A DNA stretch of 64,000 bases from an uncultured Ectothiorhodospiraceae bacterium (GTDB taxonomy: Bacteria; Pseudomonadota; Gammaproteobacteria; Nitrococcales; Nitrococcaceae). A program made the position numbers and the translations under genes. The notes under the pieces are model-generated. The model did not search any database and was not told where the DNA came from. It saw nothing but the letters and a program-made list of their open reading frames with translations. The stretch is from assembly GCA_913055565.1 (NCBI GenBank), contig CAJXKP010000012.1, forward strand, positions 1 through 64,000. The letters run 5' to 3'. Below are positions 1 to 64,000 of the stretch, in pieces; the stretch's first letter is position 1; each line of letters begins with the position of its first letter.

Positions 1-1940
1 AGTTTGGCGGCATCAATGCCCCCGGTGCCCGGCAGATTCACATCCATCAGGACGGCGTCGAACGCCTCTTGCTCCAATAGCTCCAGCGCCTCGTCACCCG
101 TCGTGGCGAGTTTGACCTGGTGGCTGGCCTGCTCAAGCACCTTGGTCGTTACGCGCTGGTTAACGGCATTATCTTCGGCGACGAGAATATGCAGCCGTCG
201 GCGCCCCGCCAATTCGTCCATCGCGTCATCCCCGGCCTCCTCGGCATGGCCGGTCGCCGGCTCAAACACACGCAAGGCGTTGAGGGCGCAGAGAAGCTCG
301 GACCGAGGCATATCGACCCTCACCAGACAGACCAGATCCGCAGCCATCACCGGTGACACATCGGGAACACTGGCCCCCTCGTTAACGAGGAGGACCACTC
401 CGAGCCGCGTGCGGGGCCAACGATGGCGCAACTCAGCCAATTCCCGGCGGACTTGCTCGCAGCCCTCGCCGCGGCCATCGAGCACCACATGGCAGCAAGC
501 CGGCGCATCGGAGGCTGCCACTACCGGAGCGCTATCGCTGCTAACCGCCTGATGGAGCCGCCAAGACGTCGCGGCCAATCGATCCTGGAGGACCTTGTAC
601 AACCCCGGGTCAATGCCAACAGCCGTTACATCGCGCTCCGCACTGCCCACCTCCTCAGGGCCTCCCAAGTCGGACGCCGTGAGGGTCACCTCAAAGGTAA
701 AACGGCTCCCAACGTCTTCCTCACTCTCGACGGTGATCGTACCGCCGAGCAGTTCCGCAAGATGCTGTGAGATGGTGAGACCCAACCCCGTACCACCGCG
801 TTGCGGAATCCGGGCGTTTTCACCCTGCGTAAAACTGTCGAAGATCGCCTTAACGATCTGGTCAGACATCCCGATCCCGGTATCACTCACCGAATAGCGC
901 ACGCGGACATGCCCACCGCGCCGCTCAACCAAGCTAGCCGCTAACTGGATCCCGCCGCTCTCGGTGAACTTCGTCGCGTTACTCCCCAGATTAAGCAGGA
1001 TCTGTTGGAGATGGCGTTGGTCACCGTGAACCCACGCCGGAAGGGCCCCATCCACCACAACAGTCAAGGCCAAGTCCTTGCGCTGCGAATACGCACGCAG
1101 CACCGAGGCTACCTGCGCCAACTGGTCATGGAGCTCGAAATCAACCGTCTCGGTCTGCAGGCGTCCGGCCTCGATCTTCGACAGATCTAGGACCTCATTG
1201 ATGAGTTCAAGCAAGGTCCGGCCCGAGGTCTGCACCGTCGAGGCCATTTCCCGCTGTTCATCATCGAGGCGTGTCTTAGCCAGCAGATCCCCCATGCCGA
1301 TAATAGCATTCAACGGCGTCCGCAATTCGTGGCTCATGTTGGCCAGAAAACGACTCTTGGCCTGGTTGGCTGCCTCGGCTTCCGCCTTGGCATGCGTCAA
1401 CGTCCGAATCAAACGGGCCGCATAGGCGGGCACAATAACCAAGCCCACCAATAGCCCGTACTGCTCGATCCGCCAGCCGGGACTGGTCCCCTCCATGCTG
1501 GCCACGACGGATCCGAACCCCACCACGCTCATTAGCGCTGAGGCAACCAGATAGAACACCCCGTAACGAAAACCGTTGCCCAGGGTGATCCAGAGATAGA
1601 GGGGATACAGCGCCATGCCCCACACGTAGCCGACGGCGATAAACAGCGTTAGCGTCACCATATCCGTGACCATGGCTACCAGCCGGCGGGCCGGCGATGG
1701 CGCGGGATTCGCCAGGATCAGGCAGAAATAGAGGAACGACAGCGAGAGGTAGGCCGCCGCGACCCTCGCGGTATTCTCGAAGACAGACAGGGGCACGGCC
1801 CCGGCCCCGTAGGCGGCTAGATAGTAGCCACCGATAAGCGCGACGATAGCGATCCGAACCAGCGCCTGGCTGTGCTCGCTATCCTCACGGCCGGCGAGGC
1901 GACTTCGGACGACAGCGCCCAATCCCCGGAAGCTGTTCAT
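1..1940 (-). CDS. RpfC-like hybrid sensor histidine kinase (3' end outside window)
   Basis: Inner-membrane hybrid kinase, 646 codons visible; the C-terminus lies beyond the left edge. The N-terminus resembles RpfC, the sensor of the DSF fatty-acid signal: a short cytoplasmic stretch with [16 protein letters not shown], about five membrane segments (roughly residues 25-165) and the family-typical [12 protein letters not shown] HisKA domain follows, with [10 protein letters not shown] (phospho-acceptor His204), then an HATPase domain with a DTGIGM box and GGTGLGL. A poorly conserved stretch separates these from a receiver that starts [14 protein letters not shown] and has its phospho-Asp in LMDVNLPG; the window ends just after it, so a terminal HPt domain cannot be seen. 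I start at the ATG at 1940. An in-frame GTG at 1946 has a better-placed GGAGG and is an alternative. It lies 135 bases downstream of the REC-GGDEF-EAL gene, same strand, probably co-transcribed. RpfF, the usual signal synthase, is not in the window. Confidence 0.88.
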
Positions 1941-2075
1941 ACCCACTTGAGAGCCGCCTCCCCGCCACGCTACGGCAAATCGGATCGATGACGCTGATGG
2001 CCTAGATAATAGGCTCTCGCCCGACACTCATATCGTACCAGCGCCGAGCATTTTGCCTACTCAGCTAATCGACCA

Positions 2076-4271
2076 TCATGCATCATCGAAGGAGCCGACG
2101 ATCTGTGGGTACCCGTACAGATAGCCCTGAACGCGATCCAAGCCGAGTTCCTTGAGCGTTGCCGCGTCTTCGGGATCTTCCACGCCCTCGCCAACCACTT
2201 CCAAGCCGAAATGATCAGCAATGGCCACCGTTGCCGCCACAATCGCGCGATTGTCGGGATCCCGGCTTATACCGGCAATAAAGGCGCGATCCATCTTGAG
2301 CCGATCCGCCGGTAACGCCTTGATATATTGCAACGATGAATATCCCGTTCCGAAATCATCAATAGCAATCGTAATGCCGTCACGGCGCAACGACTCCAGA
2401 CGCTCCAGCGTCTCGCGGTCTTGATCCATGAGGCCGTTTTCGGTGATCTCCAGCTCAAGGCGATGGGCTGGCAACCCGGTACGCGCAAGAATCGTTCGGC
2501 AACGCTCCTCGAAGTCACTCGAGGCGATCTCAGCGGGGGAGATATTGATGGCGATCTGTTGCCGCGAGTCGGGCTCGGCATGGGCCATCATCCAACGTCC
2601 GCTCGCTTCGAGCATCTGGGCGCCGAGAACCCGGATGAGGCCGGTCGCTTCGGCGAGCGGAATAAACTCGTTGGGCGGCACGAAGCCCTCATCGGGGTGC
2701 TGCCAGCGCACCAGGGCCTCATAGGCCACCAACTCGGATGTCGTCAGATCGCGAACGGGCTGAAGGGCTAGGGCCAACTGCCCGGGGTCCGATTCCAGGG
2801 CGTGGCGCAGCGCGGCCTCGATCTGAATTCGACGCTGGGCTTGCTCGGTCAGCTCCGGCTTGTAATACGCCCAGCAATGCCTTCCCTTGGCCTTGGCGCG
2901 GTACAGCGCGGCGTTCGCGTTAGCGAGCAGGCTCGCTGGGGCAGACGTCGCAGCAGCGCGGAGCGCTATTCCGATGCTACCGCGTATCTGAAAGGTGAGC
3001 CCCGTGGCCTTGACGGGCTCATCCAACGCGTCCATTAGATTCTGGGCGAGGTAATCGACCTGACGCGTCTCGGGCGCATCCCTGATCACGCAGATGAATT
3101 CGTCACCCCCCAAGCGGGCCAACATGTCACACGGCACGGCCCAATCGGACAAGCGCTCAGCGGTCGCCTGAAGGACCTCATCGCCGACACCGTGGCCGTA
3201 GGCATCATTGATGTGCTTAAACCCATCGAGGTCCAGATAAAAAACGGCCAACCCCGGCGAGCCATTACCGTCTGTGCCCAGCCACCTTGCCAGCTGCTGC
3301 TCGAGCAGCTTGCGATTGGGCAGACCGGTCAAGGCATCGTAATGGGCTTCGTGCCACAGGCGCTCTTCGAGCTTTTTGCGCTCGGAGATATCCACGGAAA
3401 CAGTAACGATGCTCGATACATCATCGGCCGTATCATTAAGGGGAGCTTTCGTCGTCAGGAAGAAGTACTCGACACCGTGCGCATCAACGAGCGTTTCTTC
3501 GATGTCCTCAATCGGTTCATTGCGAGCAACGACTAGGTCGTTTAGCGCCCGGTGCTTGGCAGCATAATCGGCATCGAAGACCGCCTCCATGGGCTGCTCC
3601 GTAACCATCTCCGGGTCAACGCCGAGGAATACCCCCTGCCTATTATTAATGTAGACGCAATGACCGGAGCGATCGAAGGCACTCACCATCGCTGGCACCG
3701 TGTTCATTACTAGGCGGGACTTGTCCTCACTGTGCCGTAGCTCTTCGCGCTGGAGGCGGCTTCGGTTTTTTAGACGCGCCTTAAGCATCGACGCACGCCG
3801 CTGCAGAATGCGTTGCTGGAACCGCAACGTCAGCAGGTTACCGGCGCGCGCCTTGAATTCTTCATGATCAACGGGACTAATCAGGAAATCAGTCGCCCCA
3901 GCACGTAGGGCGTCATACCGAAAGGACTGCTCGTTATAGGCCGTAACAACGATCATCGGGGTCTGGTCACAAGCGTGCCATTGCCGAAGTTGCCTGATGA
4001 GCTCCGCTCCGGTCATCTCGGGCATTCGGTAATCGGTGATAACGAGATCCGGGGTGGTGGTGGCTGCGGCGTCAACGGCATCCTGAGGCCCTTCAAACTC
4101 GTGGACCTCTACACCCGATCGCAGCCCGCTTGCCAGCTTCGAGACCAACCGCCGGTTAGTCCTCTGATCATCAACGACGAACACATGGAGAGACCGGCCC
4201 GTGCCGAGTCCCTCCTGGCCGCCGGTGATTGCCCGAAGCTTCGATCCGGATGTGCCGGCTGCACTCGACAT
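2076..4271 (-). CDS. Response regulator REC-PAS-GGDEF-EAL, cyclic-di-GMP turnover
   Basis: 731-residue cytoplasmic response regulator. Order: receiver (about 27-150; acidic pair D34/D35, phospho-Asp D80 in VITDYRMPEMTG, T110), a linker helix, PAS (about 185-297), GGDEF (about 305-470; motif intact at 388-392) and EAL (about 485-725; EAL at 518-520, with DDFGTGYSS and VVGEGVED further on). The catalytic residues I could check are present for both cyclase and phosphodiesterase. The RxxD inhibitory site before GGDEF is lost (VPCD instead). The receiver ends GATDFLISPVDHEEF followed by NLLTLR, which is RpfG-like, but the usual Lys before the Pro is Ser132. Its neighbour is the RpfC-like kinase, so it probably receives phosphate from it and alters cyclic-di-GMP. 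Which activity dominates cannot be told from sequence. Confidence 0.93.
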   Translation of the reverse strand: MSSAAGTSGSKLRAITGGQEGLGTGRSLHVFVVDDQRTNRRLVSKLASGLRSGVEVHEFEGPQDAVDAAATTTPDLVITDYRMPEMTGAELIRQLRQWHACDQTPMIVVTAYNEQSFRYDALRAGATDFLISPVDHEEFKARAGNLLTLRFQQRILQRRASMLKARLKNRSRLQREELRHSEDKSRLVMNTVPAMVSAFDRSGHCVYINNRQGVFLGVDPEMVTEQPMEAVFDADYAAKHRALNDLVVARNEPIEDIEETLVDAHGVEYFFLTTKAPLNDTADDVSSIVTVSVDISERKKLEERLWHEAHYDALTGLPNRKLLEQQLARWLGTDGNGSPGLAVFYLDLDGFKHINDAYGHGVGDEVLQATAERLSDWAVPCDMLARLGGDEFICVIRDAPETRQVDYLAQNLMDALDEPVKATGLTFQIRGSIGIALRAAATSAPASLLANANAALYRAKAKGRHCWAYYKPELTEQAQRRIQIEAALRHALESDPGQLALALQPVRDLTTSELVAYEALVRWQHPDEGFVPPNEFIPLAEATGLIRVLGAQMLEASGRWMMAHAEPDSRQQIAINISPAEIASSDFEERCRTILARTGLPAHRLELEITENGLMDQDRETLERLESLRRDGITIAIDDFGTGYSSLQYIKALPADRLKMDRAFIAGISRDPDNRAIVAATVAIADHFGLEVVGEGVEDPEDAATLKELGLDRVQGYLYGYPQIVGSFDDA

Positions 4272-4699
4272 AATCCCATACCCCCACTAGACGCGCCCCG
4301 CCGGATGCAAAAGGCCCACGCTCGTTTACATCAGCCGATAACGGCTGGGCTCTTTCGGGCCAAAGGTCCAGCGGGCCCAGTGCCTGTCGGAAGACAGCGC
4401 TAACGCCAGGCTACTCCCGCATGGCCTGCTCTGCATACTACGCCATATCAATGTCAATCTGATCACAGAAACGGCTGACCAATGGTGAGGCTATGACCCA
4501 AATGCGCCCAACCCCGGCCCATGCCGAGTGCGGGGTTAGCTTCCATGGACGCTAAACGCGCAGTCGACGCAATGGGCCCCTTCATTCCACAGCGCGAGTC
4601 GGCCATCACATGGGACACGCGCTAGGACGTTGGGGGCCGCGCCGTGGCTGGCCAAGTTCCGAGCCGTAACGAAAGCGGCGCGGCGCGAGTCCGAGGTCC
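4272..4699. other. Intergenic region, no gene seen
   Basis: About 430 bases upstream of the REC-GGDEF-EAL gene and downstream of the methyltransferase gene. It should hold the promoter of the signalling operon. The only core-promoter-like match I see is a TTGACA on the minus strand (complement of 4452-4457), without a well-spaced -10 box. Open frames here lack coding character and resemble nothing I know. Confidence 0.5.
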
Positions 4700-5572
4700 C
4701 TAGCGTCGGCGCAGATGAATAATCGGATACCCCGTAAACGGGGTGAGACCGTGATTCCCCTCCTGGCAGTAGGCAGCGCCCTGATCGGCCGGCGAGAAGT
4801 TCTCGACGACATCAAAACCGTACTGATCCGCCATGGTGCGCAGGTCCGCCAGGGTGAAATAGGACGATAGCGGCTCGCCTCGTCGCTCCGTGAATCGTTG
4901 CAACCGCTCCAGGATGGGTCGGTCAGAGGGGGAGAGCTCTGACGCCGGGAGGAGATAGTCGAACACGACCTCGCTGCCGGGGACTGCGTAGGCAGCCAAC
5001 GTCTCCAAGGTGCTAGCAACCGCATTGCTGGGCAGGTACTGGACCACACCCAGCCAGGAGAAGAACGCCGGCTTTTGCGGATCGTAGCTCGACCGCTCCA
5101 GAACCTCGGCCAACGTCTGCGCTTCGAAATCTATCGGCACGAACTCAAGCGAGTTGGGGAGTTGGTCGCCGTGAGAACCAAGCCGTTGCCGCTTCACCTC
5201 CTGACTCAAAGGGTGGTCCAATTCGAAGATGCGTAGCTTCTCCGCGCCGGGCGGCTGCCGCAATGCGTACGAATCAAACCCCGCACCGAGCAAGACATAC
5301 TGATCGATCCCCTTACCCATCGCCGCTTCCAGCTTGTCCTCGGTGTAACGCGAGCGGCAGATAATCTCGGCGGCTATGGGCTTTAACGTCTTAAGCACCC
5401 ACTCGAACGTCAGCCAGCTGAGCAAACGACTACGGCAGATACGCCGCCATGCCCCGCTGGTGAGGTCGATCGCGTAGGGGTCATCAAGGATCCGTGGTTC
5501 ATGATGAAGCGTATGCCAGGCGCGGACGGCGGCGGTCGCCTCGGCGGTACTACTGTGCCGGTTTTTCTTCAT
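4700..5572 (-). CDS. Class I SAM-dependent methyltransferase, LCMT/PPM family
   Basis: 290 residues resembling the leucine carboxyl methyltransferase-like family (Pfam PF04072). Signs are the N-terminal RILDDPYAIDL, then RSRYTEDKLEAAMGKGIDQYVLLGAGFDSYALR (split here as RSRYTEDKLEAA and QYVLLGAGFDSYALR) covering the SAM-binding glycine loop, FELDHP for ribose binding, and FFSWLGVVQYL. Bacterial members methylate small or unknown acceptors, so the substrate is not predictable. I take the ATG at 5572 because a strong GGAGGGAGGG lies 5-14 bases upstream. An in-frame start at 5755 would bury most of the upstream hydrolase's end. The gene overlaps the hydrolase stop by 23 bases, so the two are almost certainly one transcript and translationally coupled. 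Confidence 0.85.
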   Translation of the reverse strand: MKKNRHSSTAEATAAVRAWHTLHHEPRILDDPYAIDLTSGAWRRICRSRLLSWLTFEWVLKTLKPIAAEIICRSRYTEDKLEAAMGKGIDQYVLLGAGFDSYALRQPPGAEKLRIFELDHPLSQEVKRQRLGSHGDQLPNSLEFVPIDFEAQTLAEVLERSSYDPQKPAFFSWLGVVQYLPSNAVASTLETLAAYAVPGSEVVFDYLLPASELSPSDRPILERLQRFTERRGEPLSSYFTLADLRTMADQYGFDVVENFSPADQGAAYCQEGNHGLTPFTGYPIIHLRRR

Positions 5573-6518
5573 GGTTCCCTCCCTCCAAGTGGTTCCTAAT
5601 GAATGCGATCTGATCCCCAACGGCCGTTTCGAACATGGCTTCAACAAACGCATCGAAGTGGCCACAGGGGTAGTGTTTTGCCTGCACGGCATCTGTGGAT
5701 CGATTGACGAATCGCTCAATGGAGCTGACGGGGAGTATCGAATCGCTGTCAGCAATCTGGATGAGCACCGGAACCCGAATTCGCTTTAACCGTTTGCCGG
5801 GTCGGTAGAACGGCACCGTCAGCGTTATGCCACCACAGACCTCATTGCGCCAGCCGGGCGGGGCGATGGCCCTATAGCCAGACTCGGCCTCAAAGGCAGC
5901 CAGGGCCGCAAATCCACCCGGTGGAGCGACAATCGGGATCATGACCGACGAGCCGCCGCCTAATCGGCTCAGCGTATCCCGTAATCCGGCAACCAATAAG
6001 CGAGCCAACTGGCGCACGCCGGCATACCGGCCGATATTCAGCACGGCGGCGGCACCGTCAAGCATGGGAAATTGCGCGATCACCGCTGCCACGCGGTCAT
6101 CCCGCGCGGCCACCTCGACCACATGGCCACCCGATAGCGAGACGCCCCACAGGGCAATCTGATCCGCCGCGATAGCCGCTTTCGAACGAGCCCATCCAAT
6201 CGCAGCGTGCCAATCCTGCAGCTGGGCCGTTGCTGACACATGCTGGCGTAGCTTCCCACCGCTGCTCCCAAAACCGCGATAGTCAAACAGCACAGCGTGC
6301 CAACCGGCGTCAGCAAAGGCCCGCGCGTAGGCTTGAAGGCCCGCATCCACCGTGCCCCCAAAGCCGTGGCCAAGGATCACGCAAGGCCTCGGTTCATGGG
6401 GACTTTCGGACACGTTTACCGTCGGCCAATAGTGAACACCGCGACAGGTAACGCCCCGGCTCTGAAAAACGACACAACCGGACGCGGATTCATCAGCTTG
6501 GTTCGGCGACTCGGGCAT
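5550..6518 (-). CDS. Alpha/beta hydrolase
   Basis: 322-residue alpha/beta-hydrolase fold protein, predicted cytoplasmic. Visible elements are the oxyanion-loop stretch VILGHGFGGT, FDYRGFGSSGG typical of the fold, the nucleophile elbow GVSLSGG (Ser), the acid in IADSDSILP and the catalytic His in HYPCGHFDAF. Proteins of this kind are usually carboxylesterases, thioesterases or acylglycerol lipases; nothing in the sequence fixes the substrate. It precedes and overlaps the methyltransferase gene, suggesting joint action on one small molecule. No signal peptide is seen. Confidence 0.88.
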   Translation of the reverse strand: MPESPNQADESASGCVVFQSRGVTCRGVHYWPTVNVSESPHEPRPCVILGHGFGGTVDAGLQAYARAFADAGWHAVLFDYRGFGSSGGKLRQHVSATAQLQDWHAAIGWARSKAAIAADQIALWGVSLSGGHVVEVAARDDRVAAVIAQFPMLDGAAAVLNIGRYAGVRQLARLLVAGLRDTLSRLGGGSSVMIPIVAPPGGFAALAAFEAESGYRAIAPPGWRNEVCGGITLTVPFYRPGKRLKRIRVPVLIQIADSDSILPVSSIERFVNRSTDAVQAKHYPCGHFDAFVEAMFETAVGDQIAFIRNHLEGGNHEEKPAQ

Positions 6519-6745
6519 TCAGAGCGGGCGCCAGACGGTGGATGAGTTCGGATGGTCGGGTCGTTGCCCTACCCAGTCAAGACATCGACCCCGGACAGAT
6601 GCATAAAACAGACCCGTGAGGCCACTCGTTGCACAAGGATGGGTCATCCCTTGAGCGCGTTGATCCACCCTATTCGAGGATCCTGCCCCAACCTCCGTAG
6701 CCCTTCGCCTTCGGGGTGGCACTCGCGACACCATGATGGTGCAGC

Positions 6746-7708
6746 TCATTGCTCATCAACGGCTACCCCATGGCGTGCCACGGCAACGACACTGCGTACC
6801 GTCAGACACAAGATCACCATAGGTACCAGTACGACGGGGATGCCGCCAAGGACCAGAAGCACGGGGCTGTTGACCCGCTCGGCGTAGAGGAGCGTCGCCG
6901 TGGTGATCGCGGCCAACGGGAACGAATACGCCCACCAGGAGAGGAAGAACGGCAGCTGCAGGAAGTGACGAGCCTGGGTCAACAGCAGCAGTGTGAGGAA
7001 CAGACCGTGGTAGTAGAGGACGCGCGCCATGATATCCAGCTCACCACCATTGAGCTGCTGATAGGCGAGGAAACCTGCCGCCGGCGGCGCAATGAGGATG
7101 AATAGCGTTGGCAACAGTTTCCCCGGCAGGGGTGTGTGAAACAGGACGCGATAGAAGATGATGGCCAGCAGGACCCCCCAGAAGACGATCCCGATGCTGA
7201 AGAAAAACCAGGCAACCTCGACGTAGCCCAGCGGCACGCCGGCAATCGGCACAAGGATGTTGCCAACCACGGGGATGAACCAGGCCGGATTGATATGCTG
7301 GATCTCGAAATACGCGTGTTGCATCCACGTCGTCATCACATACAACGTGAACAGCAGATGCAGGCCGCTATCGGCGATCCATAGTGCGTACGCCGCGCCC
7401 GGTGCGTATTGCAAACCCGCTGTGGCGAGCAGGATCAGGCTCACGGAGCATGCCGGAAAAAAGCTCAGCTTGATCGGATGCGCCAGCTCTTGGCGTACGG
7501 CTTGCGGATAACGCACAACCTTGGCCCCGTAGGTCACCACTAGGACGACAAACAGCGCGAGCGTGGCCGCGAGTAATAGGGGCGCTATCGGCCAACTCGG
7601 CAGGAGCTGATGGGCCACGCGCTGCCAAACGAGGGTTAGCCCGGACAACCCCATGACACTGGCAAACCAGGAGACGGGGAAACTCGCTAGACTCGTGCCC
7701 GATTGCAT
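6746..7708 (-). CDS. TDT/SLAC1-family membrane transporter (TehA-like)
   Basis: 320-residue integral membrane protein with about ten hydrophobic helices, in the tellurite-resistance/dicarboxylate transporter (TDT, Pfam SLAC1) family. Family-like features are FPVSWFASVMGLSGL in helix 1, HPIKLSFFPACSVSLILLA, and the later FIPVVGNILVPIAGVPLG. Members carry anions or C4-dicarboxylates, or act as anion channels; the cargo here is unknown. The start at 7708 (MQSGTSLASFP) has a GAGGG six bases upstream. An in-frame ATG at 7756 would only add 16 untypical residues. It stands 227 bases upstream of the hydrolase gene on the same strand. Confidence 0.82.
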   Translation of the reverse strand: MQSGTSLASFPVSWFASVMGLSGLTLVWQRVAHQLLPSWPIAPLLLAATLALFVVLVVTYGAKVVRYPQAVRQELAHPIKLSFFPACSVSLILLATAGLQYAPGAAYALWIADSGLHLLFTLYVMTTWMQHAYFEIQHINPAWFIPVVGNILVPIAGVPLGYVEVAWFFFSIGIVFWGVLLAIIFYRVLFHTPLPGKLLPTLFILIAPPAAGFLAYQQLNGGELDIMARVLYYHGLFLTLLLLTQARHFLQLPFFLSWWAYSFPLAAITTATLLYAERVNSPVLLVLGGIPVVLVPMVILCLTVRSVVAVARHGVAVDEQ

Positions 7709-8525
7709 CTTGAGCCCTCTAACAAGCCAACAATGATCGAAATGGACCAACGCCACGCATAAGCTGCTTCGATCGGCGGCGTGGAATCAGTGATTAAGTC
7801 ACACCCGCACTAGCGCCGCTGAAATACGGCTCAATCGCTTACGAGCGCAAGCTCGACGGCCCGATGGCCGAATTACCAAAATGATGGGAAGCCGCCCCGC
7901 GAACCGACACCAACCGGCGACAGGACGTCGGCTTCGCTTAGGCGTGGAGGTCGATTCTTGCACTGCGACAAGTCACCTCTTGAGCGTCTTGGTCGGTTAT
8001 GCCTAGGAGCCTACTTGGGTGGGGAAGGGGTTATGGGCGACTGAACCGGCTCGCACACCTGCAAGGGCCTTCAGCATATGCAACCGAGCTTTGACTGTAG
8101 ACTTCAGCCCTTGCTTCACCCGAGTGCCCGCTACCAATTGCGCTACCATGCGGCTAGATCTCTAGCTCACAAGGCTTGTGCGATGCGCCGGAGAGACGAA
8201 CTGATCTGCGCTATCCGCGGGGAGGTCGGGCGGGCCTTCGGCGCTGGGGCGTCGGTGCGTCTGTTCGCGGGGAACGTGTGGACATCTACGGGAACGTGTG
8301 GACCGGGAACGTGTGGACATCCACGTTTTGAGGATCCAACAGAACCGACCGGGTCACACGTGTTGGTTAACCTATCACCGGAGCGTACTGAGACCCTGCG
8401 AGGTCTGGACCGGGCAAGGGATGCCAATCACCCGCCATCGACCCGCTCAGCAGCGCACACCGCTACGGAATAGCGGGCAACGCTGCTGATCTAGGCAGTG
8501 CGCAGAATCGGCTGACCACCCCAGA
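7709..8525. other. Gene-poor stretch with short repeats, left part of the RAYT scrapyard
   Basis: About 820 bases. Open frames (for example 8078-8473) have no recognisable family and owe their length to high GC. The stretch holds three copies of GGGAACGTGTGGAC near 8270-8318, listed separately. It separates the transporter gene from a truncated transposase. Confidence 0.5.
8270..8318. repeat. Three close copies of GGGAACGTGTGGAC
   Basis: The 14-mer occurs at 8270-8283, 8290-8303 and 8305-8318. The third copy runs into CATCCACG, forming the small palindrome GTGG-ACAT-CCAC. The GTGGACA core resembles the GTGGACACCCAC just before the intact transposase (near 9092-9103) and the TGGACACC/GGTGTCCA repeats at 10.4-10.9 kb. 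I read these as one family of transposase-associated palindromic repeats. Confidence 0.6.
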
Positions 8526-9092
8526 CTACCCAGCGCTTGCCGGGAATAGCGCCTTGGCCTCGCTGATGCCCTTAACGAAATGCTGTCCCAGTTCGGTGGC
8601 CGCTTCGCGCAGGCGCTCGGCGCGGCCCATGGCGCGTATGAACCCCGGGCGCCGGCGGCCCATTCGGTCGAGGTAAGTATCGGGATCAATGCCAAAGCGT
8701 ATGAGGATCGGCGGTGCGTCTTCCGCGATGGCGCCGCGCTTATCGTCGCGGACCGCGCGCCCAGCCCAGTCCACGAGCTGGAGGTAATCGGCAAACGCGA
8801 ACGGCAGGTGATCCGGAGCATCTTTACGATCCGGGCCGCGGAACGGCAACAGCGGCGGTGGGCCAGTCGAGTGGTCGGCATCTTCATCAGCGGCCGTGCT
8901 TGATTCAGCGCCTTCGCTGGCGCCCTCGCTCCAAGCCCGAATACGGGCCTGGATGGAGGTGTAGTCCGACACTTCCGGGGTGTCCGCGATGGCGGCCCGC
9001 ACGGGGTTCAGGTCGACGTAGCTCATGCAGGTCAGCAGGGCGGCTTCGTCCAGCAGCGCCTGGTTTTTGAAACGACCTTCCCAAAAGTAGGC
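8526..9092 (-). pseudogene. Truncated RAYT (Y1-type) transposase, C-terminal half only
   Basis: A minus-strand open frame equivalent to the last half of the intact transposase at 9175-10227. Homology starts at FWEGRFK, continues through LTCMSYVDLNPVRAAIADTP and FADYLQLVDWAGRAVRDD, and ends with KGISEAKALFPASAG. The N-terminal HUH domain is absent: homology stops near 9092, where unrelated DNA containing GTGGACACCCACC begins. The two copies have clearly diverged and vary most around residues 200-230 of the intact copy, so this is an old relic rather than a fresh duplication. An ATG at 9026 could start a 166-residue product, but it would lack the catalytic His pair. Confidence 0.85.
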
Positions 9093-9174
9093 GCGTGGAC
9101 ACCCACCGTTTGGTTGACTGAGTGATTTGGGTGGGGCTAGCTTGATATGTATGGATATATAGCGAGGAGGCGGT

Positions 9175-10227
9175 ATGCCGTATCCGCGCCACGCCCAAGT
9201 CGCTACCGAGACGACGCCTTACTACCATTGTGTCTCGCGCTGCGTGCGCCGGGCGTTCCTCTGTGGCTGGGACCGACTGACCGGTCGCAGCTATGAGCAC
9301 CGCAAGCAGTGGATTGTTGAGCGGCTGCGATTGCTCGGGGAGGTCTTCTGCATCGACGTCTGTGCCTATGCGGTCATGGCCAATCACCACCACTTGGTGC
9401 TGCGACTGAACCCGAAGGAAGCGGGGAGTCTGAGCGACGAAGACGTCTTAGAGCGATGGTCGCAGCTATTCGGGCTGCCGGTGCTCGTCGAGCGTTACCG
9501 CCAGGGTCTTAGCGTCAGCGACGTTGAGGCGGAAGCCGCTGGCGAGCGGATCGCAACGTACCGTGAGCGTCTGACCGATCTGTCGTGGTTCATGCGTTGC
9601 CTCAATGAGCCCATCGCCCGCTGGGCGAATGCCGAGGACGGCGTTACAGGGCGTTTTTGGGAAGGTCGCTTCAAGAGCCAAGCGCTGTTGGATGAGGCCG
9701 CCCTATTAACCTGCATGAGCTACGTTGACCTCAACCCTGTGCGGGCGGCCATCGCCGAGACGCCCGAGGCCTCGGATTACACCTCCATCCAAGACCGCAT
9801 TCGGGCGTGGGCCGCAACCTCGGGCGAGGCGCCCGAATCCCACACGGCCGAGAATGACGACATGAAACAGGATGCGGGCCAGGCGGCTTCAAAGCCGGCA
9901 CTGCTCGCGTTCGGCGGGCCGGAACGTCAGGACACCCCAGATCACCTCCCGTTCGCTTTCGCCGACTACCTCCAACTCGTCGACTGGGCGGGGCGAGCCG
10001 TGCGTGACGACAAGCGTGGCGCGATTGCCGAGGATGTGCCGCCGATGCTCATGTGGTTGGGTATTGACCCCGACGCCTATATTGATCGAATGGCTCGTCA
10101 CCGACCTGGTTTTATAAGGGCCATGGGCCGAGCCGAGCGGCTCCGCCAGGCGGCAACCGAACTTGGCCAGCGATTCGTGAAGGGTATTAGCGAAGCCAAC
10201 GCCTTATTCCCGGCTGGAGCGGCTTAG
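9175..10227 (+). CDS. REP-associated tyrosine transposase (RAYT), Y1_Tnp family
   Basis: 350-residue single-strand transposase of the IS200/IS605-related RAYT group. These proteins nick and move short palindromic REP elements through a HUH motif and a catalytic Tyr. Visible are the N-terminal PRHAQVATETTPYYHCVSR, the metal-binding HUH region AVMANHHHLVLRLNP, WFMRCLNEPIARWANAEDG, GRFWEGRFKSQ, and MSYVDLNPVRAAIAETPEAS with the likely active Tyr. The C-terminal 120 residues are a family-specific extension. The start has a good AGGAGG. The gene is flanked on both sides by short GGTGTCC/GGACACC palindromes, its probable substrates, and on the left by an inverted truncated homologue. Confidence 0.9.
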   Translation: MPYPRHAQVATETTPYYHCVSRCVRRAFLCGWDRLTGRSYEHRKQWIVERLRLLGEVFCIDVCAYAVMANHHHLVLRLNPKEAGSLSDEDVLERWSQLFGLPVLVERYRQGLSVSDVEAEAAGERIATYRERLTDLSWFMRCLNEPIARWANAEDGVTGRFWEGRFKSQALLDEAALLTCMSYVDLNPVRAAIAETPEASDYTSIQDRIRAWAATSGEAPESHTAENDDMKQDAGQAASKPALLAFGGPERQDTPDHLPFAFADYLQLVDWAGRAVRDDKRGAIAEDVPPMLMWLGIDPDAYIDRMARHRPGFIRAMGRAERLRQAATELGQRFVKGISEANALFPAGAA

Positions 10228-10426
10228 TTAAGGCGACGCATACCGAGCCCTTGCTCCCAAGCCGGGCAGATCATAGCCGGGCGGATGCCTAGTCGCGCGC
10301 CAAGCCGAATGTTGAGTCCTTTCGGACCGCTTGAGCGGTGGTGATCATCGAGTTCGACCCATCGCTACGGCGTGTTTGCGATAAGCAACCTTGGCCTTGC
10401 AGGTTGGTGGCGGCGTTAACGGAAAT

Positions 10427-10539
10427 AGGAAATGGGTGTCCAAACTCTTTTCTCGGTGCTAATCAGGAAATGAGTGTCCAGGCTCCCACTCAAGAGCGCT
10501 TGCGCGGTGCTAATCAGGAAATGGGTGTCCAGGCTCCCC
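10427..10539 (+). repeat. Three direct copies of a RAYT-associated repeat unit
   Basis: A unit of about 33 bases: GGTGCTAATCAGGAAATG, then GGTGTCCAGGCTCCC. The most complete copies are at about 10456-10487 (GAGTGTCC variant) and about 10506-10538. A decayed third copy at 10427-10447 reads GGGTGTCCAAACTC. They lie about 200 bases downstream of the intact transposase. The GGTGTCCAGG part is inverted at 10867-10876, which allows hairpins. Short open frames that read Gly-Val-Gln-Ala-Pro repeats here are products of the repeat, not genes. Confidence 0.75.
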
Positions 10540-10728
10540 ACGGCCGTTGGCGTGACCGGCAACATCGCCGCCCTCAAACGCGTTCGCCTCCAGATAACGC
10601 GGATCTGGATCAAATGGCTGAGCCGACGATCACAGCGTGGTATGTCTTGGGATACCGCCCAGCGCCTATTGGCCCGGTACCCGCTGCCATCCCCGCGGAT
10701 TGTACACTCAGCCGTCGTCGCCCGGTGA
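10540..10728 (+). pseudogene. C-terminal fragment of a group II intron maturase/reverse transcriptase
   Basis: The frame reads VGVTGNIAALKRVRLQIT, then IWIKWLSRRSQRGMSW, then QRLLARYPLPSPRIVHS, ending with a stop at 10726-10728. This closely resembles the end of LtrA-type intron-encoded proteins (pattern: G-N-x-x-A-L then L-R-R-R-S-Q then P-x-P-R-I-x-H). The reverse transcriptase and most of the X domain are missing; the frame fuses directly to the upstream repeat unit at about 10540. The intron's 3' RNA domains follow at once, as expected for an intron ORF that ends just before domain V. Confidence 0.75.
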
Positions 10729-10815
10729 GCCTCTCAACTCGAGGAGCCGGATGCGGTAGTCCCGCACGTCCGGTTCTGTGGGGGGCCGGTCGGGCGACCG
10801 GCCGGTCTACCCGAC
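10729..10815 (+). mobile_element. Group II intron 3' end: domains V and VI
   Basis: Domain V occupies about 10744-10776. An outer stem GAGCCGGA / TCCGGTTC (one G-U pair, AGC triad present), a two-base CG bulge and an inner stem TGCGG / CCGCA closed by a short loop match the 34-base domain V shape. A GC-rich hairpin around CCGGTCGGGCGACCGG follows and the sequence ends CTACCCGAC near 10815, typical of domain VI and the intron boundary. With the maturase fragment this is a 5'-truncated, dead intron about 275 bases long embedded in the RAYT repeats. Confidence 0.78.
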
Positions 10816-10830
10816 TGCGCCAGAAACAGG

Positions 10831-10940
10831 TGCTCTGGACACCCACTACCCCCAGGAACAGGGGGCCCTGGACACCTAGTGGGTGTCCAGGCTCCCACTA
10901 ATCAGGAAATGGGTGTCCAGGCTCCCGCCACCGCAGGCTC
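10831..10940. repeat. RAYT-associated repeats in both orientations with a perfect hairpin
   Basis: Inverted unit CTGGACACCCACT near 10834-10846, then CCTGGACACC at 10867-10876 and GGTGTCCAGG at 10882-10891. The last two are perfect 10-base arms around a 5-base loop. Two direct units follow: GGGTGTCCAGGCTCCCACT at 10881-10899, and AATCAGGAAATGGGTGTCC continuing GGCTCCC to about 10926. This alternating arrangement is what REP/BIME clusters mobilised by RAYTs look like. Confidence 0.72.
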
Positions 10941-11100
10941 CCACTCACGAGCGCGGTATTTAGTCCCTTGGGTCACGAGTTTTGTGATGCTGCAGCGCAG
11001 CACCGTGGCTGTTACGCGCTGTCTCAGTAATTGCTCGGCGATGACATGGCCCTGGCTTGGCCCCATGGCAGCTGAGTTCTATCGGAGCGGCGGAGGCGTC

Positions 11101-11595
11101 ATGCATCAACTCAGCGATACGGCGGGGATCGTCTTGCGGACGCTGGATGGCAGTGACTGGGGCGCCGTGCGGCGTCACCTCCTGCGATTGGCGACGCGCG
11201 AGCGCCAGGAGCGTTTTGGTCACCTCGCCGGCGATGACTCGCTGCGGGATTACTGCGACCACTTGGAGCGCTCGGATGCTGTGCTAGTGGGGGCCTACGC
11301 GGACGGTGAGATTCGCGGTCTCGCGGAGCTAGTGTTGTTGGATGGGCAGCCAGCAGCGGCCGCTGAGCTGGCGGTTAGCGTGCATCGTAGCTATCAGAGC
11401 CGCGGCATCGGTACGGCCATCATCGCGCGGGCGCTAACGCTGGCACGCGAGCGAGGGATCCATCTGGTGTCGATGAAGTGTCGCTGGGGCAATCGCCGTA
11501 TGCGGCGCCTGGCGAAGGCGTTGGGGGCTCGCGTATCGGTTCGTGACGGCGAGGTTGACGGCGTGCTCAGGCTCCAGTGGCCAACGGCTCCATGA
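11101..11595 (+). CDS. GNAT-family N-acetyltransferase
   Basis: 164-residue cytoplasmic acyl-CoA-dependent acetyltransferase. The GNAT core is visible: a beta-alpha start VLRTLDGSDWGAVRRHLLRLA, GAYADGEIRGLAELV on strand 3-4, AELAVSVHRSYQSRGIGTAII as the acetyl-CoA-binding Q/RxxGxG/A signature, and RGIHLVSMKCRWGNRRMRRLAKALG. The spacing HLAGDDSLRDYCDHL resembles domains related to protein acetylation, but no substrate can be assigned. I start at ATG 11101, preceded by GGAGG; upstream in-frame starts would translate transposon repeats into the protein. Confidence 0.82.
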   Translation: MHQLSDTAGIVLRTLDGSDWGAVRRHLLRLATRERQERFGHLAGDDSLRDYCDHLERSDAVLVGAYADGEIRGLAELVLLDGQPAAAAELAVSVHRSYQSRGIGTAIIARALTLARERGIHLVSMKCRWGNRRMRRLAKALGARVSVRDGEVDGVLRLQWPTAP

Positions 11596-11824
11596 CCCAG
11601 ATCGTTGCGCCACCGGGTTACGAGAAAAGTGTTGAAACCAGCCCATCGCACCGTCTGTCATCGTGAGTCGCTTAGGATGACGCCGGGCCGCACGTTGTAG
11701 CCACGCTACAAGGGTGGGGCCACGCCGGCGTAGCTATGCCCGTTCAGAGGCCCGGGTAAGGGCACGGGGAGGGGCCTGGCAGCTATCTCGAAGGCGGGCC
11801 TCCGACGCCGTATACTGGTGGATC

Positions 11825-12502
11825 ATGACACTCGATTATTGGCAACAGCGGTGGCTCGCCGGACGGACGGGTTTCCACCGCGAGGAAGTCAATCCGAATC
11901 TGCGCGCTTACCTGCATCGTCTGCGACTCGCCGCCGGTGATCGCATCCTAGTGCCGCTGTCGGGTAAGTCCGTCGACATCCCGTGGCTTGCTGGCCAGGG
12001 CTATGAGCCTATTGGTATCGAGGCCAGTGAGCTGGCCGTCGAGCAGCTGTTCGAGGAGCAGGGTGTCGCGCCGATGCGTTGCCATCGTGGCGGCTTGACG
12101 CTCTGGCGGGGTGGCGGCCTTGCCAGCTACGTCGGCGATTATTTCGCCCTCACGCCAGCGGAGCTCGGGACCATCGCGGCCGCCTGGGATCGGGCCGCCC
12201 TCATCGCCCTGCCAGCAGACCAGCGGCCCAGCTACGCGGCGCATACCGCTGAGCTGATGCCCGAGGGCGCGCCACTCCTTCTGGTAACGATGGCGTATGC
12301 GGATGCCGGCGTGGCGGGTCCGCCCTATTCGGTCTCGCCCTCGGAGGTGGCGTCGCTCTACGCGCCTTGGTTCGATATCGAGGGCCTGGCGTCCGACAGC
12401 GGTGCGGATGCACCGGGGCCCCTGCAGGCGCAGGGGGTCAGTGAGGTCGACGAGGCGGTATGGCTGCTTAGCCGCAACGGCCAATCGGTCTGGACGCGCT
12501 AA
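11825..12502 (+). CDS. tpm: Thiopurine S-methyltransferase family protein
   Basis: 225 residues, close to the roughly 218 of bacterial TPMT. Family pattern throughout: DYWQQRWLAGRTGFHREEVN, LVPLSGKSVDIPWLAGQGYE for SAM binding, PIGIEASELAVEQLFEEQG and VGDYFALTPAELG. Bacterial TPMTs methylate thiopurines and also inorganic or organic selenium and tellurium compounds to volatile products. One difference is LVPLSGKS where a Cys is common. The start at 11825 fits the family N-terminus; the 37 upstream in-frame codons are untypical. It stands alone between the acetyltransferase gene and convergent small membrane-protein genes. Confidence 0.88.
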   Translation: MTLDYWQQRWLAGRTGFHREEVNPNLRAYLHRLRLAAGDRILVPLSGKSVDIPWLAGQGYEPIGIEASELAVEQLFEEQGVAPMRCHRGGLTLWRGGGLASYVGDYFALTPAELGTIAAAWDRAALIALPADQRPSYAAHTAELMPEGAPLLLVTMAYADAGVAGPPYSVSPSEVASLYAPWFDIEGLASDSGADAPGPLQAQGVSEVDEAVWLLSRNGQSVWTR

Positions 12503-12616
12503 ACCGAACGGCGCCCCTTGCCAGGTTGATCAATGCGGTATCCGAGCTGCCGCCGAGCCGGCCGAGCCCGATGGGGCACGGGGTCGCACAGCGTCTCCGT
12601 GAGGGGCATTGCCGGC

Positions 12617-12931
12617 TCAGAAGACCCAGGCGATCCAGAAAGTCAGGATGCCCCAGAAGAAGAAGAACGCCAGCAGCATCCAGGGCAGCTCGCCGAACAC
12701 GCCGTCGGCAGCGACGATGGCGAAGCAAACCAGTAATAGGGTCGTGATGAAGAAGGCGATAATGCTCGCACTGCGCAGGCCCAGCCCCTCGGAGAGCTCG
12801 GTGGGCAGCAGGAACAGCGCGAGCACGGAGAGGATGAACAGCCCGATGCCGCCGGCGATGGTGGCGACGAGTTGCCAGGCCTCTCGACTGTCCTCAGCGT
12901 CCGTTTTGTAGTTGTCTTGCTTTTTGACCAT
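12617..12931 (-). CDS. Small membrane protein of unknown function
   Basis: 104 residues. A short charged N-terminus (MVKKQDNYKTDAEDSREAW) precedes three hydrophobic helices: LVATIAGGIGLFILSVLALF, IIAFFITTLLLVCFAIVAAD and a very aromatic final one, PWMLLAFFFFWGILTFWIAW. I recognise no family. It lies 20 bases downstream of the PH-domain protein gene on the same strand and is probably co-transcribed with it. Confidence 0.7.
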   Translation of the reverse strand: MVKKQDNYKTDAEDSREAWQLVATIAGGIGLFILSVLALFLLPTELSEGLGLRSASIIAFFITTLLLVCFAIVAADGVFGELPWMLLAFFFFWGILTFWIAWVF

Positions 12932-12951
12932 GGCTGACTCCGCCGTGCCGG

Positions 12952-13365
12952 TTATAGGTCGGCGTGGTCCTTGATGATCTGGCGAACCTTGAGCGGGTCG
13001 GGGATGCCGCGCACGGTTACCTCGGGCTCATCGCCCGAGGTGTAGAGCGATATGGTGCCAACGCCGAAAAGCCGGTCCGTCAGCGAACGCTCGACGTAGG
13101 CTGAGCGCACGTTGGCGTGGCGCACATCGAGATGGCTGCGCGAGAGTACGCCACGGCGCACGATGGTCTCCTGGTCGGTCAGCGTGACCTCAGTCTGTTT
13201 GCACTTCGCGTACTGGCTTAGCAGGACGAGTATGCCGATCCCGAACACCGGGATCAGAACGATGCCGATGGTGAACATGAGCGGCCCGTTCTTGGCCATC
13301 GCCGGATGGGCCTGATAGAGGACAGTGGGGTCGCCAGTGGTCTGATTCGCCTCGGACTCCGACAT
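12952..13365 (-). CDS. Membrane-anchored bacterial PH-domain (DUF304/YdbT-like) protein
   Basis: 137 residues: an N-terminal tail, one or two hydrophobic segments (NGPLMFTIGIVLIPVFGIGI continuing ILVLLSQYA), then a bacterial PH-like domain with TEVTLTDQETIVRRGVLSR, the DVRHANVRSAYVERSLTDRL stretch typical of bPH2 proteins, and a C-terminal GIPDPLKVRQIIKDH helix. Such domains are common in small membrane proteins of unclear role, some linked to envelope stress or small-molecule resistance. The start has AAGGAG six bases upstream. First gene of a probable two-gene unit with the three-helix protein. Confidence 0.8.
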   Translation of the reverse strand: MSESEANQTTGDPTVLYQAHPAMAKNGPLMFTIGIVLIPVFGIGILVLLSQYAKCKQTEVTLTDQETIVRRGVLSRSHLDVRHANVRSAYVERSLTDRLFGVGTISLYTSGDEPEVTVRGIPDPLKVRQIIKDHADL

Positions 13366-13542
13366 GGGTGCTCCTTACCATGAGGATAAAGACTGGGGCT
13401 GCAAGTGATGCAAGCTTACTCGTTTAGATGGATAGCATACCGATCCCGGTGCCAGGGACAATACGGTTAGTTGGATATAACGCCGTGTTGGGGCTGTCGG
13501 CAATCCGGGGTGTTTCGCCGGTCAGTACAGGTGGTGTTGATC

Positions 13543-14106
13543 ATGAGGTGGATTTTACACGTGGGTTGCCTCGCCATGAGCCTGGCCATGCCGTTGATGG
13601 CCGGGCAGGCCGAGTCAGCCTGGCAGGCTCTACAACAACCGGGCCACGCTGCCCTCATGCGACACGCTCGCGCCCCCGGTACGGGCGATCCGGCGCGCTT
13701 CGAGCTCGGGGATTGCTCGACTCAGCGCAATCTCGACGCGCGCGGCCGCGATCAGGCGCGACGGCTGGGCGAATTATTCAGGGCGCACGGCATCAGCGAG
13801 CGCACCGTCTATACCAGCCCATGGTGTCGCTGTAGCGAGACCGCGGAGCTGCTCGGTATCGGCGCCGTCGAGCCGTTGAAGGGGCTGAGTTCCTTTTTCG
13901 GCGATCATTACGCGGAGGACGACATCATGCCGGCGTTGCGGCGCTTCCTGCGTACGCGGGATCTCGACCCGGCGCCTGTCCTCGTTACCCATCAGGTCAA
14001 TATCACCGCCCTGACTGGCGTTTTTCCCAGCGAGGGAGAGATCGTGGTGATTAATGTCAGCGACGATGGGGCCGTTGAGGTCAAGGGCCGGATCTCGCCG
14101 CCTTGA
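13543..14106 (+). CDS. Exported histidine phosphatase superfamily protein (SixA-like)
   Basis: 187 residues. The N-terminus MRWILHVGCLAMSLAMPLMA is a signal peptide with a cysteine in the hydrophobic core; an AGxA-type cleavage follows. The mature part holds the phosphohistidine motif LMRHARAPGTGDP, the RNLDARGRDQARRLGE helix and VYTSPWCRCSETAELLG. The second catalytic His is in VLVTHQVNITALTG. This is the branch found as secreted or periplasmic histidine phosphatases in proteobacteria; the substrate is unknown. An upstream in-frame ATG at 13471 would disrupt the signal peptide, so I prefer 13543 (AGGTGG upstream). Confidence 0.83.
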   Translation: MRWILHVGCLAMSLAMPLMAGQAESAWQALQQPGHAALMRHARAPGTGDPARFELGDCSTQRNLDARGRDQARRLGELFRAHGISERTVYTSPWCRCSETAELLGIGAVEPLKGLSSFFGDHYAEDDIMPALRRFLRTRDLDPAPVLVTHQVNITALTGVFPSEGEIVVINVSDDGAVEVKGRISPP

Positions 14107-14136
14107 GCAGGCCGTTGGGCGCGGCGAGGCGCGCCT

Positions 14137-15699
14137 TTACTCGCTGCGGTCAGGGATGATTCGCGGCACCGCCCGGTTTAACCCCGTCAGGTACTGATCG
14201 GACAGGTCACCTCCGATCCGGATCATGCGCGAGCCCCTGTCGCCACCGGGCGGCGTGTCAGGGCTGTTATCGATGTGATAGAGCCAGCCGTACACCACGG
14301 AGCGGCCCTCGACGGCGGCCGGACCCTGCGTGATCGTAATGCGGAATCGGCGTTGGCGGTAGTTCGTTTGGTAGCGCTCGTCATCGGCGAACGCGTGATC
14401 GATGGCGCGGCGGATGAGGCGGGCGCGCAGTTGGGCGTTATGCGAATTCCGCGCGAGCCAGGAGGTCATGTTGACCAGACGCCTGTGCAGATCGCGACGC
14501 AAGTCGGCGAGCTGGGGCTGATCCCGCCGATAGGCCATGCCGCGCCAGTCGTCAAAGGCATTGATGGCCGGCCAGTAGGCGCCCTCTTGCTCTAAGTGGC
14601 GGCCAAATCGTTCGAGACGGTTCTGGCGGCTGGCTTGGAGTGCCTCGAGGTCCTGCCAGGCGAAGCGGTTGTCCGGCGAATGGTTGGCTACTAGCGCCTG
14701 GTTATGCCACATGAGTTGCCGGGTATAGACACCGAGGGCATCGTCTACCTGGGCTGCGATCCGCGACGGCGTTAGGCCGCTGCCGGCGACGGTTGCGAGC
14801 GTCGTCATAACGTAGCTATCGACGCGCTGGCGCATGGCATCCACGGCGCCCGCCTCGTGGTTGGGTGCCTCCGAGTTCGTCAGGGGCATGCGCGCTCGCA
14901 GGTCCTGCGCCTGGTCTTTCTGGCGCTCCAGCTGCCAGGTGGTGTTGGCGATATTGGCCAGCCAGGGGCTCCCGACAATCAGGCTGGAGACGCCGATGAT
15001 CAGGGTCTGTGAGATGCGCAGCCGTCCGTGCGCGGTGATCTCGTCACGCCAGTCCCAGAGCATTAAGATCGCCAGGCCGGCTGCGCCTGCGGCGCCCAAC
15101 AGGCCGGCCCACGCCGGGCGGGCCCGCGCCTTCGCGTAGCGCCAGGTGGCGTAGGTCAGCAACCCCAGCATGGCGATCTTAATGGGGGTGCCGAGCTCCA
15201 GCACGGGGCTGAGCAATAGCGCGGCCCGGTAGGTGTTGATGACGCCCATCACCCAGTCCAGGCAAAGGACGCTGATCGCAACGCCGAGGGCCAGGCGCAG
15301 GACGCGCCGCGCCGACTGCGCCTCGCCGGGATCAACCTCGGCGACCTCTTCGCCGGCTGCCACGCTTGCCCGGGCGCCGTAGCCGCACCACGCGCAGCTG
15401 CCCCCCATTAACCGCCGCGTGCCGCAATGGCCGCAGTGACTGGCTGGGGCCTTGGGATCGATAGCCGACGGCTCAGCGCGGTCGAGGTAGGCGTGCACGC
15501 CGGCCGCCTCGAGATGGTCGTAGAGCTGGCGCGCCGGCTCGCGTGGTAGCGGCCCGCAACGCAGGATGCCGTCACCGCGGAGCAGTCGATCGACCTCCTT
15601 TGTGGCGATGCCGAAGGCGCTAGCGAGGCGCTCGCGGGCGTTCGCGATCGGGGGGCTGCGCTCGCCTCGGCACGTGACGGTATAGGGCGTCGTAGTCAT
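14137..15699 (-). CDS. Membrane protein with N-terminal module, zinc ribbon and soluble C-terminal domain
   Basis: 520 residues, function unknown. Residues about 1-75 form a module similar to the N-terminus of the upstream gene product (LASAFGIATKEVDRLLRGDG, then a LYDHLEAAGVHAYLD ending). A four-Cys zinc ribbon follows (CGHCGTRRLMGGSCAWCG). Then come about four membrane segments (LRLALGVAISVLCLDWVMGV and others) and a large soluble part rich in Arg, Gln and Asp with TTWQLERQKDQAQDLRARM and RITITQGPAAVEGRSVVYGW. ATG at 15699 overlaps the upstream stop (TGATG-type junction), so translation is coupled. An earlier in-frame start at 15807 would lie inside the upstream gene. Confidence 0.75.
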   Translation of the reverse strand: MTTTPYTVTCRGERSPPIANARERLASAFGIATKEVDRLLRGDGILRCGPLPREPARQLYDHLEAAGVHAYLDRAEPSAIDPKAPASHCGHCGTRRLMGGSCAWCGYGARASVAAGEEVAEVDPGEAQSARRVLRLALGVAISVLCLDWVMGVINTYRAALLLSPVLELGTPIKIAMLGLLTYATWRYAKARARPAWAGLLGAAGAAGLAILMLWDWRDEITAHGRLRISQTLIIGVSSLIVGSPWLANIANTTWQLERQKDQAQDLRARMPLTNSEAPNHEAGAVDAMRQRVDSYVMTTLATVAGSGLTPSRIAAQVDDALGVYTRQLMWHNQALVANHSPDNRFAWQDLEALQASRQNRLERFGRHLEQEGAYWPAINAFDDWRGMAYRRDQPQLADLRRDLHRRLVNMTSWLARNSHNAQLRARLIRRAIDHAFADDERYQTNYRQRRFRITITQGPAAVEGRSVVYGWLYHIDNSPDTPPGGDRGSRMIRIGGDLSDQYLTGLNRAVPRIIPDRSE

Positions 15700-16751
15700 G
15701 CGCCCGCCAGCACCAGGGCCATGGACGCGGCGAGTGGCTCGGGCAATGCCGGCGGGTCGCGGTGATCGAACCAGCGGCATCGGTAGCCGCGTACGAGCGT
15801 CGCGCATTCATGCGCGTCGCCATCGGAGATGGTCCACAGCCGCTTGGCGGCGATGCCAGGTAGGGGAACGCCCAGCATATCGGGCAGCCAACCAAAGGGC
15901 AGGGCCTCGTCGCGCAGCTCGCTGGCTAGGTCCTGGGCAGCGCCGGCGGCGTGATCCGGGATCGTTGCCTGGGCCACGAGCGTACCGTTGTCGTCGAAGG
16001 CATCCAGGCGTTGGGCACGCGGTTGATAACGCAGCTGCCAGGCATGGGCATCGGTGCGGAGGGTGAATCGCCGCGGCAGACCGGGCAACGTGCGCGTCTC
16101 GACGAGGCGGAATGTGCCGAGCTCGCCCTGTATGGGTAGGCGGCCTTGGAATCGACGTGGTTGCTGGAGCAGGGCGGCTACCGCGTAAAGCAGGCCGACG
16201 AAGGTGATTAAGCCGCCGGCAACGCGAACGCCCCACGGCAAGGCATCAGCGATGGCCCGCACGAGCAGTATCTCGACCAGCAGGGCCACGACGAAGGCTG
16301 TCAGCCAACGGCTCCCAATGCCCGTCGCGAAGCGTTGGGAGGTCAGCCAGGCCCAGGGGCGGCGGTCGCTGCGCTCGATCACGGACCGGCGGCCCGGTAA
16401 TATGCATACCAGCGGGATCAGGCCCGCGATCCGGAAGCTAAACGACGGGGCCTGCTGCGATGGCGATACCGCCGGAGCGGCCTCGAAGGCCGCGTGCCAT
16501 ACACTCGGCGACAGTTCCAGCTCAACGTCAGCAACGGCCCCGATGCCGTTCAGGCGGGTTACCAATGCCTGGGCGGTTTCCCAACCCGCGCCGCGCTTGA
16601 CGCTATGACGTCGCCCGTCGCACAAGCGATCAACACTCGCCGGGGATAAGCCGAATTCGCTGGCCAGCGACTCCTTGACCGCGGCGAGCGTCTGCTCGCC
16701 CGTAACGGCGCCACCGAAGACTACTCTGTATGTGCCCGCGTATTCGCTCAC
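15696..16751 (-). CDS. Membrane protein with shared N-terminal module
   Basis: 351 residues, function unknown. Residues about 1-80 carry the module YRVVFGGAVTGEQTLAAVKE, then SLASEFGLSPASVDRLCDGR, then a TAQALVTRLNGIGAVADVEL ending. I have seen the same pattern at the N-termini of assorted gammaproteobacterial membrane proteins, but know no name for it. Two or three membrane helices follow (FRIAGLIPLVCILPG, LTAFVVALLVEILLVRAIAD, VAGGLITFVGLLYAVAALL). The remainder is a soluble beta-rich region with FRLVETRTLPGLPRRFTL and AKRLWTISDGDAHECATLV. It is the first gene of a two-gene, overlapping operon with the zinc-ribbon protein. Confidence 0.75.
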   Translation of the reverse strand: MSEYAGTYRVVFGGAVTGEQTLAAVKESLASEFGLSPASVDRLCDGRRHSVKRGAGWETAQALVTRLNGIGAVADVELELSPSVWHAAFEAAPAVSPSQQAPSFSFRIAGLIPLVCILPGRRSVIERSDRRPWAWLTSQRFATGIGSRWLTAFVVALLVEILLVRAIADALPWGVRVAGGLITFVGLLYAVAALLQQPRRFQGRLPIQGELGTFRLVETRTLPGLPRRFTLRTDAHAWQLRYQPRAQRLDAFDDNGTLVAQATIPDHAAGAAQDLASELRDEALPFGWLPDMLGVPLPGIAAKRLWTISDGDAHECATLVRGYRCRWFDHRDPPALPEPLAASMALVLAGA

Positions 16752-17130
16752 TTCGGTGGCGCATCCAGCATCGCAATGGGCGTGATCCTAATGGCCGCTC
16801 GCCGCGAATCCAACGGCCGCCGTTGGATTCGGCCGCCTGGCATAGGCCTGTTCCAGCGGCGCCGCTCAAGCCTTGTGGTGCTCGTTCGATGCCCACACGG
16901 CCCCGGCTTGGCGGTACGACCGTCGTTTGGTCCGGCCGGCTTGGCGGGCGGAGGGGAGGGCCGATCGTTGAGGCGGCTGGCATGAGGCGCCCCAGCGTTG
17001 GGGCAACGATTCACGCTCCGGCGCGCTGGCTTACCTCGTCGACGAGCCGCCTCATCCCCTGGCCTGGCGCGTCGGGGTGACAGGGGATGCCTCGGGCACT
17101 AGCCGCCCCGCCATCTGGTAAGCCGAGGCA
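16752..17130. other. Intergenic region with a perfect 12-base inverted repeat
   Basis: About 380 bases between the start of the membrane operon and the end of the fructokinase gene, both on the minus strand. At 16805-16816 and 16820-16831 it carries perfect inverted arms CGAATCCAACGG / CCGTTGGATTCG around a 3-base loop. No T-run follows on either strand, so it is not a standard intrinsic terminator, though it could stop or stabilise the transcript. I see no gene. Confidence 0.6.
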
Positions 17131-18096
17131 TCAGAGGCCGTCGTCGGGTGTCGGCAACGCCGCGTAGGCGCCGTAACGCGCCGCGGCAAAGGCGCCGCAA
17201 CGGGTGGCGAACTGGAGGGCATCGCTCAGTGCGGCCTGGTTGGCGAGCCAGGCATCGAGCTCCGCGCCGGTTGCCAAGGCACTGGCGAGCCGGGCGAGCA
17301 GACCGCCAACAAACGCATCACCGGCGGCCGTGGTATCGACGACGGCCACGGCGGGCGGTGCCACGGTGCCGTCCTGGTTGGGGGTGACGTAGCGAACCGG
17401 GTTGCTGCCATCGGTGATCACGATCAGCCGCACCCCGACCTCTAGCAGCTCGGCGAGGATCGCGTCTTCGCCCGTCCCGGCATAGAGGGCATTCAGCTCC
17501 TCGCGGCTCATCTTCACGATGTCGGCGCTCGTCAGGCAGCGCCAGATCGCCTCAGGCGCCTCCTGAGGCCGAGGCCAGAGGTTGGCCCGGTAGTTAACAT
17601 CCATGCTGCGCAGGCAACCCTGATCGCCGGCCCGTGCGAGGAGGGCATGGGTGGTCGCCTCGATAGCCGGCTCGGTGAGGGTGTTCGAGCAGATATGGAA
17701 GACGCCGCCCCGGGCGAGGAGTGATTCGGGTGCTTGTTCGGCGCGATACAACAGGTCCGCGGTGGCGTTGCGGTAGAAGCTGAAGCGGCGCTCGCCGCGG
17801 CTGTCGTGGGCGACGAACGCGAGCGGCGTCGCGGCGTGGTTGCTGTATGCCAGTGGCTCGGTATTAACCCCGTGCTGGCGCAGGGTGTCGGCGATCATGT
17901 GCCCGAAAACGTCGTCACCGACCTGACCCAGGAACCAGGTGGGCGCGCCGAGCCGGGCAGTGGCAACGGCCACGTTGGCCGGGGCCCCGCCGGGGTAGGG
18001 GATGAAGGCGCGCGGCGGCGCGCCGTCGGGGCAATCCGCCGGGTAGTCCGGCATCATGTCGATCAGGGCCTCGCCAAAACTTATGATGTTTAGCAT
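17131..18096 (-). CDS. PfkB-family fructokinase
   Basis: 321-residue cytoplasmic ribokinase-fold sugar kinase. Family signatures: ISFGEALIDMMPDY at the start, YPGGAPANVAVATARLGAPT for sugar binding and the C-terminal DTTAAGDAFVGG anion hole with the catalytic Asp. The length and GEALIDM start fit fructokinase (ATP + D-fructose to fructose 6-phosphate). It is divergent from the mannitol/sorbitol transporter operon, whose dehydrogenase makes fructose; in Pseudomonas fluorescens the equivalent gene is mtlZ. The shared 358-base upstream region holds a candidate operator (18327-18362), so both sides may be controlled together. Confidence 0.9.
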   Translation of the reverse strand: MLNIISFGEALIDMMPDYPADCPDGAPPRAFIPYPGGAPANVAVATARLGAPTWFLGQVGDDVFGHMIADTLRQHGVNTEPLAYSNHAATPLAFVAHDSRGERRFSFYRNATADLLYRAEQAPESLLARGGVFHICSNTLTEPAIEATTHALLARAGDQGCLRSMDVNYRANLWPRPQEAPEAIWRCLTSADIVKMSREELNALYAGTGEDAILAELLEVGVRLIVITDGSNPVRYVTPNQDGTVAPPAVAVVDTTAAGDAFVGGLLARLASALATGAELDAWLANQAALSDALQFATRCGAFAAARYGAYAALPTPDDGL

Positions 18097-18454
18097 AACG
18101 GCTAGTCAGCCTTGTTGACCCCGGCTCGTGGTTGGTGCCTGCGCCGTCGTGAGGCGGCCTAAGACTGCTTCGATCGCCGTGGAACGGCCTGGCCGCGACG
18201 CTCTTAGGGCCGTATCGACGGCGGCCTCAAACGCCCCCAACCCTACCGAATCGCTTCGGCCCTCGGGCACTCGCGTGCTCATGCCTCGATGCTTCCCCAG
18301 CAGTGCGCCGCCGTTTTCCCATCGGGTTGAATATAAGTTTATCCGGGTATACAACTGTTCAAAAGAGAAGAGCTAATAAAAGCTGGCTAGCTGGCCGGTA
18401 GCAGCGGATTGGGGCTGCTGGTCGGTCGGAAGGCAACCAAGGGGAGGACGACGA
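18097..18454. other. Divergent promoter region, fructokinase / mannitol transporter
   Basis: 358 bases without a gene. It holds the dyad at 18327-18362, listed separately, 93 bases before the transporter start. Between 18110 and 18320 I see only GC-rich sequence with scattered short inverted repeats. Confidence 0.6.
18327..18362. promoter_or_regulatory. Candidate operator/promoter: 36-base imperfect dyad
   Basis: The 36 bases are symmetric about a central CC|GG: the ends are TTGAA and TTCAA, and GT.TA.CC mirrors GG.TA.AC inside, with 12 of 18 base pairs matching. A TTGAAT (18327-18332) and a TATACA (18348-18353), 15 bases apart, sit inside as a rightward core-promoter-like pair, and the symmetry offers similar boxes leftward. 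Embedded ACAACTGT (18351-18358) recurs, inverted, in the other divergent region at 26308-26315. A SorC/DeoR-type regulator encoded in the island is the natural candidate to bind here. This is inference. Confidence 0.5.
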
Positions 18455-19774
18455 ATGAGCTACGGTAAACGTCTTGCTGGCGTCGCGGCGCTGGCGCTCG
18501 GTTTGGGGGTAGGGGCAACAGCCCAGGCCGTCGAGATAACGATCGCCACCGTTAACAACGCGGACATGATCCGCATGAAGAACCTGTCCGATCAGTTCGA
18601 GAAAAAGTATGCCGACATCGAACTCGACTGGGTGGTGCTCAATGAGAACACCCTGCGCCAGCGGGTGACACAGGACATCGCCACGGGGGGCGGTCAGTTC
18701 GATGTCATGATGATCGGGACCTACGAGGTGCCGATCTGGGCCGAGAAGGGCTGGCTCAATGAGCTCGATTTCTCTGACTCCTACGATGTCGGCGATCTGC
18801 TGGACCCCATCCGCAAAGGGCTGTCGTACGAGGGTGATATGTACGCCGCGCCCTTCTACGGTGAGTCCACGATGACCATGTATCGCCAGGACCTCTTCGA
18901 TGAGGCGGGGTTGTCCATGCCGGCCAACCCGACCTGGGGCGATATCTACGAGCGGGCGCAGCAGCTGCACAAGCCGGACGACGATCAGTTCGGTGTCTGC
19001 CTGCGAGGCAAGCCCGGCTGGGGCCAGAACGCGGCCCTGGTAAGTACCATGGTGAATAGCTTTGGTGGGCGCTGGTTCGACATGGACTGGCAGCCGCAGT
19101 TGGATACGGCGGCCTGGCATCATGCGGTCAGCTTCTACGTCGATCTGCTGGGCAACTACGGCCCGCCGGGTGCGTCCAGCAACGGCTTCAACGAGAACCT
19201 GTCTCTGTTTAGCGGCGGCAAGTGCGCCATGTGGGTGGATGCCACCGTGGCCGCCGGCATGGTGACCGATCCCGAGTCGAGCCAGGTCGCGGATGAGGTG
19301 GCTTTCGCGCAGGCGCCGCACGCGGTTACCGAAAAGGGCTCGAAATGGCTCTGGTCCTGGGCGCTAGGTATCCCGTCGAGCACCCAGAAGCCGGAAGCGG
19401 CGCAGAAGTTCGTCGCTTGGGCGACCTCCAAGGAATACACACGCCTAGTAGCCCAGAAAGAGGGCTGGCGTAATGCTCCGCCCGGCACGCGTAAGTCGCT
19501 CTACCAGAACCCGAAGTACCAGAAAGCGGCGCCGTTCGCCGATAAGGTCTTGGATGCCATCCAAGCGGCTCGGCCCCAGGACAGCACGCTCAAGGAGAGC
19601 CCGTACGTCGGGGTGCAGTTTGTCGGCATCTCGGAGTTCCAGGGTATCGGTACCAGCGTCGGCCAGCAGCTTGCGGCGGCGTTGTCGGGCTCGAAGAGCG
19701 TCGAGCAGGTGCTAAAGAGCGCCCAGCGCTCGACCAAGCGCACCATGAAGCGGTCGGGCTACTACGACAACTAA
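18455..19774 (+). CDS. mtlE: Polyol (mannitol/sorbitol/arabitol) ABC transporter binding protein
   Basis: 439 residues, periplasmic family-1 solute-binding protein. Signal peptide MSYGKRLAGVAALALGLGVG ends at AQA|VEIT. The mature part has ITIATVNNADMIRMKNLSDQ, GGQFDVMMIGTYEVPIWAEK, APFYGESTMTMYRQDLFDEA and VGISEFQGIGTSVGQQLAAAL, which resemble SmoE/MtlE-type sugar-alcohol receptors. First gene of mtlE-F-G-K plus dehydrogenase, the same order as the P. fluorescens mannitol/arabitol/glucitol operon. A GGGGAGGACG lies before the ATG. Ligand preference among the three polyols cannot be told. Confidence 0.88.
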   Translation: MSYGKRLAGVAALALGLGVGATAQAVEITIATVNNADMIRMKNLSDQFEKKYADIELDWVVLNENTLRQRVTQDIATGGGQFDVMMIGTYEVPIWAEKGWLNELDFSDSYDVGDLLDPIRKGLSYEGDMYAAPFYGESTMTMYRQDLFDEAGLSMPANPTWGDIYERAQQLHKPDDDQFGVCLRGKPGWGQNAALVSTMVNSFGGRWFDMDWQPQLDTAAWHHAVSFYVDLLGNYGPPGASSNGFNENLSLFSGGKCAMWVDATVAAGMVTDPESSQVADEVAFAQAPHAVTEKGSKWLWSWALGIPSSTQKPEAAQKFVAWATSKEYTRLVAQKEGWRNAPPGTRKSLYQNPKYQKAAPFADKVLDAIQAARPQDSTLKESPYVGVQFVGISEFQGIGTSVGQQLAAALSGSKSVEQVLKSAQRSTKRTMKRSGYYDN

Positions 19775-19848
19775 GCTCTGACCCTGAGGCGGCCGCGGTG
19801 ATGACCGTGGCCGCCGTGACGCGCTCGGCGACTTGAGGGTGATACCCA

Positions 19849-20724
19849 ATGGCGATATCGCGCGAACGGCTCGTGGGCGTGGGGGCGACCTCGCCTTCGG
19901 TCGTGATGCTGCTGTTATGGATGGTGGTGCCGCTCGGCATGACCATCTGGTTCTCGCTGCATCGGTATCTGCTGCTACAGCCCGGCAGTTATACCTTAGT
20001 CGGTCTCGAGAATTATGCCTATTTCCTCCAGGACCCGGCCTTCCTGAACGCGTTGTGGAATACGCTGGTTCTGGTGGGCTCTGTTCTGATTATTACGGTG
20101 GTTTTCGGCGTCGCTATCGCGTTGTTGCTCAACCAACCGTTCTGGGGGCAGGGGATCGCGCGGATTCTCGCCATCTCGCCGTTCTTCATTATGCCGACGG
20201 CGAGCGGGCTGATCTGGAAGAACCTGCTGATGGACCCCAATTCGGGGTTCATTAGCTGGGCGATGAAATCGCTCAGTCTGGAACCGATCGTGTGGTTCTC
20301 CAACTGGCCACTGTTGTCGATCATTCTGATTGTCGCGTGGCGCTGGTTGCCGTTCGCGACGCTTATCCTGCTGACGGCGCTGCAATCGCTCGACGAGGAG
20401 CAGCGTGAGGCGGCCCAGATGGATGGCGCCCGCCCCATTCCCTATTTCCTCTACATCATCCTGCCGCACCTCGCCCGTGCGATTACGGTGGTGGTTCTCA
20501 TCGAGATGATCTTCCTGCTGGTGGTCTTCGCCGAGATCTTCGTGACGACCAGCGGCGGACCAGGCAGTGAGAGCACGAACCTGGCCTTTATGATCTACAA
20601 GCAGGCGTTGCTGCAGTTCGATGTCGGCGGCGCTTCAGCGGGGGGCGTGATCGCGGTCGTCCTGGCGAACATCATCGCCATCTTCCTGGTGCGATTAATC
20701 GGCAAGAACCTGGACGAGGAGTAA
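19849..20724 (+). CDS. mtlF: Polyol ABC transporter permease 1
   Basis: 291 residues, inner-membrane permease of the MalF/UgpA type with six core helices. The EAA loop is visible as EEQREAAQMDGARPIPYFLYIILPHL, the site that docks with the ATPase (split: EEQREAAQMDGA, then FLYIILPHL). Other family features are WFSLHRYLLLQPGSYTLVGL near the N-terminus and VTTSGGPGSESTNLAFMIYK before the last helices. It sits 74 bases after the binding-protein gene and 2 bases before the second permease gene. Confidence 0.9.
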   Translation: MAISRERLVGVGATSPSVVMLLLWMVVPLGMTIWFSLHRYLLLQPGSYTLVGLENYAYFLQDPAFLNALWNTLVLVGSVLIITVVFGVAIALLLNQPFWGQGIARILAISPFFIMPTASGLIWKNLLMDPNSGFISWAMKSLSLEPIVWFSNWPLLSIILIVAWRWLPFATLILLTALQSLDEEQREAAQMDGARPIPYFLYIILPHLARAITVVVLIEMIFLLVVFAEIFVTTSGGPGSESTNLAFMIYKQALLQFDVGGASAGGVIAVVLANIIAIFLVRLIGKNLDEE

Positions 20725-20726
20725 TC

Positions 20727-21554
20727 ATGGTCAATCAGGCGCGCTGGCAACGCGTCGGCTGGGGGGTGGCCGCCTGGCTGGTCGCGCTGCTGATGTTCTT
20801 CCCGATCTACTGGATGATCATGACCAGCTTCAAGACCGAGGCAGCGGCGGTGAGCACACCGCCGAGCATCGTTCCGATGGAGCCGACGCTGCAGAACTAC
20901 GAAACGGTCTTCGAGCAGAGCGACTATTTCCGTTTCGCCTGGAATTCGGTGGTGATCTCCCTGGGCTCGACGATGCTGGGGCTGCTGGTGGCGGTGCCGG
21001 CCGCCTGGGCCATGGCCTTCATACCGAGTAAGCGGACCAAGCCGACTCTATTGTGGATGCTGTCGACCAAGATGTTGCCGCCCGTCGGCGTGTTGGTCCC
21101 GATCTATCTACTCTTCAGGGACTGGGGCCTGCTCGACACGCTGTTCGGGCTCACTGTGGTGCTGATGCTCATGAATCTGCCCATCATCGTCTGGATGCTC
21201 TATACCTATTTCCGCGAGATCCCCAAGGACATCCTGGAGTCGGCCCGCATGGAGGGGGCCGGATTGTGGCAGGAGGTGGTCTATATCCTATTGCCGATCT
21301 CGCTGGGAGGGATCGCCTCGACCGTGCTTCTGAACGTGATCCTGGCGTGGAACGAGTCCTTCTGGTCGCTGAACCTGACGTCCTCGGACGCCGCGCCGCT
21401 GACGGCGTTCATCGCCTCATACACCAGTCCGGAGGGGTTGTTCTGGGCCAAGCTGTCCGCGGCGTCCACGCTCGCGATCGCGCCCATTCTGATCCTTGGC
21501 TGGTTTAGTCAAAAGCAGTTGGTCCGCGGTATGACCTTCGGTGCGGTCAAATGA
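20727..21554 (+). CDS. mtlG: Polyol ABC transporter permease 2
   Basis: 275 residues, MalG/UgpE-type permease. Visible: FPIYWMIMTSFKTEAAAVST after helix 1, VPAAWAMAFIPSKRTK, the EAA loop in ILESARMEGAGLWQEVVYI, and the C-terminal VRGMTFGAVK typical of MalG-like proteins. It begins two bases after the stop of the first permease and pairs with it to form the membrane channel. Confidence 0.9.
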   Translation: MVNQARWQRVGWGVAAWLVALLMFFPIYWMIMTSFKTEAAAVSTPPSIVPMEPTLQNYETVFEQSDYFRFAWNSVVISLGSTMLGLLVAVPAAWAMAFIPSKRTKPTLLWMLSTKMLPPVGVLVPIYLLFRDWGLLDTLFGLTVVLMLMNLPIIVWMLYTYFREIPKDILESARMEGAGLWQEVVYILLPISLGGIASTVLLNVILAWNESFWSLNLTSSDAAPLTAFIASYTSPEGLFWAKLSAASTLAIAPILILGWFSQKQLVRGMTFGAVK

Positions 21555-21604
21555 CGCGATCGATCAACGGGCCCACTTAGACAAAGCCGAGGAGGAGTCA
21601 CGCT

Positions 21605-22717
21605 GTGGGCAGCATTACCTTGAACGGCGTTAGTAAGGCATTCGGAGAGACCAACGTCATTCGGGACGTTAATCTGACCATCGAGGAGCGCGACTTCGTC
21701 GTCTTCGTCGGGCCATCCGGCTCGGGCAAGTCGACACTGCTCCGGCTGGTGGCTGGGTTGGAGGACGTCACCAGCGGCCGGATCGAGATCGATGGCCGCG
21801 ATGTGACCGCGACACCGCCCGCCCGCCGTAACCTCGCGATGGTCTTCCAGAGCTACGCCCTGTATCCGCACATGAGCGTGCGCAACAACATGGCGTTCGG
21901 GTTGAAGATGGCCAAGGAGGATAAGGCGGTCATCGAGCAGAAGGTCAACGAGGCCGCGCGGATCCTGGAGCTGACCGACTACCTCGACCGGCGGCCGGCG
22001 GCGCTATCAGGGGGCCAGCGTCAGCGCGTTGCCATCGGCCGGGCCATTGTGCGGGATCCAACGGCCTTCCTGTTCGATGAGCCGCTGTCCAATCTGGACG
22101 CCGCGCTACGCGTCCAGATGCGCCTGGAGATCGCGCGCCTGCATCAGGCCCTGGGGGCGACCACGGTCTACGTAACCCATGATCAGATCGAGGCCATGAC
22201 CCTCGCTAATCGCATCGTCGTCCTGCGCGACGGGGTCGCGGAACAGGTCGGCTCGCCACTGGCGCTCTACCACCACCCCGTCAATCGGTTCGTCGCCGGT
22301 TTCATCGGGTCACCGACCATGAACTTCCTGCCGGCGACATTGGGCGCCGCCGACGACAATGGTGTCTCGGCGTGGGTGGGTGACACGGAGGTGCCTGTGG
22401 CCGTTGACGCCAGCGGCCACGAGGAGGGCGAGGCAGTAACCCTGGGGATTCGGCCAGAACACTTGCTCACCAGCGGCGATAGCGGCCTACCGACACTCAG
22501 CGGCGAGGTACAGGTGTTCGAGCGCCTGGGTGGTATTACCTACATCTATCTCCGGCTCAGCGACGGCGAGGTCCTCACCGTTGAGGCCCCCGGCGATATC
22601 GCGGTCAAGGTCGGTGACCGGCGGTCTGTCGGCATAGACGGTATCAATTGCCATCTATTCGCGCCGGATGGCCAGACATTGCCAGCACTACGGCGGCATC
22701 CCCTAGCCACTGAGTGA
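21605..22717 (+). CDS. mtlK: Polyol ABC transporter ATPase
   Basis: 370 residues, MalK/UgpC-type ATPase. Walker [11 protein letters not shown]-loop [17 protein letters not shown], signature LSGGQRQR, Walker [15 protein letters not shown] and the switch His in [10 protein letters not shown] are present. The C-terminal 130 residues form the OB-like regulatory domain ([29 protein letters not shown]). The start is a GTG with GAGGAG upstream. Gene names follow P. fluorescens mtlEFGK; in other species mtlK denotes the dehydrogenase. Confidence 0.9.
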
Positions 22718-22799
22718 CGAGTGGCGCGGCCTGGTTGCCGATAGCGGGCCCCATGGCGGGCGGCGTGGGTTGATTGATGAGTGATGAGGTGAAGACAGC

Positions 22800-24278
22800 A
22801 TGGCAACGCGTCTGTCACAGAGAACGCTGGAGCGATTCGGCGCCGCTGGGGCCTTGCCGGGTTATGACCGAACGAGGCTAACGCCGGGCGTGCTGCACGT
22901 GGGCGTCGGTAATTTCCATCGGGCCCACCAGGCCGTCTATCTCGACGAGTTGTTCGCTCTGGGGGGTGATTTGAGCTGGGGCATCGTGGGCGCGGGGGTG
23001 ATGCCCGGTGATGCCGCCATGCGGGACGAGTTGGCGGCCCAGGACTGGTTGTATTCGGTGACCGAGGAAGACGCGGACGGTCAGCGGATGCGCATTGTTG
23101 GCTCGCTAACGGATTTCCTGCCAGTAGCGAGCGGTCACCGTCCCATGCGCGAGGCCATGGTCGACCCTGCGATCCGGATCGTCTCGCTTACGGTTACCGA
23201 GGGTGGCTACTACATGGATCCGTCCAAGGGCGGTTTCGACGCCGATCATCCCGATATCCAAGCGGATATAGCCCATCCCGGGCAGCCAACGACGGTATTC
23301 GGTGCCATCGTTGCCGGACTGCGCGCCCGCCGCAGCGCCGGGCAGCCGCCGTTCACCGTAATGAGCTGCGACAACATCCCGCATAACGGGTACGTGACGC
23401 GCGAGGTCATTACCGGTGTTGCTCAGGGCCAGGACCCCGAGCTCGCGGCTTGGATCGCGGCCAACGTGGCCTTCCCCAACGCCATGGTGGACCGCATCAC
23501 CCCTGCCACCGGTGCGGCGCGCCGGGAACGGCTCGAGCGAGACTACGGCCTGACGGATGCTCGGCCCGTATTCTGTGAGCCGTTCCGCCAGTGGGTGCTG
23601 GAGGACAATTTCCCGGCGGGCCGGCCGGTGCTGGAGCGGGTCGGTGTTCAGTTCGTCACGGATGTCGCGCCCTACGAGTTGCTCAAGCTGCGCGTGCTCA
23701 ATGGCGGCCACGCAACCATCGCCTATGCCGCCGGCCTACTGGATATCGAGTACGTCCATGACGCCATGGCCGATGACCGGGTGGCCGGTTTTCTCGATGC
23801 GATGGCACGCCATGAGGTGCTGCCCGTCGTACCGGCACTGCCCGACATGTCGCCCAGCGATTACCTGGCGACCTGCCAGCATCGCTTCGCCAACCCGTGC
23901 CTGGGCGATACGGTGCGTCGGCTCTGTCACGATGGCTCGGGGCGCCAGCCCAAGTTCATCGTACCGACCATTCAGGAGAACCTGGCCGCGAATCGCTCCA
24001 TTGCGGGACTGGCCCTGGAATCGGCCTTGTGGTGTCGCTACTGCGCCGGCACCACGGATAGTGGCGCGGCGATCGAGCCCAACGACCCCCGCTGGGCGCG
24101 CCTCAATGAACGCGCTCTGGCGGCCAGGAGCGATCCCTCGATCTGGCTCGCCATGGGCGATGTCTACGGCGATATTGGCTCGGATGAGCGATTCGCCAGC
24201 GCCTTCGCCGGGTGGTTGGAGCGGTTATGGCGCGATGGCACGGATGCGACCTTGCGCGCTTACCTGAGTGGCTCCTGA
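22800..24278 (+). CDS. mtlD: Mannitol/D-arabitol/sorbitol 2-dehydrogenase
   Basis: 492 residues, NAD-dependent polyol-specific long-chain dehydrogenase, cytoplasmic. It oxidises D-mannitol and D-sorbitol to fructose or sorbose-type ketoses, and D-arabitol to D-xylulose. Family features: VLHVGVGNFHRAHQAVYLDE (nucleotide-binding start), WGIVGAGVMPGD, SLTVTEGGYYMDPSKGGFDA, NIPHNGYVTREVI, and YELLKLRVLNGGH carrying the catalytic Lys and metal-free active-site Asn/His. Last polyol gene of the mtlEFGK operon before the small kinase gene. The name follows P. fluorescens and is not the E. coli mannitol-1-phosphate enzyme. Confidence 0.92.
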   Translation: MATRLSQRTLERFGAAGALPGYDRTRLTPGVLHVGVGNFHRAHQAVYLDELFALGGDLSWGIVGAGVMPGDAAMRDELAAQDWLYSVTEEDADGQRMRIVGSLTDFLPVASGHRPMREAMVDPAIRIVSLTVTEGGYYMDPSKGGFDADHPDIQADIAHPGQPTTVFGAIVAGLRARRSAGQPPFTVMSCDNIPHNGYVTREVITGVAQGQDPELAAWIAANVAFPNAMVDRITPATGAARRERLERDYGLTDARPVFCEPFRQWVLEDNFPAGRPVLERVGVQFVTDVAPYELLKLRVLNGGHATIAYAAGLLDIEYVHDAMADDRVAGFLDAMARHEVLPVVPALPDMSPSDYLATCQHRFANPCLGDTVRRLCHDGSGRQPKFIVPTIQENLAANRSIAGLALESALWCRYCAGTTDSGAAIEPNDPRWARLNERALAARSDPSIWLAMGDVYGDIGSDERFASAFAGWLERLWRDGTDATLRAYLSGS

Positions 24279-24341
24279 TGATCGCTTCGGTGCCGCGCCC
24301 GGACCGCCGCTCGACCGCTTTGAGCCGGATGGCGGCCCACC

Positions 24342-25022
24342 ATGGCTGAGACTAACGCGGCCCTTAATGCCGACGTGGTCGCCCAGGCGCGCGCCCGCTA
24401 TGACGACGACCGGCGCCGTCTCCTGGGCGTGGTCGGCGCTCCCGGGGTGGGCAAGTCCACGTTCGCCGACATGCTCGCCGCCGAGTTGGGACGCGGGGCT
24501 GTGGTCGTGCCGATGGACGGCTTCCACCTCGCGAACGCGGCGCTGCAACGCCTGGGCCGAAGTGATCGCAAGGGGGCACCGGATACCTTAGATGGCGCGG
24601 GTTATCTGGCGCTGGTTCGACGGCTCGGCGAATCAGCGCCCGAAGAAACCGTCTATGCACCCGCATTCCACCGCGATATCGAGGAGCCTATCGCCGGCTC
24701 CATCGAGATTGCCCCGGAAACAAGGCTGGTGATCCTAGAGGGCAACTACCTCCTGCTGAGGCACTGGCCGTGGGGTGCCATCCCTGAGGCCCTGGATGGG
24801 ACCTGGTATCTCGATATGGACGATGGGCAGCGACGCGAGCGCCTGATCGCGCGCCACAGGCGTTTCGGCATGGCCGAGGGCGCCGCCCGGGATTGGGCGG
24901 CGACCGTCGACGAGCCCAACGCCCGACTCATCGCTAGCAGGCGCGAGCGGGCGACTCGGGTGCTGCCTTGGTGCGGTGGTGAGGATGGCCAGTTCGTGCT
25001 GACCGCCACCGGGTGGCAATGA
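24342..25022 (+). CDS. Small P-loop kinase, FrcK/pantothenate-kinase-like
   Basis: 226 residues. P-loop GVVGAPGVGKST, VVVPMDGFHLANAALQRLGR, then GAPDTLDGAGYLALV, YAPAFHRDIEEPIAGSIEI and VILEGNYLLL, with a lid RERLIARHRRFGM. This is the nucleoside/sugar kinase family that includes FrcK, encoded in the fructose ABC operon of Sinorhizobium. Its place directly after the mannitol dehydrogenase gene suggests phosphorylation of a sugar or ketose made from an imported polyol. The substrate is unproven. The gene ends 27 bases from the convergent ATPase gene. Confidence 0.82.
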   Translation: MAETNAALNADVVAQARARYDDDRRRLLGVVGAPGVGKSTFADMLAAELGRGAVVVPMDGFHLANAALQRLGRSDRKGAPDTLDGAGYLALVRRLGESAPEETVYAPAFHRDIEEPIAGSIEIAPETRLVILEGNYLLLRHWPWGAIPEALDGTWYLDMDDGQRRERLIARHRRFGMAEGAARDWAATVDEPNARLIASRRERATRVLPWCGGEDGQFVLTATGWQ

Positions 25023-25049
25023 CCTCGTCCGGCCCCGCGGCCACCCTGG

Positions 25050-26195
25050 CTAGCTCGTCGAAGCGGCGGTCGCCACGTTTTCGCTATCGCTAGGGACGGG
25101 GGCCGATCCAGCGGTGAGGGCCATGCCCGAGGCATCGAAGAGATGGCATTGGCGGGCCAGTATGCCTAGAGACACCGTGTCGCCCATCGCCATCTCGGAA
25201 TCACCACCTGCGCGCACCTGGACGGTGTTATCGCCGCCGATCGCGACGTGCGCGAGCGTCTCGCCGCCCAATTGTTCAACAACGGCGATCTCGCCGCCGA
25301 TCGTGAGATCCGAGGCGCGTTGACTGTCCGGCTCGACGAGGTGTTCCGGACGCACCCCGAGCGTAACGGACCGAGCCGATGGCGCCTGCTCGACCGGTAG
25401 GGTGATCTCATGGCCGCCGCCGAAGGTAACCGTGGCCTGGTGGTCGTCGGCAGCCGTAACCTCAGCGTTCAGCAGATTCATCTTGGGCGAGCCGATGAAG
25501 CCGGCGACGAATAGGTTGCGCGGCTGGTGGTAGAGCTCGAGTGGTCCGCCGATTTGCTCCACAACCCCGCCGTTGAGCACGACGATGCGGTCGGCCATGG
25601 TCATGGCCTCAATCTGGTCGTGAGTAACGTAGATCATGGTGGCCTGGAGCCGTCGGTGCAAACGGATCAGTTCCAGCCGCATCTGGACCCGAAGGGCAGC
25701 ATCCAGGTTGGACAACGGCTCGTCGAAGAGGAAGACGTCGGGGTTGCGCACGATGGCGCGACCAATGGCAACGCGCTGGCGCTGGCCACCCGATAGCGAC
25801 CACGGCTTACGATCGAGCTGGTCCTCGATCTGGAGGGTCTTCGCCACCTCGTTAACCCGTTCCCGCACCGCGTCCTTGGGGAGGCGGGCCAGTCGAAGGC
25901 CGAAGGCCACGTTCTCGAAGACCGTCATGTGCGGATACAGGGCATAGCTCTGAAACACCATCGCGACGCCGCGCTTCGCCGGCGGCGTCCGCGTCACGTC
26001 GCGCTCGCCGATTCGGATCTGACCCGCGGAGACCTTCTCCAGACCCGAGATCGTTCGTAGCAGGGTTGATTTGCCGCAGCCGGATGGCCCCACGAAGACC
26101 ATGAACTCGCCGTCGGCGATGTCGATGTCGACGTTATTGAGTACCGGGATATCGCCGAACTGCTTGTGGACCCCGGCTAACTGCACAGCCGCCAT
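25050..26195 (-). CDS. ABC transporter ATPase for the second (ribitol-type) importer
   Basis: 381 residues, MalK/UgpC-type. Walker [10 protein letters not shown] at 36-44, [39 protein letters not shown] and [10 protein letters not shown] are intact, and a C-terminal OB-like regulatory domain follows ([29 protein letters not shown]). The binding protein and both permeases of the second system (26460-29728) lack an ATPase gene of their own. This one is divergent from them across 264 bases, so it is their best partner. It shares its core strongly with the mtlK-type ATPase of the first system; exchange between the two systems is possible. Confidence 0.88.
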
Positions 26196-26459
26196 AGCTT
26201 ATCTCCTGTCTTACGCGCGCGGCGTCGTCGGTGACTGGCCGCGACGCGGCCAGAGCATTCGGCCCCTTCGTTTGGCAAATGCACTTGACGGGGCTTACTG
26301 TTAGGTTACAGTTGTTACTAACGACACACAAATATTCAAAGATCGCGGACGGTTCCCTGTTGCCTTTGGGGAACGCGCGAGGTCGAGACAGAGGTGCTGT
26401 CGGCTCGGCGCCATCCCGGTTAGCCGAAGACAGCGCCCATTAGCGGGGAGGAGCAATCG
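26196..26459. promoter_or_regulatory. Divergent promoter region of the second polyol importer
   Basis: 264 bases between divergent ATPase and binding-protein genes. A rightward core-promoter-like pair TTGACG (26285-26290) and TACAGT (26307-26312) is 16 bases apart. It is overlapped by GTTAG...CTAAC arms (about 26300-26322) and by ACAGTTGT (26308-26315), the reverse complement of ACAACTGT in the first divergent region. I read this as an overlapping promoter and operator for an island regulator. Confidence 0.5.
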
Positions 26460-27815
26460 ATGACAGCTATTAAATACAGCGCTTTAGCGATCGCCGCGCT
26501 GGCCACGGCGACGACGGCGAACACGGCCCAGGCCTGGAGCCTTGAGGAGGCAGCGAAGCCCTACGAGGGGACCACCATCACGGTGGTCGGACTGGAGCGA
26601 CCGAGCTATGACGCCGCCCAGAGACTGACGTCACAGTTCGAGAAGAAGACGGGCATTAATGTCGAGTGGACGACATTCCCCTACGAGAGCAGCCTCAAAG
26701 CGCAGACACTGAACTTCGTCTCGCGCAGCCAACAGTTCGACCTCATCCTCACCGATGTCGTGTGGCCGGTGACCTTCGTTGAGTCGGGCTGGGTGCAACC
26801 GCTGAGCCATTTCACCAATGATGAGGAGCTCGTTAATCCGGACCTCGACCTGGACGATTTCGTCGATATCTGGCGGGCGGCCTTTAGCGTCGATGGCGAG
26901 CTCTATGGCCTGCCGTTCGACTCCTATTCGGGCCTGCTCTACTACAACAAGAAGATGCTCAAGGAGGCCGGCTTCGATGGGCCCCCGGAGACCTGGGCCG
27001 AGCTCAAGGATGTCTACGGGCCGAAGCTGACCGACCGCGACGCGGGGCAGTACGCCTTCGCGCTGCAGTCGGCCAAGGGCGAGACCCAAACGGCGGACTC
27101 GTTTACGCGCATGCTCTGGCCGTTCGGGGCGCGCTACTTCGATGCCGATGCTGAGGAGATGACGCTGACCAGCGACGCGGCCAAGCGTGGCATCCAGTAC
27201 CGCGAGGATCTGGCGCAGTACATGCCGGACGGCATCGTCGCCGACAACCACTCCCAAGTGGTTCAGGCCATGGGCCAGGGCCGGGTGGCCATGATCACCG
27301 AATGGTCGGCCTTCTACACCACCCTCAAGGATTCCAAGATCGGCGATGATCTGGGCATCGCGGTGGAGCCCAAGGGCCCGGATGGTCGGTATTCCGCGTT
27401 CGGTGGTTTTGCCTACATGGTCAGCGCCCAGGTCCCCGAGGCGCGTCAGGATGCCGGCTGGCTGTTCGCCCAGTGGCTGACGTCCAAGCGTATGGCGCGA
27501 CCGCTCATTCGCGAGGGAGCGGTGGTCGCCCGCGAGAGCGCTAATTCCGATCCCGAGATCCAGGAGGAATTCCCCTATCTCGAGCCCATGCTCGAGACCT
27601 GGAAGACCTCGTCGGTGCCGGACTGGCGTCCGCAGCTTAGGTGCTATCCCAAGTTCTCCGAGCTGGTCTCGGACTGGGGGACGCGCATCCAGCTCGGTGA
27701 TGTCAGTGTCGACGAGGGGCTGCAAGGCATGGATAAGCGGCTGCAGCGTTACATGGATCAGACGGATTGCTGGGATACCGTCAATCAGCCCCGTAAGTAC
27801 ATGGACGCCATGTAA
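26460..27815 (+). CDS. Sugar/polyol ABC transporter binding protein (second system)
   Basis: 451 residues, family-1 solute-binding protein. The signal peptide MTAIKYSALAIAALATATTA precedes AQA|WSLEEA. Mature features are ITVVGLERPSYDAAQRLTSQ, NVEWTTFPYESSLKAQTLNF, QFDLILTDVVWPVTFVESGW, LPFDSYSGLLYYNKKMLKEA and AFGGFAYMVSAQVPEA. Downstream enzymes (ribitol dehydrogenase and ribulokinase types) suggest ribitol or another pentitol as ligand; this rests on context only. A GGGGAGGAG is placed before the ATG. Confidence 0.87.
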   Translation: MTAIKYSALAIAALATATTANTAQAWSLEEAAKPYEGTTITVVGLERPSYDAAQRLTSQFEKKTGINVEWTTFPYESSLKAQTLNFVSRSQQFDLILTDVVWPVTFVESGWVQPLSHFTNDEELVNPDLDLDDFVDIWRAAFSVDGELYGLPFDSYSGLLYYNKKMLKEAGFDGPPETWAELKDVYGPKLTDRDAGQYAFALQSAKGETQTADSFTRMLWPFGARYFDADAEEMTLTSDAAKRGIQYREDLAQYMPDGIVADNHSQVVQAMGQGRVAMITEWSAFYTTLKDSKIGDDLGIAVEPKGPDGRYSAFGGFAYMVSAQVPEARQDAGWLFAQWLTSKRMARPLIREGAVVARESANSDPEIQEEFPYLEPMLETWKTSSVPDWRPQLRCYPKFSELVSDWGTRIQLGDVSVDEGLQGMDKRLQRYMDQTDCWDTVNQPRKYMDAM

Positions 27816-27948
27816 TGAGCCGCGTCTGACGCGACGGCTCGTAGCCGGGCGGGTCGGACTCGGCCCGCCCATCCCTTCACGGCCCGGGTGATAGCGACCA
27901 GGGACGGTGGCGCTTCACGCCCGGACTGACACTCGGAGGTCTTCCGAG

Positions 27949-28881
27949 ATGGCAACCTCGCTCGACGCGTCTGAGGCCAAGGTGGCCGAACACAAACGAC
28001 CCGATCGGCCCACAGCGATGGAGCACGCCACACCCTGGTTGTTCGTCCTGCCGTCGGTGCTGCTGTTGCTCGCCGTCGGCCTTTATCCCATTGGCTATAC
28101 CTTCGTCATCTCGTTCCACAACTGGACGTTGGGGCAGGCCGAGCCGAGTTTTACCGCCCTTAGCAATTACGTCGAGGTGCTTACCGACGGCGCGTTCCTG
28201 GATGCGGTGAGCCGGACCATGCTGTTGCTGGCGATCACGTTGCCCATCCAGCTGGCGTTGGGCTTGGGCATCGCCTTGTTGCTCCATACCCATTTCAATA
28301 AGTGGCTACGTACCATTCTGCAGGTGGTGCTCGTCATCCCCATCGCGATTACGCCGGCGGTCTTGGGCCTGCTCGTTCAGGTGATGTTCGATAACCAGTT
28401 CGGCATTATTAACCACGCCCTCGCGAGCATCGGTATCCAGGGGGTTAACTGGCTCGGCGATACGACCGCCGCGTACACCACCGTCTGTATCGCCCAGATC
28501 TGGCAGTGGACGCCGTTCGCCGCCCTGGTGATCTCAGCAAGCCTGGCGACCGTGCCCTCGGAGATCGAGGAGGCCGCCCTGCTCGAGACCAGCCGCTGGT
28601 GGCCGCGCTTCCGTCGCGTGCTGCTGCCTTATCTGTGGCCGGGTATTACCGCGGTGCTCGTCTTCCAAACGGCCTTCGTGATCAAGCAATTCGGCATGGT
28701 CTATTCCATCCAGAAGGGCGGTCCCGGATCGGCTACCCAGCTGGTGATGCTGGAGATCGAGCGCACCGCCTTCCGCGGCTTCGACATCGGCGCCGCCGCG
28801 GCGCAGTCGATCCTAATGCTGGTTCTGTCGATACTCCTCGCGCAGACCTATATCAAGCTGTTCTACCGCGAGGCGGCGTGA
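27949..28881 (+). CDS. ABC transporter permease 1 (second polyol system)
   Basis: 310 residues, MalF/UgpA-type permease with an N-terminal charged tail then six to seven helices. Visible: ATPWLFVLPSVLLLLAVGLY, FVISFHNWTLGQAEPSFTAL, the EAA loop in SEIEEAALLETSRWWPRF, and SIQKGGPGSATQLVMLEIE. I start at ATG 27949, with GGAGG nine bases upstream; a GTG at 27907 is also in frame. It follows the binding-protein gene by 133 bases. Confidence 0.87.
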   Translation: MATSLDASEAKVAEHKRPDRPTAMEHATPWLFVLPSVLLLLAVGLYPIGYTFVISFHNWTLGQAEPSFTALSNYVEVLTDGAFLDAVSRTMLLLAITLPIQLALGLGIALLLHTHFNKWLRTILQVVLVIPIAITPAVLGLLVQVMFDNQFGIINHALASIGIQGVNWLGDTTAAYTTVCIAQIWQWTPFAALVISASLATVPSEIEEAALLETSRWWPRFRRVLLPYLWPGITAVLVFQTAFVIKQFGMVYSIQKGGPGSATQLVMLEIERTAFRGFDIGAAAAQSILMLVLSILLAQTYIKLFYREAA

Positions 28882-28903
28882 GCCACGGCTGAGGAATAAG
28901 ACG

Positions 28904-29728
28904 ATGGCAAACGAAAAACTACTCAAGCTCCTACACGGCCTGGCCGTGGTCTTGATCCTCGGCATCATCCTGTTTCCGCCCTACTGGATGGTGGCCGCTT
29001 CGCTCAAGACCGAATCGCAGTTGTTCGCCATCCCGCCGCACTGGCTGTGGGATACGACGCTGCAGGGCTACATCGACGCCTTCCAGCAGTCACCGATCCT
29101 GTCGGCGTTGTGGAACTCCGTGTGGGTCACCGGCGCGGCCGTCGGTCTGGGGCTGTTGGTGGGAGCACCGGCGGCCTACGGCATCTCGCGCTATAACTTC
29201 CCGGGTCGCAAACAGATCTGGTTCTGGTACGTCACGCACTGGATGCTGGTGCCGGTGGTGATCCTGATCCCGTTCTACTTGCTGGCGGTGAACCTGGGCA
29301 TGATCAACAACCCATGGATCCTGGTGCTGGTCTACCAGGTCTTCGTGGTGCCGCTCGTGGTCTGGTTAATGGTGGATCAGTTTCGCTCGGTGCCGCCGGT
29401 GCTGGAGGAAGCGGCCCTGCTCGATGGTTTGTCGCGTTTCGGGGTCTTCGTGCGCATCAGCCTGCCGCTGGTCAAGCCGGGGATCGTGGTCGCGGGCATC
29501 CTGGCGGGGATATTCGCGTGGAATAACCTGATCTACGCCTTCATCCTCACGCCGGCCCAGGGGGCGCGCACGGCGCCGACCATCGCCTTATCGTACCTCG
29601 GTGGCTACAAGGTGCCCTGGACCCAGGTGATGGCCAGCGCGACGCTCATCTCGGCGCCGGTGATCCTCGGCGGGATCGCCGTTCACAAGTACATGGCGCG
29701 CGGCCTGACCATGGGCGCGGTGAAGTAG
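28904..29728 (+). CDS. ABC transporter permease 2 (second polyol system)
   Basis: 274 residues, MalG-type permease. FPPYWMVAASLKTESQLFAI after helix 1, YGISRYNFPGRKQIWFWYVT, the EAA region in VLEEAALLDGLSRFGVFVRI, and the C-terminal RGLTMGAVK. It partners the permease just upstream (22 bases apart). Confidence 0.9.
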   Translation: MANEKLLKLLHGLAVVLILGIILFPPYWMVAASLKTESQLFAIPPHWLWDTTLQGYIDAFQQSPILSALWNSVWVTGAAVGLGLLVGAPAAYGISRYNFPGRKQIWFWYVTHWMLVPVVILIPFYLLAVNLGMINNPWILVLVYQVFVVPLVVWLMVDQFRSVPPVLEEAALLDGLSRFGVFVRISLPLVKPGIVVAGILAGIFAWNNLIYAFILTPAQGARTAPTIALSYLGGYKVPWTQVMASATLISAPVILGGIAVHKYMARGLTMGAVK

Positions 29729-29785
29729 TCGTGCCCGCGGCCAGGAGCAGCCGCGGTCAGGCCAAGTCGACGACGGAGGGGCGTA

Positions 29786-31378
29786 ATGGTTCGCTGTTTC
29801 ATTGGGGTGGACGTCGGTTCCGGGAGTGTCAGGGCAGGGCTGTTCGATACGGGCGGCGAGCTCAAGGCCCAGGCGGAACACCCCATCCAGCAATTCACGC
29901 CGCGAGCCGACTATGTTGAGCAGTCCTCTGTCGATATCTGGCAACAGGTCTGCCGCTGTGTGCGGGAGGTGGTCGCTAGCGCGGCTGTTACGCCGGATGC
30001 CGTCGCGGGCCTGGGCTTCGATGCGACCTGCTCGCTGGTGGCGCTGGATGATGATGGCCGCCCGAGCTCGGTATCGCCCGATAGCGAGGCCGACCAGAAC
30101 ATCATTATGTGGATGGATCACCGCGCCATTGCCGAGGCGCGCGCGATCAACGCGACCGGGCACGAGGCCTTGCGCTACGTCGGCGGTGAGGTCAGCCCGG
30201 AGATGGAGCTGCCCAAGCTGCTCTGGCTCAAGCGCCACATGCCGGATCAGTTCGAGCGCGCCGGGCTCTTTCTGGATCTCGCCGACTTCCTGGTCTACCG
30301 CGCCATCGGTCAACCGGTGCGCAGCCTGTGCACGCTTGGATGCAAGTGGGACTACCTGGCGCACGAGCAGCGCTGGCCTCGCGATCTCCTCGAGCAGATC
30401 GGTCTGTCCGATCTGCTGGTGGGTCAGCGCGTCGCGGGGGTGATCCAGTCGCCGGGTAGCCGCGCGGGGGCGTTGGCGCCGGGGGCGGCATCGGAGCTTG
30501 GCTTGACCACGGCCACGGCGGTGGCCACAGGGATTATCGATGCCCATGCCGGCGCCCTCGGTGTGCTGGGCAATGACCCCGAGGGCAGCGTGGCGATGAT
30601 AGCCGGGACCTCGGCCTGCCACATCGCGGTGAGCCAGGAGCCCTGCTTCGTGCCCGGGGTATGGGGCCCGTACTGGGGGGCCGTGTTCCCGGATGGCTGG
30701 ATCAACGAAGGGGGGCAGAGCGCTTGCGGCGCGCTGATCGATCACGTCTTGCGTGACAGCGCCGCGTACGGGCCGCTGGAGGACGACGCACGGGGGCGGG
30801 GAACCAGCGTCTACGCCCTGCTTAATGACCGGGTTCGCGAGCTCGAGGGCACCGAGGCCTATCCCAGCCGCGATCTCCACGTCCTGGACTACCACTACGG
30901 CAACCGCTCGCCGCGGGCGGATCCCAGCCTCAAGGGCATGATGACCGGCGTGACCCTGGGTGAGGATCGCGATGCGCTCGCCCGGCGGTATTTGGCGACC
31001 CTTCAGGCCGTCAGCTACGGCACGCGCCACATCATCGAGGCCATGAACGAGAGCGGTCATGCCGTGCACACCATTCGCCTGTGCGGCGGCCTGACGAGCA
31101 ATCCGCTGTGGGCGCGCGAGCTCGCGGACGCGACGGGGTTGCCCCTCGAGGTACCCAACCAGGAGGAGCCTGTGCTGCTGGGCGCGGCGATGTTGGGCGC
31201 TACCGCCTCGGGTGATTTCGCGAGTCTGCGAGCGGCGGCTGCCGCGCTGGTGGGCGATAGCACAACGGTTGCCCCGCGCCCGCAGCACGCGAGCTTCCAC
31301 GCCGCGAAGTACCGCGTCTATAAGCAGCTCTACGACGACCAGATGGCCTACCGCGCCATCATGGCCGCGCTGGATTAG
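29786..31378 (+). CDS. FGGY-family pentulose kinase, probable D-ribulokinase
   Basis: 530 residues, cytoplasmic. The N-terminal FIGVDVGSGSVRAGLFDTGG phosphate-binding fold, LGFDATCSLVALDDDGRP, IIMWMDHRAIAEARAI, MIAGTSACHIAVSQEP, GPYWGAVFPDGWINEGGQSA and RLCGGLTSNPLWARELADAT match the FGGY pentulose kinase branch that includes D-ribulokinases, rather than AraB or xylulokinase. It would make D-ribulose 5-phosphate from D-ribulose and ATP. The ribitol 2-dehydrogenase gene follows, and together they give a complete ribitol route. An open frame on the opposite strand spans much of it and is a shadow. Confidence 0.87.
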   Translation: MVRCFIGVDVGSGSVRAGLFDTGGELKAQAEHPIQQFTPRADYVEQSSVDIWQQVCRCVREVVASAAVTPDAVAGLGFDATCSLVALDDDGRPSSVSPDSEADQNIIMWMDHRAIAEARAINATGHEALRYVGGEVSPEMELPKLLWLKRHMPDQFERAGLFLDLADFLVYRAIGQPVRSLCTLGCKWDYLAHEQRWPRDLLEQIGLSDLLVGQRVAGVIQSPGSRAGALAPGAASELGLTTATAVATGIIDAHAGALGVLGNDPEGSVAMIAGTSACHIAVSQEPCFVPGVWGPYWGAVFPDGWINEGGQSACGALIDHVLRDSAAYGPLEDDARGRGTSVYALLNDRVRELEGTEAYPSRDLHVLDYHYGNRSPRADPSLKGMMTGVTLGEDRDALARRYLATLQAVSYGTRHIIEAMNESGHAVHTIRLCGGLTSNPLWARELADATGLPLEVPNQEEPVLLGAAMLGATASGDFASLRAAAAALVGDSTTVAPRPQHASFHAAKYRVYKQLYDDQMAYRAIMAALD

Positions 31379-31431
31379 GGGCGGGCCGAACAAGAGGTCA
31401 GCAGACAACATGAAACGGGAGGGGCGAGGAA

Positions 31432-32160
31432 ATGGCTGAGACGCTCACGGGTAAGGTCGGAGTCGTTACGGGGGCGGCTTCCGGAATCGGGTTGGCGACT
31501 ACCCAGTCGCTGGTCGATGCCGGCGTGAAGGTGGTTATGGTCGACCGTGATCGGGAGAAACTGGAGGAGCTGGCTACGCGCTTCGGGGATCGAGTCGTGG
31601 TGCAGGTGACGGATCTGCTCGATCCGGGAAGCTGCGACGCCATGGTGCCCGAGATCCTCGATAAGGTCGGCCGCATCGACATCATGCACTGCAACGCGGG
31701 CTCGTATATCGGCGGCGATCTCATGGATACGGATGCCGAGAAGATCGACCGCATGCTCAACCTCAATGTTAATGCGGTGATGAAGAACGTCCGCGCCGTG
31801 GTGCCCGCCATGAAGGAGCAGGGGGGCGGCGACATCATGGTGACCTGCTCCGTCGCCGGCCATGGGGCCGTGGACAGGGAGCCGGTCTATGCCAGCTCCA
31901 AGTGGGCGATTAATTGCTTCGTGCAGGTCATGCGTCGGCAGCTCAGGCACGACAATATCCGTGTGGGCCAGGTCTCGCCCGGCCCGGTGACGACGGCGCT
32001 GCTGAATGACTGGCCCCAGGATCAACTGGCGGCGATCAAGGAAGAGAAGGCCTTAATGGAGCCCGAGGAGGTCGCGGAGTCGGTGATGTTCATGCTCCAG
32101 CGGCCGCGCCACGTCAGCGTGCGTGATGTGATTATCGTGCCCACCACCCTGGACATGTGA
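31432..32160 (+). CDS. rbtD: Ribitol 2-dehydrogenase-like SDR
   Basis: 242-residue short-chain dehydrogenase. NAD-binding GVVTGAASGIGLAT, HCNAGSYIGGDLMDTDAEKI, catalytic Ser/Tyr/Lys in MVTCSVAGHG and YASSKWAINCFVQVMRRQ. The substrate-loop end GPVTTALLNDWPQDQL and RHVSVRDVIIVPTTLDM follow the pattern of enterobacterial ribitol 2-dehydrogenases closely (IGG after the NAG motif, TALLxDWP, VRDxxIxP). The reaction would be ribitol + NAD+ to D-ribulose + NADH. The gene lies between the ribulokinase-like kinase and xylulokinase genes. Confidence 0.88.
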   Translation: MAETLTGKVGVVTGAASGIGLATTQSLVDAGVKVVMVDRDREKLEELATRFGDRVVVQVTDLLDPGSCDAMVPEILDKVGRIDIMHCNAGSYIGGDLMDTDAEKIDRMLNLNVNAVMKNVRAVVPAMKEQGGGDIMVTCSVAGHGAVDREPVYASSKWAINCFVQVMRRQLRHDNIRVGQVSPGPVTTALLNDWPQDQLAAIKEEKALMEPEEVAESVMFMLQRPRHVSVRDVIIVPTTLDM

Positions 32161-32279
32161 GCGTGCTGGCGGGCGGATACGACCGAGCGGGGTTAGCGTC
32201 CCCCGATGCACCCCGACTCTGGCGACGTCGGCTCCGAGCAGCGCTCGTCGCATCAAAAACAGCATAGAAGGGCAGCAGT

Positions 32280-33794
32280 ATGCCGACGCAGGGTAGTTGT
32301 TATCTCGGTATCGATGTCGGGACCAGCGGCACCAAGGGCATCATGGTCAATGACCGCGGCGACCTGCTGGGTGAGGCGGAGGCCGGCTACGAGGTGGCAA
32401 CCCCTCATCCGGGCTGGACCGAGCAGTCTCCGGCGGATTGGTGGGCCGCAGTTCAGACCGTTTGCCGTGATTTGGTCGAGCGCTGTGGCGTGCCCGCGGC
32501 GATGGGTCTTACGGGGCAGATGCATGGCGCCGTGTTCCTGGACGACCGCCACGAGGTTATTCGTCCCGCCCTGTTGTGGAACGATCAGCGCACCGCGGCG
32601 CAGGCCACGGCGGTGGAGCAGCGCGTGGGCCCCGAGCGCCTGCGCGCGATCGCCGGCAATCCGGCGCTAACCGGCTTTCAGGCCCCGAAGATACTCTGGT
32701 TACGCGACAATGAGCCGGACCACTGGGCGCGGGTGGCCCGCGTGCTATTGCCCAAGGACTTCATTCGCCTGCGCCTGACGCAGCAGCTGGTCTCGGACGC
32801 CTCGGACGCCGCGGGCACATTACTGCTGGATCTCGAGCGCCGCGACTGGTCCGATGAGATCCTCGATGCCCTGGCGATCCCGCGCGACTGGCTGCCGAGC
32901 GTTTTCGAGGGGCCCGAGGTTACCGGCACCGTGACCGCGGACGCCGCCGCGGTCACGGGACTGGCGCCGGGTACGCCGGTCGTCGCCGGTGGTGGCGATA
33001 ACGCCGCCGCCGCGGTGGCGAACGGGGCGCTCGCGAGCGGCGATAGCATCGTCTCCGTGGGCACCTCCGGGGTGGTCTTCGCGCCGACCGATGCCCCGCG
33101 TCCCGACCCCCAGGGGGCCATCCATGCCTTCTGTCACGCCGTCCCCGGCCGCTACCACCTCATGGGTGTGATGCTCAGTGCGGGCGGCAGTCTGCAGTGG
33201 AGCGCCCGCACGTTGACCGACCCGGATACCGAACCGGATTATCAGCGCCTCCTCGCGGAGGCCGCCGAGGTCGCGCCGGGATCGGGCGGTGTCGTCTTCT
33301 TGCCCTATCTCGCGGGTGAGCGAACGCCCCATATGGATCCCGACGCGCGCGGTAGCTGGGCGGGCCTCAGCCTGGCGCACGGGCGGGGGCATCTCGTCCG
33401 CGCGGTGCTGGAGGGTGTGGCCTACGGGCTTCGTGATGCCTTCGACCGGATCGAGGCCATTGATCAGCCCCTGAATCGGCCGCGATTGATCGGTGGTGGC
33501 ATGCGGGATGCGGTGTGGCGGCAGATCCTGGTCGCGGTGCTGGGCCGGGATTGCGCCTTCGGGGGCTCCGGCGCGGAGCCGGCTACGGGGGCGGCCATCC
33601 TGGCGGCCGTCGGCAGCGGGGCCTACCAGGACGTGGCCGCGGCCGTTGCCGCCATGGTGCCGATGGCGGGCGATACGGTTGCGCCCGATGCGGACCTGGT
33701 CGCTGCCTATGAGCCCCGGCGGCGGGCCTACGATGCGCTCTATCCCGCGATCCGCGATTGGCACCACAACTACACGAGTACGGCGTGGGACTAG
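32280..33794 (+). CDS. xylB: Xylulokinase
   Basis: 504 residues, FGGY family. YLGIDVGTSGTKGIMVNDRG, EVATPHPGWTEQSPADWWAA, GLTGQMHGAVFLDDRHEVIR, LLWNDQRTAAQ, TGFQAPKILWLRDNEPDHW, GGGDNAAAAVANGALASGDS and LPYLAGERTPHMDPDARGSW are all xylulokinase signatures. It phosphorylates D-xylulose, the product of D-arabitol oxidation by the long-chain dehydrogenase, to D-xylulose 5-phosphate. The P. fluorescens equivalent is mtlY, there adjacent to mtlD; here it is 8 kb away. Confidence 0.94.
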   Translation: MPTQGSCYLGIDVGTSGTKGIMVNDRGDLLGEAEAGYEVATPHPGWTEQSPADWWAAVQTVCRDLVERCGVPAAMGLTGQMHGAVFLDDRHEVIRPALLWNDQRTAAQATAVEQRVGPERLRAIAGNPALTGFQAPKILWLRDNEPDHWARVARVLLPKDFIRLRLTQQLVSDASDAAGTLLLDLERRDWSDEILDALAIPRDWLPSVFEGPEVTGTVTADAAAVTGLAPGTPVVAGGGDNAAAAVANGALASGDSIVSVGTSGVVFAPTDAPRPDPQGAIHAFCHAVPGRYHLMGVMLSAGGSLQWSARTLTDPDTEPDYQRLLAEAAEVAPGSGGVVFLPYLAGERTPHMDPDARGSWAGLSLAHGRGHLVRAVLEGVAYGLRDAFDRIEAIDQPLNRPRLIGGGMRDAVWRQILVAVLGRDCAFGGSGAEPATGAAILAAVGSGAYQDVAAAVAAMVPMAGDTVAPDADLVAAYEPRRRAYDALYPAIRDWHHNYTSTAWD

Positions 33795-33849
33795 CCGGCT
33801 AGTGGCCGGCAGTCGTGCGATAACAGCGCAGACGACTGGCGGAGGGTCT

Positions 33850-34425
33850 ATGAGTGGGCCGGATAACGAATCGGTTGCAGGTCTCGCCGAGCGTGCCACA
33901 GGTGAGCTCGCGGCGGTCGTAGGCCAGGTCCCCGATGATGCCCTGGCTGAGGCCTGTGCCGCGATCATCGGTGCCCGCCGCATCGCTGTCTACGGCGTCG
34001 GCCGCGAAGGCCTTATGATGCGGGCCCTGACCATGCGGCTCTACCACCTGGGTCTGGACGCCCATGTCGTTGGGGATATGACGACGCCAGCCGTAGGGTC
34101 GGGCGATCTGCTGGTCGTGAGCGCCGGGCCTGGCCATTTCGCCACGGTCGAGGCGCTCATGGAGGTAGCCCGAGAGGCCGGGGCCCCGGTGCTCGTCTTT
34201 ACCGCGCGTAGCAATGCCCCGTTGGTGGCCGCCGCCGATCACGTTGTTCGGCTACCCGCTCGCACCATGGCGGGCGCCGAATCGGATGGCGACGCCGTGT
34301 TGCCGATGGGTAGTGCCTACGAGGGCGCCCAGTACCTGTTCTTCGAGCTTCTCGTCCGGGCGCTTGGGCAGCGGCTTGGCTGTGACGAACAAGCCATGCG
34401 CGAGCGGCATACCAACCTGGAATGA
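33850..34425 (+). CDS. SIS-domain sugar isomerase, 6-phospho-3-hexuloisomerase-like
   Basis: 191 residues, cytoplasmic. SIS fold: IAVYGVGREGLMMRALTMRL, LDAHVVGDMTTPAVGSGDLL, VSAGPGHFATVEALMEVARE, VLVFTARSNAPL, and the C-terminal LPMGSAYEGAQYLFFELLVR with ERHTNLE, matching the PHI family (hexulose 6-phosphate to fructose 6-phosphate in the RuMP cycle). No hexulose-6-phosphate synthase gene is present, so formaldehyde fixation is unlikely; it may isomerise a phosphorylated ketose from the polyol route. Start at 33850 has GGAGGG upstream. Confidence 0.82.
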   Translation: MSGPDNESVAGLAERATGELAAVVGQVPDDALAEACAAIIGARRIAVYGVGREGLMMRALTMRLYHLGLDAHVVGDMTTPAVGSGDLLVVSAGPGHFATVEALMEVAREAGAPVLVFTARSNAPLVAAADHVVRLPARTMAGAESDGDAVLPMGSAYEGAQYLFFELLVRALGQRLGCDEQAMRERHTNLE

Positions 34426-34444
34426 GGGTTTCGAGGGGGCCGTT

Positions 34445-35158
34445 ATGAGCTTTGAGGGCAGTCGCATCCTGGTTACCGGTGCCAGCAAGGGCATCGGCTC
34501 CGTTGTCGCTGCCGAGCTGGCCGAACGCGGTGCCGCTGTGTTCGCCCTGAGCCGAACCGGTACACCCGCGGTTCACGGCAACATTGAAGGGGTCGCTGTG
34601 GATCTCACGGATGCCACGGCCCTGGAGGAAGCGGTCCGCGCCCGGCTGCCGTTGGATGGTCTGGTCAATTGCGCCGGCGTTGTCGAGGTCGAGCCGTTCC
34701 TAGAGACCGGCGTGGACAATCTGCGCACGACCATGGACGTCAATCTTGTCGCGCCCTTTCGCCTGGGCCAGCTCGTGGCCGGCGACTGTGTAGCGCGCGG
34801 CCGGAGCGCGAGCATCGTGAATGTCTCCAGCATTGCCGCGGATGTCGGAACCCCTGGGCACGCCGCTTACTGCGCCTCCAAGGCGGCCCTGGATTCCCTG
34901 ACGCGCGTGATGGCGGTCGAACTGGGCCAATACGGCATTCGCACGAACACCGTTAATCCGGTTGTGACCTGGACGCCCATGGCGCAGAAGGCCTGGAGCG
35001 ATCCGCATAAAGCGGCGGGCATGAAGGCACGCATCCCACTCGGACGCTTCGCCGAGCCGGAGGAGGTCGCCGCGGCCGTGCGTTATCTGCTCAGCGAGGA
35101 GGCGAGCATGATTAACGGCATTAGCCTACCGGTGGACGGCGGGTTTCGGGCTGGTTGA
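34445..35158 (+). CDS. SDR of the L-xylulose reductase / DCXR type
   Basis: 237 residues. GSRILVTGASKGIGSVVAAE, DGLVNCAGVVEVEPFLETGV, SIVNVSSIAADVGTPGHAAY, YCASKAALDSLTRVMAVELG, then the very characteristic AQKAWSDPHKAAGMKARIPL, GRFAEPEEVAAAVRYLLSEE and SMINGISLPVDGGF. This pattern is that of dicarbonyl/L-xylulose reductases, which interconvert xylitol and L-xylulose or reduce other ketoses. Its position after the isomerase gene suggests a xylitol or hexulose branch. Start at 34445 is 19 bases after the previous stop, with a GAGGG-rich leader. Confidence 0.88.
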   Translation: MSFEGSRILVTGASKGIGSVVAAELAERGAAVFALSRTGTPAVHGNIEGVAVDLTDATALEEAVRARLPLDGLVNCAGVVEVEPFLETGVDNLRTTMDVNLVAPFRLGQLVAGDCVARGRSASIVNVSSIAADVGTPGHAAYCASKAALDSLTRVMAVELGQYGIRTNTVNPVVTWTPMAQKAWSDPHKAAGMKARIPLGRFAEPEEVAAAVRYLLSEEASMINGISLPVDGGFRAG

Positions 35159-35331
35159 TAGCCGTGGGGGCGACCTGGGCGTGGGCAGGGCCCTCGGGCT
35201 AGGCGCCCTCGGCCTGTTGTGCCGCGGCCGCCGCCACCTTGGCGCTCGAGCGGGCAGGCCTATCGTGCCGCTGCTGCCGGGCCCAGGCGCGCACGTGGCA
35301 AAGCTCAGCGTTTCATCGGGGAGTCGGGCGA

Positions 35332-36285
35332 ATGGATGCCAGCGACGATACGTCCGCTGAGGACAGTGAAAAGGCGCTCCAGACGCGAGCGGCCTGGTAC
35401 TACTTCACGGGTGGTCTCACCCAGAAGGCCATCGCTGGCTACCTCGGGGTCAGCCAGGTCAAGGTCAACCGCCTGCTGACGGCGGCCCGGGCGACAGGGC
35501 AGCTCGAGGTAACCATCGACAGCGATCTGGTCGGCTGCGTCGCCCTGGAGCACGCCCTGATTCAACGATTCGGTCTTCGCCAAGCGGTGGTGGTGCCGGC
35601 GTGGGATGATGCGTTCAGGCATCGCGAGAGCCTGGGTGTGGGGGCCGCCGCCTATGTTGACGATCTGCTCACGGCGGACATGACGCTGGCCTTAGGCTGG
35701 GGGCGCTCGATCGCCTCGCTGGTCGATAGCCTGCCGCCGCGACGCCTTCGCGACCTCGCCGTTGTCGGCCTCCAGGGCGGCCTGGCGCATTGCGCCCAGT
35801 TTAATACCTTCGAGACCGTTTCCGATCTCGCTGCCCTCTATGGCGCGGATCAGCACTTCTTTACGGCGCCGTTGTATGTCGATGCGGCGGCCGTTCGAGA
35901 CCGCTTGCTGTCGCATGAGCCCATCCGCGAGACATGCCGAAAGGCCGCGGCCGCGGATATCGGGCTGGTGGCCATGGGCGGCATGGATGATTCGATGGCG
36001 CTGACCTATGGCATTAATGATGCCACGGTCGCCGCCGAGCTCCGAGAGGCGGGCGCCGTCGGCGATGTGCTGGGCTATTTCATCGATGCCGATGGCCGGC
36101 TGGTGGACCACCCCGTCAATCATCGAACGGTGGCTTTGCCGTTGGATCGTCTTGCCAACCTGAAGCAGATCGTGGCCGTGGGCGGTGGCGCCTCCCGTGT
36201 GGCCATCGCGCGCGCTACGTTGGTCGGCGGCTATGCGGGGGTGCTGGTCACTGATGAGCGTACCGCGGCGGCGCTCGTTGGCTGA
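35332..36285 (+). CDS. SorC/DeoR-type sugar-binding transcriptional regulator
   Basis: 317 residues. An N-terminal helix-turn-helix (GLTQKAIAGYLGVSQVKVNR) precedes a SorC-type sugar-phosphate-binding domain: LALGWGRSIASLVDSLPPRR, LAVVGLQGGLAHCAQFNTFE, ADIGLVAMGGMDDSMALTYG and LKQIVAVGGGASRVAIARAT. These are tetrameric regulators that sense phosphorylated sugars. It ends the forward run of the island and is convergent with a second regulator of the same family. I start at the ATG at 35332, preceded by GGGGAG; the frame stays open further upstream, to 35239, where the sequence looks untypical. Confidence 0.88.
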   Translation: MDASDDTSAEDSEKALQTRAAWYYFTGGLTQKAIAGYLGVSQVKVNRLLTAARATGQLEVTIDSDLVGCVALEHALIQRFGLRQAVVVPAWDDAFRHRESLGVGAAAYVDDLLTADMTLALGWGRSIASLVDSLPPRRLRDLAVVGLQGGLAHCAQFNTFETVSDLAALYGADQHFFTAPLYVDAAAVRDRLLSHEPIRETCRKAAAADIGLVAMGGMDDSMALTYGINDATVAAELREAGAVGDVLGYFIDADGRLVDHPVNHRTVALPLDRLANLKQIVAVGGGASRVAIARATLVGGYAGVLVTDERTAAALVG

Positions 36286-36306
36286 GGCCATCGCCGCGAC
36301 GACGGA

Positions 36307-37308
36307 TCACGCGCCGACGACGCCGTCGGTGCCGTTACGGGTCGCCTCGTCGAGCTTGAGTATGGAGTGCGCGTTGGTGGCGCTGGTGGCCAGGGTGTTG
36401 ATGACGCCCGTGCGCAGGGCACCCAGGATGGCCGCCGCCTTGGTCTTCTCGCTGGCAATGGCGACCACGTCGGGGATACGTTGGAGCTCGCTAATGGTTA
36501 GCCCGACCACGCGACCCTGCATCGGCACGGCTGCCGGCTCGCCGTGGATATCGATGAAGTCGTAGCCCATCATATCGCCGATCGTCCCCGATAAGCGCGC
36601 CTCGGCGATCTCCTGGGGCGAGAACCAGCCCATTCGAACCATGTTGCTGTCTTCGCTGAGATCGCCGACGCCGATCATGGCCATGTCCGCCCGGCGGGCA
36701 CGGTCCAGCGTCTGCTTGACCGTGTCGTTCTGCAGGATGGCTTGCCGTACCCAGGGATCCGCCACTAGGGCAGGGGCATAGAGTGTCTCGCTCTCGCCGC
36801 CGAAGCAGGCAGCCAGCCGGCGTGCGATGTGGTCAGGGTTCATCTCCTCACCGGCGCGTTGGGAACCGCCGATGCCGGATACGAAGGTGCAGTCCCGCTG
36901 GGCCGGGGCAAAGGCGTTATCGGCGATGGCGCTCACGTTACGGCCCATGGCGATCGCCGCAATGCTGCCGTCTTGCAGGGATCGATCCATGTGCTTGGCC
37001 ACCAGGTCAGCTACCGCACTGCGCTGGAGCTCGCTGTCGTTGTAATCGATCGCGATCAGGGCCCGGTCCAGCCCGAAGCGTTGCAGCAGCTCGTGCTCGA
37101 GCGGCGCGCTCAGGACGGGGTGATGGCGTACGCGCACCTCGACGATCCCCTCGTCGTGGGCTCGCTTGATTAAGCGCCCGACCTTGGCGCGTGATAGATG
37201 GAGCCGATCCGAGATCGCTTCCTGCTTCAGTCCCTCAACGTAATAGAGGACGGCGATCTCGGTGACCAGCTCAAGACTCGCGTTGTTGCCCCCGGCCTTG
37301 GCGTTCAC
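36307..37308 (-). CDS. SorC/DeoR-type sugar-binding transcriptional regulator
   Basis: 333 residues. HTH region EGLKQEAISDRLHLSRAKVG, then RLIKRAHDEGIVEVRVRHHP, and a SorC effector domain with IAAIAMGRNVSAIADNAFAP, TFVSGIGGSQRAGEEMNPDH, MAMIGVGDLSEDSNMVRMGW, MMGYDFIDIHGEPAAVPMQG and the C-terminal VINTLATSATNAHSILKLDE. Similar to sugar-alcohol operon regulators of proteobacteria. It is only 21 bases from the convergent regulator, and transaldolase, on the same strand, lies 75 bases upstream. It may regulate one of the two importer operons. Confidence 0.88.
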   Translation of the reverse strand: MNAKAGGNNASLELVTEIAVLYYVEGLKQEAISDRLHLSRAKVGRLIKRAHDEGIVEVRVRHHPVLSAPLEHELLQRFGLDRALIAIDYNDSELQRSAVADLVAKHMDRSLQDGSIAAIAMGRNVSAIADNAFAPAQRDCTFVSGIGGSQRAGEEMNPDHIARRLAACFGGESETLYAPALVADPWVRQAILQNDTVKQTLDRARRADMAMIGVGDLSEDSNMVRMGWFSPQEIAEARLSGTIGDMMGYDFIDIHGEPAAVPMQGRVVGLTISELQRIPDVVAIASEKTKAAAILGALRTGVINTLATSATNAHSILKLDEATRNGTDGVVGA

Positions 37309-37383
37309 GTGCTGCTCCTCGTCCCCACAAAGGCACGGCGCGCTTGCCCATAGCGGCTCATTGCCCGCGAGTCCTTAGCGGCC

Positions 37384-38364
37384 CTACCGGAGTGTGGCGA
37401 TGTAATCGCGCAGCTTCATCGCGTCCTGATGGAAGCCGCGGATCCCCGCCGCGAGCTTTTCCGTTGCCATGGGGTCGCCGTTGAGCTCCCAGCGGAAGCT
37501 CGGCTCGTCGATGTCCAGGGCGGGGATGTCCTTGGCGCGACTACTGGCCGCGTCGAGCCCGGGGGCTACCTCGCCCTGCTCACCCTGTAGTTCCTCGAGC
37601 AGCTTGGGCGCGATAGTCAGCCGGTCGCAGCCTGCGAGCTCGAGAATCTGTGCGGTCGTACGGAACGAGGCGGCCATTACGATGGTGCTCAGGCCGTGGG
37701 CCTTGAAGTAGTCGTAGATGGAGCGCACGGACTGAACGCCAGGATCCTCGCTGGGCTCGAAGTCACGCCCCTCGCGCGCCTTGTACCAATCGGTGATGCG
37801 ACCCACGAAGGGTGACACCAGGAACGCCCCCGCTTGCGCACAGGCGACGGCCTGGATACGCGAGAAGATAAGCGTCATGTTGCAGTTGATGCCCTCGCGT
37901 TGGAGTACGCGAGCCGCCTCGACCCCCTCCCAGGTGGCGGCGAGCTTGATCAGCACGCGATCCTTGGGCACCCCGATATCCTCGTACATCTGGATGAATC
38001 GATGCGCCTTCTCGATGGACGCCTCGGCATCGAACGAGCGGTCCGCGTCTACCTCGGTCGACACGCAGCCCGGGACGATCTCAAGGAGCTCACGACCGAA
38101 GCCGACGGCCAGGCGATCCATGATCGCCTCGATATCGCCCTCGCGCGTGTTCGTGCGACCGCGTCCCCATTCAATGGCCTCGTTGACGAGCCCCTGGTAG
38201 GTCTCGAGCTGGGCGGCCTTGAGCAGTAGCGAGGGGTTGGTGGTGCAGTCTTGCGGGCGGAACCGCTTGATCTGTTCGATCTCGCCGGTATCGGCAACGA
38301 TGGTGCTCAAGCCGGCCAGGCTTGCCAGCTTGCTGCCGTCGACGGTCTGTGAATGAGCGCTCAT
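37384..38364 (-). CDS. tal: Transaldolase
   Basis: 326 residues, close to the roughly 317 of TalB. LASLAGLSTIVADTGEIEQI, FRPQDCTTNPSLLLKAAQLE, the Schiff-base Lys in VLIKLAATWEGVEAARVLQR, INCNMTLIFSRIQAVACAQA, SPFVGRITDWYKAREG and TIVMAASFRTTAQILELAGC are classic. It joins sedoheptulose 7-phosphate and glyceraldehyde 3-phosphate in the non-oxidative pentose phosphate pathway and completes the route for the ketose phosphates produced in the island. A GGGGGAGG lies before the ATG. The transketolase partner is not in the window. Confidence 0.96.
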   Translation of the reverse strand: MSAHSQTVDGSKLASLAGLSTIVADTGEIEQIKRFRPQDCTTNPSLLLKAAQLETYQGLVNEAIEWGRGRTNTREGDIEAIMDRLAVGFGRELLEIVPGCVSTEVDADRSFDAEASIEKAHRFIQMYEDIGVPKDRVLIKLAATWEGVEAARVLQREGINCNMTLIFSRIQAVACAQAGAFLVSPFVGRITDWYKAREGRDFEPSEDPGVQSVRSIYDYFKAHGLSTIVMAASFRTTAQILELAGCDRLTIAPKLLEELQGEQGEVAPGLDAASSRAKDIPALDIDEPSFRWELNGDPMATEKLAAGIRGFHQDAMKLRDYIATLR

Positions 38365-39132
38365 GGCAACCTCCCCCTGCTGTTATCTGTATGGGTTCGA
38401 CCACGGTCGAACGGCGCTGGCTGTGAGCGCCTGACCGAGTGCCTTGGTTGGTTGACGCCCTCGACTATACGCCACCTGGGATGCCGCTCCGGCACCCAAG
38501 ACCTCTAAGCCGTGCCCACCAGCTGTTACATACGCGCACTCGCTGCGCGTTCCTACAATTGATTGCACGCCTTAAACGGGGCGACGTCAAGCGATCTCGC
38601 CGCGCCGCGCCCGGTCCGGTGGCGTGGCGCCTGATCCGAGATAGGTCAGGTGTTGTTGTTAAGACACAGGTAGAGGTGGCGTATTCAGGCGGAACGCCGA
38701 CGGTGGCGTGCGCTGCCTTGCCGCCGATCGAAGCCCTGCGGCCCTTAGGTTGGTCATACGCGCAGTGACCTAACAACTGATCACAACCGAGCCCGATCCA
38801 ATCACCGGGGATGACCGCCCCTCGCCCAAGGCGAACTGGCAAATGGTTGCCCCGCTCCATGCCGGCTAAGCGATAGGCCGAATCAGCAAGTCCCGAGGTT
38901 ATGAGGGTCGCTTTACCCCGCAAGCTCGCCAACACGACTCGCGTTCTGGCCGTGGATGGCTAGCGACACGCCCAGGCTGGCCTGGCGGAGGCGAGTCATG
39001 CAGCGCACGCTACAACCGGGGTTGGACAGCGAAACCGAGGGTGTCGAGGGCGGAAGGGCGCCGATCGGTTCTCTCCCGGCGGGATTGAACCGGCATGTAA
39101 CGCCTCAGCTACAGGAGGGCGATTGCGTTGGG
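38365..39132. other. Intergenic region, probable tRNA-like remnant inside
   Basis: About 770 bases upstream of transaldolase and downstream of the HAD phosphatase gene (both minus strand). The longest open frame (38465-38935, minus) has no family resemblance and odd composition. A tRNA-like remnant near 39061-39120 is listed separately. Otherwise I see nothing I can name. Confidence 0.5.
39068..39119 (-). other. Possible tRNA remnant lacking the anticodon arm
   Basis: On the minus strand the sequence reads CCCTCCTGTAGCTGAGG, then about 14 bases, then CCGGTTCAATCCCGCC and GGGAGAG. CCCTCCT and GGGAGAG can pair at 6 of 7 positions like an acceptor stem; TAGCTGAGG is D-arm-like, and GGTTCAATCC is a T-loop. 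The distance between D and T parts leaves no room for an anticodon arm. It is either a decayed tRNA or chance. Confidence 0.3.
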
Positions 39133-39807
39133 TCAGCGCCCGCCGACCTCGTCAACATGGCGCAGAAGATCCTCGGGGTCTTGGTAGACCCGATACGCAC
39201 CGGCTCGCTCAAGCTCATCCTGCCCGTACCCGCCCGAGAGTAGTCCCACCGACAAGGATCCAGCGCGGCGGCCGGCGAGGATGTCCCAGATGCTGTCGCC
39301 GACGACGATGGCATGGCTCGGATCGATCTCGAGCCGGTCCGCTGCCGCCAGGAAAAGATCCGGGTCGGGCTTGGCGTGGGTCACGACATCGCGGGTGATA
39401 ACAATCTGGTTATCCGGATTGATACCTAGCATCTCGATGGCATGCTGGGCGGTCTTTATGCGGCCACTGGTGGCAATGGCCCAGGGTATCCCCTGCTCGG
39501 TGAGATGCGTCAGCAGGTCCTCGGCGCCGGGCAGCGGACGCACGCTCTCCGAGCGCTTGAGATAGGCCTCGGCGTGGAGCCTCGGCAGCTCTTCGACGGT
39601 CGCGTCGCTGAGCTCCGCGCCGGTCTCGCGCAAGAGCATATTCGTAAAAAGGCCGCCGCTCATGCCGATACGGCGGTGGATGCGCCAAACAGCGAGATCG
39701 ATGCCCACGGTTCGCAGCGCGTCATGCCAGGCGAGGACGTGCTGGTAGACGCTATCGATCAGCGTGCCATCCAGATCGAATATGAATGAGGGGGTAAAAC
39801 GACTCAT
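39133..39807 (-). CDS. HAD-superfamily phosphatase (phosphoglycolate-phosphatase-like)
   Basis: 224 residues, cytoplasmic. HAD motif I FIFDLDGTLIDSVYQHVLAW with the nucleophile Asp, a helical cap (IHRRIGMSGGLFTNMLLRET), motif II WAIATSGRIKTAQ, the Lys-Pro-Asp-Pro of motif III in THAKPDPDLFLAAADRL, and motif IV IVVGDSIWDILAGRRAG. It belongs to the beta-phosphoglucomutase/phosphoglycolate phosphatase group; the substrate could be a sugar phosphate. I start at the ATG at 39807 with GGAG six bases before; a TTG four codons upstream is also in frame. Confidence 0.88.
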   Translation of the reverse strand: MSRFTPSFIFDLDGTLIDSVYQHVLAWHDALRTVGIDLAVWRIHRRIGMSGGLFTNMLLRETGAELSDATVEELPRLHAEAYLKRSESVRPLPGAEDLLTHLTEQGIPWAIATSGRIKTAQHAIEMLGINPDNQIVITRDVVTHAKPDPDLFLAAADRLEIDPSHAIVVGDSIWDILAGRRAGSLSVGLLSGGYGQDELERAGAYRVYQDPEDLLRHVDEVGGR

Positions 39808-40076
39808 CGGGCACTCCAATCAACGGTGAAACGATTAGGCATGCTTGGGGGACCCTCAGCCTCGGGTAGGCAGGCGCTGTGCATCAGTAAGGCAGAGCTT
39901 ACGCCCGATGCAGAACGTGGCTGGCCATGGCCTCTGCTCGGACAGCCAGGATGGACCTGTGCTCTGATTACACTGTAGACCAGCCTCCGGCCGGCGGCCA
40001 TGGCCGAGGTGCACGGCCGCTGCCATTCGCTGGCCGGGTTGCGATCATCTGGCAGCTGCCTCACCCTTAGCCTTTG

Positions 40077-40163
40077 TGCCGGGGGAGCCCGCAAAAACCG
40101 GGCTGAGACTGTGCCGAAGGGCACTGACCCCTAAAACCTGACCGGGTTAACACCTGCGTAGGG
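40077..40163 (+). promoter_or_regulatory. TPP (thiamine pyrophosphate) riboswitch
   Basis: THI-box aptamer: GGGGGAGCCCGC then CCGGGCTGAGACTG, GGGCACTGACCCCT, AACCTGACCGGGTTAACACC and TGCGTAGGGA, all in canonical order. The conserved TAGGGA ends ten bases before the ATG of the symporter gene and overlaps the Shine-Dalgarno (GGGAG). Binding of TPP would therefore probably block translation initiation. Without TPP the gene is expressed. Confidence 0.95.
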
Positions 40164-40172
40164 AGCTCTACC

Positions 40173-41573
40173 ATGCCTGCTGTATCGACCGCGGTGGCCG
40201 TCGTGCTGCTGTGTGCCGTGCTCGCCGCCTTCACCTGGATCGGCCTGCGCGCGCGCCAGACCGGCGCCTCGCTCGACGACTATGTAACCGCCCGCGGCTC
40301 GCAACGCTCGACCCCGCTGGCGCTGTCGTTCCTCGCGTCCGGCGCCGGCGCCTGGATCCTGTTCGCACCGCCCGAGGTGGGGGCATTCGTGGGCCCACTC
40401 GGCATCGCCGGCTACGCCCTCGGTGCCGGTGCGCCGTTTCTACTCTACGCACTGGCGGGCCCGCGCCTGCGGCGCCTGGCGCCGAGGGGCCATAGCCTGA
40501 CGACGTTCCTGCGCGAGCGCTTCGGCCGCCTATTCCATGGCTACGTGGTCGTCCTGTCGGTGCTCTACATGCTGACGTTCGTGACCGCTGAGCTTACCGC
40601 AGCGGGCTCGGTTACCGCCTTGCTCAGTCCCGTTCCGGGCTGGGTCGCTGTCGCGCTGGTTGCCGCGGCTACGCTGGCCTACACCGCTAGCGGCGGCCTG
40701 CGCGCGAGCCTGCACACCGACCGCTGGCAGGCGGTACTGCTGGTCGTGTTGCTGATCGCCGCCGCCTTTGCCGGCGCCTCCGCGCTGCCCGCGGGCGGTG
40801 CCTCGGGGATCGCTATCGGCGGCGGCTGGCAGGCCGGGTTGACCCTGGTGATCGCAGTGACCGCGGCCAATCTGTTCCACCAGGGCTACTGGCAGCGCGT
40901 GTGGTCGGCGGCCTCCGACCAGGACCTGGTACGCGGCGGCCTGGTCGGCGCACTGGCCTCGGTGGGAGTGATCGCGCTGACGGGCGTTCTGGGTCTGGCG
41001 GCGGCCAGCAGCGGCCTGTCGCTCGGTGAGCCGCCGGCGCCGCTGTTCGCACTCTTCGGCGCGGGCCCGGGCTGGCTCGGCGCCGTCGTCCTGGTGCTGG
41101 CGATAACGCTGGTCGCCTCCTCGGTGGATACGTTGGAGAACGGGCTTGCCGCGCTGGTCGGCTCCGAGCGCCCGCGTCTGTCGCTCACGGCCGCGCGCTG
41201 GCTCACGCTGGCGCTGATGGTGCCGGCCGTCGCGGTGGCGCTGCGGGGCTATTCGGTCCTGCGCATACTGCTCGTCGCTGATCTGCTGTGCGCGACGGCC
41301 ATCGTCCCCGCGCTTGCCGGCCTGGGGCCGCGCCTGAGTGGCGCCTACGCGCTGGCCGCCGCCGTCGCCGGGCTCGTCGGCGCCGTTGGGGGCGCCCTCG
41401 TGCAGCACGGTGAGCTGCTCGCGCTGACCTTCCCCAATGGCGCGCCCACGCTCGGGCCCTTCCTGGGCGCGTTGGCCGCGTCCGCCGGCGTTGTGCTAAT
41501 CGGCCTGCTGGTCGGACGCAACGCGCACGACCCCGCTTCGGCCGGTGCGCGAGTGACGCCCCTGAAGTCGTAG
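40173..41573 (+). CDS. Sodium:solute symporter, probable thiamine or thiamine-precursor importer
   Basis: 466 residues with about 13 hydrophobic helices, SSS family. YVTARGSQRSTPLALSFLAS in the first cytoplasmic loop region, LTAAGSVTALLSPVPGWVAV, TLAYTASGGLRASLHTDRWQ (family-typical TASGGLRAxxxTD), and NLFHQGYWQRVWSAASDQDL match the family core. Function follows from the TPP riboswitch directly upstream: genes under it import or make thiamine. Comparative-genomics work has proposed SSS-family importers of thiamine precursors (ThiV); homology to that group was not checked. Substrate (thiamine, HMP or thiazole) is open. Confidence 0.85.
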   Translation: MPAVSTAVAVVLLCAVLAAFTWIGLRARQTGASLDDYVTARGSQRSTPLALSFLASGAGAWILFAPPEVGAFVGPLGIAGYALGAGAPFLLYALAGPRLRRLAPRGHSLTTFLRERFGRLFHGYVVVLSVLYMLTFVTAELTAAGSVTALLSPVPGWVAVALVAAATLAYTASGGLRASLHTDRWQAVLLVVLLIAAAFAGASALPAGGASGIAIGGGWQAGLTLVIAVTAANLFHQGYWQRVWSAASDQDLVRGGLVGALASVGVIALTGVLGLAAASSGLSLGEPPAPLFALFGAGPGWLGAVVLVLAITLVASSVDTLENGLAALVGSERPRLSLTAARWLTLALMVPAVAVALRGYSVLRILLVADLLCATAIVPALAGLGPRLSGAYALAAAVAGLVGAVGGALVQHGELLALTFPNGAPTLGPFLGALAASAGVVLIGLLVGRNAHDPASAGARVTPLKS

Positions 41574-42011
41574 GCCGCGCAAGCGCCTAACAGCGTCCGG
41601 CGCAGCCTTAAGTATAGACAGTGGCCGCTAGCCGGGCCGGGCGGGGCTTGCGACCGTCGATCGTCAGTATTAGCGGGGGTTGCCGTCCATTAGCGATCCG
41701 GTTCCCGTGTTGGTGCGTATTGGCCAGTCCATCTCTCGCGGCTTGGCGTCGGCGCTCGACATGAGCTTGTTGACTAACACGTTCGGGCCGTTCGTACCGA
41801 CCAGCACATCGCTCGGGCAGGAGGGACTGGGTGGTCCAGCGCCCGCCTAGAGTCGGCGGATCTCGAGACCGGTCTCGTTGACGGCGTCGGCGGACCATTG
41901 GGATCCCTGACCGGCTTGACCGCGGCACAGGTTGCGTAGCGTGTTGCGCTGAGGTGCCTGACTAGTGGCGATGTGCGCAGCAGGTGGTGTGTCGGCTGGT
42001 TCCCTATGACA
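41574..42011. other. Intergenic region, no gene seen
   Basis: About 440 bases between the symporter gene and the exported protein gene, which are convergent. Open frames on the minus strand are rich in Arg, Pro and Ser and match nothing I know. No hairpin with a T-run was found. Confidence 0.4.
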
Positions 42012-42731
42012 TTAGGGCAGATCGTTTTGGCTGACCTTGGGTTCTTGGGAGCCACCTTTGCCACGGACATTAACCGTCAACACGAGGTAGTTCGAGCTGG
42101 CCGTGCCGTCCTGAGACGTCCGCGCGATGATGGTGTCCGGGATGGCAGCGGCGAACACATGCATACCGGCTGCGCCGCCTAGACTGGTGAATTCCGTCTC
42201 CAGTCGGCCCGTGTCAGAGTCATCAGCGCGCAAGCGTAGTTGGAGGCGGCATCGCACACCATCGCCGCGGTTCACGAGCTCGAGGATGCGCGCACTAACC
42301 GATACAGGGAAACTGCCCGAACCCGAGTCCGGGGGCGATGGCAGCGTACCGATACGGTTCGCGTATTGGCGTATCCGACTGTGTAAACGGTCGGCCCCCG
42401 TGGCTGTGGCCAGCCAAGCCCCGGCCGGGAAATCGCGGCTGATATGATCGCCTTCCGTAGCGACCTCGGCATCGACCTCGTCGGCGACGCTGGTCGCCAA
42501 GTAATCGGCTAGTCGATGGGAGGGGATGTCTTTAGTGAGGCTCAGGAAGAACCAGCGTACGCTGGCGGAGTAATCCTCCGGCGCCTGGCCGCTGGTGGCA
42601 GTTTCGGCATCGTCTGCTGGTCCCCGTTGGGTGCCTGCCCCGGCATCCGGCAGCGCCGCCGGTGACAGCGCCACCAGGCTGGCCAGTATGACGCCCTCCA
42701 GGGTGAGTAGCCGCATGATGGAACGCCTCAT
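42012..42731 (-). CDS. Exported protein of unknown function
   Basis: 239 residues. The N-terminus RSIMRLLTLEGVILASLVAL with PAALPDAGA is a plausible signal peptide. The mature protein contains YSASVRWFFLSLTKDIPSHR, a helix ADYLATSVADEVDAEVATEG and repeats of polar beta-type stretches (RCRLQLRLRADDSDTGRLET, TASSNYLVLTVNVRGKG). I recognise no family. The start at 42731 has GGAGG ten bases upstream; a TTG two codons earlier is an alternative. Confidence 0.65.
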   Translation of the reverse strand: MRRSIMRLLTLEGVILASLVALSPAALPDAGAGTQRGPADDAETATSGQAPEDYSASVRWFFLSLTKDIPSHRLADYLATSVADEVDAEVATEGDHISRDFPAGAWLATATGADRLHSRIRQYANRIGTLPSPPDSGSGSFPVSVSARILELVNRGDGVRCRLQLRLRADDSDTGRLETEFTSLGGAAGMHVFAAAIPDTIIARTSQDGTASSNYLVLTVNVRGKGGSQEPKVSQNDLP

Positions 42732-43368
42732 GGCCAAAATGCCTCCGCAGGTAGCCGCGACGCTTAGGGGCCTAGCATGAGGTAGGTTTTAGGCGATGCG
42801 CTACCCGAATTGATGGGCTTTGCCTGAAGGCGGGCACAGCCGGGGCTCGTGACCTGTCGCCACGTTGCGACAGATGGCATAAGGCGTTACTGGGCTGAGC
42901 GGACTGCAGTCCTCGCTAGGGCCACGGGTATCGCAATGATGTGTCGCCATGACGGTAAGACGACCAGGGTCGGAGCCCGTGATGGGTAGTAGCGCGTGGT
43001 GGTTGGCCGGCCGCGGCAAAAGGCCCTACTGGCTAGGCGCGACCGCACGAGGATTTCGAGTGAGAGCCTTCGGGACTGGACGATTCGACCGGATCCCTAG
43101 GGGCAGCGGGTTGGGGGCCGCTATAGGGGCCGGCGAGGTTGGTAAGTCGTGGCCCGACTACCAACGTGGCGTTGAGCTCTTGATCGATCAATCGCGCTAC
43201 GCGGCGAGTAGTGGTGGCACCGTATTTGCTGGAGCATTCACGGTCCACCGTTGGATGGAGCTATCGAACCCAGTCAGTCGCAACGGGAGCCACAGTGCCT
43301 TACTTCCTCATTAGGCTCCGATAGCACCGCAGCTTAGCCTAAGTAGGCGAGTTATTCCGGGGGGAAAC
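42732..43368. other. Intergenic region, no gene recognised
   Basis: About 640 bases between the unknown exported protein gene and tRNA-Pro. A plus-strand open frame at 42949-43314 has no recognisable family or good ribosome-binding site; I do not call it a gene. It looks like degraded DNA. Confidence 0.45.
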
Positions 43369-43445
43369 TGGTCGGGGCGGCAGGATTTGAACCTGCGGCC
43401 TCTGCCTCCCGAAGGCAGCGCTCTACCAAACTGAGCTACACCCCG
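43369..43445 (-). tRNA. tRNA-Pro(CGG)
   Basis: 77 bases on the minus strand, with encoded CCA (TGG at 43369-43371 on the plus strand). The acceptor starts CGGGGTG, D-arm TAGCTCAGTTTGGTAGAGC, anticodon stem CTGCC/GGCAG with loop TTCGGGA and anticodon CGG, and T-arm GCAGGTTCAAATCCTGC. It lies ten bases from the 3' end of ispB on the same strand, so it may be read through from it. Confidence 0.97.
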
Positions 43446-43454
43446 ATTGTGTCG

Positions 43455-44423
43455 CTAATGTGTCCGCGATACCGCGAACGAGGCCAGCCATGCCAGCGCA
43501 CCACGATTCTCGCTGGAAGCCAGGACGTCGAGTGCCGCGCTTGCGGCATCGGCTTCCCGGTTAGCGAGTGCGCGAGTATAGGCAATAGCGTCGGTATTGG
43601 CAATGACCTCGGCTGTCCTCTGGATGTCGGCGTCGGCACCGTCGGTCATCGCCTGTTCCAGGACGGCGCGTTGTTCGGTTGTAGCCATGGCGTAGGCACG
43701 AATGAGCGGCAGGGTCGGTTTGCCCTCGGCGAGGTCGTCGCCAACGTTTTTGCCGATGGCCTCGGCGTCGCCGTCGTAATCGAGGGCGTCATCGGCGAGC
43801 TGGAAGGCGGTGCCGAGATGGCGACCGTAATCAGCGGCGGCGTCACAGACCGTCTCGCCCTGACCAGCGCCCTCGGCGGCGAGGCGGCAGCCGCCCTCGA
43901 ATAGAGCCGCCGTCTTGCGGTAGATGACGTCCTGGTAGCTTGCCTCGCTGACGGTGGCGTCGTGGGTGTAGAGTAGCTGCAGGACTTCCCCCGACGCGAT
44001 GGTGTTGGTGGTCTCAGCGAATACCCGCATGACGCTCATGCGGTCGAGCTCCACCATCATCTGGAAAGACCGCGTGTAGAGGAAATCGCCGACCAGGACG
44101 CTGGCCTCGTTGCCCCAGATCTCATTGGCGGTTTCCTGGCCGCGGCGCATGAGGGATTCGTCGACCACGTCGTCGTGCAGCAGCGTGGCGGTGTGGACGA
44201 GCTCTACGATAGCGGCGAGGAGTTGGGCATCGCGGCCGCCGCCCTCGCACGCGCGCGCCATGAGTAGGACAACCAGCGGTCGTAGGCGCTTGCCACCGCT
44301 GTGAATAATGTGATGGCCGATGCGATTGATCAGAGCAACATCGGAGTTCAGCCGATCCGTGATCAGGCTGTCCATGTGCCTTAGATCATCCTGCACCAGA
44401 GCGCGGATATCACCGAGGTCCAT
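43455..44423 (-). CDS. ispB: Octaprenyl/polyprenyl diphosphate synthase
   Basis: 322 residues, cytoplasmic trans-prenyltransferase that elongates farnesyl diphosphate to the quinone side chain. The first Asp-rich motif is in ATLLHDDVVDESLMRRG, the second in AFQLADDALDYDGDAEAIGK; the GGKRLRP diphosphate-binding motif is near the N-terminus. The small residues at position -5 of the first motif allow long chains. A TTGACA/TACCTT promoter lies 60-85 bases upstream (44480-44508). In relatives it is divergent from rplU with little between; here 1.8 kb intervenes. Confidence 0.95.
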   Translation of the reverse strand: MDLGDIRALVQDDLRHMDSLITDRLNSDVALINRIGHHIIHSGGKRLRPLVVLLMARACEGGGRDAQLLAAIVELVHTATLLHDDVVDESLMRRGQETANEIWGNEASVLVGDFLYTRSFQMMVELDRMSVMRVFAETTNTIASGEVLQLLYTHDATVSEASYQDVIYRKTAALFEGGCRLAAEGAGQGETVCDAAADYGRHLGTAFQLADDALDYDGDAEAIGKNVGDDLAEGKPTLPLIRAYAMATTEQRAVLEQAMTDGADADIQRTAEVIANTDAIAYTRALANREADAASAALDVLASSENRGALAWLASFAVSRTH

Positions 44424-44479
44424 GCGACCGTTGGTCCTTATAAGACGGCAAGCCTACGCCGCATGATTGCGGCTCGTCG

Positions 44480-44508
44480 AAGGTAGGCAGGCGGCCCGGG
44501 GGTGTCAA
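44480..44508 (-). promoter_or_regulatory. Sigma-70-type promoter for ispB
   Basis: On the minus strand, TTGACA (44508-44503), a 17-base spacer and TACCTT (44485-44480). The -35 is perfect and the -10 moderate. It lies 57 bases upstream of the ispB start. Confidence 0.65.
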
Positions 44509-44834
44509 GCCTGTTCCAGAGCTAGATGCAGCGCACCGGATGATCGCGTTGACACGTCAAAGCGCGGTAGGTCGGCCGAAGCGACTTACAAGCCGAGGTA
44601 GGGGGCGCGCATCGTTTCGAGGCAATGTCGCGTGCGGTTGCGACAGCGCAACAGGTAATTTGGTGGGTCGTCGCGAGGATACGGTCTTTCCGGAAGTTTG
44701 TGCGCCGGCAAGCCCGACCCAAGAGCCTGTTAGTAGTGTGTCGTGTCTCGGTTCTGGGAGAGCGTCGTATTCGGTTGGATGGTAACCGGACTGCTAAGCC
44801 GAGGTGACGACGCTAACGTCAATCAATCGCCAAG

Positions 44835-44857
44835 GGAGACAGTCGATGACCGTCTCC
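44835..44857. terminator. Hairpin downstream of the PEP-CTERM gene
   Basis: Arms GGAGACAGTC and GACCGTCTCC around GAT, with one A-C mismatch. It lies 21 bases after the minus-strand gene's stop. No T-run follows, so it may be a weak terminator or an mRNA end-stabiliser. Confidence 0.4.
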
Positions 44858-44877
44858 TCACGGACGCCGTAGTTACG

Positions 44878-45585
44878 TCAGGCAGTGGCGCGACGACGCC
44901 GTGCAACGCTCACGCCGATTAGGCCTACACCCAGCATGCCTAGGGCAGCGGGTGCAGGCACGGACGTGTCCGCGTTCGTCTGACCGAAGCGGACATTATC
45001 AATGCCTATATTATCGTTCTGATTGCCAAGGTTGCTGGCATCAAACCGGATGGACAGGCTCTGGGCGGTTAGTGGTTGACTGAAATCGAAATCGCTATGC
45101 CCGTTCGATCCCTCGACATCGACGGAATTGGCCGAGAACAGCGGCGAGCCACCGCTTTCTAAGACGGATAGCGAGTTGATCGTGTAGTCCGTCGTCGGCC
45201 AGCCCGCCAAATCAAAGCCGTGTAACTGGACAGCGGAGCCGGCGTTAGCATTGAGGCTCATCTCGAAAATGCCGTTACTCTCTTGGTCATAAACGACATT
45301 GCTGAGATCGCCGTAGCTGCCCTGCCACATCTTGGTGTCTTGGCCATAGCTGGTTTGGACGTCGGGGGTAAATCCTTCGCCCTGTTCATCGTAGGTAAAA
45401 CCGCTATCCGATGCCGCTGTGACGTTATCACCATAGGCCTGCGGTATATCGGAACCATCCGAGATGGGGTTATTAGGTGCGTCCTCGTTAAAGGTAAGAA
45501 CCGTCGCGCCCGCTGTCGTTGTGTGGGCGCACGTCCCGGCGAGTAGTAGGCCGGTTATTAGTCGGAAACAACGTCGAGCTGTCAT
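44878..45585 (-). CDS. PEP-CTERM sorting-domain exported protein
   Basis: 235 residues. Signal peptide FRLITGLLLAGTCAHTTTAG with AGA cleavage; a mature Asn/Ser/Asp/Gly-rich beta-type domain without Cys; and the C-terminal tripartite signal: VPAPAALGMLGVGLIGVSVA, then ARRRR. The variant PEP motif VPAPAAL is common in Proteobacteria. Such proteins are anchored, cleaved and exported by exosortase (EpsH/XrtA type) linked to exopolysaccharide and biofilm. No exosortase gene is in the window. The gene has AAGGAG upstream and stands alone between ispB and rplU. Confidence 0.88.
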   Translation of the reverse strand: MTARRCFRLITGLLLAGTCAHTTTAGATVLTFNEDAPNNPISDGSDIPQAYGDNVTAASDSGFTYDEQGEGFTPDVQTSYGQDTKMWQGSYGDLSNVVYDQESNGIFEMSLNANAGSAVQLHGFDLAGWPTTDYTINSLSVLESGGSPLFSANSVDVEGSNGHSDFDFSQPLTAQSLSIRFDASNLGNQNDNIGIDNVRFGQTNADTSVPAPAALGMLGVGLIGVSVARRRRATA

Positions 45586-46216
45586 TTCGCAATCTCCTTA
45601 TTAGCTTTGTTACGTCATCGTGCCCACGAGCAGCTAGCTTGTCCTGTGGTTGGTCTACCCATAAGTGTATAGAAGCCCTCCGCCTTGTTAGCAGCCGCGG
45701 CGCAAGGCCGGGTTGGTCAACCATGAAACCGCCGATAGACGGTCACAGCGGGCAGCTAAGGGGTAACTTAATGGGTAGGCTTACCAAATCCGTTGGATCG
45801 ATCTCCCTAAGGCTTACGCTGCTTACGGCGTCCCGTGAGACTTCCACAGGCAAAGGCTAGCTGCTGTCGGCTACCTCTATCGCAGGGGCGCCGTTCCATA
45901 GAGGGCTGACAACACCCCTTCCAGGTCAAGTTCACAGATAACGTTGATCTCGTCAACTGGTTGGAGAGGCAATAGTTTTCGGTGAGAGTTAAACTCGCCA
46001 CTTGGCGGCTTATGGCGTTTTCGTTTTGATGGGTCCGGCGTTTAGCAGCGACGCGGCATACCGCGGCGTGGCTGACGCTGCTCTTTTGCTCCCGGCGTCA
46101 GCCGACTGTTCAACAAGGCTGGCACTAGCCCTCGTTGACCGACGGGCCCACGAGAGCTACTATTGCGCGTCTTGCCGGCCAGGCAGCTATGATCAAGAAA
46201 AGCGGGAGTTTGAGCC
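45586..46216. other. Intergenic region between PEP-CTERM gene and rplU
   Basis: About 630 bases, divergent. It contains the rplU promoter (46135-46163). Open frames in it (for example on the minus strand 45807-46001) match nothing. A TATACA near 45667, on the minus strand, may be a -10 box of the PEP-CTERM gene, but no clear -35 accompanies it. Confidence 0.5.
46135..46163 (+). promoter_or_regulatory. Sigma-70-type promoter for rplU-rpmA
   Basis: TTGACC (46135-46140), a 17-base spacer, TACTAT (46158-46163), 53 bases before the rplU start. Both boxes are good and the spacing ideal. Confidence 0.8.
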
Positions 46217-46525
46217 ATGTACGCCGTGATTGAGACAGGGGGCAAGCAGTATCGGGTCGCCGAGGGCGATGTTCTGCGTGTCGAGAAGTTGGATGCTGAG
46301 CCGGGGTCGTCGGTGGCGTTCGACCGGGTGCTCATGATCGGTGGCGAGCAGGCCAAGGTCGGCGCACCAACGGTTGAGGGCGGTCGGGTTGATGCCGAGG
46401 TCGTCTCCCAGGGCCGTAACCGCAAGATCGACGTGGTAAAGTTCAAGCGCCGCAAGGGCTATCAGCGTAAACACGGCCATCGGCAGCACTTCACCGAGGT
46501 TCGGATTACCGGGATCAACGCGTAA
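46217..46525 (+). CDS. rplU: 50S ribosomal protein L21
   Basis: 102 residues, typical length. [20 protein letters not shown], then [20 protein letters not shown] and [20 protein letters not shown]. First gene of rplU-rpmA with its own strong promoter. Confidence 0.98.
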
Positions 46526-46548
46526 CGCGTTCGCGGAGGTAGTAGGCA

Positions 46549-49077
<2,529 letters not shown>

Positions 49078-49104
49078 CGCCGGCAAGCGCTCGCCGGGGC
49101 GCTG

Positions 49105-49368
49105 TTAGCCCAGCGCCCGGATGCGGCGGTTCAGGCGAGCCTTGTGCCGCGCGGCCTTGTTCTTGTGGATGATGCCTTTGTCGGCCATTTTATCCAGGAT
49201 CGGCACGGCCTCCTTGTAGGCCGACTCGGCGCGGGCCTTGTCACCTGAGCGAAGGGCGCCGACGACCCGCTTGATCTGGGTGCGCATACGGGTGCGCTGG
49301 GAGCGATTGTGCACGCGCCGCTCTTCGTCTTGGCGCGCGCGCTTTCTCGCGGAGGCGATATTTGCCAC
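49105..49368 (-). CDS. rpsT: 30S ribosomal protein S20
   Basis: 87 residues. MANIASARKRARQDEERRVH, RSQRTRMRTQIKRVVGALRS and DKGIIHKNKAARHKARLNRR are typical. Convergent with proB (27 bases apart). It has a strong promoter. Confidence 0.97.
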   Translation of the reverse strand: MANIASARKRARQDEERRVHNRSQRTRMRTQIKRVVGALRSGDKARAESAYKEAVPILDKMADKGIIHKNKAARHKARLNRRIRALG

Positions 49369-49408
49369 GGTCTACTCCTGCCTGATGCCTGTCTCGGACG
49401 AGCGCGAC

Positions 49409-49437
49409 AATATGAGCGAGCAGGGTTTCTGTGTCAA
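49409..49437 (-). promoter_or_regulatory. Sigma-70-type promoter for rpsT
   Basis: On the minus strand, TTGACA (49437-49432), a 17-base spacer and CATATT (49414-49409), 40 bases before the rpsT start. It lies upstream of the divergent murJ gene, whose start is 49515. Confidence 0.8.
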
Positions 49438-49514
49438 TACCGCCGCCCGCTCGCCGTTTGGCGTCGGGGGCGCTCTCGGCTAGAGTGCCAGCGTTCGGTA
49501 ACCAGGGGAATGCG

Positions 49515-51083
49515 GTGAAGCGCGCCGGTCTGCTCGGGCACCTGCTGACCTTCCAGTCATGGACGCTGGCCTCGCGCGTGCTCGGTCTCGTGCGCGATAT
49601 CGTTATCGGCGTGGTGTTTGGGGCGTCTGGTACCACAGATGCCTTCCTGGTTGCCTTTAAGGTGCCCAACTTCATGCGGCGCCTGTTCGCTGAGGGTGCC
49701 TTTGCCCAGGCATTCGTGCCCGTGCTCTCTCAGTGGCGCGAGACGTCGTCGCCAGCGGAGGTCCGCCGGCTGATTGCGCACGTCACCGGCACGCTCGCCC
49801 TGGTGCTGGTGGCGTTAACCGCTTTGGGCGTGGCGGGTGCGGAATACGTGGCCCATGTCTTCGCCCCTGGCTGGCCGGCTGCCAAGCCCGAGCAGTTCGC
49901 CCTGGCGGTGGATCTGCTGCGCTGGACTTTCCCGTATCTGCTGCTGATCTCGCTGACGGCCTGCGCCGGCGCGGTGCTCAATACCTGGGGTAGCTTCGGG
50001 CCGCCGGCCTTCGCGCCCGTGTTGTTGAATCTCAGCCTTATCGCGGCGGCCCTCTGGATCGCGCCCCATCTTGATCCGCCGATCCTGGCGCTGGCGATGG
50101 CTGTGGTTGTCGCCGGCGCTCTCCAATTGGCCGCCCAGCTGCCGTTTTTGGCCCATCATGGGGTGTTGGTCGCGCCGCGACCCGATCCACGCCATCCAGG
50201 GGTCGGCCGGATTCTGCGGCTCATGGGGCCGACGCTGTTCAGCGTCTCCGTCCAGCAGATCAATCTGCTGGTGGACACCATCCTGGCCTCGTTCCTCGTC
50301 AGCGGGAGTATCAGCTGGCTCTACTGGTCCGATCGACTCGTGGAGTTCCCGTTGGGTCTTTTCGGCGTGGCGCTAGGCACGGTGATCCTGCCGCGCCTAT
50401 CGGGTGAGCATGGCCGTGGTGATCCGGCGGCTTTCGCACGGACTCTGGACTGGTCGCTGCGATTGACCCTGCTCATCGTTATGCCCGCCACCGTGGGGCT
50501 GATGACGTTGTCGGTGCCCATGATGGCCACGCTTTTCCAGTATGGGGCGTTCACCGGCACGGACGTGCTGGCGGCGAGTCTGTCCCTGATGAGCTACGCG
50601 CTGGGGCTGGCCGGCTTTGTCCTGGTGCGTATCCTCACGCCCGGCTTCTTCGCTCGCCAGGACACCCGGAGCCCGGTTCGCTGTGCCGCCATCGCCATGG
50701 TCGCCAACATGGTCCTTAGCACGGCCCTGGTCGCCTGGTTGGTGGGGACTGGCACGGGGCACATCGGGCTGGCCGGAGCCACTGCCTTGGCCGCCTGTAT
50801 TAACGCCGCGCTCCTCTACCGCGGCTTGCGACGTCACGGCCACTACACGCCCGAACCGGGCTGGCCGCGGCTGGTGAATCGGGCGCTGGTGGCGACCTTG
50901 GCCATGGCCGTCGTGCTCTACATGCCCGCCTTGCGCGTTGACGTCTGGCTGGCGGCGGGCGTCGCGTTGCGGGCGCTCATGCTCACCGCGAGCGTTCTGG
51001 CTGGCGCGCTCGTCTATGGGGTGGTGCTCTGGCTCGGCGGTTTGCGCCCGCGCGAGCTGCGCGCGCCCGCCGCTCCCACGTAG
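49515..51083 (+). CDS. murJ: Lipid II flippase
   Basis: 522 residues, 13-14 transmembrane helices. Family start LLGHLLTFQSWTLASRVLGL, VRDIVIGVVFGASGTTDAFL, FKVPNFMRRLFAEGAFAQAF, LVDTILASFLVSGSISWLYW and LFGVALGTVILPRLS are characteristic. Flips lipid II across the inner membrane for peptidoglycan. I choose GTG 49515 (AGGGG six bases upstream); the upstream in-frame ATG at 49431 adds untypical residues. Confidence 0.95.
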   Translation: MKRAGLLGHLLTFQSWTLASRVLGLVRDIVIGVVFGASGTTDAFLVAFKVPNFMRRLFAEGAFAQAFVPVLSQWRETSSPAEVRRLIAHVTGTLALVLVALTALGVAGAEYVAHVFAPGWPAAKPEQFALAVDLLRWTFPYLLLISLTACAGAVLNTWGSFGPPAFAPVLLNLSLIAAALWIAPHLDPPILALAMAVVVAGALQLAAQLPFLAHHGVLVAPRPDPRHPGVGRILRLMGPTLFSVSVQQINLLVDTILASFLVSGSISWLYWSDRLVEFPLGLFGVALGTVILPRLSGEHGRGDPAAFARTLDWSLRLTLLIVMPATVGLMTLSVPMMATLFQYGAFTGTDVLAASLSLMSYALGLAGFVLVRILTPGFFARQDTRSPVRCAAIAMVANMVLSTALVAWLVGTGTGHIGLAGATALAACINAALLYRGLRRHGHYTPEPGWPRLVNRALVATLAMAVVLYMPALRVDVWLAAGVALRALMLTASVLAGALVYGVVLWLGGLRPRELRAPAAPT

Positions 51084-51150
51084 CCAGGGTCGTGGCTCAG
51101 GCGGCGGCGTTTGACGTATCATGGCGGTTTTTCGCGCTCATCGGGATGCC

Positions 51151-52086
51151 ATGGAGCTGATCCGCGCTGGCCACAATCTGCGCCCGAGCCATCGCGGCTG
51201 CGTGGCCACGATCGGTAACTTCGACGGTGTGCATCGCGGCCATGCCGCGGTCATCGAGTCGCTACGCGAGGCCGCTGGCAAGCGTGCCCAGCCGGCGACG
51301 GTGGTGACCTTTGAGCCGCATCCGCGGGAGTTCTTTGCGCCCGCTGAGGCGCCGGCAAGGCTGACTCGGTTGCGCGATAAGCTCGCTGCGCTGGAGGCCC
51401 TGGGGGTTGAGCGGGTGCTGTGCCTGCCGTTCGGTTGGCGTCTGGCGGGGATGGCGCCACAGGCCTTTGTGGATGAGTTGCTACTGGGTCGGCTCGGGGT
51501 GTCGTTCCTGATGGTGGGTGACGACTTCCGCTTCGGCAAAGAGCGAGCCGGCGATTTCCGGTTCCTAGCCGAGGCCGGGGAGCGTGAGGGTTTCGAGGTA
51601 GCACGTATGCCGACTGTCATGGAGGGCGGCGAGCGCATATCGAGCACCCGAGTCCGGCAGGCGCTGGCGGATCGGGATCTGGACGAAGCCGCGCGGTTGC
51701 TGGGGCGGACGTTTAGTATTCGCGGTCGGGTGGCCCATGGCGATCGCGTGGGCCGAGAATTGGGATGGCCGACCGTTAACATCAATTTCGACCGCACGCG
51801 GCCGCCGCTGTCCGGCGTCTATGCGGTACGGGTGGATGGCCCCGGGCTGGAGGGTCACGCGGGCGTCGCTAGCCTCGGGATACGCCCGACGGTGGGCGGC
51901 GAACGGACCCTGTTGGAAGTCCATTTGTTCGACTACCAGGGGGACCTCTACGGGGCGCCTTTAACAGTGCGCTTCGTGGATTGGATTCGAGACGAGGCGA
52001 ACCTCGCCTCGCTCGAGGCGTTGCGGGATCAGATCGGGCGCGACGCCGAACAGGCGAGGGCGCTATTGGCGCCGGCAACGGGGTAA
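51151..52086 (+). CDS. ribF: Bifunctional riboflavin kinase/FMN adenylyltransferase
   Basis: 311 residues. The N-terminal adenylyltransferase has CVATIGNFDGVHRGHAAVIE and FEPHPREFFAP, SFLMVGDDFRFGKERAGDFR and ERISSTRVRQALADRDLDEA. The C-terminal kinase has GRVAHGDRVGRELGWPTVNI and ASLGIRPTVGGERTLLEVHL. Makes FMN then FAD. I start at MELIRAGHNL (51151), as in known RibF; ATG 51121 would add ten residues. Confidence 0.95.
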   Translation: MELIRAGHNLRPSHRGCVATIGNFDGVHRGHAAVIESLREAAGKRAQPATVVTFEPHPREFFAPAEAPARLTRLRDKLAALEALGVERVLCLPFGWRLAGMAPQAFVDELLLGRLGVSFLMVGDDFRFGKERAGDFRFLAEAGEREGFEVARMPTVMEGGERISSTRVRQALADRDLDEAARLLGRTFSIRGRVAHGDRVGRELGWPTVNINFDRTRPPLSGVYAVRVDGPGLEGHAGVASLGIRPTVGGERTLLEVHLFDYQGDLYGAPLTVRFVDWIRDEANLASLEALRDQIGRDAEQARALLAPATG

Positions 52087-52279
52087 CGAGACGTTGAACA
52101 ACTAGCGCCGACCTGCTGCTGAGCGCGAGCGCAGGCTAGGTGCGGCGCGCTGTGCGGGCGATAGTCTTAGGCGGAGCAATGCCGACGGCGCATGCGCCCC
52201 GTCGTCGCGATAGGCACGCCGAGGCCCGCGCCAATGATTCAGCGTTGCGTTAAGGCACACCACTCATCAGGGATCAGCC

Positions 52280-55090
52280 GTGAGCGATTACAAGCACACC
52301 CTCAATCTGCCGCAGACGGACTTCCCGATGCGGGCCAACCTGGCCAAGCGCGAGCCGCAGCGCGCCCAGGCCTGGCGCGATGACGGGATCTACGAGCAAA
52401 TCCGCGGTGCGCGGCGCGGCCGCGAGCGGTTCATCCTCCATGACGGGCCGCCCTACGCCAACGGCGAGATCCATCTCGGGCATGCGGTTAACAAGATCCT
52501 CAAGGATATTATCGTCAAGGCGCGCACCTTGGACGGCTACGATGCGCCTTACGTGCCGGGCTGGGACTGCCACGGCCTGCCCATCGAGCACAAGATCGAG
52601 CAGACCCACGGCAGCGAGCTCGATGCCAAGGCCTTTCGCCGGGCCTGTCGCGAGTTTGCCGCTGACCAGGTGGCGGTCCAGCGCCGCGACTTCGAGCGCC
52701 TCGGTGTCCTGGGGGATTGGGATAACCCCTACCTGACCATGGCGCCGGAGACCGAGGCCGGCATCCTGCGGGCGCTGGGCGAGATCGTCGCCAAGGGCCA
52801 CCTCCGGCGCGGCCACAAGCCGGTGCACTGGTGTACCGATTGCCGCTCCGCGTTGGCCGAGGCCGAGGTGGAGTACGACGACCACCGCTCGCCGGCCATC
52901 GATGTCCGCTTCCGAGCACTCGATCCCGCGGGCGCTAGCGGTGCCTTTGGGGTGGCCGTGGCCGATACCCCGGTGTCGATTCCCATCTGGACGACGACCC
53001 CCTGGACGCTGCCCGCAGACCAGGCCGTGGCTGTTAATCCGGAGCTTACCTACGAGCTGGTCAGCATCCATGACGGCGCTGAGTACCTGGTGGTGGTTGA
53101 TGAGCTGCGGGAGACGGCCCTTGAGCGCTACGGATTCAACGATGCCAGCCAGGTGGTCGCCCGAGTCGCTGGCTCGGCGCTTGAGGGCTGGTTGCTCCAG
53201 CACCCCTTCCTGGACCGGCAGGTGCCCGTGATCCTGGGGGAGCACGTGAGCACTGACGCCGGTACGGGCGCTGTTCATACCGCCCCCGGCCATGGCGCCG
53301 ACGACTTCGAGGTAGGGCAACGCTATGGCTTGCCAGTGGATAACCCGGTCGACGGCGATGGTCGATTCATCGAGGGCACCCCCTTCGTCGGCGGCCAGGA
53401 GGCCTTCGCCGCTAACGAGCACCTGGTGGCGTTATTGCGCGAGCGCGAGGCGCTGCTCAACGTCGAGCCCTATGACCACAGCTACCCGCACTGCTGGCGG
53501 CACAAGACACCGATCCTGTTCCGGGCCACGCCGCAGTGGTTTTTGAACCTGGATGCCGGCGAGGTGCGCGAGCGCACGTTGGACGCCCTGCCGCGGGTCA
53601 ACTGGTTCCCGCACTGGGGCGAGGAGCGTATGGCCTCGATGGTGCGCAACCGGCCCGAGTGGTGTATCTCGCGCCAGCGCAACTGGGGCGTGCCCATCGC
53701 TTTGTTCGTCGACCATACCGGCGAGCCCCACCCGAATACCCAGCAGTTGATCGAGCAGGTAGCCCAGCGCATGGAAACGGAGGGCATCGACGCCTGGTTC
53801 GATCTCGATCCGGCAGAGCTGCTCGGCGATGACGCGGCCAACTACTGGAAGGTGGATGACATCCTGGACGTTTGGTTCGACTCGGGTGTGACCCACGCGA
53901 CGGTCCTGGCCCATCGCGCGGATCAGAACTGGCCCGCGGACCTGTATCTGGAGGGCTCGGATCAATATCGCGGCTGGTTCCAGTCCTCGCTGCTGACCAG
54001 CATGATGCTCTACGGGGAGCCGCCCTACTGCGGCACGCTGACCCACGGTTTTACCGTGGATGAGCAGGGCCGGAAGATGTCGAAATCGCGCGGCAACACC
54101 GTGGCGCCGCAGGACGTTATGGCGACGCTCGGTGCCGATATCCTGCGGCTGTGGGTAGCGGCCACGGACTACAGCGGCGAGATGGCCCTATCCGATGAGA
54201 TCCTCAAGCGCACCGCCGAGGCCTATCGGCGCATGCGCAACACCGAGCGCTTCCTGCTGGCCAATCTCACCGGATTCGAGCCGTCACGTGATAGCCTGAC
54301 CGTAGGTCAACTCTTGGCGCTGGACCAATGGATCCTGGAACGCGCCGGGGAAGTGCAGTCGGCCGTTATCGCGGCCTATGACCGCTACGACTTCCACGAT
54401 GCCTACGAGCGCATCCACCATTTCTGCCTGCTGGATCTAGGCGGGTTCTACCTGGACGTCATCAAAGACCGCCAGTACACCACCCCGGCCGATAGCCGCG
54501 CCCGGCGCTCCTGCCAGACGGCGCTTTATCACATCGCCGAGGCGATGGTGCGTTGGCTGGCGCCGATCCTGAGCTTCACCGCGGACGAGATCTGGGAGCA
54601 TATCCCGGGGGATCGCTCGGGCTCGGTGTTCGCGGCGGAGTGGTATGACCAGCTGCCAGCCTCCGGTGAGACGGGGGTTGATCGCGGCCTTTGGGCCGAG
54701 CTGCTGAGCCTGCGGGAGACCGTCAATCAGCGCGTGGAGACGCTGCGCCAAGACAAGGTCTTGGGCGCTAGCCTGGAGGCGGAGGTGGAGCTTTATCTGC
54801 CCGATGTCGTGCGCCGGCGCTGGGCCGATGTTGCCGATGAGCTGCGCTTCGTGCTGATCACCTCGGCGGTACGTTGCCATGCGGCTGGTGAGCAGCCGGA
54901 CGACGCGGTCGAGGGCCAGCTTCCCGACGGCTCGGTCTACTATGTCGGTATCACCGTTAGCGACCACGGCAAGTGTGCTCGGTGCTGGCATCGCGTGCCC
55001 GATGTGGGCGCGGACGAGCGCTACCCCGATGTGTGCCCGCGTTGCGTGACCAACATCGAGGCCGGTGGCGAAAGCCGTCGGGTGGCATGA
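52280..55090 (+). CDS. ileS: Isoleucyl-tRNA synthetase
   Basis: 936 residues, class I synthetase, cytoplasmic. HIGH-type motif in [20 protein letters not shown], then [45 protein letters not shown] in [20 protein letters not shown] and a C-terminal zinc finger [11 protein letters not shown] with CPRCV. A GTG start with AGGGATC upstream. It overlaps lspA by four bases (ATGA). Confidence 0.97.
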
Positions 55091-55578
55091 GGCGGACGGG
55101 CTCGATACCTGGCCGGCTCGGTTCGGGCCTGGTGGTCGCTGGGCTCATCATGATGCTCGATCAGGGGACCAAGCTCTGGGCGGATACCGCCCTCGGGCTC
55201 TATCGGCCCGTGGCATTGCTGCCCATCCTGAATCTGACGCTGAGCTATAACGAGGGCGCGGCCTTCGGGCTGCTCCAGGACCAGGGGGGCTGGCAGCGCT
55301 GGCTGTTCGCGCTTCTGGCGCTCGCGGTGAGCGGCTACATCGGCTACTGGCTGAGCCGCTTGGGCCCGGGCATGCGCTGGCACGCGGCGGGACTCAGCGC
55401 CATCCTCGGCGGTGCCATCGGCAACCTGATCGACCGCCTGATCTACGGCCACGTCATCGACTTCGTCGATATCCACTACGGGGCGTGGCATTACCCGGCA
55501 TTCAATGTCGCCGATAGCGCGATTACTATCGGGGTGGCGTTGTTGATTGTCGGCATGTGGCGCGAGGTCGAGGGCTGA
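55087..55578 (+). CDS. lspA: Lipoprotein signal peptidase
   Basis: 163 residues, four transmembrane helices. [40 protein letters not shown], catalytic Asp pair in [20 protein letters not shown] and [18 protein letters not shown]. Cleaves prolipoproteins in the inner membrane. The ATG overlaps the ileS stop. Confidence 0.96.
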
Positions 55579-55711
55579 GGCGGCCGTGGTGTTGGTCGGG
55601 CAGCGCTGTTTCGCCTTAGACGGTGGTCAGTATGACGGCGGCTGGATCCGGTTGGGACGTCATCGGTCGGCGTGCGACACTCTGTATAAATAGAGCTAGG
55701 AGGCTAGCGGC

Positions 55712-56686
55712 ATGAGCGCTCAGATCCATCTCGCCAATCCGCGCGGTTTTTGTGCAGGCGTCGATCGCGCCATTGGCATCGTCGAGCGTGCCCTCGAATC
55801 GTTCGGCACGCCCATCTATGTCCGCCACGAGGTAGTCCACAACCAGACCGTGGTGGATGACCTGCGCGATAAGGGCGCGATCTTCGTTGAGCAGCTCCAC
55901 GAGGTGCCGGACGGGCAGACGGTGATCTTTAGTGCCCATGGCGTGCCCCAATCGGTTCGCGATGAGGCCGATGAGCGTGGCCTGCATGTCTTTGACGCCA
56001 CCTGCCCGCTGGTGACCAAGGTCCATATGGAGGTGCAAAAGCACGCCCGCCAGGGCCGCGAGGTCATACTGATCGGCCACGATGGCCACCCCGAGGTGCA
56101 GGGCACGCTCGGGCAGTACGTTGGCGAGGGCGTTGACCCGAACAAGATCCAGCTCGTTGAGGATGCGGCCGGCGCTCGGAGCGTTGAGGTCGACGACCCC
56201 GACGACCTCGCCTTCGTTTGCCAGACTACCCTGTCGGTGGATGACACCAGCGCCATCGTCGATACGCTGCGCGAGCGTTTCCCCGCTATCCAGGGGCCTC
56301 GCAAGGACGACATCTGCTACGCGACCCAAAACCGCCAGGACGCGGTTAAGGAGCTCGCCGAATCCGTAGAGCTAATGATCGTGGTGGGCTCAACGAATAG
56401 CTCCAATACCCTGCGTCTAACCGAGCTCGCCGAGCGCATGGGGGTCACGGCCTATCAGATCGATGGGGCCGCGGAGCTGGACGTCGCCTGGCTGGAAGGG
56501 ATCTCGGATGTGGGCGTAACGGCGGGTGCCTCCGCCCCCGAGTCCCTGGTAACGGAGGTGGTGGATCGGCTCAAGGAACTGGGTGCTCGCTCCCCCACAC
56601 CGGAGCAGGGAAGTCACACCGAGGATGTCGTGTTCTCGATCCCACGCGATCTGCTGCGCGAGATCGAGCGGCGCCCGGCCAGCTGA
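55712..56686 (+). CDS. ispH: 4-hydroxy-3-methylbut-2-enyl diphosphate reductase
   Basis: 324 residues. The three Fe-S ligand cysteines are in [28 protein letters not shown] and [33 protein letters not shown] and [14 protein letters not shown] are also typical. Last step of the non-mevalonate isoprenoid route. In many gammaproteobacteria fkpB lies between lspA and ispH; here only 133 bases separate them. Confidence 0.97.
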
Positions 56687-56885
56687 GCCGGCCCAAGGCG
56701 CCCGCCGCCAAGTGAGGCCGTGACGCCGCCCCGGGCTCTGCTCGAGGCGGCTAGCTGGCGGCGGAAGGCGATATCCATTGGAGGCTCCACCCAACCGCGC
56801 TGGCTAGTTATCCCCCCAACGAGTGGCTAAGGCTCAGCCGTCATAACAACATCGACAACGTCGCGTCGTAGCGAGAGCTGCTGCC

Positions 56886-59800
56886 ATGAAGGCCCCGACA
56901 TCAAAACGTGTGCTCGGCTTCCTGTTTGGCGTTTTCGGTCTATCGGGCTTCAGCGGCCTGGTCTACGAGTCGATCTGGTCGCACTACATGCGACTGTTAC
57001 TGGGTCATTCCGCCTATGCCCAAACGCTGGTTCTGGCCATCTTCATGGGTGGCATGGCTGCGGGTGCTTTTGGATGTAGCCGCTATCTCAAGCGCTATCA
57101 CGCCCCGCTCCTCACCTACGTGGTTGTCGAGGCCGTTATCGGGACGCTTGGGATTGGGTTCCATGCCGCCTATACCGGCGTGACCGAACAGCTCTACAAC
57201 GTGGTCGTTCCCGCCATCGCGACCCCCGGGCTGGTTGAGGCCCTTAAATGGCTGACTGCTACCGCACTGATCCTGCCGCAGTCGTTACTGCTGGGCGCCA
57301 CATTCCCGTTAATGTCCACCGCGATCATCCGGCTCGCGCCGGAGCGGACCGGGCGGACTTTGGGGATGCTGTATTTCACCAACAGCATCGGAGCGGCTAT
57401 CGGCGCTATCGTCAGCATCTTCGTCCTGGTGCCGACGTTTGGGCTACCGGGGGCGGTTACTATCGCTGGTCTGGTGAACCTCGTGATCGCTGGTGCCATT
57501 TGGCCGCTGGCGCGGCGGCGGGGGGATACGGATGTCGCGATTGAGCGGACGGTCTCCCCGGACAGCGACCAGGCACCGACCGCGGTGGCGGGCCTTCTTA
57601 TCCTCGGGGCGTTTTCAACGGGGCTGACCTCGTTCGTCTACGAGATCGCCTGGATCCGCATGCTGACCATGGTGCTCGGGGCGACCACCCAGGCGTTTGA
57701 GCTCATGCTCAGTGCCTTTATTACCGGGCTCGCGCTCGGCGGTCTCTGGGTTCGGCGCCACCTGGACGGCCAACGCAGCGGTCTGCGCATGGCCGGTCAC
57801 ATCCAGGTCATTATGGGGCTATTGGCGGTCGCCACGATCCCGATGTACGCCTACAGCTTCCATCTCATGGACTTCCTGATGGAGGCGCTGGGGCGCACCG
57901 GTGAGGGCTACGTCCTATTCAATATCAGCAGTCATGCCATCGCCATGGCCGTCATGCTCCCAACGACGTTCATGGCCGGTATGACGCTGCCGCTGTTCAC
58001 GTACAGCCTGGTGCGGTTCGGGGGTGGTGAGCGCAGCATCGGCCGCATCTACGCGGCGAATACCCTGGGAGCCATCGCCGGTGTTCTACTGGCGGTGCAC
58101 GTCCTGATGCCGCGCTTGGGCACGGAAGGCATGATTGCCATCGCGGCCTGGGGCGATGTCTCCGTCGGCCTGGGGTTCCTCTGGTTCGCGGGCAGAGAGC
58201 TCCGCCGCTACGAGGGCCTGGGGACGATCTGTACCGCCGCCGCGGTCATTGCGGCGGTTGCCATCGGCGTTTCCGTCGATCCCGTGAAGAAGGCATCCGC
58301 TGTTTACCGCAGTGGCCTTGGTAATACGGCACAAAGCGAGGTTCTCTACGCCCAGGATGGCAAGACGGCCAGCATCCACGTGCTGAGATCGGCCGACGGT
58401 ACGCGCTCGGTGACGACCAATGGTAAGCCGGAGGCCGGTATCCAGATGCACGGCCCGCCCTACGGGGCCGACATGAGTACCATGGCGCTGGCGGCGGCCG
58501 TGCCGATGGCGCTGCACCCCAATGCGGAAAAGGTCGCCAATATCGGGCTTGGGTCGGGCATTACCACGGATACGCTGCTGGCCAATGACCGTTTCGAGCG
58601 GGTAGATACCATTGAGATCGAGCGGGCCATGGTCGAGGCCGCGCGCTATTTCCGCCACCTCGTGGACCGGGTCTTCGAGGACCCGCGTAGCCGGATCCAT
58701 ATCGCCGATGCCAAGACCTTTTTCTCACGCCATCAGCGCCAATACGACCTCATCATCTCGGAACCGTCCAATCCCTGGGTAAGCGGGGTGGCGAGCCTAT
58801 TCACCCGGCAGTTCTACGAGCGCATCAATCGGCATTTGGCGCCGGACGGCATCCTGGTGCAGTGGCTACAGCTCTACGAGACCAACATGCGTCAGGTGGC
58901 GTCGGTGGTCGGCGCGCTCTCGGAGCAGTTTGAGCATTACGCGTTCTACAACACGGACAACAGCAACATCCTGATCGTCGCCTCGCGGAAGCGCTCCGTC
59001 ACCGATCTCGATGGCTGGCTGTTCAAGAACAGCACGATTCGGCAAGCCGTCCAGCGGGGCGAAGCGGGCTCCGTGGCTGATCTTGGCGTGCGCCTGGTCG
59101 GTACGCAGCGCACGCTGAGCCACCTTACAACGGTTGCCCCGGCGCCGGTGAACTCGGATTATTTCCCGTATTTGAGCCTTGAGGCACCCAAGAGCCGGTT
59201 TCTAGACCAGAGCGCGACGGCACTAACCGAGCTAAACGCCTCGATGACGCCCATCAAGGATGTGCTGGACACGCTGCCATCTGGCGGCTGGTCGGCCGCG
59301 GATCTGACAGCGAGTCAGTACTACGCGCCAGCGGCCCAGGCCGTTCGTGCCGATGCGATTGCGCGCACGATGATCGAGCCCGATCAGCCCTTTGATCTAT
59401 CGGCGGGTCCTGGTATGACCGCTAGATTGGAGCTGATTCGCGCGCGTCTGACGGCGTGTGGCGCGGAGCAGCCCATGAGCGATCAGCTCGCGCTATCGCT
59501 GATGTTCGACCTCGCGCAGTGGACGACGCCGTATCTAAGGGGTGAGCGGCTAACGCGGATGTGGGAGGCTATTCGCCGGAGCGAGTGCTTCGATGCCTAC
59601 TCGGATCATGTTGAAGACTGGGCTGCCTTCCATCAGGCCGTTGGTTCGCGGCGGCCGACTGAGATCAGGGTGGCTGCTGAGCAACTGCGCTCGCGCGACC
59701 GATTCGCCAGCGGGCCACGGGACTGGCAAGCGTATCTCCTCGGTAATCAGCTCATGGCCGCGCTGGCCCAAGAGGATCTCGCGAGTGCGCGCCGTATTAT

Positions 59801-59891
59801 CCGCGAGAGCCGATCGCTACTGGGGTCGTCGGCGAGTTGGTCGCTGGCCATGCGGTTGATGGCGGCCCGCGCCGCCGTGGCGCGGCCGTAG
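56886..59891 (+). CDS. Polytopic membrane protein with spermidine-synthase-like domain
   Basis: 1001 residues. N-terminal about 1-470: two sets of transmembrane helices of the fused-MFS/spermidine-synthase type, the first opening LFGVFGLSGFSGLVYESIWS, the second SFVYEIAWIRMLTMVLGATT, each with a LGGL/ MGGMAAGA-type pattern. About 480-760: Rossmann methyltransferase-like fold with VANIGLGSGITTDTLLANDR, VDTIEIERAMVEAARYFRHL and IHIADAKTFFSRHQRQYDLI, then IISEPSNPWVSGVASLFTRQ. The catalytic Asp of aminopropyltransferases is Glu here (SEPSNP). A helical C-terminal region of about 170 residues has no match I know. Activity is unproven. Confidence 0.82.
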   Translation: MKAPTSKRVLGFLFGVFGLSGFSGLVYESIWSHYMRLLLGHSAYAQTLVLAIFMGGMAAGAFGCSRYLKRYHAPLLTYVVVEAVIGTLGIGFHAAYTGVTEQLYNVVVPAIATPGLVEALKWLTATALILPQSLLLGATFPLMSTAIIRLAPERTGRTLGMLYFTNSIGAAIGAIVSIFVLVPTFGLPGAVTIAGLVNLVIAGAIWPLARRRGDTDVAIERTVSPDSDQAPTAVAGLLILGAFSTGLTSFVYEIAWIRMLTMVLGATTQAFELMLSAFITGLALGGLWVRRHLDGQRSGLRMAGHIQVIMGLLAVATIPMYAYSFHLMDFLMEALGRTGEGYVLFNISSHAIAMAVMLPTTFMAGMTLPLFTYSLVRFGGGERSIGRIYAANTLGAIAGVLLAVHVLMPRLGTEGMIAIAAWGDVSVGLGFLWFAGRELRRYEGLGTICTAAAVIAAVAIGVSVDPVKKASAVYRSGLGNTAQSEVLYAQDGKTASIHVLRSADGTRSVTTNGKPEAGIQMHGPPYGADMSTMALAAAVPMALHPNAEKVANIGLGSGITTDTLLANDRFERVDTIEIERAMVEAARYFRHLVDRVFEDPRSRIHIADAKTFFSRHQRQYDLIISEPSNPWVSGVASLFTRQFYERINRHLAPDGILVQWLQLYETNMRQVASVVGALSEQFEHYAFYNTDNSNILIVASRKRSVTDLDGWLFKNSTIRQAVQRGEAGSVADLGVRLVGTQRTLSHLTTVAPAPVNSDYFPYLSLEAPKSRFLDQSATALTELNASMTPIKDVLDTLPSGGWSAADLTASQYYAPAAQAVRADAIARTMIEPDQPFDLSAGPGMTARLELIRARLTACGAEQPMSDQLALSLMFDLAQWTTPYLRGERLTRMWEAIRRSECFDAYSDHVEDWAAFHQAVGSRRPTEIRVAAEQLRSRDRFASGPRDWQAYLLGNQLMAALAQEDLASARRIIRESRSLLGSSASWSLAMRLMAARAAVARP

Positions 59892-60039
59892 GGGCGGCTT
59901 AGCGCGGGCGGAGTCGGCGCCGGAAGGCTTCAATTTAAAGCGCGCGCGGTGCCGGGCGTTGCGCGTTGCTAGCGCGCGCGCTCAGCCGCCAGAGACTCGG
60001 GCGAACGGTTCCTTATGTGCCCGGCGGATGCCGGCTCGA

Positions 60040-60594
60040 TCAGCAGTTGAGATCACTGGGCTCGGCATTGCGCATGCGCCCCGAGATATTGAGGACGATG
60101 CCGCTGCCACTCAGCTCCGCATCCCCGCCCGGGCAGATGGAGAAGGTGCCCGCATAGCCCTGCGCGAAGCCGTCATCCTGAAACCGCACGCGGCTTGTTA
60201 GCAGGATGCCATTGCCGTCCAGGCTCAAGCTGTCGGCAATGGCCTCGTGCTCGCTGACGATCTCACCAGCATGGCTATCGCATTGCCCGTTCTGGTCCTT
60301 GTCCCGGCAGCCGCTCGCGCCATCGGGGATCGCCGCCGTGTACCAGCCCTGTTCCCAGCCGTTGTCGCTATCGCAGCCCTCCTGCGGGCTGCCATTGCAG
60401 ACGATAACCGGCGCCCGGCGCCTGATGGCCTCGAAGCGCGCATGGCGTAGCGAGGCCAGTAAGGCGTGCTGGGTTGATGTGATTTGCTGATCCCGAATGA
60501 GGTGGCCAATCGCGGGGCCGGCCAGTGTGACCAGAATAACGGCAACGGCGAGCGTGATGATGAGCTCAATGAGCGTAAATCCTTGACGTTCCAT
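60040..60594 (-). CDS. GspH/FimT-family pseudopilin
   Basis: 184 residues. Type III signal MERQG|FTLIELIITLAVAVILV with Glu5, then the conserved GHLIRDQQITSTQHALLASL and RHARFEAIRRRAPVIVCNGS; paired cysteines CNGS...GCDSD, CRDKD...QCDSH and a terminal LNC. Minor pilin that helps start the pilus fibre, periplasm-facing inner membrane. ATG 60594 is preferred. Divergent from the FimT-like gene at 61011. Confidence 0.85.
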   Translation of the reverse strand: MERQGFTLIELIITLAVAVILVTLAGPAIGHLIRDQQITSTQHALLASLRHARFEAIRRRAPVIVCNGSPQEGCDSDNGWEQGWYTAAIPDGASGCRDKDQNGQCDSHAGEIVSEHEAIADSLSLDGNGILLTSRVRFQDDGFAQGYAGTFSICPGGDAELSGSGIVLNISGRMRNAEPSDLNC

Positions 60595-61010
60595 GGGTCC
60601 CGGTGCTCCCTGCACATTCCCTTCTGAGCCGCGGGCTCGGACTCGCCCGCGCCGTCGAGCTGTGCCTTAAGGTAAACGAAAAGCCGGCCCCGAACCAATG
60701 CCAACACGCAAGCGTCCTGTTGGTAACCGAAATGGCGGGTTGCCTTGGGTTCCGGCCGGTATTGGCGCTACCGCATCGACCATTGGTAGCTTCCCCTATG
60801 TGACTTATCCCATGACGTGTTTAGTCAGAACCCTTATGACGAAATTAGTCACATAAGGGGGGCTCGTTTGGCCTTTGTGCCATTAACCTCGGCCTGGCAG
60901 GAATCCATAAGTATCTGATTATTAATTATTTAGATGGGCCATGTCTGGCCAGCCCGCTGGTTGGCATGATCGCTGCAGCACACAGATCGAGGGCATCAAC
61001 GGGGGGTTCA
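60595..61010. other. Divergent region between two FimT-like genes, with long inverted repeat
   Basis: About 415 bases. Inverted arms CCCCTATGTGACT (60793-60805) and AGTCACATAAGGGG (60847-60860) match except for one extra A, 41 bases apart. Additional TTAGTCA and CCCTTATGAC boxes stand between them. The AT-rich segment around 60910-60935 follows. It probably regulates the pilin operon to the right. Confidence 0.55.
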
Positions 61011-61601
61011 ATGAGACACACGGCTCTAGCACGCGCATCGGGTGCCGAAGCTAGCTACAGCGCCGCGCTGTGTGCGGGTTCGCGGGGCCGCATTCAGGGG
61101 CGCTACCGAGCCGGCTTCACCCTGATTGAGCTAATGATCGTGCTGGTCATCGCCGTCGTACTCGTCACGATCGCCGTGCCCGCGTTCAGTACCTTCCTCA
61201 ATAATCAGCGCGTTACGACGCAGGCCAATAACCTCGTGACCGCGATCCACCTGGCTCGTAGCGAGGCGGTTAAGCGCGGTGACGTCGTCGAGCTCTGCGC
61301 CTCGAGCGACGCGTCCAGCTGTAATAGCTCGGATTGGAGTCAGGGCTGGATCGTGCGCGAGCCAGGCGTCGGCGGCGATGTTATCCGCGTCTGGGGTAGC
61401 GTGCCGCAGCCCGGGCACCTCAACGCGAACGACACCAGCCTATCCGAGATTGAGTTCAACGCGTTGGGCGGCATCGAAGGCAGCGGCGATCACGAATTCG
61501 AGCTCTGGTTTGACGAATGTAGCGGTGCCGAAACGCGGCTGATCGAGTTAAATAAGTCCGGGCGTCCGAGCATGACGCGCAATAACGTCAACTGTGGTTG
61601 A
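61011..61601 (+). CDS. GspH/FimT-family pseudopilin (FimU-like)
   Basis: 196 residues. A long leader (about 35 residues) precedes the cleavage region RAG|FTLIELMIVLVIAVVL, with Glu5. Next are FSTFLNNQRVTTQANNLVTA and IHLARSEAVKRGDVVELCAS, typical of the family. Two cysteine pairs: CASSDASSC and C in FDECSG...NVNC. First gene of the minor pilin operon. The start at 61011 has GGGGGG close upstream. In pilV-W-X operons this position is held by fimU. Confidence 0.85.
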   Translation: MRHTALARASGAEASYSAALCAGSRGRIQGRYRAGFTLIELMIVLVIAVVLVTIAVPAFSTFLNNQRVTTQANNLVTAIHLARSEAVKRGDVVELCASSDASSCNSSDWSQGWIVREPGVGGDVIRVWGSVPQPGHLNANDTSLSEIEFNALGGIEGSGDHEFELWFDECSGAETRLIELNKSGRPSMTRNNVNCG

Positions 61602-61620
61602 ACGGATGGGGGCCATGAAT

Positions 61621-62100
61621 ATGCAACCGTCTATCTCTCGTCGCCCCGCCGATGGGTTCTCGCTGGTTGAGGTCCTGGTGACCTTAGTCATCACTGCCGT
61701 GGGCCTGCTCGGTCTGGCCGGTATGCAGAACCTATCCCTGAAGACGAGTTACGGCTCCTATCTGAGGACGAACGCGAACAATATGGCCTACGACATCGCG
61801 GACCGGATGCGTGCTAATCGCGACGCCGCGCTGGGCGGACGCTACAACATCGCCTTCGGTAATACCCCTGGCATTGGCGGTGTGGCCGGTAACGATCTCA
61901 AGGATTGGTTGGATGCCGTCGAGACAACACTGCCCGAGGGCGAGGCGAGTGTGACGGTCCAAAGCGATGGCCACGCCCGCGTGCGCATCCGTTGGCTGGA
62001 TAATCGCGACAAGTCGGAGAAGAGTAATGCGGATACCGGCAAGTCGGGGCCTGACATTGCTGATGAGCACAATGTGTTCAACCTGAGGACCCAATTATGA
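61621..62100 (+). CDS. pilV: Type IV pilus minor pilin PilV
   Basis: 159 residues. Prepilin cleavage DG|FSLVEVLVTLVITAVGLLGL with Glu5, then AGMQNLSLKTSYGSYLRTNA and NMAYDIADRMRANRDAA, the PilV pattern. GGGGG lies eight bases before 61621. In-frame alternatives at 61606 and 61615 are possible. The stop overlaps pilW. Confidence 0.9.
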   Translation: MQPSISRRPADGFSLVEVLVTLVITAVGLLGLAGMQNLSLKTSYGSYLRTNANNMAYDIADRMRANRDAALGGRYNIAFGNTPGIGGVAGNDLKDWLDAVETTLPEGEASVTVQSDGHARVRIRWLDNRDKSEKSNADTGKSGPDIADEHNVFNLRTQL

Positions 62101-63167
62101 TGCGCCATCGACCTTTGCCGACCACGGTGCGGTGCCGGCATCCGGCCGGCATGTCGATGATCGAGCTGCTGGTGGCCATGGCGATCGGTCTCATTCTGAC
62201 CGCTGGGATCGTCCAGATCTTTGTCGGCAGTAAGGAGACATATCGGTTTCAGGAGGCGCTCTCTCGTATTCAAGAGACGGGGCGGTACGCGACGCAGCGG
62301 GTCAGTCGGGACCTTCGAATGACTGGCTACCAGGGATGCGCCGGTGACGCCATGACCGTAACGGACCACCGCAGCTCGCCCAATCAGAGTTTCTCGGAGC
62401 AGTTCGGCGAGGGCATTAGGGGCTTCGCCGTGGGCGCTAATGGTCAACCGCCGGATAAGCCCGGAATCAAAGAAGTAAGCCCTGCACCGGATACCGAGGG
62501 ACTTAGGCTGAGCGTGATGCAGCCTACCGACGTTGAGTTCGAGGATAGTGATCCGCCAGCGCTCAAGCTGAAAGATGGCATCCGCGAGGAGTTCGAGAAG
62601 TGCGACGCGGTCTTTCTCGAGGACCGCGATTGTGGGTTCGGCAAGATGTTCATCTCGGGCTCGTCCAAGAACGCAGCCAATATGAATACCAACGGCACCG
62701 GCAGTTGCCCGACCGGTAACGAGAATATGAACCCGGGCAAGCTCGATGAGCCCTGGCCAAATATCGAGGGCGCGCGCGCCATGAAGGCGCGGCGGTTTAT
62801 CTATTTCGTTAAGGAAAACGATAACGGCGAGCCCGCGCTTTGGCTCTGGCAAGGCGACGGCGGCGGGAGCGGTGAATCCTTTGAATTAGTTGAGGGCGTA
62901 GAGGATCTCCACGTGGAGTACGGCATTGACGATGGCGGTGAAAAGGACGCCGTCGACCGCTACGAGACCGTCGGCGCGGTGGAAGATGATGAGTGGTCCG
63001 ACGTCGTCGCCGTGCGAGTGAGCTTTTTGGTTCGCAGCCGCGCCGAGAACGTGACGGATGAAGCGCAGACCGTGTCGTTTCCGCCCGGCACGGAGTACAC
63101 CGCGTCGGATCGGCGCCTGCGCCAGACATTTACCACCACCGTGGCCTTTCGGAATCGTATCCCATGA
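62097..63167 (+). CDS. pilW: Type IV pilus minor pilin PilW
   Basis: 356 residues. Cleavage PAG|MSMIELLVAMAIGLILTAGI with Glu5, QIFVGSKETYRFQEALSRIQ, ETGRYATQRVSRDLRMTGYQ and a C-terminal WSDVVAVRVSFLVRSRAENV, as in PilW. Its ATG overlaps pilV's stop and pilX's ATG overlaps its own stop; the three form one translationally coupled unit. Confidence 0.92.
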   Translation: MMRHRPLPTTVRCRHPAGMSMIELLVAMAIGLILTAGIVQIFVGSKETYRFQEALSRIQETGRYATQRVSRDLRMTGYQGCAGDAMTVTDHRSSPNQSFSEQFGEGIRGFAVGANGQPPDKPGIKEVSPAPDTEGLRLSVMQPTDVEFEDSDPPALKLKDGIREEFEKCDAVFLEDRDCGFGKMFISGSSKNAANMNTNGTGSCPTGNENMNPGKLDEPWPNIEGARAMKARRFIYFVKENDNGEPALWLWQGDGGGSGESFELVEGVEDLHVEYGIDDGGEKDAVDRYETVGAVEDDEWSDVVAVRVSFLVRSRAENVTDEAQTVSFPPGTEYTASDRRLRQTFTTTVAFRNRIP

Positions 63168-64000
63168 GCACAGTAAACCTCCTCGCATCGGGGCGGATGC
63201 CCCCTCGTCAGCATGGTATCGCGCTGGTTCTGTCGCTGGTTTTCCTGGTCGCGCTGACGTTGATTGGGATCACCAGTATGAAGACCTCCCTGCTCCAGGA
63301 ACGTATGTCGGGCAACATGCGCGACCGCAATGTGGCGTTTCAGTTCGCCGAAGAGGCGCTGCGGGACGCCGAGGGGCGGTTGGTGAAGGAGGATGTCTCC
63401 GCAAGCATCGACAGCCTCGCTGAGGTCTATGAACCGGACAACGCGCCTGAGCCACGAAGTATCGCCTGCGGCGACGAGACCCAAACCGTGACCCTGGATA
63501 ATTTCGAGGAATCCGATCTGGCCTCGTCCGCCCCGTGCTACTTCATCGAGGTGCTCGATGCCGAATTCGAGGGCAAACTGCAAGCGGGTGACCGAACCGG
63601 ACGGCCCGTGAGCCAGATGGCGGAGACGCTTTATCGGGTGACCGCGGTTGGCTTCGGCGCTAGCGAGGACTCGCGCGTTGTGCTGCAAACCGTCTCGGCC
63701 GGCGCCGGTGAGGATGAGAGCAGTGGCTCTAACGGCGGCGGCTCGGGCGATGAGGATGGTGATAACGACAACGGGAACAACGGGAACAACGGGAACGACG
63801 AGAACGACGAGAACGACGAGAACGACGAGAACGAGGAGAACGAGGAGAACGAGGAGAACGAGGAGAACGAGGAGAACGACGGGAACAACGGGAACAACGG
63901 GAATAACGGGAATAACGGGAATAACGGGAACGGCAACAACGGGAACGGCAACAACGGGAACGGCAACAACGGGAACGGCAACAACGGCCGCGGCAACGGC
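63164..64000 (+). CDS. pilX: Type IV pilus minor pilin PilX with low-complexity tail (3' end outside window)
   Basis: 279 codons visible. QHGIALVLSLVFLVALTLIG without Glu5 (as in GspK-like PilX), MKTSLLQERMSGNMRDRNVA, FQFAEEALRDAEGRLV, then a conserved region with CGDE and ASSAPCYFIEVLD. After about residue 185 comes a repetitive tail of Gly-Asn, Asp-Glu-Asn and Glu-Glu-Asn triplets that reaches the window end. pilY1 and pilE should follow. Confidence 0.88.
   Translation, partial: MSTVNLLASGRMPPRQHGIALVLSLVFLVALTLIGITSMKTSLLQERMSGNMRDRNVAFQFAEEALRDAEGRLVKEDVSASIDSLAEVYEPDNAPEPRSIACGDETQTVTLDNFEESDLASSAPCYFIEVLDAEFEGKLQAGDRTGRPVSQMAETLYRVTAVGFGASEDSRVVLQTVSAGAGEDESSGSNGGGSGDEDGDNDNGNNGNNGNDENDENDENDENEENEENEENEENEENDGNNGNNGNNGNNGNNGNGNNGNGNNGNGNNGNGNNGRGNG

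Follow-up and report, generated by a model that had tools for sequence, protein, structure and literature searches.

What is a long, strongly biased repeat doing at the end of a minor pilin? The question is raised by a pilX gene at the edge of a 64,000-nucleotide stretch of DNA (hereafter the window) from an uncultured Ectothiorhodospiraceae bacterium, whose product runs on past its C-terminal domain into a tail of Asn, Gly, Asp and Glu. The window lies on contig C12 (66,015 bases), one of the 84 contigs of a 2.7-Mb draft genome, and pilX is still open where it ends. A preliminary description of this DNA, which had identified the protein as PilX with a triplet tail, made its reading depend on the frame being maintained beyond this point. 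This is indeed the case: six further codons follow in frame before a TAA that ends at contig base 64021, which gives a protein of 285 residues (Table 1). A 370-residue open reading frame on the minus strand across pilX was set aside as a by-product of a stop-free GC-rich stretch.

The identification as PilX also holds, since the protein carries both Pfam PilX domains, with scores of 56.8 bits for the N-terminal (cut-off 25.5) and 41.6 bits for the C-terminal one (cut-off 27), and is encoded within a minor-pilin operon. An NCBIfam search gave no match for this PilX, and the nearest named matches are three Nitrincola contigs and one Luteimonas contig with 28–38 % identity. Position 5 of the mature protein is Leu, and Glu occupies this position in none of 51 aligned PilX sequences. 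According to a review, the subunit that caps the tip complex lacks Glu5 (PMC10191384), and another study assigns the cap role to PilX in V. cholerae and to ComGG in S. pneumoniae (PMC12040237). Judged by what these two sources say of the trait, the residue at position 5 would make the source PilX a putative capping minor pilin. The tip-complex model for Kingella, as given in the portion available, likewise places PilV, PilW and PilX at the top (PMC12607826). Only a single PilX_N match exists across the source genome, and hence no tail-less PilX copy was found that could substitute for this one.

The order of the genes around pilX reads fimU-pilV-pilW-pilX-pilY1-pilE, where fimU, pilV and pilW are recognised by their protein families and the downstream part is deduced. 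The gene downstream of pilX starts about 150 bases later and is cut off by the contig end. The N-terminal half of this presumed pilY1 found no match in a Pfam search; it aligns, in two Nitrincola contigs (L031 and L032), with the N-terminal part of the gene that follows pilX. Another contig of the source genome, C50, starts with a PF05567 C-terminal part that aligns further along the same Nitrincola region and precedes a PilE-like pilin. Since C12 and C50 align with successive parts of the Nitrincola gene, both contigs probably meet inside pilY1. At the left edge of C50 (L110, 1-140) the open frame aligns with PilY1 except for its first ~45 residues, as if the contig edge were misassembled or divergent. 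A second PilY1 with a PilE-like pilin is found on contig C33 (L111, 3585-7339), again cut by a contig end, and the genome holds no second PilX match. A further GspH-like pilin gene (60040-60615, minus strand) is divergent from the minor-pilin operon. The genome also encodes one PilQ and three PilT-family proteins, all above their cut-offs, which makes a pilus that extends and retracts plausible.

Table 1. Features of the minor-pilin operon and of the pilX tail, in window coordinates
Feature	Position	Strand	Basis
FimU/GspH-like minor pilin, first operon gene	60966..61601	+	PF12019 GspH, PF07963 N_methyl
PilV minor pilin	61594..62100	+	TIGR02523 type_IV_pilV, 80.7 bits, cut-off 52.2
PilW minor pilin	62097..63167	+	PF16074 PilW, E 2.4e-26
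pilX minor pilin	63164..64000	+	PF14341 residues 18-63, PF13681 residues 119-177; 279 of 285 codons inside window
PilX C-terminal domain, residues 119-177	63518..63694	+	PF13681; AlphaFold2 last strand to residue 179
C-terminal low-complexity tail, residues 178-279 in window (to 285 beyond)	63695..64000	+	translation, composition; coil in model
9-bp tandem array coding GNN, DEN, EEN, GNN	63768..63930	+	perfect-run scan, TRF
15-bp tandem array, 4.3 copies, GNGNN pentapeptides	63923..63987	+	perfect-run scan, TRF

At the DNA level the tail is a tandem structure, as first described and as both TRF and a scan for perfect runs attest. Five perfect period-9 runs (63768-63796, 63793-63834, 63827-63879, 63879-63903 and 63896-63930, of 29, 42, 53, 25 and 35 bases, respectively) are followed by a perfect period-15 run of 65 bases (63923-63987), while the remainder of the window contains only three perfect period-9 or period-15 runs of at least two units (19, 18 and 30 bases). 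The succession of GNN, DEN, EEN and again GNN blocks is as originally reported, and it is followed by a block of GNGNN pentapeptides. Of the 6- and 9-base units proposed, the latter is present; the former comes down to one run of 2.0 copies, and a 15-bp unit has to be added. Nor does the estimate of about 25 or more triplets stand: perfect runs account for ~18 triplets and ~4 pentapeptides, in the copy number as assembled in the draft genome.

The codons tell a similar story. At a lag of three residues, codons are identical in 52 of the 58 same-residue pairs between residues 202 and 285. The codon usage of the neighbouring genes predicts a mean of 29.6, and 52 was reached in none of 10,000 draws; if synonymous codons are instead shuffled within the tail, the expectation rises to 46.8, with 52 reached in 130 of 10,000 cases. 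As this second expectation is close to the observed value, the signal is mostly one of strong local codon choice, to which a weaker component of unit-by-unit copying is added. The tail repeats are not due to chance, and tandem duplication shows most plainly in the perfect runs of 53 and 65 bases. Since the length of every unit is divisible by three, a change in copy number would lengthen or shorten the tail but keep the frame, and would not switch the gene off. The phase-like variation previously suggested is accordingly not supported, and on/off phase variation was rejected for the in-frame arrays, whose periods are 9 and 15.

Could the array, or its copy number, simply be wrong? Several circumstances invite the suspicion: the genome is a draft in many pieces, the contig breaks off inside the presumed pilY1 after another ~2 kb, and the array extends over ~220 bp, more than a typical short read. 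However, the blocks differ from each other and carry distinguishing codons (an AAT block, GAC versus GAG), and the frame continues undisturbed to its stop ahead of the next operon gene. We therefore regard an assembly artefact as very improbable.

AlphaFold2 was run on the alignment of 51 PilX. The model contains a long helix (residues 18-75) and three strands (125-131, 156-164 and 171-179), followed by coil to the end; residues 180-285 have neither helix nor strand and the block mean pLDDT is 37-57 from residue 191 (mean pLDDT 69.2 and pTM 0.55 for the model overall). The PilX fold is thus predicted to end at residue 179 and the tail to be disordered, which agrees with the flexibility anticipated in the preliminary description. 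A Foldseek comparison of the model with the PDB gave no match at E up to 0.001, so the pilin fold is assigned from sequence families and predicted secondary structure. In Pfam searches no domain was detected in the tail, and at E values up to 0.1 the full protein has no family match besides the two of PilX. With a tail that is coil in the model and lacks a Pfam match, the protein was not classed as a modular pilin with a grafted folded domain. In this it differs from PilB and PilC of Streptococcus sanguinis, which resemble it in carrying extra material on a tip minor pilin but whose grafts are adhesive domains and not a disordered repeat, as described in the available parts of two papers (PMC10191384, PMC8179133).

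The 108 tail residues (178-285) comprise 43 Asn, 29 Gly, 17 Glu, 10 Asp, 5 Ser, 2 Ala and 2 Arg, and those from 202 to 285 comprise 41 Asn, 21 Gly, 14 Glu, 6 Asp and 2 Arg. The charge attributed to the tail from the outset is therefore real, with 27 acidic residues against 2 basic ones. Such a content of acidic residues would suit a module that specifically binds calcium or another metal and controls PilY1 or adhesion at the tip, and the PilY1 protein of Myxococcus is calcium-dependent according to the portion available of the corresponding paper (PMC8833165). Yet most of the repeat is uncharged Asn and Gly, the acidic residues being limited to the DEN and EEN blocks and to the junction preceding the repeat, and none of the known calcium-binding families in Pfam matched the tail at E up to 0.1. 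A dedicated metal-binding function accordingly appears improbable.

How unusual the tail is can be judged from other PilX proteins. Type IVa PilX (PF14341 plus PF13681) share with the source protein both domains, the place after pilW, the lack of Glu5 and a fold that ends at the last strand, but the 50 other aligned sequences continue for 2-15 residues beyond the alignment column of residue 177, compared to 108 in the source. With the core as query, matches were obtained in 27 of 59 related genomes, and with PF13681 in 26 of the 54 genomes of the order (own genome included in both cases). Twenty matches of the order, including the source, were followed to their stop codon, and the other 19 end 0-15 residues after the domain. 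No second genome of the source genus was found among the related genomes searched (the 59 related and the 54 of the order).

Within the class, matches occur in 138 of 369 genomes. We followed 52 of them to the stop, i.e., the best 30 plus all 22 others among the matches listed that have open frames of at least 235 residues, and 49 have 0-18 residues after the domain. Matches with open frames below 235 residues were read at the C-terminus where they lay in one of the loci analysed; as the shortest aligned PilX has 152 residues, a 100-residue tail would require a frame of ~250 residues. The other three (G169, G284 and G400) carry 338, 348 and 317 residues, respectively, whose composition differs from that of the source tail, being Met-rich in two and Cys-containing in one; G400 is below the cut-off for the PilX C-terminal domain. 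The Met-rich extensions, at loci L094 and L104 (G169 and G284), exceed 330 residues after a PilX domain in proteins that score above the cut-off for both PilX families.

In the phylum, matches were found in 43 of 398 genomes and 33 were followed to the stop; class and phylum samples partly overlap and their counts are not additive. Six genomes (G433, G442, G455, G481, G502 and G556) have 124-168 residues after the match, in which a short conserved beginning leads into a repeat linker, rich in Thr and Ser and variable in length, and then into a Cys-rich end. Two of these proteins were scanned; both have the PilX domains and no other family, and the Cys-rich end is without Pfam match. They resemble the source PilX by a long low-complexity tail in the same place after the core and by tandem repeats in the DNA, and differ from it by the Thr/Ser composition and the conserved Cys-rich terminal piece, the source tail having no terminal domain. 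The corresponding loci are L149 (G442), L152 (G433), L154 (G556), L158 (G502), L161 (G455) and L163 (G481), and a PilW-like frame lies upstream of pilX in the three that were inspected. In addition, G694 has 82 Ala/Gly-rich residues, G473 34 and G797 21, while 23 matches have 0-11. A match in G440 with 97 residues after it spans a stop codon; it is not a gene and was left out of the tail count.

Among the matches listed, no other PilX followed to the stop in the order, class and phylum samples has an Asn/Gly/Asp/Glu repeat tail. Since the tail occurs in a single genome among those examined, there is no conservation that would point to selection. The source tail is an uncommon, not a startling, PilX variant; more interesting as a lead is that unrelated extensions recur at this site of PilX.

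Our tentative preference, which falls short of confidence, is that an ordinary type IVa PilX, presumably the capping minor pilin of a tip complex, gained a 108-residue disordered tail past its last beta-strand, and that this tail may provide the pilus tip with a flexible anionic brush or spacer. The DNA pattern suggests that it was built through repeated in-frame tandem duplication of the 9-bp and 15-bp units. From the position of its homologues the tail would sit at the tip beside PilY1, where a hydrated, strongly negative and flexible segment might alter the contact between tip and surface, possibly also by bridging divalent cations; changes in copy number would tune its length with the frame intact. 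The PilX domains, the operon order, the missing Glu5, a core that folds next to a tail that does not, and duplication visible at the codon level all speak for a brush or spacer, as do the extensions, unrelated in kind, that other PilX carry at this position. Against it stand the restriction of the tail to one genome, the failure of calcium-binding families to match, and the fact that a repeat of stop-free units easily stays open.

Experimental data on a comparable tail add a further objection. The pneumococcal PilX/ComGG resembles the source protein in having a charged, extended C-terminal tail on a capping minor pilin, although its residues 101-137 are Lys/Glu-rich, in contrast to the 108-residue Asn/Gly/Asp/Glu tandem repeat found here. 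According to the part of the study available, deletion or neutralisation of the Lys-rich tail leaves transformation unaffected (PMC12040237). The dispensability of a tail on this homologous capping pilin also favours neutral growth, in which extension of pilX at its 3' end is tolerated and a small GNN/DEN seed was enlarged by replication slippage, with no selected function. We consider this explanation almost as likely as the brush or spacer. The near-identical codons of neighbouring units and the absence of the tail from all related genomes examined agree with it, but no stop interrupts some 108 strongly biased, acidic residues of a protein that is expected outside the cell, and the different long extensions seen in other PilX suggest that the site not only tolerates additions but is also put to use.

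A broader proposal is that low-complexity repeat tails have arisen repeatedly at the PilX C-terminus, independently in unrelated lineages, and serve as tunable brushes at the tip that determine how a pilus contacts a surface. The tails that would count are the Asn/Gly/Asp/Glu tail of the source, the Thr/Ser tails with Cys-rich end of six genomes, the Ala/Gly-rich one of a single genome and the Lys-rich one of pneumococcus. We hold this to be rather unlikely. In the available portions of the literature on low-complexity or tandem-repeat pilin tails (including PMC10374093 and PMC6821194), no such PilX tail was recognised. If the source tail does work as a brush or spacer, pilus tips could be retuned by in-frame repeat growth on one minor pilin, with neither new domains nor new genes. 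The tails, which form a natural series by composition and length, would then also allow the part played by the capping pilin in tip contact, next to that of PilY1, to be tested.

The GNN repeat is rare elsewhere too. A DNA pattern for three consecutive GNN triplets was detected in 2 of the 369 class genomes and in 3 of the 398 phylum genomes, the source being included in both counts. In G189 (L046, 454-2238) it belongs to a 594-residue protein whose central part holds about ten GNN repeats. This protein is encoded next to a pilin-like gene and found no match in a Pfam search; we take it to be prepilin-like from its sequence features. The protein with the pattern in G422 presumably resembles a TadG-type pilus protein, and that of G765, where the pattern lies on the C-terminal side, is assumed to resemble a FecR-type exported protein.
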